A stretch of DNA of 21,967 bases from a virus. This document shows, one piece after another, positions 1-21,967 of the stretch. The DNA is taken from positions 1 to 21,967 of IMG/VR virus record IMGVR_UViG_3300023281_001185. One strand, 5' to 3'. Below the pieces are notes generated by a model. It ran no database searches, was not told where the DNA came from, and saw only the letters and a list, made by a program, of their open reading frames with translations. Made by a program: the position numbers and the translations under genes. The stretch's first letter is position 1. The number at the start of each line of letters is the position of its first letter.

Positions 1-96
1 GCACCCGTGGCCCCGTCCGCACCGTCCGCACCGTCAGCGCCGCTCGGCCCCGTGGCACCCGTGGCCCCGTCCGCACCGTCCGCACCGTCAGCGCCG
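1..96. repeat. 54-bp-period tandem repeat encoding Gly-X-Y triplets
   Basis: Bases 1-42 recur exactly at 55-96, a period of 54 bases or six Gly-X-Y triplets. Inside each unit there are shorter 9-base repeats for GAD and GAT triplets. The repeat is part of the collagen-like shaft of the fibre gene and could change length by recombination or slippage. Confidence 0.85.
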
Positions 97-1022
97 TCAG
101 CGCCGGTCGCACCCGTGGCACCCGTGGCACCGGCTGCGCCCGTTGCACCCGTAGCCCCCGTGTCACCCTTGCGGTAGAATTGCACCGAAACGGGGTCGTT
201 ATCGGCCAGCGCTGTGCCCCCAACGCCACCTGTCACAGTCAGGGTCGTCACGCCCGAACCGTTAGCCGCAGCCGTTACTGTGAACACCGCGACCTTAGCG
301 GACGTGACGGTATTACGAACGATCAACTCACCTACGTCCCAAGCGTTGACAAAACTGGAAAGATCGGCAGCGCTCTTATCCGCGTCAGCAATGAAAATTT
401 CAGTGACGCTGGCCACGGTCGCATGGTTGAAACGAATGTCACCGCCCGGAATACCAGCCGCAGCGGTGCCGGTATCGAACAGGTAGAGGAAACCGGGGTC
501 GCTGCCGTCTGCCCCGTCAGCACCATCTGCCCCGTCGCTCGGCCCCGTCGTCGTCTCAAGGTCCAGCCCATCGGCGGAAAATTTGAGATACTTGGACGCC
601 CGATCTGTCGCCCGGCCCACGCTGGTTGTCACGGCTTCCGAAGTCGGCTCAACCATCAGCGCCCGGTCAAACTTAGTCAGCAACCGCGACAAATGCCGAT
701 AGACCTGATCCATCGCATTGTTGAACAAGCTGGCAGTGAAGCCCGCGCGTGATCCGATATTGCTGGCCCGCTCAACGCTATCCGCCCACAAAACCGCGTA
801 ATATGTCGATCCGTCCGCTGGCGTTGTCAGTGTCACCACGCCCGACGACGTGCCCGCCCCCGTGACCGTGTAATCGGTATCAAGCACCAGCGGCGTGTCA
901 GACCCTTGCTTGTAAACCACCAGTTCCGCATTGGCGGCGAAGTAGAAATCAAGCCCGATTGTGTCCACACCGTTCGCCAGAAGCGACGGCCCGACCTGCA
1001 TATTGTTTTCAGTGTGCGCCAT
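1..1022 (-). CDS. Tail fibre protein, T7 gp17-type N-terminus with collagen-like repeats (3' end outside window)
   Basis: Open from an ATG at 1022 to the window edge: 340 complete codons are visible and the C-terminus is missing. The start overlaps the stop of the upstream gene as TAATG. Residues 1-125 resemble the N-terminal adaptor domain of T7-type tail fibres: a beta-rich stretch with a D-x-DYTVTGAG motif, then an x-T-ASLFNNAMDQ helix and a helix running to ALMVEP. Fibres of this family attach to the tail through this domain. A short Gly-X-Y run occupies about residues 160-174. A globular beta-rich segment follows (about 177-285), and from residue 286 an uninterrupted Gly-X-Y run of at least 18 triplets, mostly GAT and GAD, reaches the window edge. 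Such repeats form trimeric collagen-like shafts in phage fibres. The receptor-binding tip must lie beyond the window. The fold call is from pattern only. Confidence 0.85.
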   Translation of the reverse strand, partial: MAHTENNMQVGPSLLANGVDTIGLDFYFAANAELVVYKQGSDTPLVLDTDYTVTGAGTSSGVVTLTTPADGSTYYAVLWADSVERASNIGSRAGFTASLFNNAMDQVYRHLSRLLTKFDRALMVEPTSEAVTTSVGRATDRASKYLKFSADGLDLETTTGPSDGADGADGADGSDPGFLYLFDTGTAAAGIPGGDIRFNHATVASVTEIFIADADKSAADLSSFVNAWDVGELIVRNTVTSAKVAVFTVTAAANGSGVTTLTVTGGVGGTALADNDPVSVQFYRKGDTGATGATGAAGATGATGATGADGADGADGADGATGATGPSGADGADGADGATG

Positions 1023-3505
1023 TATCGGCCCCCGTCGCCTAGAGCGTTTTTCAGATCGGGAAGCCGAATGCTCGACCGCCCGCCACCAGTTGCCGCACCT
1101 GGTGGATAAAAGAATTGCGTGTCAAAGTCACGCGCGGACTTCCTTTTTCGCCGGAAGGATCGGCTTGCATCCGGGTTCAGGATATCTTCAAGACGGTCCA
1201 TAACCTCCCGTTCCCAAAGCATATCGGCAAACCAAAGGTTGCCGCCCGGCGTGTAGTTGCGGCCCAGTCGCACAAACTCTGCGCCCGCGTTGGTTTCCTC
1301 GCCGCGCACCACGTTCTGCACATTGCCCAGCGTCGCCCCAACAATATCGGTGCCCAGCCCCAGCGTCGGCCCGCCCAGCGTTGTGCCCAGCCCGCCGCCA
1401 AAGCGGTTGTGATCCGTAAAAATGAAATCCCCGAAGATGCCCAGCCCGCCACCCTGAGCCATTGCCGCGACCCAGAATTTGGCCGTCGTCATGTCCTTTG
1501 GATCGCGGCCCGCTGCAATCTCTTTCAACTGTATGGCCACGCCGCCCAGAATTGTGTTCCAGATCAGCAGTTGCGCCGCATAGTTCGCCGCCGTCAGCGG
1601 TCGCCCGTCGAATGCCTCGGAAACCGACCGCGCAACGTGCGTCATCAGAACCGTCAGGGAAAAACTGCGAAACTGAAACACGGCCCGCGCCGTCTCGCCC
1701 GTCAGTGTGCCGGGTTTCGATTGCCCGATAACAGCCGCCCGGCCTGATATCGTCGCGCTGGGCACCGCAAACTCTATGTCGCGATAGATGCCCGCCATCC
1801 AGCGATCAGCCGCCTCCTGGCCCGCCGCCTTGCGCACCGCGTTCATGCCCATAACCTCAAGCCCGGCGAAGTCGTCCATGTCGCCCGCGCGCATCAAGTC
1901 CCAATCGCCTTCGGTCAGCCCCATCTTTTGCAGAAACCGGCGTTGACGCGGGTCCAACTCGCCCCAGCCCTTATCACGCGCGGCAGCAAATGCCCGCATC
2001 CGCGACGTGCCCGCCGCCGTCCGGTGCGTTTCGGTCAGGAAGCCAAGGCCGGACATACGAATAACGCTTTCGGCAATGCCCGCGCTCGACTTCATAACCA
2101 TATCTTCCAGGTCATGCCGCGCGGCAGCCGCGCCATAGTCCAGTCCGACGGACAGGATCAGCCCCAGGTCGCCCGCCGCCTCACGATTGGCCCCGGATGC
2201 TGCCAGTCGCACAAAGTCACTCAGAAATTGAAACTGCCCCACGCCGACGAATTTGGCAGAAACACGCTGCGAGTTGAAATCCGAGATCGAAGAAATCACC
2301 GCCTTGCCCAGCAGAGACGCCGAAAGCCAGTTGCGGGTTGCCGCCATTGTGGCCGCCATCCGCTCGTTGACCGGCACGTTGGTTTCCCCGGTGAACAGCC
2401 GAAACTTACTTTCGGCCTGATAGAGCCGTTTTTCAAACAGCTTGAGCGCATCCTTTTCGCCGGATCGTGCCGCGATGCCCCGCGCGCCATCCTTGAGCCA
2501 GGCCCATGAATGCGTCGGGTTTGGCCCTAGCACTTCCATCATGGCAATATCGCGCGCCATGCTGTCCAGATGCCGCAGCATTGTGTCGAAAGGATCGGCC
2601 CCGCCGCCGAATTGCTCGTTGTAGGACGCCCAGCTATCCGCGTCCTTGAAGATCAGAAAGCGGTGATCGGATCGGCGTTTTGCCATCATGCCCCGGCCCG
2701 CGTGTGCGGTCGGGTTGCGGCTGGCGTGGCCGTCGGTGCGGATATCTTCGTTGACCCGATCCAGTATTGCCCGGCGCTTTGCGGCGCTATAGGGAACGCC
2801 CCCATTGTCGCGCTCGGCCATCGCGTCCCAATCAAGCAGGCCGTCGGTCGCGTCGGCCCACTCGCCGGGCCGGGCACCCCGCACCTTATTCGTGTCATGC
2901 CATTGCGGCATGTTCCAGCGCGCCAGCTTGGCAATATCGCCGCCTGCCGCGTTGAACCTGGTGCGCGCCCGCTCGGCGGTGTCGGCCCACACCTTAGCAA
3001 AGCCCTTGGCCTGGGCGTCGCCCGTTTCCTCGCCGAATACCTCGCGCAGCGTGTCCATCATCAGCGCTTTTTTGCGGCGCATGGTCAGGGCATTGCGGCG
3101 GAATGTCCGCATGGCCTCGCTCATCGGCCCTTTGAGGTAGGATCGGACGGCATGATACTGCCCGGTCATGGTTTGCCCGGCATAGGTGCCGCTTGGATCC
3201 TCCACCATTGCAGACAGTGCCGCCGCCGGGTTGATCTTGCCGGTCAGGGTGCGATGCTCTGACAGTTCATCAGTGCGGCGCTTGAGCGTTGATCGCGTCA
3301 GGCCCGTGCGGCGACGGCGCTGGAATGTTTCCTGGCGTGTCCGGTCGAGGATCGCCCGCGCCGCAGCCGCGTCGGCCTGCACGTCGCCCATGGCCGCGCC
3401 CATGTCGGCGGCCTCGCTTGCGTGTTCCTCCAATAGTTCGCGCGCGCGCTCTGGTGGAATGTGCCCGTCATCGACGGCGCGGCGGATGCAGTCACCAAAA
3501 CTCAT
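1022..3505 (-). CDS. gp16-like internal virion (DNA ejection) protein, 827 aa
   Basis: ATG at 3505 is preferred over the in-frame TTG at 3514 because AGAGG lies 10 bases upstream and the ATG overlaps the previous stop as ATGA. The N-terminal third is charged and helical (Arg-rich, about residues 45-80). Residues about 645-745 are Gly-rich and hydrophobic and could be membrane-active. The C-terminus, from about residue 746, has a YTPGGNLWFADMLWERE segment followed by an RRKRKSARD basic stretch and a final PDL. This tail is characteristic of large ejection proteins in podoviruses with T7-like virions. Such proteins leave the head with the DNA and help span the cell envelope. No lytic transglycosylase motif of the kind found in T7 gp16 was seen; a wall enzyme may instead sit in the protein encoded at 7167-10523. 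The assignment rests on position, size and the C-terminal motif. Confidence 0.75.
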   Translation of the reverse strand: MSFGDCIRRAVDDGHIPPERARELLEEHASEAADMGAAMGDVQADAAAARAILDRTRQETFQRRRRTGLTRSTLKRRTDELSEHRTLTGKINPAAALSAMVEDPSGTYAGQTMTGQYHAVRSYLKGPMSEAMRTFRRNALTMRRKKALMMDTLREVFGEETGDAQAKGFAKVWADTAERARTRFNAAGGDIAKLARWNMPQWHDTNKVRGARPGEWADATDGLLDWDAMAERDNGGVPYSAAKRRAILDRVNEDIRTDGHASRNPTAHAGRGMMAKRRSDHRFLIFKDADSWASYNEQFGGGADPFDTMLRHLDSMARDIAMMEVLGPNPTHSWAWLKDGARGIAARSGEKDALKLFEKRLYQAESKFRLFTGETNVPVNERMAATMAATRNWLSASLLGKAVISSISDFNSQRVSAKFVGVGQFQFLSDFVRLAASGANREAAGDLGLILSVGLDYGAAAARHDLEDMVMKSSAGIAESVIRMSGLGFLTETHRTAAGTSRMRAFAAARDKGWGELDPRQRRFLQKMGLTEGDWDLMRAGDMDDFAGLEVMGMNAVRKAAGQEAADRWMAGIYRDIEFAVPSATISGRAAVIGQSKPGTLTGETARAVFQFRSFSLTVLMTHVARSVSEAFDGRPLTAANYAAQLLIWNTILGGVAIQLKEIAAGRDPKDMTTAKFWVAAMAQGGGLGIFGDFIFTDHNRFGGGLGTTLGGPTLGLGTDIVGATLGNVQNVVRGEETNAGAEFVRLGRNYTPGGNLWFADMLWEREVMDRLEDILNPDASRSFRRKRKSARDFDTQFFYPPGAATGGGRSSIRLPDLKNALGDGGR

Positions 3506-6500
3506 TTCAGGCAAACCTCTGCAATGTCTAGCGTTTCGTCAATTTCATCCAGTTCTGCCGCAACGTCGTTCGGGTTGCGCTTTTCAAACACAACATCGCC
3601 CGCATCGTCCAGCCGGTCGCCCGGCATGGTATCAAACAAGTCCTTGAATGTGGGGTTGTCTGGATCGCGCTCGGCGATCAAGTCCTCTAGGTCGGTTTGG
3701 CGTTCGCCAACTTCAGGCCCTTCGACACCGCCTCGCGCATTGCCTGGCTCGGTTCCGGCTCCGGGTTCAGTTCGCGCCGCAGGTAGGCCGAAGCTGGTCC
3801 CGTCGAATGGGTTTTCCCCTTGGATTTCGCTGATTGCTTTTGGGTCATCTATCCCCCCGTTGTTGTCGATTTCTGCAAAGCCGTCCGCAGCGTCCTGGTC
3901 GCGCAATGACCGGAACACCGCGGCAGGCTTATCGCCCACTGCGTCCACATACTCCGGCGCGATCAAGCGCCCGGTATTCACAAATCTAAGGATCATGCGG
4001 CGGTAGGCTTCGGCTGGTTCAACCGCCATGCTCGCCACACGGACAACATAGCCTGCTTCACGTAGCTTTGCAATAACCCTGGCGATACTTGCCTCATTGC
4101 CGCCGACCTTGGGAATGACCAGGTTTTCGCCCTCGGCCATCATGCCATCCATCAGGGCATTGGCAAGATCGCTGCTTTCCTCATGTGTGGCATTCGCGCC
4201 AATGCCGCCGTCATATTCGGGCAGGGTTGCCTTAATGTCGTCAGGGTCGATGATTGCCGCGCGCTGCGCCTTCGCGATCTTATTGGCAACCGTGGATTTC
4301 CCGGCGGCAGGCGGCCCCAGAACAATCGTGGCCGTGCGGTCCTGGCCTGTTTCCCCCGCTTGCTCGCGCGCCTTGGCGACCCATCGCGGCACGGCCTCGG
4401 CGGTGCCGGTGACGGTTTCGCCATCGAAATCATAAGACCGCGTTGCGTGCCAATCGTCGCTGTCGTAGCCCGGCGCGTCGCGGGTTTCCGGGCGCGCTGC
4501 CATGTCTTCCAGCGCTTGCACCACCGCCGGATGATTGTCGATAACCTCGCGCTCGATGCCGGTTTCGACAATCGCAGCCAGATCGGACAGGAGGTCGCTA
4601 TCGTCCTGAAACGCCTCGCGCGGCTCGTCCGCAATCGGTCTAACTACCTTTTCATACCCCTGGTCAAGCGCGTCCCTGTAGGCAGCTTGGAAACTATCGT
4701 GGTGCGTGTCGCCGCTCGGACCCTTATCGTCAAGATAAGTAATGCGCGCGCCGGGCTGGCCATCCATGCGAGGGCCGACAAGCGCTTTTAACTTGCCATT
4801 GCGGGTTTCCAAGCGGGCAGGCATACCCGTCGCCGCCAACGCATCGGCCAGAACGCGCCGCGCATCGCTAAGGGCCGCGCTCAACGTCATGTACAAATCT
4901 AGCTTGTTGTCTCCAGCGGTGCCCGCCTCAACCTCGGCTTCTAGTGCTTCCCAATCGGCGCGAACCTCGTTCAAAGCATCTTCGGCGTCGGCCACCACTT
5001 CATCAGCGGATTGCCCCCCTTCCGGCTCGACTGTATCGCGGATCGGGTTCGCCGCTACTTGTTCGCGTTGCGCCTCGCTGCCTCGTTCCCCGACGGCGGC
5101 GTTGTGGTCAGGTGCTTGAGCGCTCTGGCCTTGATTATCGCCATCCGGTCCTGCGCGGCTGCCTGTAGCCCCGTCAAGATCGCCTCGTTCAATTCCTCGT
5201 CGGACAGCATCGGCGACGGCTTGGGCTGCGTCTTTGATTTTGCCGGTGTCTTTGTAGCTTTTCGCGCCATCGTTCAGAGCCTCCGAAATCGGTCCCGCCC
5301 GGTGCGCCAGTTTTTTGACCAGCGCCATCGCGGTTTCCGTGGTTTGCCTTATCGCCGCATTGGACGCCTGGTCCAGCCGGTTTTCGCCCGCCGACGTGAT
5401 CCGGTCGCCCCGCTCGGTCAGGGTGCGGAATGTCGCCTTGTCCTCGCCCAGAATGCGCAGAGCGCGGTCCAGCACCTTGGCCTTTTCCGCGAACAGGCTT
5501 TCGGTCGTGACGCTTTCCCCAAACAGATCGGAAGTGACTTCCTTTGTGCGCGGCGCGTTCAGGGCTTGGTCAATGATGCTTTCGGCTTGCGCCAGGTTCG
5601 CGGGTTTCAGGCGTTCCAGCAGCCGCATGATCGGCAGGTGCAGCGCCTTGTCCTCGACCATGCGGCCAACGGCAGCGGAAAAGTTTTGCGGCACAACCTC
5701 GTTGATGAACAGCCCGAATGCGTCGTCACTCAACCGCGTCAGGTGCGTGGCGACAATCGTTCCCGGCCCGACAGGCAGATTTTCAATGACCTCTGGCGCA
5801 ACGCGCAAGACCTTGGCTGCATCGCGTGCCATGGCCGCCGTCATCCCGTCTGCGGCTTCCGCAATGTTCTTGATCGCGCCCGCCACACGCGCGGCCTCGA
5901 CCGACACGCCGTCGCTTTCCCGCAAGACCTCGGCCAGCAGGCGGATATCCTGGGATGGATCGCGCTTCATTATCCGTTGCGCAAGGCTGACGCGCTGGTG
6001 CCCATCCACAATCGCGCGGGTGCCGTCCTTGAATTCGTAGACGATAACCCGGCCCGACAGGCTGTTGTCCCATTCAGGATCATTGCGCAGCTTGTCCGTT
6101 ACCCCGGAAGCGTCAGCATCACTTTTGAATTGAAACTGGCCCGGCATTATTTTCAGATCGGCGGCCCTGACTTCATCGACGGCACCATACAGCAGCGCCC
6201 CGCCAGGTGCCGTGTCAAAGATCGGCCTGTCCGGTTGCGGCTCGCCCACCGCCGCGCGCGTCTCACGCTGACGCGCCTCGCCCGCCGATAGCACATCGGT
6301 TTCGGTTGCTGCGGCTGCGGCATCGTCCAGATCACGGGCAATCCGTGCGCCCACAGCTTGAGCGTCCGCGCGCCCGGTGTCCTGCAAGCCTTTGGCAAGG
6401 GTGCGGCGTTCCTCTGGCGTGCCGCCCCCCTTGAGCGTGCGGATCAGTGCCCCCGGCCCCTTGAACAGCGCCACAAAGCCAGCACCAAAGGCCGCGCCAA

Positions 6501-7170
6501 ACAGGGCATTGACCCAAACGCTTTCCGGCTCATCGCCAATCGCTTCGAGATAGGCGTTGCGGCTCGGCGTTATTCCCGCCTCAATCCCAGCATTCAGCGC
6601 GCTTTCAATCGCCAGCGTACCCCAAAAGCCAATTCGGGCAGGTGCGCCGATTGCCAGCGTGGCCAGGTTTTCAGGGTGCGTGAATTGTGCGCCAAAGCCA
6701 CCGATCAAGGCCCCGGCGGTTCCAGCGACCGGCCCAGCGGCACCAATGCGCCGTTCCTGGAATTCGCGCAGTTCCAGATCGCTTTCCGCCTTGTCGTTGC
6801 GGCTTTCCTGCACCGCTGTAACGCCAAATTGCTCTGGAACCTCGACGCCCCCCCGCGTCAGGATTTCATTAAGCGCGCCCAGGTCGCCGCTTACGTCGCC
6901 CATGTCAGGCGCGGAACCATCATCGAAGGCAGACAGGCCCAGGCGGTCCTCAAGGTCCAACAGTGGGTCAATCGGTTGATCTTCTGGCCAGTTGTCAAAT
7001 GCGAAATCAAGGTATTCCTCGTATGCCGACTGGTTGAATTTTTCGTCACGCCGCGCATCCATTGGTGCCTCAAGCCCAAAACTGGCACCGATGGACGACA
7101 ACAGCCCAGCCCCGCCGCTCAGATCGGCAACCTGCCCGCGCGGTGCGGCTGTTTTAATCCAATCCGTCAC
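3502..7170 (-). CDS. Polyvalent virion protein with DdrB-like ParB domain and zeta-toxin-like kinase domain, 1222 aa
   Basis: GTG at 7170 overlaps the previous TGA as GTGA; an upstream TTG at 7191 lacks a ribosome site. Two hydrophobic Gly/Ala segments (about 143-178 and 218-245) suggest membrane contact. Residues about 330-630 fit the DdrB-like ParB-superfamily module: a VDGHQR motif at 388-393, then the long helical extension typical of this family, including a DLFGES segment near 548-553. A Gly-rich linker (about 635-720) holds a nested ORF. Residues about 795-850 resemble a polyvalent-protein-associated domain. Residues about 945-1085 form a zeta-like P-loop kinase: GPPAAGKST at 952-960, IDPDDIK near 974-980 and an RxxxRxxxxxRLIAPE stretch. 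Known family members are phage or plasmid proteins delivered with DNA to counter host defences. Location between ejection genes supports co-ejection; activity is inference. Confidence 0.8.
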   Translation of the reverse strand: MTDWIKTAAPRGQVADLSGGAGLLSSIGASFGLEAPMDARRDEKFNQSAYEEYLDFAFDNWPEDQPIDPLLDLEDRLGLSAFDDGSAPDMGDVSGDLGALNEILTRGGVEVPEQFGVTAVQESRNDKAESDLELREFQERRIGAAGPVAGTAGALIGGFGAQFTHPENLATLAIGAPARIGFWGTLAIESALNAGIEAGITPSRNAYLEAIGDEPESVWVNALFGAAFGAGFVALFKGPGALIRTLKGGGTPEERRTLAKGLQDTGRADAQAVGARIARDLDDAAAAATETDVLSAGEARQRETRAAVGEPQPDRPIFDTAPGGALLYGAVDEVRAADLKIMPGQFQFKSDADASGVTDKLRNDPEWDNSLSGRVIVYEFKDGTRAIVDGHQRVSLAQRIMKRDPSQDIRLLAEVLRESDGVSVEAARVAGAIKNIAEAADGMTAAMARDAAKVLRVAPEVIENLPVGPGTIVATHLTRLSDDAFGLFINEVVPQNFSAAVGRMVEDKALHLPIMRLLERLKPANLAQAESIIDQALNAPRTKEVTSDLFGESVTTESLFAEKAKVLDRALRILGEDKATFRTLTERGDRITSAGENRLDQASNAAIRQTTETAMALVKKLAHRAGPISEALNDGAKSYKDTGKIKDAAQAVADAVRRGIERGDLDGATGSRAGPDGDNQGQSAQAPDHNAAVGERGSEAQREQVAANPIRDTVEPEGGQSADEVVADAEDALNEVRADWEALEAEVEAGTAGDNKLDLYMTLSAALSDARRVLADALAATGMPARLETRNGKLKALVGPRMDGQPGARITYLDDKGPSGDTHHDSFQAAYRDALDQGYEKVVRPIADEPREAFQDDSDLLSDLAAIVETGIEREVIDNHPAVVQALEDMAARPETRDAPGYDSDDWHATRSYDFDGETVTGTAEAVPRWVAKAREQAGETGQDRTATIVLGPPAAGKSTVANKIAKAQRAAIIDPDDIKATLPEYDGGIGANATHEESSDLANALMDGMMAEGENLVIPKVGGNEASIARVIAKLREAGYVVRVASMAVEPAEAYRRMILRFVNTGRLIAPEYVDAVGDKPAAVFRSLRDQDAADGFAEIDNNGGIDDPKAISEIQGENPFDGTSFGLPAARTEPGAGTEPGNARGGVEGPEVGERQTDLEDLIAERDPDNPTFKDLFDTMPGDRLDDAGDVVFEKRNPNDVAAELDEIDETLDIAEVCLK
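5055..5270 (-). CDS. Candidate nested out-of-frame gene, 71 aa basic protein
   Basis: A complete ORF in another frame of the polyvalent gene, starting with ATG at 5270. GGAGG lies nine bases upstream, one of the best ribosome sites in the window. The product has a Lys/Thr/Pro-rich basic N-terminus (about residues 1-19), an acidic-to-hydrophobic helix starting at MLSDEELNEAIL, and a basic C-terminal tail. By hand count, G or C occupies the third codon position in 56 of 71 codons of this frame. The host frame across the same bases has 37 of 71. A sample of the host gene's kinase region gives about 70 percent. The overlap falls in a low-complexity linker between the ParB-like and kinase-like domains, where the host protein can tolerate constraint. 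No family was recognised. It could still be a chance ORF. Confidence 0.42.
   Translation of the reverse strand: MARKATKTPAKSKTQPKPSPMLSDEELNEAILTGLQAAAQDRMAIIKARALKHLTTTPPSGNEAARRNANK
5280..5284 (-). promoter_or_regulatory. Ribosome binding site of the nested ORF
   Basis: GGAGG on the minus strand, nine bases before the ATG at 5270. It sits in the coding sequence of the polyvalent protein, where a perfect Shine-Dalgarno at ideal spacing is not needed for that gene. Confidence 0.45.
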
Positions 7171-10100
7171 TGGCCACGCCCAAGCGCCCAAAGGCGCGAA
7201 ACGTCAAGTTCAACCGTCGATCCGTCCTCATAAATAAACGTGTTGCCAAAATCATCGGCAGGGAAAAACTTGTACTGATTGCCCGGCACCGGGTTCATCT
7301 GGCCAACCAGGCCCATGAATTGCCCAAACGGAATTGGCTTGCCGTAGGTGTCAAACGGCTGGGCACCCAATCCGATTTCCAAAAACTGCGGGTTGCTCGC
7401 CACACCCATCGCATTGTTGAACACTTCGGTCGTCCATTTATCGGGCAGAATAACCGGGCCAAAGTTGCTATTGTAAACACCGCCCGCCTTGGTCGCGCTG
7501 TCCATGCCGAATGCAACCTCGTAGCCCATCTGCATGTGCTTATCTTCGACCTCGGCCTTGTTATCCCGCGCCGCAAAGCCAATCGCGTAATGCTCCGCGA
7601 TATCCTCAACGCGCGACAGGGTGCCGACAGCGAAGTAGCCAGCCGCAATCGCCGCGCCCGCGACCTCTTGCCTGATAGTGTGCCGGTCGATTTTATTCGG
7701 AATGGTCAGGTCGCTTTCGGTCCCAAACAGCATGACCTCCGCATCCTGCGTCCGGCCCAGCCGCGCCATTGAACCGGCGATTGCGTACATGCCATTCCCG
7801 CCCAGCGCTTCCAGAACCGCCGTTGACTGTTCCATCGGCAATTCTGCCAGCCCTTCCAGGAATTCAATGCGCGCTGTTGCCGACAGTTCGGTATCGTCCA
7901 ACAATCCTTTGAGCCGTGTCTTTTCGGCGGCGTCCAGCGGAACCGGCGTCAAAACGCCCTCACCCTCGGCGGCAAGGCTCACATCAAGCACACGCTGCGC
8001 AACCTGCGCGCCCAGGTCGCCAGTCGTTTCACCGTCCAGCGGGATAACCTCGATCCCCTTGGCCTTGGCGAAACTCGTGGCGTCGCTGCGCGCCATTTCC
8101 GTCAAGTTGGTACTCCACTCGTCCAGCTTGCCCAGAACCTCGCCAATGAACACGCCCTCTTTGCCGTAGCCCTTGCCCTCGGCGGCCAGATCGTTCAGCC
8201 GTTCCTGAATTGCCGTCATCGCGTCATCGCGCTGATCGGCGGTCAGGTCGGTCATATCGCCGATTGTATCATAAACCGTTTTTGCCTGGGCGATCTGTTC
8301 CAGCAATTCCGGCTTGCCTGCGGCCTGCGCCTCCATTCCGGCCCAGTCAATTTCATCAAGAACCGTGCCCTCCACCGTTGCATCCAGAATTGTGTTCACG
8401 CCTGTCATGTCGGCGGTGATGCCCTTTTGAAGTTCTTTCAGCTTATGTTCGAGTTGAAGAATGACGGCGGTTGCCTCGTCATCTATTTCGCCGCGCTCGG
8501 CAGCGGCTTGAAGCTGGGTTTTCTGACTGTTGATATACGCGCTCAGTTCCCCGCCGGTCATGCCGTGCGTGGCAACGGCAGCGTCAGCCGTGGCGAATGC
8601 AACCTCGGCTTCGCGCTGCAATGCCGGGTAGCCCTCAAGATCGGCCAGGATCGCGGCCCGTTCCTCGGCGGGAATGGCAATCGGCGCACCGGCTTCGGTC
8701 ATCGACACGTAGGGGTTGATCGTTTCCGTCGTGTGCTTTTTCAGCGTGGCGGCAGCGGCCCGCGCCGCCGCTTCCTTCTGCGCCTGTTCTGCCCGCACCC
8801 CGACCTCAAGCTGGCCCAGCAGTTGAAGCGCCTGACCCGGCGGCAGGGGCGACCGGCCCGCGAAAATCTCTTTCCTCATTTCCGAGACAAACGCGCCCTT
8901 GGCGGTCGATCTCTCGAAATCCCCCCGGATCATCATTTCTGCCGAAGCGTCACCCATCGCCTGCATTTGCGCGCCCATCTGCGCAACGCTCATGATCCCC
9001 GCGCGCGCCCGATCAGCAGGGTAGTCCACACCGTTGAAGGTGAACGCCTCACGCGGCCCGAATTGCGCAAGCTGGCGCTGTGTGCGGACCAGGTGCCCCT
9101 GGATTTCCGACGTGCTGGCACCGGACAGAGCCAGCCATTGCGCTTGTTCGTTTGCCGCATCGACCGCCATGTTGAAGGCTTCGGTTTGCCCGGCAATCGT
9201 CTTTTTCTCGATCTGCCCGATTGCCTGCCGCACCGCCACGCCGCGTTGCGTTTCGAATTCGGTTTCCATGTCGATTGCAAGGCCGGTCATCGACGCGGGA
9301 AGATCACCCATGACCTGCGAGCGTAGGGCGTCCATCTGTTGATTGAGCGCGCCCAGGTCGCCGCCCGCTTCCATCGCAGCAATAGAGGCCCCGGAATAAA
9401 GCGCCTGCCGCGCCCGCGCGCCAATCACGCGCTCTGCGGCCTCGTTGAATGCAGCGTCATAATAGGTAAACGGCAAGCGGCGCTCGAATGATGCGCCCCC
9501 CGTCGATACCAGTTCCATATCCGGCATTTGCGGAATGAAATTGCCGTCAGGCCCAGCGGCCACCGGCCCGACCTCAACGCGGGTTTGCCCATACTTGCGC
9601 CCGCCCGCCGCTCGGCCCTCGCGGACGGCGGCCAAAAGTGTCAGGTCGCCGTTGAATTCATCGTGATCTTGGCCGCGTGTGTTCGGCCCCCAAAACATTT
9701 CATTGCCGCCGCCAATGTGAACGCCCCAGCCATAATGCCCAATGCCCGGAAAATATGGTGCAGCGGCACGGAACAGTTTGGCGTAGGCTTTTTTATTCTG
9801 ATCGGGCGTAACATCTTTGCCGTTGTAGCTCAGCACAAAGTCAGCCGTGCCCGATTTCCCGTGATCGTGTACATCGTGCCGGGTTGATCCGGTGCGGCGC
9901 GCATTGACAAACTTGGCGATATCCACCGGGTTCGTGATGCCCCGCGCAGCCGCCATCTGTTTTAGCTGGTTTTCGGAATACTGACCGCCCGACTTGACGC
10001 GCACGTCCCAGCCCTTGCCCAGCGATCCGGCGACAATCGCCGAAACCGTCGCCATGTATTCATCTGTCAGCCCGCGATTTCGCCTGGCCCCCGGCGTTTT

Positions 10101-10523
10101 GTCGCCCATTCCCAGGAAGCCCGGCAGGATAAACGTCGCATTGGCCGCCGTGACCGGCGCGGCACCACCCCCTGCGGCCCCCTGAGCGAGGTTAGGGCGG
10201 GCTTTAGGCCTGGGCGGTTTCTGCGCAGTCGGCAGGTTCGGCCCCTGCACCGGGCGTGCATCAAGCCCTGCGATGGTTCCCGCGCTGGCGGCCTCTTGTG
10301 ATCGCACTTCCCAGGACGGCCCGCCGGTTTCGACCTCGCCCAGCAGATCGGTTTCGGCTTGCCGCTTGCGAACCTCCATAGCCGCCGGGCGCAGAAAATC
10401 GGATGCAGCGCCCAACACGCTTGCGAAGCCAGCCATGGCCCGCGCTTCGCCGTCCAGAACGGGCTGCGGCCCCTGCACCATCGGGTCAACGCGGGACGGG
10501 CCATAGCGACGGACATTAGCCAT
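7167..10523 (-). CDS. gp15-like internal virion protein with N-terminal M15-like peptidase domain, 1118 aa
   Basis: ATG at 10523 has AAGGAG nine bases upstream; the gene overlaps the previous one by eight bases. After a low-complexity leader, residues about 130-290 look like a zinc peptidase of the M15 (D-Ala-D-Ala peptidase-like) type: VKSGGQ near 176, a GSTRHD motif at 212-217, then a His-rich HDHGKSGTADF segment (219-229), and GWGVHIGG at 265-272 followed by MFWGP. Likely ligands are H216 or H221, D228 and H269. Relative to the usual RHD-x-G-x-A-A-D pattern a few residues appear inserted, so activity is uncertain. Residues about 300-1000 are long Ala/Glu-rich helices, as in the gp15-type ejection tube protein. 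The inferred role is local cleavage of peptidoglycan during DNA entry plus part of the ejection conduit. Confidence 0.7.
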   Translation of the reverse strand: MANVRRYGPSRVDPMVQGPQPVLDGEARAMAGFASVLGAASDFLRPAAMEVRKRQAETDLLGEVETGGPSWEVRSQEAASAGTIAGLDARPVQGPNLPTAQKPPRPKARPNLAQGAAGGGAAPVTAANATFILPGFLGMGDKTPGARRNRGLTDEYMATVSAIVAGSLGKGWDVRVKSGGQYSENQLKQMAAARGITNPVDIAKFVNARRTGSTRHDVHDHGKSGTADFVLSYNGKDVTPDQNKKAYAKLFRAAAPYFPGIGHYGWGVHIGGGNEMFWGPNTRGQDHDEFNGDLTLLAAVREGRAAGGRKYGQTRVEVGPVAAGPDGNFIPQMPDMELVSTGGASFERRLPFTYYDAAFNEAAERVIGARARQALYSGASIAAMEAGGDLGALNQQMDALRSQVMGDLPASMTGLAIDMETEFETQRGVAVRQAIGQIEKKTIAGQTEAFNMAVDAANEQAQWLALSGASTSEIQGHLVRTQRQLAQFGPREAFTFNGVDYPADRARAGIMSVAQMGAQMQAMGDASAEMMIRGDFERSTAKGAFVSEMRKEIFAGRSPLPPGQALQLLGQLEVGVRAEQAQKEAAARAAAATLKKHTTETINPYVSMTEAGAPIAIPAEERAAILADLEGYPALQREAEVAFATADAAVATHGMTGGELSAYINSQKTQLQAAAERGEIDDEATAVILQLEHKLKELQKGITADMTGVNTILDATVEGTVLDEIDWAGMEAQAAGKPELLEQIAQAKTVYDTIGDMTDLTADQRDDAMTAIQERLNDLAAEGKGYGKEGVFIGEVLGKLDEWSTNLTEMARSDATSFAKAKGIEVIPLDGETTGDLGAQVAQRVLDVSLAAEGEGVLTPVPLDAAEKTRLKGLLDDTELSATARIEFLEGLAELPMEQSTAVLEALGGNGMYAIAGSMARLGRTQDAEVMLFGTESDLTIPNKIDRHTIRQEVAGAAIAAGYFAVGTLSRVEDIAEHYAIGFAARDNKAEVEDKHMQMGYEVAFGMDSATKAGGVYNSNFGPVILPDKWTTEVFNNAMGVASNPQFLEIGLGAQPFDTYGKPIPFGQFMGLVGQMNPVPGNQYKFFPADDFGNTFIYEDGSTVELDVSRLWALGRGQ

Positions 10524-11058
10524 AATCGCTCACTCCTTTTGCCAGAATGCCCGCGCCGGTTCCAAACGATCCGAGCAGCGCCGCGCGGCCTTCGCTCAAA
10601 AGCCCCCGGCGACGACGGCGCGCAAGGCGCATTCGGTTTTGGTAGTTGTTGCGGTTGGTGTTCAGATCGCGCCCGGCCTCGGCGCTGGTGGCCTCACGAA
10701 TTTGCCGGGCCGTGCCCACTGCCGGATTGACCCCGTTGGCGATCTGCACAACCTGTTGCTCGGAAATCAGCGCCTCATATTCCTTGGCCAGCTTGCGCTG
10801 ATTGGCGGACCCTGCCGCCCCCTCCTGCGCTTCGGTCACACTGGCTTCGTTGGCCGCATCTTGCGCCGCTCGGTTGGCGGATACCCCCGCCGCAATTGTG
10901 GTCAGCGCCCGGAAAACGGACAGGCCCTTTGCCAGCCCCAGCGAGGCCGCGCCGACCGGCCCGGCAACCGCCGTCGCCGATGCCCCCGCCGTCGCCGATG
11001 CCCCCGCCGCGCCAAGCGCGCCGATCCCTTTTCCGATAGCGAGAAACATTGTCGCCAT
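10516..11058 (-). CDS. gp14-like internal virion protein, 180 aa
   Basis: ATG at 11058 is chosen over a TTG at 11064, with GAGG eight bases upstream. The N-terminus is hydrophobic and Gly/Ala-rich, with a duplicated GASATA unit (about residues 1-60). An Ala/Gln/Glu-rich helical region follows (about 60-130), then an Arg-rich stretch with five consecutive arginines near residue 150 and a small hydrophobic tail. Size, position directly after the tail nozzle gene and this composition match gp14-type ejection proteins, which enter the outer membrane first. Sequence motifs for the family are weak, so the name rests mainly on gene order. Confidence 0.65.
   Translation of the reverse strand: MATMFLAIGKGIGALGAAGASATAGASATAVAGPVGAASLGLAKGLSVFRALTTIAAGVSANRAAQDAANEASVTEAQEGAAGSANQRKLAKEYEALISEQQVVQIANGVNPAVGTARQIREATSAEAGRDLNTNRNNYQNRMRLARRRRRGLLSEGRAALLGSFGTGAGILAKGVSDYG
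10973..11008. repeat. Perfect 18-bp tandem duplication
   Basis: Bases 10973-10990 are repeated exactly at 10991-11008, in frame within the gp14-like gene. They encode two copies of a Gly-Ala-Ser-Ala-Thr-Ala type unit in the hydrophobic N-terminus. This is probably a recent slippage event. Confidence 0.8.
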
Positions 11059-11060
11059 GG

Positions 11061-13823
11061 TCAAAACCTCGCGTCATAAGTGATAAACCGGATTGCCCAC
11101 GGCCCCGGCTCACTTTGCGTTAAAACAAGTGTCGGCTCAACTGCCCAGCCCCGCAGGCCGCTGATCCGCTTTGTGCCCGTGAAATTCAAGTCGTCGGCCA
11201 CCGGGTCCACATCTAACGCGCCCCAGCGTTGCAGCGGCACCGTCCGTTGCGGCCCAGTGCCGATGCCAATGGTGCAAGTCGCGGTGCGATAGAACGAAAT
11301 CAGCGCCCGGAAAATTCGCATGTTCTGCATTGTCGGCGACGTTTCGCCCTTGCCCTTCGGCGGATGCAGTTCAAGACGCGGCACCATGAACAGCCCGACC
11401 TCGGCCTGTTGATCCACACGGAATTCGCCCAGGTCTATCGTGTTGCTGGACGGCGTAAACCGCCCCACGCTCTTGCCGTCATTGTTCACCTGTACCTCAA
11501 TGCCCTCAAAGCGCTCGGCCACGTCGGAAAGGTCGAGCGACGCCATCCTTGGAAGGATACGAATGGCGTCGCCCTCACTGCGACCAACGGCAAAGGTCAC
11601 AGTTTTCGCGCTCAAGTCCAGCGTGTAATCGCTCGCCGACAACGGGCGATAAACACCGCTTTCCTCGAACATGACCAGCATATCGCCTTCCTCGGTTGGC
11701 GATGTGAATGTGTAGGTGAACACTGTTTGATCGGCAGAGGCGTCAAAGTCCTCAATGTCGGGATTGTCGATGAAGGTTGAGCAATCATTCAGGCAGTCCG
11801 GGTCAAACAGTTCGATGTAGTTCCAGGCATTCCCGGCCAGGGTGCGATAGACAACCGCCGATGCCAGGCTGGATCGCGTGGCGACAAATGCCTTGAATGT
11901 GCCCAGGCGCGTCGTCATGCGCAGGAAGGCCGCGACGGATTGCACACGGTCAATCACCACGCGCGCCGCTGGCACCATGTCGCCCGCCTCATCGTTGCCG
12001 CTGTTGGCCACGAGCAACATTGTCGGCGTCCATGCGTTCTGCGCCCGGCGCAGCGCCAGCGACAGAGGATCGGAAACCAGATGACCGGCCAGCAGTGAAA
12101 TCGGCTCGGCGGAATAGGATTGCTCGTTGTCCTCGAACAGATATTCGCGCAGCGCCGTGCCGGATGCGTCCGCAAACACCGTTGCGCCCTGCACGTCTGC
12201 GGTGCGGGTGTTGGGCCTCACGCCATGGCGCGACGTGTTCTTGAACGCCACGTTGTCGGGCGTGATCGGTTCCGTTGGCGTATAGAATTCGCCCGCCGAT
12301 GTGAACAGTTGAAGGTGACGGCCCGACACGATCCGCTCAACCGTCACTTCCTCGTCAACGCGCGGCTCAACAACGATTGGCGAGGCGGCCACCGGGTCCA
12401 GTTCCTCGCGGAAGTCGGCCACATCACCGGCCCGGCTTGCCGCCAGAACGCCAGGCCGGGCCTTGAAGCCACCAAGCCAGAACCGGCCCTGGTGGAACGC
12501 GCCGCAAGACGGATAGCCCCGGTCTGCGCCCCATAGATCATCAGTCGCCGCCTTGCCGTTCTGCATCCGCGTGACGTTGGCGTTGCCCCCGCCGGTCGCC
12601 AGGTCGAAGATCAAAACCGCGATTGACCGCCCGGCGTCGTCGCCGTCGAATTCATACTCATAATCGCTATTGCCCTTGTCCGTCACTGTGACGCTGGAAA
12701 ACTGCGGCAGGCTTTCGATTGCGTTTTTGATCCGCGTCATGTTGGTCGATGAAGTGTTTGACCATGTGATTGTGTCGGTGCGTTCGCCCGCGAATTCGAT
12801 CACATACTCGTCGTTATTGGACATGCTTTGGAAGTCCGCAATCTGGACCTCGTTTTGTGCCGGGTATGTTGTCGCGTCATCGAATGGAAAGGCAACAATC
12901 GTGTCGAATTCATAATTTCCGCCGCGCCAATCGCTTTCATCATCAAGGCGCTGCACCACAAACGGATGCACGTCCTGGTGAAACAGAACCATTGTATCAA
13001 GGTCGGCGGTTGAATTGATCGCGTCAATCTGCGCTTCCGTGTGCGGAATGGCAATCGCGGCAACAAACGCGCCCGTCACCGAGTTGAACACGTCGGCATT
13101 CAGGGCGGTCAGGATGATCTTGAATTGCGCGTCGCGCTCGGTCGCAATCTCATGCTCGGAAATCGCGCCCAGCGTCGCGCCGCTGTCCGACTGGCTGGCC
13201 TCGGTCCACACGCGCGCCTCTGTAAACTGCACCTTGGCGGTGTCCAGATCATCGGTCCCGGCGCGGACCAGGCGCATATACCGGGCATTGAACAGGTGCG
13301 CATCGGGCGCGGCAGCAAACCGGCGATCATAGGCCGTGGCCCCCACGTTGATCGTGGCCGCCACGCTCCATGCCGCATCGTCGGTCGAATAATGCAACTC
13401 CATGCTGGCGCTGGTGATGCCGCTGGGCAGCGTCGTGAATTGCAGGTCGGTGAAATCGACAAAATCGACCTCTTGGGCCGACCCGAAATCAAGGTGCGCA
13501 ATCACATAGTCGTCGGTCGTGCCCACGCTGGTTGTCGTCAACAGCGCCGTTGCCTCGTCGTCGTCGTCAATGTTCCCCGCAGTGCCGCCGCTGGTCGCGG
13601 TCCAGGTGCCGCTTGCCGTCGTGTCAACCTGAGACAGTGCCCCGCGTTGCGGGTAACTGTGCCGCGTTCCCTCGCGTCGGCCAAACCGGCCTTGCGCAAG
13701 CGACGTAATGTTCTCGATAATGCGCGCGGAATTGTAGAACGGCCCGATATCCTCACGCCCCCAGGCGTCGGGCTGCAACTCGCCTGCGGCCAGCGAATGC
13801 TGAGTGTGGCGCATAACCGGCAT
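11061..13823 (-). CDS. Tail tubular protein B / tail nozzle (gp12-like) with inserted discoidin-like domain, 920 aa
   Basis: ATG at 13823 overlaps the previous stop as TAATG, with GGGGA upstream. Residues 1-60 show the nozzle N-terminus: LAAGELQPDAWGREDIGPFY followed by RFGRREGTRH. The middle holds the common nozzle motif GYPSCGAFHQGRFWLGG (about 436-452) followed by a SRAGDVADF stretch, seen in gp12-like proteins of podoviruses. Between them, residues about 65-206 look like an F5/8 type C (discoidin/CBM32-like) beta-sandwich: HLDFGSAQEVD, then SMELHYSTDDAAWS, then ARYMRLVRAG and a closing EARVW. That domain usually binds carbohydrates. The protein is longer than T7 gp12 (about 790 residues), in keeping with an insertion. 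It forms the distal tail tube; the extra domain could bind host surface glycans, which is inference. Confidence 0.85.
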   Translation of the reverse strand: MPVMRHTQHSLAAGELQPDAWGREDIGPFYNSARIIENITSLAQGRFGRREGTRHSYPQRGALSQVDTTASGTWTATSGGTAGNIDDDDEATALLTTTSVGTTDDYVIAHLDFGSAQEVDFVDFTDLQFTTLPSGITSASMELHYSTDDAAWSVAATINVGATAYDRRFAAAPDAHLFNARYMRLVRAGTDDLDTAKVQFTEARVWTEASQSDSGATLGAISEHEIATERDAQFKIILTALNADVFNSVTGAFVAAIAIPHTEAQIDAINSTADLDTMVLFHQDVHPFVVQRLDDESDWRGGNYEFDTIVAFPFDDATTYPAQNEVQIADFQSMSNNDEYVIEFAGERTDTITWSNTSSTNMTRIKNAIESLPQFSSVTVTDKGNSDYEYEFDGDDAGRSIAVLIFDLATGGGNANVTRMQNGKAATDDLWGADRGYPSCGAFHQGRFWLGGFKARPGVLAASRAGDVADFREELDPVAASPIVVEPRVDEEVTVERIVSGRHLQLFTSAGEFYTPTEPITPDNVAFKNTSRHGVRPNTRTADVQGATVFADASGTALREYLFEDNEQSYSAEPISLLAGHLVSDPLSLALRRAQNAWTPTMLLVANSGNDEAGDMVPAARVVIDRVQSVAAFLRMTTRLGTFKAFVATRSSLASAVVYRTLAGNAWNYIELFDPDCLNDCSTFIDNPDIEDFDASADQTVFTYTFTSPTEEGDMLVMFEESGVYRPLSASDYTLDLSAKTVTFAVGRSEGDAIRILPRMASLDLSDVAERFEGIEVQVNNDGKSVGRFTPSSNTIDLGEFRVDQQAEVGLFMVPRLELHPPKGKGETSPTMQNMRIFRALISFYRTATCTIGIGTGPQRTVPLQRWGALDVDPVADDLNFTGTKRISGLRGWAVEPTLVLTQSEPGPWAIRFITYDARF

Positions 13824-14275
13824 TAATAGTATCCCCGCCCGCCGTAGTGACCAAAGCGCGCCTCGGTCATCGGGTCGCTGTCGTCCAGCAGGCTTTCAGT
13901 CGGGCGACCTACCTCATCGGCCTGGGCTGCGCTCATGAACATACCGCCCTTGCCGCTATCGGACGGATTGCCAAACGCCTTGACGTGCAAGCGCTCAGCC
14001 TGCGCACCATTTTCGGTGATCGGCACACACAGTTCCGCCGCCAGCCCCCACACGGCCAGGCTTTCGAAGTATGCTGGCCACAGCCCCTCATTGACGCGCG
14101 CCGCGTAGCGCACCGTGACGCTCGTCGCGTCGGTCAGAAGGTGACGGCCTGAGATTTCCCACCCCTCGACCACCGGGCTTGCGCCGGTCGATGACGAAAA
14201 GAACCCCGCCAAGTGCGGTCCATCGCGACCGGCGGCCCCAGTGCATCGCTCGGCAGCAGAAACGCCCGCGTCCAC
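13823..14275 (-). CDS. Tail tubular protein A, C-terminal part (downstream frame of a frameshifted gene)
   Basis: The frame is open from just after a stop upstream of 14275 to a TAA at 13823-13825. Only the part from about 14220 onward looks like tail tubular protein A: VEGWEISGRHLLTD, then VTVRYAARVNEGLWPAYFESLAVWGLAAELC, the usual central block of gp11-like gatekeeper proteins. The GTG at 14275 lacks a clear ribosome site, and the first 20 or so residues are a shadow of the other frame. The upstream half of the same protein is encoded at 14134-14487. Together they would give about 221 residues, close to the family length. The two frames differ by -1. The cause may be a base missing from the sequence, a true mutation, or frameshifting. 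Confidence 0.7.
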   Translation of the reverse strand: MDAGVSAAERCTGAAGRDGPHLAGFFSSSTGASPVVEGWEISGRHLLTDATSVTVRYAARVNEGLWPAYFESLAVWGLAAELCVPITENGAQAERLHVKAFGNPSDSGKGGMFMSAAQADEVGRPTESLLDDSDPMTEARFGHYGGRGYY

Positions 14276-14487
14276 TCATTCACCGGAACCGCCGCGCCAT
14301 CTTCGACCAGATCGGCCCGCTTGCGCAAGAAATACCAGTCTTTCGCCATCATCAGCGAACGGATGAACATTTCATAATGAAGGCCGCATTGCTCTGACTG
14401 GGCAGTGTCGTCCTCGAAGCTGGTAATCGGTTCCTCGCCCATCAAACCAAGCGCCTTGGAACATACATCAAACTGATCGTCGGCCAT
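14134..14487 (-). CDS. Tail tubular protein A, N-terminal part (upstream frame of a frameshifted gene)
   Basis: ATG at 14487, with only a weak AGAGA-type ribosome site, starts a frame with the expected gp11-like N-terminus: CSKALGLMGEEPITSFEDD, then SLMMAKDWYFLRKRADL, then EWTRAFLLPSDALGPPV. The family consistently has a Trp/Phe strand and an LPSD motif at this point. After about codon 90 the frame loses resemblance and ends in an Arg/Gly-rich tail at 14134, while the neighbouring frame (13823-14275) continues the family pattern. The switch must lie between 14275 and 14134, most likely near the G run at 14236-14239, the ATGGACC at about 14223-14217, or the G and T runs at 14204-14207 and 14197-14200. 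In the virion this protein joins portal and tail nozzle. Confidence 0.7.
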   Translation of the reverse strand: MADDQFDVCSKALGLMGEEPITSFEDDTAQSEQCGLHYEMFIRSLMMAKDWYFLRKRADLVEDGAAVPVNEWTRAFLLPSDALGPPVAMDRTWRGSFRHRPAQARWSRGGKSQAVTF

Positions 14488-14505
14488 TGCGGTCTCTTTC
14501 TATTC

Positions 14506-14535
14506 AAAAGGCCGGGCAGGTTTCCCCGCCCGGCC
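14506..14535 (-). terminator. Rho-independent terminator between head and tail genes
   Basis: On the minus strand an eight-base perfect GC stem (GGCCGGGC with GCCCGGCC, 14528-14535 with 14510-14517) encloses a ten-base loop and is followed directly by TTTT (14509-14506). It lies between the small head-protein gene and tail tubular protein A. T7 T-phi has the same place, just after the capsid gene, where partial termination keeps capsid expression above tail expression. Confidence 0.8.
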
Positions 14536-14564
14536 CCTATCCCTCGCCCGAAACGTGAACCGGA

Positions 14565-14813
14565 TCAGGCGAACGCATCCACGGCGGCAATAGTCACCAC
14601 GCCCGCCGAAATCGCCGACACGTGGCAGTCAAAATCTGCATCAGTGCAGTGAATTGCAATCCGGTCGCCCACGGTCAGCAGACCGGCGGCTTCGTTGAAG
14701 TACCCCGCACCCTTCACGGCAGCCTTGTTGTCCGCAGTCGTGGCATACGAAAAGATTTTCCGACCGCCGCCACTGCCAGCCAGGTTTTCAAGATTTACGA
14801 TAGTGAATGCCAT
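14565..14813 (-). CDS. Small head-associated protein downstream of capsid, 82 aa, function unknown
   Basis: ATG at 14813 has GGAGG seven bases upstream; an earlier in-frame start at 14861 lacks one. The protein begins MAFTIVNLENLAGSGGGRKIF and continues as small alternating strands with GDRIAIHCTDADFDCHVSAI and VVTIAAVDAF near the end, suggesting a compact beta-barrel. The position between capsid and terminator, and shared transcription with the capsid gene, suggest a virion head component such as a decoration protein. No family could be named with confidence. Confidence 0.75.
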   Translation of the reverse strand: MAFTIVNLENLAGSGGGRKIFSYATTADNKAAVKGAGYFNEAAGLLTVGDRIAIHCTDADFDCHVSAISAGVVTIAAVDAFA

Positions 14814-14842
14814 TTCCCGGCCTCCAATTAAGTGTGAAAGCA

Positions 14843-14858
14843 GCGGCCCGAAGGCCGC
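14843..14858 (-). other. UUCG tetraloop hairpin downstream of the capsid gene
   Basis: The minus-strand RNA would form a six-base stem GCGGCC/GGCCGC closed by a UUCG loop, one of the most stable tetraloops. It starts six bases after the capsid stop codon. Only a poor U tract follows (GCUUUC), so it is more likely an mRNA-stabilising or processing element, or a weak attenuator, than a full terminator. Confidence 0.55.
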
Positions 14859-14864
14859 CACCTA

Positions 14865-15704
14865 TCAGGCTTCGTAAGTGGACACGTCAACCACGCCCCC
14901 GGCGTCAACCTCAGTCGATCCGGCGCTGAACAGATAGTTGGCCAGGTGCGAGGTTTTCGTCGGAATGTAGTTGATTTCCATCCGGTTGTTTGTGCCGGAT
15001 GCGCAGCCCATCGCGGAATGTGCATAAGCAAAGTTGGCGCGAATGTTCGACGTTAGGTCAAGCCCGCCCTCGGAACGCGATGCGATCCAGCGGAATTTGA
15101 AGCCCATGAAGGTGTCGATTTCGCCGGTCATCAGCGCGCGAACAGCGTTGTAGTCCTGGCTCGTGGCCTCGGTCTCGCCAAGCAGGCTTTCCTTGCCGTA
15201 GTGCGAACCAACGTAGGTCATGCCCTGTTCTTCAACGCCATTGTCGCCAAGCAGGCGCGACGCGCGGCGCAGCTTGTCCACGTTCACGCTGGTGTTCGCG
15301 CCGCCGATGCTTTCGGCAACGGTCAACGTGGTGGCAGAGGCTTCGAGCGCGTCGATCAAAAGCTGGTCCTCACGCCGCCCAATAGCCAGCATGATGGATT
15401 GCGCCAGTTCGGAACGCTCATCGACATTGGTTTTCGCCTGGTTGAACACGTCGGTGTATTCAGCGGCGTTCCAATCTTCGAGCGTCACCGTGGCGTTGGT
15501 GTGAACCAGGTTCATCGGCACAACGTCGGTTTGCGGCGAACGCCGCGTTGCGATGCCAGCGCCCAGCTTAGGGAAACGGTATGTTGCTGCATTCACGCCG
15601 CGACGGTCCCGGCAGGTGCCGCGTAGTTTCGGGCGATCCTGGTAGGCGTGCTTGACCTCTTGGCCAAACGCCGCAATCGCTGCAACAGAAAGTGTGGTGG
15701 ACAT
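14865..15704 (-). CDS. Major capsid protein, 279 aa
   Basis: ATG at 15704 with GGAG eight bases upstream; the frame is open 48 codons further up but that stretch has no coding character. It directly follows the acidic scaffold gene. The N-terminus MSTTLSVAAIAAFGQEVKHAYQ is followed by an Arg-rich segment (about 28-36), a VTLEDWNAAEYTD strand-turn (about 81-93) that recalls the spine helix region of HK97-fold capsids, a SIMLAIGRREDQLLIDAL helix (about 108-125), and TSNIRANFAYAHSAMG near 220. Such features are typical of small podovirus and siphovirus coat proteins. It would form the icosahedral shell around the scaffold. The call is supported mostly by gene order and general character. Confidence 0.85.
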   Translation of the reverse strand: MSTTLSVAAIAAFGQEVKHAYQDRPKLRGTCRDRRGVNAATYRFPKLGAGIATRRSPQTDVVPMNLVHTNATVTLEDWNAAEYTDVFNQAKTNVDERSELAQSIMLAIGRREDQLLIDALEASATTLTVAESIGGANTSVNVDKLRRASRLLGDNGVEEQGMTYVGSHYGKESLLGETEATSQDYNAVRALMTGEIDTFMGFKFRWIASRSEGGLDLTSNIRANFAYAHSAMGCASGTNNRMEINYIPTKTSHLANYLFSAGSTEVDAGGVVDVSTYEA

Positions 15705-15916
15705 TTTCGTCACTCCATCAAGGTTACATTCGGGATTGACCGAGTGCCTTGAGTTGTGACGGGCCTTGATCGCTAGTGCGCCGGGTGCCGAAACTCGCGG
15801 GTCTGCGTCTTGGGCAACGTTATGCAGCAGGTAGCAAACAAAAAGCAAGCCCGGTTTTTACGCCGGGATTGAAGTAACAGTTAGGAGAGGTGCGCGCACA
15901 ATAGGCGCGGAACGCA
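15705..15916 (-). other. Scaffold-capsid intergenic region with weak hairpin
   Basis: The longest gene-free stretch here, 212 bases. On the minus strand a five-base stem CCCGG/CCGGG (15863-15867 with 15850-15854) has an eight-base loop, and five bases later comes TTTTT (15844-15840): a weak terminator or attenuator. Further on, TTGCTT and CATAAC are 18 bases apart, a poor promoter match. Near the end is the capsid ribosome site. No recognisable phage polymerase promoter was found. Confidence 0.35.
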
Positions 15917-16885
15917 TCAAAGTTCAAGCGGGACGGACGTTCCCTGGCCCAAATGCGCGTTTGCCTTTTGCACATCTTTTTCCGCAGCCCGCACCGCTGT
16001 ATCCCGCTCGGCCCCAGGCTTCATGGCCAGCGCCGCGCGATAGGCGTCATTTGCATCATCAACGGATTTCGCCCCTTTGATCGGGTCGCCATGCGGTTGC
16101 GCCTTGAGACCCATTTTGCCCGTCATGATGTTATACATGATCTGCGTTGCCTCTGCGGTTCCGCACATCACGTTGAATTCGTTCTGCCATTCCTTCGGGA
16201 TCGTGCCCTGATCGACAAGTTCCTTGCCGAAGTTGATGACCGAATTCGCCATATCGACGGCCTCGGACGCGCCAATCTGTTCGCTCAGGGTTTCCATTTC
16301 CTGTTGCGCGCTTTCGGCAATCACTGTGTCGCCATCGCGCAGATCAATCAGCCCGCCATCATGCGCCGCCGACAGTCCATCGCGCAGGAACCCGGCGAAT
16401 TGCCCCTTGTCCATGCCGCGCGCCAGTGCCGCCTCACGAAACGCATTCAGGATCGGCGTGTTTTCCTCGGCGTTGAGGTAAGGCGCAACAATATCGTCCT
16501 CGCCGTCTGCCTCGATTTCGTAACCCTCGGCAGTTTCGGGCACTTCGCCCGCCTTCTTGCCCTTGCCGATCTGGTCCCGAAACCCTTTGATCCGGCCCTG
16601 TAGGGCCTTCACCGTGTCCTCTGGCGTTTTGCCGATGTGTTCCGCGTCAACGCCCAGCTTGGCCGCTATCTTAGACCAATCGCCGTCTGCCTCGCCTTTG
16701 TCGCCGTCCTTCTCGCCGTCGCTTGCGTGGTCGAGCATTTCAGACAGCGAACCCTTCGGTGCAGCGCCGTCGTCGTCGCCTTCCCCACCGTCGCCCTCAG
16801 CCTCGCCGTCGTCATCACCGAAAAAGGCAACGGGGCGCACACCTTGCGCCCCGCACCAGATCATCCATTCATCTTTGCCGCTCAT
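15917..16885 (-). CDS. Capsid scaffold / assembly protein, 322 aa
   Basis: ATG at 16885, with a GAGGAAGGG ribosome region upstream, 14 bases after the previous gene. The first 70 residues are extremely acidic and Gly-rich (FFGDDDGEAEGDGGEGDDD and similar), a hallmark of podovirus scaffolds. Then come a helical segment with WSKIAAKLGVDAEHIGKTPED (about 70-90), a PETAEGYEIEADG motif typical of scaffold proteins (about 115-127), and an Ala/Gln-rich helical C-terminal half ending VPLEL. It would guide capsid assembly and leave the head on maturation. Placement directly upstream of the capsid gene agrees. Confidence 0.85.
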   Translation of the reverse strand: MSGKDEWMIWCGAQGVRPVAFFGDDDGEAEGDGGEGDDDGAAPKGSLSEMLDHASDGEKDGDKGEADGDWSKIAAKLGVDAEHIGKTPEDTVKALQGRIKGFRDQIGKGKKAGEVPETAEGYEIEADGEDDIVAPYLNAEENTPILNAFREAALARGMDKGQFAGFLRDGLSAAHDGGLIDLRDGDTVIAESAQQEMETLSEQIGASEAVDMANSVINFGKELVDQGTIPKEWQNEFNVMCGTAEATQIMYNIMTGKMGLKAQPHGDPIKGAKSVDDANDAYRAALAMKPGAERDTAVRAAEKDVQKANAHLGQGTSVPLEL

Positions 16886-16899
16886 CGTTTGACCCTTCC

Positions 16900-17268
16900 T
16901 CAGTCTTGATCCGCGCGGATTGACTGGCGCAGCCCGTTCAGTTGGTTGTGAACGCCCGCCAAGCGCTCCTTGAAATCGCGCACTTCATCCAGCCAGCGCC
17001 AGCCTTCCGCGCGCTTGCCGTCCTCATCGACCTTGTAGACCTGCCGGTCCATTTCAGCCGCATAGGCGTCAATCGCCGATGCCAGGTTGTGCCGCGCCCG
17101 GTTGCAGCGCCGCTCACTGCCGCCGCTGATCCGCCGCAGAGCCAGGCCATGATAGACCTGATCGGCATCGGCTTGCGCTTTCTCGGCCTTCTCGGCCATT
17201 GCGGCCTGGCCGGCGGCCTTTTCGTCAACCTTTGCGACGCCAGCGTTGGTTGGTTTCTTCGCAGTCAT
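16900..17268 (-). CDS. Hypothetical helical protein, 122 aa
   Basis: ATG at 17268 shares bases with the previous stop (TGATG) and has GGAGG seven bases upstream. The product is Ala/Lys/Glu-rich at the N-terminus (about 1-40, coiled-coil-like) and has an Arg-rich middle with RRISGGSERRCNRARH. A C-terminal part (about 70-120) with WRWLDEVRDFKERL is amphipathic. No family was recognised. It lies between portal-proximal genes and scaffold, so a role in head assembly is likely but unproven. Confidence 0.7.
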   Translation of the reverse strand: MTAKKPTNAGVAKVDEKAAGQAAMAEKAEKAQADADQVYHGLALRRISGGSERRCNRARHNLASAIDAYAAEMDRQVYKVDEDGKRAEGWRWLDEVRDFKERLAGVHNQLNGLRQSIRADQD

Positions 17269-17558
17269 CAATCATCCTCCGGTAACGGCCCGTAGGCCCA
17301 ATTCGACATCTGTGAAACCACGGCGGCCTGACCGTCGCGCATCACGCCAAATTCCATAGGCTCGCCAGGCTGCCAGCGCTGGCCGTGGACAAACTGCCGG
17401 AACAGGTAGGCCATGACCTCGCGCCCCTCGGTCGATCCAAACACCATGCGGAACAACTCGCGCGGCGGCCCGGCGCTATCGCCCTGGCCCGCCTTGCCTT
17501 CCTCTGCCGCGTCCTGGAACGCCTCAAACCCTAACGCCTCGTCAAACTGTGTTGCCAC
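17268..17558 (-). CDS. Bbp19-like phage head-module protein, 96 aa
   Basis: GTG at 17558 is chosen because GGAGG sits eight bases upstream inside the end of the portal gene; the next in-frame ATG would lose half the protein. The core FRMVFGSTEGREVMAYLFRQ, then QPGEPMEFGVMRDGQAAVV, resembles the Bbp19 family: a small protein named in Bordetella phage BPP-1 and common between portal and scaffold genes of podoviruses. Its function is unknown. It overlaps the portal gene by 17 bases, which implies coupled translation. Confidence 0.7.
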   Translation of the reverse strand: MATQFDEALGFEAFQDAAEEGKAGQGDSAGPPRELFRMVFGSTEGREVMAYLFRQFVHGQRWQPGEPMEFGVMRDGQAAVVSQMSNWAYGPLPEDD

Positions 17559-19179
17559 CCTCCTCGCCTCCCACCATTTCTGCCGCCTGAACAGGGTCGC
17601 CGCCACCCTCTGCCGCCACCGCTGCCGCCATGCCTTTCATGATCGCCTGCGCTTCCTCTGGCGTGTTCATCATGTGTGGTGCGACTTCCATCAAGCGGGC
17701 AATCTCTTTTGCCACGCGCTCCATGTTCAGCGCCATCATGGTCCCTTGCGGTCCCAGAAGCATTTGAACGATTTCCACAAAGCGCACCAGCGTTGACGCC
17801 TCTTGCATTGCAGCCGTTTGAGCCAGAGGCGACTTGATCCGACCATCGACCAAAAGCCCGTCAATAACGACGCGCTGACCGACGATCCCCATGTCAACGC
17901 CCGCGTCGATGACTTCCTGAAACAGCGGCGTGACGAATTCGCCATCCAGACGCGCAATCCCGCCCGCCTGGTCCGACACCAGTTCGCGCACGCGCTCAAT
18001 GAATTCGGTTGCGGTCCTGACCGGCCCCAATTCACTCGGCAAGCTGCGATCCCCGAGAACTTTTTTGATGCTTTCGTGCAACCTTTCCAGCAGCACATCG
18101 CCAAAGTTGATCTGTTGCGGCGTGTCCAAGCGTTGCAGAGACGGCCCGCGCGCGCCCGCGTTCGCCTCGACCTTGATGACGGCCAGAGGCTTGATCTTGA
18201 TCGGCGACAGAACGCCGTCACGGACCTGCGTGTAAATCCCGCCGACCGCAACAGCAGCCGCGCGCAGGGTCATTTCAACGATCTTGTTGGCGGTCCTGAT
18301 ATCGGGCAGGGCGAAGATGACGGGGCCGCGCCCGATTTCCTCGCCTGCCATAGCAGAATAGCGCGGTGTCACGCATTTCTTGCCCAAGTGCATCCGCTCA
18401 ACCACGCGCGAGCCGCCGTCATGATAGTTGCCGTTGAACCAAAAGACCTCATGCCGCCACTTGCGGTCGCCGCGCTCATCATAATCGAAGTAACGACACT
18501 GGCACAGCTTCACGTCCTTTGGCTGCGAATTATCGCGCTTGGCGTTGTCGATTGCCTGCGTGATTCCATCCGGCATCTTGGCGTCTGGCCATTCAACTTG
18601 GATCTTGCGCGGGTCCATTTCGTGCCACATGAACACGCGGTCCACGCCGAATGGCCCGTCCCGCGTGACGAATGTTGCAATCGACATGGACCGGAAGGTG
18701 ATCGGCGACGGCGCAAACACGTTGTTGGTGATGATATCCAGCCCGCCCTGACCAATCAGCCAGTCAACATACATTTCAAACGAAGCCGTCTGGAATGTCG
18801 GGCCGTGGCAGATCGCTTGGATAAAAGCCGTGGTTGCCGCCAGCGTGGCCTTCAAATCATCGGCGGTCTGGCCGGTCTGTTCCTTGACGTACTCAGGCCC
18901 GGCCACATCAACCAGCTTGCCGGGCTTGACCTGCGCCCAATCCTGATCTTTCGGCGTGTAGTCGGTCGTCATCTGCGAGGCGGCGCGCATCAGGTTGATG
19001 CCTGCCGTGCTGTCCCAGATGAAAGACGCCTTGTCGGCGTTCGGATTGTTGTTGGTGAAGTTTTCGCGGTCAGGAACCGTCAGTTCAACGCCTTCACGAT
19101 AGAGTTCATCGCGCCGGTCTTTGATCTTCTTGGCGGCGTGGCTTTCGCGCTGCGCCTCTTTCACTGACCATTGTGCCAC
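17542..19179 (-). CDS. Portal / head-tail connector protein (T7 gp8 family), 545 aa
   Basis: GTG at 19179 follows the previous TGA by one base and has AAGG eight bases upstream; a TTG at 19200 has poor spacing. The length matches the gp8 family (T7 gp8 has 536 residues). Typical features: an N-terminal basic helix with KKIKDRRDELYREG (about 17-30), a DSTAGINLMRAASQM helix (about 56-70), the signature GRGPVIFALPDIRTAN (283-298) and RTATEFIERVRELVSDQAGGIARLDGEFVTPL (about 388-419, the helical wing and stem). The C-terminus is Ala/Glu-rich. Twelve subunits would form the ring at one capsid vertex through which DNA is packed and ejected, together with the terminase. Confidence 0.93.
   Translation of the reverse strand: MAQWSVKEAQRESHAAKKIKDRRDELYREGVELTVPDRENFTNNNPNADKASFIWDSTAGINLMRAASQMTTDYTPKDQDWAQVKPGKLVDVAGPEYVKEQTGQTADDLKATLAATTAFIQAICHGPTFQTASFEMYVDWLIGQGGLDIITNNVFAPSPITFRSMSIATFVTRDGPFGVDRVFMWHEMDPRKIQVEWPDAKMPDGITQAIDNAKRDNSQPKDVKLCQCRYFDYDERGDRKWRHEVFWFNGNYHDGGSRVVERMHLGKKCVTPRYSAMAGEEIGRGPVIFALPDIRTANKIVEMTLRAAAVAVGGIYTQVRDGVLSPIKIKPLAVIKVEANAGARGPSLQRLDTPQQINFGDVLLERLHESIKKVLGDRSLPSELGPVRTATEFIERVRELVSDQAGGIARLDGEFVTPLFQEVIDAGVDMGIVGQRVVIDGLLVDGRIKSPLAQTAAMQEASTLVRFVEIVQMLLGPQGTMMALNMERVAKEIARLMEVAPHMMNTPEEAQAIMKGMAAAVAAEGGGDPVQAAEMVGGEEGGNTV
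17567..17571 (-). promoter_or_regulatory. Ribosome binding site setting the GTG start of the Bbp19-like gene
   Basis: GGAGG, preceded by another G, lies eight bases before the GTG at 17558 and inside the portal coding sequence. It decides between the GTG and the longer open frame up to 17606. Confidence 0.65.
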
Positions 19180-19180
19180 G

Positions 19181-19390
19181 TCAGTTACCTTGGCTCCCAA
19201 GACGGTTGGTAAGTCCCTTGGTCAGCAGGCCCATCAGAATGCCGCGACTGCCCGCCCGGCTTGATCCGCGTTCGGCCCGTTGCTGGGACCGCCCGCTATC
19301 TTCCATGTTTTGCTGCGTCTGCTTTTTGGACGAGGCGATCTGATCCTTTTGCTGTTGCGACATTCCGCCGCCGCCGAACATGCTTCCCAT
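19181..19390 (-). CDS. Small Gly/Gln/Ser-rich protein upstream of portal, 69 aa
   Basis: ATG at 19390 with GGAG eight bases upstream. The product starts MGSMFGGGGMSQQQKDQ, has a hydrophilic Gln/Ser/Arg-rich middle and a short hydrophobic patch GILMGLLTKGL near residue 55. Small genes of this kind often precede the portal in podoviruses, but no function is known. It overlaps the previous gene by 95 bases, which leaves slight doubt about which frame is used there; its ribosome site supports it. Confidence 0.6.
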   Translation of the reverse strand: MGSMFGGGGMSQQQKDQIASSKKQTQQNMEDSGRSQQRAERGSSRAGSRGILMGLLTKGLTNRLGSQGN

Positions 19391-19841
19391 CTGACTTTCT
19401 CCACACCATTAGGTCCATTTCCAGACCAATACCCGAAATACCCTGTATTGGTCCAGCCTCACGTTTCAGCCCGCCCCACTCGGCCAGCGCCCGCGCTTCC
19501 GGCCAATCGCTTTGCACCCAGGCGTGAACCTCATCGAATTCGGCCCGCACCTGATGCCACCAGCGCAGCCCGATCCGCAGTTGTGCCGCCGATCTGAGCG
19601 CCTTGCCTCGATACCCGACAAACCAGCCTTTGCCCTGATCGTCGTCTGGCATGACGCAGAAGCCCGCCACCAGCGCATTGCCCTCAAGAATGCTCGCTTG
19701 GTAGGGCGCATAGATCGTTTGCCTAATCTGTAATATCGACTGCGATGCTTCCTTTGCCGCGCTTTCGTGCATGTTCGATATCAGCCAATGACGGCCCTTT
19801 CCGTCCGTCACGCTCCGAGATAGTCGAGCGGTTTTTGCCAT
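19296..19841 (-). CDS. gp13-like / GNAT-type acyltransferase-fold protein, about 181 aa
   Basis: The frame is open from 20111, but its first 90 codons shadow the previous gene. ATG at 19841 is a tentative start; GTG at 19811 or ATG at 19772 (158 residues) are alternatives, and none has a strong ribosome site. The middle has the layout of T7 gp13 and related GNAT-like proteins: a small strand around ALVAGFCVM, GWFVGYRGKALRSAAQLRI (the helix that follows the CoA-binding turn), a helix with RAEFDEVHAWVQ, then SDWPEARALAEWGGLKREAG, which is the classic GNAT ending where a residue pair and GF/GG turn precede the last strands. Gp13 is needed for T7 virion assembly, and catalysis is not established. 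Placement before the portal differs from T7. The C-terminal tail is Arg/Lys-rich. Confidence 0.6.
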   Translation of the reverse strand: MAKTARLSRSVTDGKGRHWLISNMHESAAKEASQSILQIRQTIYAPYQASILEGNALVAGFCVMPDDDQGKGWFVGYRGKALRSAAQLRIGLRWWHQVRAEFDEVHAWVQSDWPEARALAEWGGLKREAGPIQGISGIGLEMDLMVWRKSDGKHVRRRRNVATAKGSDRLVQKADAAKHGR

Positions 19842-20220
19842 ATTCCCAATCCCCCGGCGTCTGCCCGTCATCGTCGGCCTGCACCACGGCGCGCGAATGC
19901 TTGTGATCCGTGGCCTTGTGCATTCCCTCGGTGCCGCCCTGCAAGTGATGCGGTTCCAAATCAATGTGGAATTGCTGGGCGTCAACGCGCAGCCACAAGC
20001 CCGGCCTGACCGGAACCTGAAGCGCGACCGTGGCGTTGAACGAGTTGCGCCGAATGTGAATGCGGTTTTTGCTGTCCAGCATGGTCTTACGCCACGCGGG
20101 CCAAACGTCATCGTTGTGAACCACGAACGAAGGCAGGTTATCGACGTTGCCCTTGCAAGCCTGCATGAGCGTCGGAATATCCAGCTTGAGGTTCAGTTCA
20201 TCGGGTTGGTTCAACGGCAT
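19723..20220 (-). CDS. Hypothetical protein, 165 aa
   Basis: ATG at 20220 overlaps the previous stop as TAATG. Features seen are a Trp-containing segment VWPAWRKTMLDSKNRIHIRR (about 39-58), a beta-rich stretch with ATVALQVPVRPGLWLRVD, and a His/Asp/Lys-rich hydrophilic C-terminal half (about 90-165). No known family was recognised. Its position between terminase and portal suggests a head or packaging accessory role, without direct evidence. The end overlaps the next gene by up to 119 bases. Confidence 0.65.
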   Translation of the reverse strand: MPLNQPDELNLKLDIPTLMQACKGNVDNLPSFVVHNDDVWPAWRKTMLDSKNRIHIRRNSFNATVALQVPVRPGLWLRVDAQQFHIDLEPHHLQGGTEGMHKATDHKHSRAVVQADDDGQTPGDWEYGKNRSTISERDGRKGPSLADIEHARKRGKGSIAVDITD

Positions 20221-20444
20221 TACTCATCCCTCCTGATTTCCCAGCGGCGATAGGCCGCCAGGTTCTTGATTTGAATGACCATCGTTTGCCCGTCGATGCC
20301 AGACTTGGACAGCTTGGCCACCACGGGCGCAAAGGTCCGCGCGGCGTCGTTCACATCAACCACCCTGCCGCAAGCCCGGATTGCCGACTTAACCCGGTCG
20401 CCCTCGGCCCTGATTTCGTCCTCAGAATACATCAAAGTCGCCAT
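20220..20444 (-). CDS. Hypothetical protein, 74 aa
   Basis: ATG at 20444 has AGGCGG nine bases upstream and overlaps the end of the terminase gene by 23 bases; a start at 20471 would add nine Arg-rich residues but lacks a site. The product begins MATLMYSEDEIRAEGDRVKSAI, has a middle VVDVNDAARTFAPVVAKL and a C-terminus with IKNLAAYRRWEIRRDE. It looks like a small helical protein. No family was recognised. Confidence 0.6.
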   Translation of the reverse strand: MATLMYSEDEIRAEGDRVKSAIRACGRVVDVNDAARTFAPVVAKLSKSGIDGQTMVIQIKNLAAYRRWEIRRDE

Positions 20445-21967
20445 CCGCCATGACCGCCTGCGTTGTCTCAACGCTCACTCTGCCGCCTGCCGCCTGATAC
20501 TCGCCCGCGCCCAGCAGGCCATACCCGCCGCCGTCACACGGATGCGATGCGTCATTTTTGACCGGCTTGTCCTGGTAGCGATCTTCCCCGGCCACTTGAA
20601 CCCGCTTGTAATGCCAGGCACCCATCAGGCCGGTGCGCAGTTGCGGGCATCGTTCCTTGTTGACCAGAACGCCGGGCTTGCCTCGAATGGATCGACCGCA
20701 GGCCGCCACCCATGCCCCGGCGCGCAGCTTTGGATCCTGCGATGGTGCCGGGCGAATGTCGAATTTTCCCTCACGCCGCAGGAAATCCAGCACCTTGACC
20801 TCAAATATCTCATCGCGCCCCTCGCCTGCCGGGTCGCCCCAGCCCTGCCCGATCTTGCCGCGCGACACATGGTCAGGAAACCAGCGGTTCAGGTCTTGCC
20901 AGCACTGGTCCTTGAAGCGATCCGTGCCCATTTCCCGCCCGATTGTCTCGCCCAGGATGAGGTATGTGCCTTCTGGATGCCGCTGAAACCAGATCGCCGC
21001 CGGTTGCAGCGTGCCGCCGCCAATGTCCATTCCGAACATAATCGGCAATTCCTTCATCGGTTGCAGATCGGGCACCGCGCTGGCGTCGTCGTCGTAGTTC
21101 GGCACCACGCGCTTGCCGTCGCTGACAAACTCATAAACGCCTTGCAGGTATGAACGGATTTCAGCCACACGCTTACCGGCCAGCGCCCGGCCATAGTAGG
21201 ATCGGGCACCAATCGGGTTGACCGTGTTGTCAACGCGGGACAGCGCAATCAGGTTTTCGGCGTATGGGTTGACGATCCAGTAGCGATCCGCCGCCTCGCA
21301 TATCTCAATCGGGCAATTCACTTTCCTAGCCCGGCCCTTGTACCAGATCATCACGTCCGCATCGGTCCAGCGCTGGCCCTGATAGTCGGGAAAGTTCTGG
21401 TCGATGACCTCGGCACCGCCGCCCTGTAGCGGCCTGACCTCAAGCACAGCGGGCGGTTGCTGGTGAAACTTGAAGCCCTCCGGCGTGTTGTTCAGGTGCC
21501 AGTCGGCAAGCCAATGATCGGCATGAGGCGCGTTGTAGTCGCCCCAAAGGCCGGACCATGTGGTTTCACGCTCATTGACGCGATACCGGCCCACACGCTC
21601 AGTCATGCGACTGACCACAACACGCGGGATTTCGCGCGCTTCGTTCAGGAATGCCGCCGTCAGTTCCATTGAAAGCAGCTTTTTAACATCGGCTGGCTTA
21701 TCCAGGGCGATCAGGTTGACCTCTGCCTGCACGTCAGACCCGGCGGGCGCGTAGTTGTGCGTGGCTGGTGATCGCCAGACAATATCGCCGTATTTCTCCG
21801 GCGGGTAAACGATCTGATACGTCTGCGCGGTTGTGGTCCGCAGTTCCGGCGCGGTGTTGCGGATGATTGCAAACCTCGACCGGCGCACCCCGTCAGGCGA
21901 TGCCGCCTGCACCTTGGCGATTTCCCTGATCTTGAGGATTGCGGGCAGCGTCTTACCCCCGCCGACC
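20422..21967 (-). CDS. terL: Terminase large subunit (5' end outside window), 514 aa visible
   Basis: The frame runs off the window at 21967. The first complete codons read VGGGKTLPAILK, the Walker A loop, so only a short N-terminal part is missing. Counting visible residues, the ATPase domain continues with FAIIRNTAPELRTTT (about 31-45) and LTAAFLNEAREIP (about 102-114, Walker B region with catalytic Glu at 109). A GLWGDYNAPHADHW segment (about 139-152) is also typical. The RNase-H-like nuclease domain has GMDIGGG (Asp at about 314), QGWGDPAGEGRDE (Asp at 378) and KNDASHPCDGGGYG (Asp at about 478). It is the packaging motor that cuts concatemeric DNA and pumps it through the portal. The small subunit is not in the window and presumably lies upstream. 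Confidence 0.95.
   Translation of the reverse strand, partial: VGGGKTLPAILKIREIAKVQAASPDGVRRSRFAIIRNTAPELRTTTAQTYQIVYPPEKYGDIVWRSPATHNYAPAGSDVQAEVNLIALDKPADVKKLLSMELTAAFLNEAREIPRVVVSRMTERVGRYRVNERETTWSGLWGDYNAPHADHWLADWHLNNTPEGFKFHQQPPAVLEVRPLQGGGAEVIDQNFPDYQGQRWTDADVMIWYKGRARKVNCPIEICEAADRYWIVNPYAENLIALSRVDNTVNPIGARSYYGRALAGKRVAEIRSYLQGVYEFVSDGKRVVPNYDDDASAVPDLQPMKELPIMFGMDIGGGTLQPAAIWFQRHPEGTYLILGETIGREMGTDRFKDQCWQDLNRWFPDHVSRGKIGQGWGDPAGEGRDEIFEVKVLDFLRREGKFDIRPAPSQDPKLRAGAWVAACGRSIRGKPGVLVNKERCPQLRTGLMGAWHYKRVQVAGEDRYQDKPVKNDASHPCDGGGYGLLGAGEYQAAGGRVSVETTQAVMADGDFDVF

What the first reader, a model, noticed from the sequence alone, without database searches (positions are those of the whole stretch)
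3502..7170. Ejected polyvalent protein combining a DdrB-like ParB module with a zeta-like kinase
Seen directly: a 1222-residue ORF between two ejection-protein genes with hydrophobic N-terminal segments, a VDGHQR ParB-type motif plus DdrB-like extension, and a GPPAAGKST kinase domain. Known: DdrB is a P1 Dar antirestriction protein packaged in the head; zeta toxins phosphorylate UDP-GlcNAc sugars; polyvalent proteins of mobile elements mix such modules. Inference: this phage injects a counter-defence or host-takeover protein as part of its ejectosome, with one domain acting on DNA or nucleotides and the other on small metabolites or on a host factor.
Basis: partly seen in the sequence, partly recalled or inferred. 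Interest (0 to 1): 0.85.

Follow-up and report, generated by a model that had tools for sequence, protein, structure and literature searches.

The report
Podophage ejection protein with swappable enzyme
A short-tailed phage appears to carry, inside one of the proteins it shoots into a bacterium, a DNA-partition-like (ParB) domain and a plug-in enzyme slot; here the slot holds a zeta-toxin-like kinase, while close relatives have a different toxin-type enzyme or nothing in the same place, which points to injected, exchangeable effectors rather than to a proven anti-restriction factor.

Summary
ORF 7170→3502 (minus strand, GTG start, 1222 aa) lies in a podoviral ejection-type cassette. It has a PF06414 zeta-type kinase (E=2.4e-18, residues 943-1103) and a ParB fold (residues 325-700; AlphaFold pLDDT 84; best PDB matches Noc and ParB). 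It is not a DdrB-ParB by Pfam PF18763 (no hit).

New: the kinase sits in an exchangeable slot between the ParB core and a conserved C-terminal tail. Of 60 distinct loci with ParB core and the same downstream gene, 37 have zeta, 14 a module matching the T6SS toxin Tas1 (E=3.4e-12), 3 RelA_SpoT, 1 an unclassified module, 5 none (zeta over-sampled by one query). Closely related phages differ mainly in the slot. A ParB-core tree needs at least 9 module changes. Modules are under purifying selection (dN/dS 0.05-0.22). The cassette genes overlap, leaving no room for an antitoxin gene.

Zeta's catalytic K46, D67 and R158 are kept, but its UDP-GlcNAc contacts E100, T118, R120 and T128 are replaced, so the substrate is probably another metabolite. 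The N-terminus is homologous to Vibrio phage VP2 p18. Counter-restriction is unsupported; an ejected, swappable metabolic effector is the best reading. Virion presence is untested.

The parts
3502..7170 (-). Finding ORF: 1222-aa ejection-type protein (epsilon15 gp16 position), GTG start, overlaps both neighbours by about 4 nt
   Evidence: syntenic homolog DVVG_00008 in DvV SI2, 41% identity over residues 52-690
6196..7170 (-). N-terminal ejection-type core (residues 1-325), Gly/Ala-rich with hydrophobic stretch from about residue 218
   Evidence: homologous to Vibrio phage VP2 p18 (390 aa, minimal form): hmmsearch E=3.5e-18, best of 400 shuffled controls E=0.24; hhalign 5.5e-12; hydropathy
5161..6198 (-). 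ParB/Noc-like module (residues 325-670): ParB/sulfiredoxin fold plus helical domain
   Evidence: AlphaFold pLDDT 83.6; Foldseek PDB Noc 7nfu E=7.5e-5, ParB:CDP 6sdk, ParB:CTPgammaS 7bnr; phrog_10691 E=6.2e-44
5992..6006 (-). DGHQR active-site-type motif (residues 389-393)
   Evidence: invariant in 45 of 45 aligned sequences
4609..5103 (-). Linker before the kinase module (residues 690-854); about 130 residues longer than in most relatives, partly shared with L077
3796..4608 (-). Exchangeable slot module: zeta-toxin-type P-loop kinase with its N-terminal helical part (residues 855-1125)
   Evidence: PF06414 E=2.4e-18; AlphaFold pLDDT 94.3; Foldseek 3q8x E=1.7e-8; replaced or absent in sister phages
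4291..4317 (-). Walker A GPPAAGKST (residues 952-960); K958 = zeta K46; further D977 = zeta D67 and R1062 = zeta R158
   Evidence: K, D and R invariant in 36 of 36 sequences
3505..3678 (-). Conserved C-terminal tail (residues 1165-1222, DLFD..P...CLK), right boundary of the slot
   Evidence: present in zeta, Tas1-like, RelA_SpoT and module-free variants
1022..3505 (-). Downstream neighbour: phrog_684 virion structural protein (epsilon15 gp17 / phiV10 p20 family)
   Evidence: PHROG E=2.2e-155
7167..10523 (-). Upstream neighbour: 1118-aa gp15-position internal protein; its residues ~70-345 have no counterpart in DvV SI2
   Evidence: 28% identity over 780 residues to SI2 DVVG_00007
10516..11064 (-). 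gp14-position small internal protein
   Evidence: 40% identity over 124 residues to SI2 DVVG_00006
11061..13823 (-). Tail protein (tail tubular B type), context of the cassette
   Evidence: phrog_376 E=7.8e-56

Best explanation
The protein is a podoviral ejection protein of the epsilon15-gp16 position that doubles as an effector carrier. The N-terminal ~325 residues and the conserved C-terminal tail are the ejection-protein chassis. A ParB/Noc-like module, probably nucleotide-binding and DNA-contacting, acts at the entering DNA. Between the ParB module and the tail is a slot that carries an exchangeable ATP-using enzyme. In this phage the enzyme is a zeta-fold kinase that, once delivered to the cytoplasm, phosphorylates a small nucleotide-type metabolite (probably not UDP-GlcNAc) and so pushes host metabolism towards arrest or phage use early in infection. 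In sister phages a Tas1-like or RelA_SpoT-type pyrophosphokinase takes its place. Shown: domains, synteny, slot exchange, purifying selection, conserved catalytic residues. Inferred: packaging in the virion, ejection, catalytic activity, substrate and host-takeover role.
For: Zeta family and fold; ParB fold; N-terminus homologous to VP2 p18, a 390-aa protein in the same position without ParB or kinase; gene order as in SI2 and phiV10. Slot exchange: L019 and L020 are 84% identical in DNA over 10.3 kb, parts of their cores are 100% and their last 60 residues 98% identical, but their slots align at only 14-27%; L013 (empty) and L016 (Tas1-like) have ParB cores 90-97% identical and near-identical tails. 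Alternative module matches Tas1 with E=3.4e-12; RelA_SpoT Pfam in L047 and L043. 60-locus census and at least 9 changes on the tree. dN/dS 0.05-0.22 for zeta and 0.07-0.10 for Tas1-like modules.
Against: No virion proteomics for any member was found. The N-terminus has no detectable sequence homology to phiV10 p19 itself, only synteny, and VP2 p18 is annotated only as hypothetical. Loss of the known substrate contacts could also mean an altered non-catalytic role, although the catalytic residues and purifying selection argue otherwise. No biochemical data exist for this zeta clade; the ParB chemistry is unknown.
Confidence: 0.6

Rival explanations
1. Cell-wall weakening: the ejected zeta kinase makes UDP-GlcNAc-3P, blocks peptidoglycan synthesis and eases penetration or later lysis (the proposal made for zeta domains of polyvalent and MuF proteins in PMC5512222).
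For: Zeta fold; published proposal for similar fusions; catalytic K46, D67, R158 equivalents invariant.
Against: In the window protein the UDP-GlcNAc contacts E100, T118, R120 and T128 are N, V, G and V; position 118 is V in 33 of 36 sequences, and exchange of this threonine to valine in PezT gave a non-toxic variant. The modules that replace it in sister phages are of the Tas1/RelA type, which do not act on the cell wall.
Confidence: 0.15
2. Counter-defence: the injected modules protect incoming DNA, for example by altering a defence-signalling nucleotide or NAD, or by anti-restriction like P1 DdrB.
For: Would be injected with the DNA if the ejection role holds; a related-fold kinase uses NAD (AvrRxo1, among the Foldseek hits; papers listed); DdrB is packaged in the P1 head.
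Against: PF18763 ddrB-ParB gives no match; no PADLOC hit; the swap partner is of a known toxin type rather than a defence inhibitor.
Confidence: 0.15
3. Polymorphic-toxin or competitor-exclusion role: the slot is a toxin directed against rivals or superinfecting phages, as proposed for MuF toxins.
For: Conserved carrier with exchangeable toxin-type domains, including Tas1-like, as in MuF/Apk2 proteins.
Against: No room for an immunity gene: cassette genes overlap in the window, and the L019/L020 swap brings no extra ORF between module gene and phrog_684 gene. No integrase detected in 8 records, several of them incomplete.
Confidence: 0.1
4. The kinase is mainly structural, or an ATPase/regulator used in packaging or DNA translocation, not an effector.
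For: It is part of a presumed structural protein; P-loop enzymes can power translocation.
Against: The module is absent in relatives with intact cassettes and replaced by unrelated enzymes, which is hard to reconcile with a shared mechanical role.
Confidence: 0.06

Closest known systems
Polyvalent proteins of phages and conjugative elements (PMC5512222)
   Same: Several effector domains in one delivered protein; ParB-type, zeta-type and RelA/SpoT domains are all in the described repertoire; genes lie next to virion structural genes.
   Different: PF18763 DdrB-ParB not matched; the domains sit in a podoviral ejection-type protein with a conserved chassis and one exchangeable slot; the paper's main text does not use the word ejection; no metallopeptidase domain was found by Pfam.
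MuF polymorphic toxins of temperate phages, including Apk2 (PMC5576092, PMC12226406)
   Same: Conserved phage structural part plus exchangeable toxin domain; Tas1/Apk-type domain in sister proteins.
   Different: Not MuF; the module is internal, between core and conserved C-tail, instead of C-terminal; no immunity gene in the cassette; no integrase detected in the records searched.
Zeta toxins of epsilon/zeta and PezAT systems (1gvn, 3q8x, 2p5t)
   Same: Fold, Walker A lysine, catalytic Asp67 and Arg158 equivalents.
   Different: No antitoxin gene, UDP-GlcNAc contacts replaced, PKVG in place of EGTG, fused to an ejection-type protein.
T7 gp14/15/16 and epsilon15/phiV10 internal virion proteins
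   Same: Order and position in the cassette; downstream protein is phrog_684 (epsilon15 gp17 family); N-terminus shared with VP2 p18.
   Different: Carries ParB and kinase modules; no lytic transglycosylase domain detected in this protein.
Dunaliella viridis virus SI2 DVVG_00008
   Same: 41% identity over residues 52-690, same position, similar C-tail.
   Different: 792 aa; no kinase module.
Halovirus HCTV-5 gp114 'zeta toxin and ParB nuclease domain protein'
   Same: Zeta and ParB-type annotation in one late phage protein.
   Different: Zeta is N-terminal of the ParB motif; ParB part not alignable beyond a short motif; no shared chassis.

Membership tests
Zeta_toxin (PF06414) | Score above Pfam gathering cut-off | tested here: met
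   66.8 bits against 22.3
Zeta_toxin (PF06414) | Zeta fold | tested here: met
   Foldseek 3q8x E=1.7e-8, TM about 0.60
Zeta_toxin (PF06414) | Catalytic Walker lysine, Asp67, Arg158 | tested here: met
   K958, D977, R1062 invariant in 36 sequences
Zeta/PezT UDP-GlcNAc kinase toxin of a TA pair | UDP-GlcNAc contacts E100, T118, R120, T128 | tested here: not met
   N, V, G, V in the window protein, by sequence alignment
Zeta/PezT UDP-GlcNAc kinase toxin of a TA pair | Adjacent epsilon/PezA antitoxin gene | tested here: not met
   both flanking genes overlap the ORF and are phage structural
ParB/sulfiredoxin superfamily | ParB fold with conserved active-site motif | tested here: met
   Foldseek Noc/ParB E 7.5e-5 to 1e-3, prob 1.00; DGHQR invariant
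ddrB-ParB (PF18763) | Pfam profile match | tested here: not met
   no match at E up to 10
P1 DdrB antirestriction protein | Protection of injected DNA from restriction | not testable with these tools
   needs plating assays
Podoviral ejection protein | Position in the gp14-gp15-gp16 / epsilon15 gp14-gp17 cassette | tested here: met
Podoviral ejection protein | Sequence homology to a known gp16-position protein | tested here: inconclusive
   homology to VP2 p18, itself annotated hypothetical; none to phiV10 p19
Podoviral ejection protein | Present in virion and ejected | not testable with these tools
   no proteomics found for any member
Polymorphic toxin | Conserved delivery part with exchangeable toxin domain | tested here: met
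   (toxicity itself not tested)
Polymorphic toxin | Cognate immunity gene next to toxin | tested here: not met
Tas1-like / RSH pyrophosphokinase (sister phages, not the window) | Profile match and catalytic residues | tested here: met
   6ox6 Tas1 E=3.4e-12; D63, R66, Y110, E125, Q127 invariant in alignment A3

The most novel reading that the evidence does not exclude
Podoviruses of this group have a polymorphic effector slot in an ejection protein: with each genome they inject one of several exchangeable metabolic enzymes (zeta-type kinase of new substrate specificity, Tas1-like alarmone synthetase, RelA/SpoT type, or none), as secretion systems do with their effectors but without immunity genes.
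Probability: 0.5. Interest if true: 0.82.

Novelty: new variant of a known kind. Interest (0 to 1): 0.66.

Why it matters
If true, podophage ejection proteins are not only DNA conduits but delivery vehicles with a standard effector socket. The pairs L019/L020 and L013/L016 are natural close-relative swaps that make the function of injected domains directly testable, and the zeta clade with the altered pocket is a candidate for a new kinase substrate.

Tried and rejected
Tried without result: PF18763 on the record (no hit); PDB sequence search with ParB profile A1 (no relevant hit; resolved by structure); PADLOC (no hit); profile comparison of N-terminus and C-tail with phiV10 p19 (no homology; a C-tail resemblance by eye scored no better than shuffled controls and is dropped); M15-peptidase idea for residues 120-340 of the upstream protein (no PDB hit; no Pfam hit); integrase search to decide temperate or lytic (none in 8 records, several incomplete); genome-contig scan with the ParB alignment (only two long polyvalent-type proteins); literature search for zeta toxin together with ejection protein (no paper in the held library has both terms). 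GC content of the module does not stand out. Rejected: chance ORF; sequencing artefact in the ORF (sister contig encodes the identical protein); UDP-GlcNAc kinase as a settled function; P1-DdrB-type antirestriction as the default reading.

Full report
Observation. The reported ORF is on the minus strand, 7170 to 3502, GTG start, 1222 residues. The same protein, 100% identical, is encoded by a longer sister contig (L002, from a record of 35,363 bases), so it is not an assembly accident. Its start overlaps the stop of the upstream gene (GTGA) and its stop overlaps the start of the downstream gene (ATGA). This is the layout of a translationally coupled cassette and leaves no room for an antitoxin gene.

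Kinase. Pfam Zeta_toxin matches residues 943-1103 with E=2.4e-18, far over its cut-off. An AlphaFold model of residues 855-1125 made from 36 sequences has pLDDT 94.3; the best PDB fold matches are zeta bound to UDP-GlcNAc (3q8x, E=1.7e-8), zeta 1gvn and PezT, then AvrRxo1. The Walker lysine, the catalytic base Asp67 and Arg158 correspond to K958, D977 and R1062, all invariant. E100, T118, R120 and T128, the published contacts to UDP-GlcNAc (PMC3062530), correspond to N1004, V1022, G1024 and V1032. Position 118 is V in 33 of 36 sequences, while the other three positions vary. Exchange of this threonine to valine in PezT gave a non-toxic variant according to that paper. The residue mapping rests on sequence alignment and was not checked by superposition. 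I conclude: an active-looking zeta-type kinase, substrate probably not UDP-GlcNAc.

ParB module. Pfam's ddrB-ParB does not match. The region matches phrog_10691, a 3925-position profile of unknown function, about the length of the 3912-aa polyvalent-type protein of Ruegeria phage 45A6, which has the same core. The AlphaFold model (pLDDT 83.6) finds Noc and ParB, including nucleotide-bound ParB structures, as top PDB hits with probability 1.00, over the ParB/sulfiredoxin part and part of the helical region. DGHQR is invariant in 45 sequences. So it is a ParB-superfamily module, but 'DdrB-like' is not established. Whether it binds CTP, clamps DNA or cuts DNA is open.

Ejection context. The downstream gene belongs to phrog_684 (E=2.2e-155), the epsilon15 gp17 / phiV10 p20 family. 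Upstream lie a 1118-aa and a 182-aa protein and a tail protein, matching Dunaliella viridis virus SI2 gene for gene. The N-terminal region is homologous to Vibrio phage VP2 p18 (E=3.5e-18; best of 400 shuffled controls 0.24; hhalign 5.5e-12), a 390-aa protein in the same position, too short to hold ParB and kinase modules. Homology to phiV10 p19 was not found. The ejection role therefore rests on synteny and on a homolog that is itself only annotated as hypothetical; no virion proteomics was found.

The slot. SI2's homolog (792 aa) aligns with the window protein over residues 52-690 and resembles it again at the last 46 residues, with the whole kinase region missing. A profile of the slot region of non-zeta variants matches zeta-bearing variants mostly in two separate stretches, as expected if only the flanks are shared. 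Searches with the ParB and zeta alignments gave 124 loci including duplicates. Among 60 distinct loci that have the ParB core and phrog_684 directly downstream, the slot holds zeta in 37, a Tas1-like module in 14, a RelA_SpoT domain in 3, an unclassified module (L019) in 1, and nothing in 5. These numbers are biased to zeta by the second query; in the ParB-only scan the adjacent loci were 14 Tas1-like, 4 none, 3 zeta, 3 RelA_SpoT, 1 L019. The Tas1-like assignment is by profile: alignment A3 matches 6ox6 Tas1 with E=3.4e-12, with RSH-type catalytic residues invariant. The RelA_SpoT assignment is by Pfam. The L019 module gives only a weak match to the RelA-type profile.

Exchange is recent in places. 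L019 and L020 share 84% DNA identity over 10.3 kb, parts of their cores are 100% identical and their last 60 residues 98%, yet their slots align at 14-27%, L020 being zeta. L013 (empty) and L016 (Tas1-like) have ParB cores 90-97% identical and an identical last stretch. On the ParB-core tree at least 9 module changes are needed, and the window's own 8-member clade already holds zeta, Tas1-like and empty forms (quick tree with several long branches). Zeta and Tas1-like modules evolve under purifying selection like the core (dN/dS 0.05-0.22 and 0.07-0.10; simple Nei-Gojobori estimates, saturated pairs excluded, some dS values high).

Mechanism. The most economical reading is a chassis (N-terminal part and C-tail) for ejection, a ParB module near the DNA, and a plug-in ATP-using enzyme delivered with the genome. 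Both main plug-ins are of toxin type: zeta-fold kinase and Tas1-like pyrophosphokinase. Both would perturb nucleotide-linked metabolism; Apk enzymes do so by making (p)ppApp from ATP (PMC12226406). That the window enzyme does something equivalent is inference.

Known and new. All three domain types are known from phage or conjugative polyvalent proteins (PMC5512222), and MuF proteins of temperate phages are known carriers of exchangeable toxins, including Apk2 (PMC5576092, PMC12226406). HCTV-5 gp114 was already annotated as having zeta and ParB domains. Mosaic exchange of a peptidoglycan-hydrolase domain between T7-type ejection proteins is described in PMC8954989. What I did not find described is an ejection protein of podoviruses with an internal exchangeable effector slot, no neighbouring immunity gene, and natural swaps between close relatives. 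I rate it a new variant of a known kind.

Limits. IMG/VR contigs are fragments without known hosts; lifestyle is undetermined (no integrase in the 8 records tested, several incomplete; the sister contig carries Erf-type recombination genes). The frequency table is not a survey. Structure matches are to predicted models. Function is untested.

Noticed in passing
window 14205-14217: Relative to the otherwise 99.88% identical sister contig L002 the window has about 17 extra bases that break the tail tubular A gene (ORFs 14134-14487 and 13823-14275); L002 has the intact gene. Artefact or local variant.
   Followed up: yes
window 7167-10523, residues about 70-345 of the protein: The gp15-position protein has an N-terminal stretch without counterpart in DvV SI2, with an M15-peptidase-like pattern by eye (HDHGKSGTADF, WGVH), but no PDB or Pfam match; possibly a second optional enzyme module.
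   Followed up: partly
window 1-1022: Collagen-like Gly-x-y repeats in the tail fibre gene that runs off the window; the sister contig's gene has a Collagen Pfam match.
   Followed up: partly
L019:10381-10980: Slot module of L019 is unclassified, only weakly RelA-like, while its close relative L020 has zeta in the same place.
   Followed up: partly
L004, L036, L037, L039, L041, L044, L050, L052, L053, L075: The same ParB core occurs in very long proteins of 2100-4360 residues; those scanned have LPD38, helicase, methyltransferase, ART or zeta domains in various combinations.
   Followed up: partly
L136:7642-15333: Cultured cyanophage P-SCSP1u encodes a 2563-aa protein with a distant ParB-core match in its ejection-type cassette; a practical target for virion proteomics.
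   Followed up: no
L003: 'Dunaliella viridis virus SI2' has a bacterial podophage structural cassette; its recorded algal host is doubtful.
   Followed up: no
window 4609-5103: The linker between ParB module and kinase is about 130 residues longer than in most relatives and partly shared with L077; unidentified small domain.
   Followed up: no
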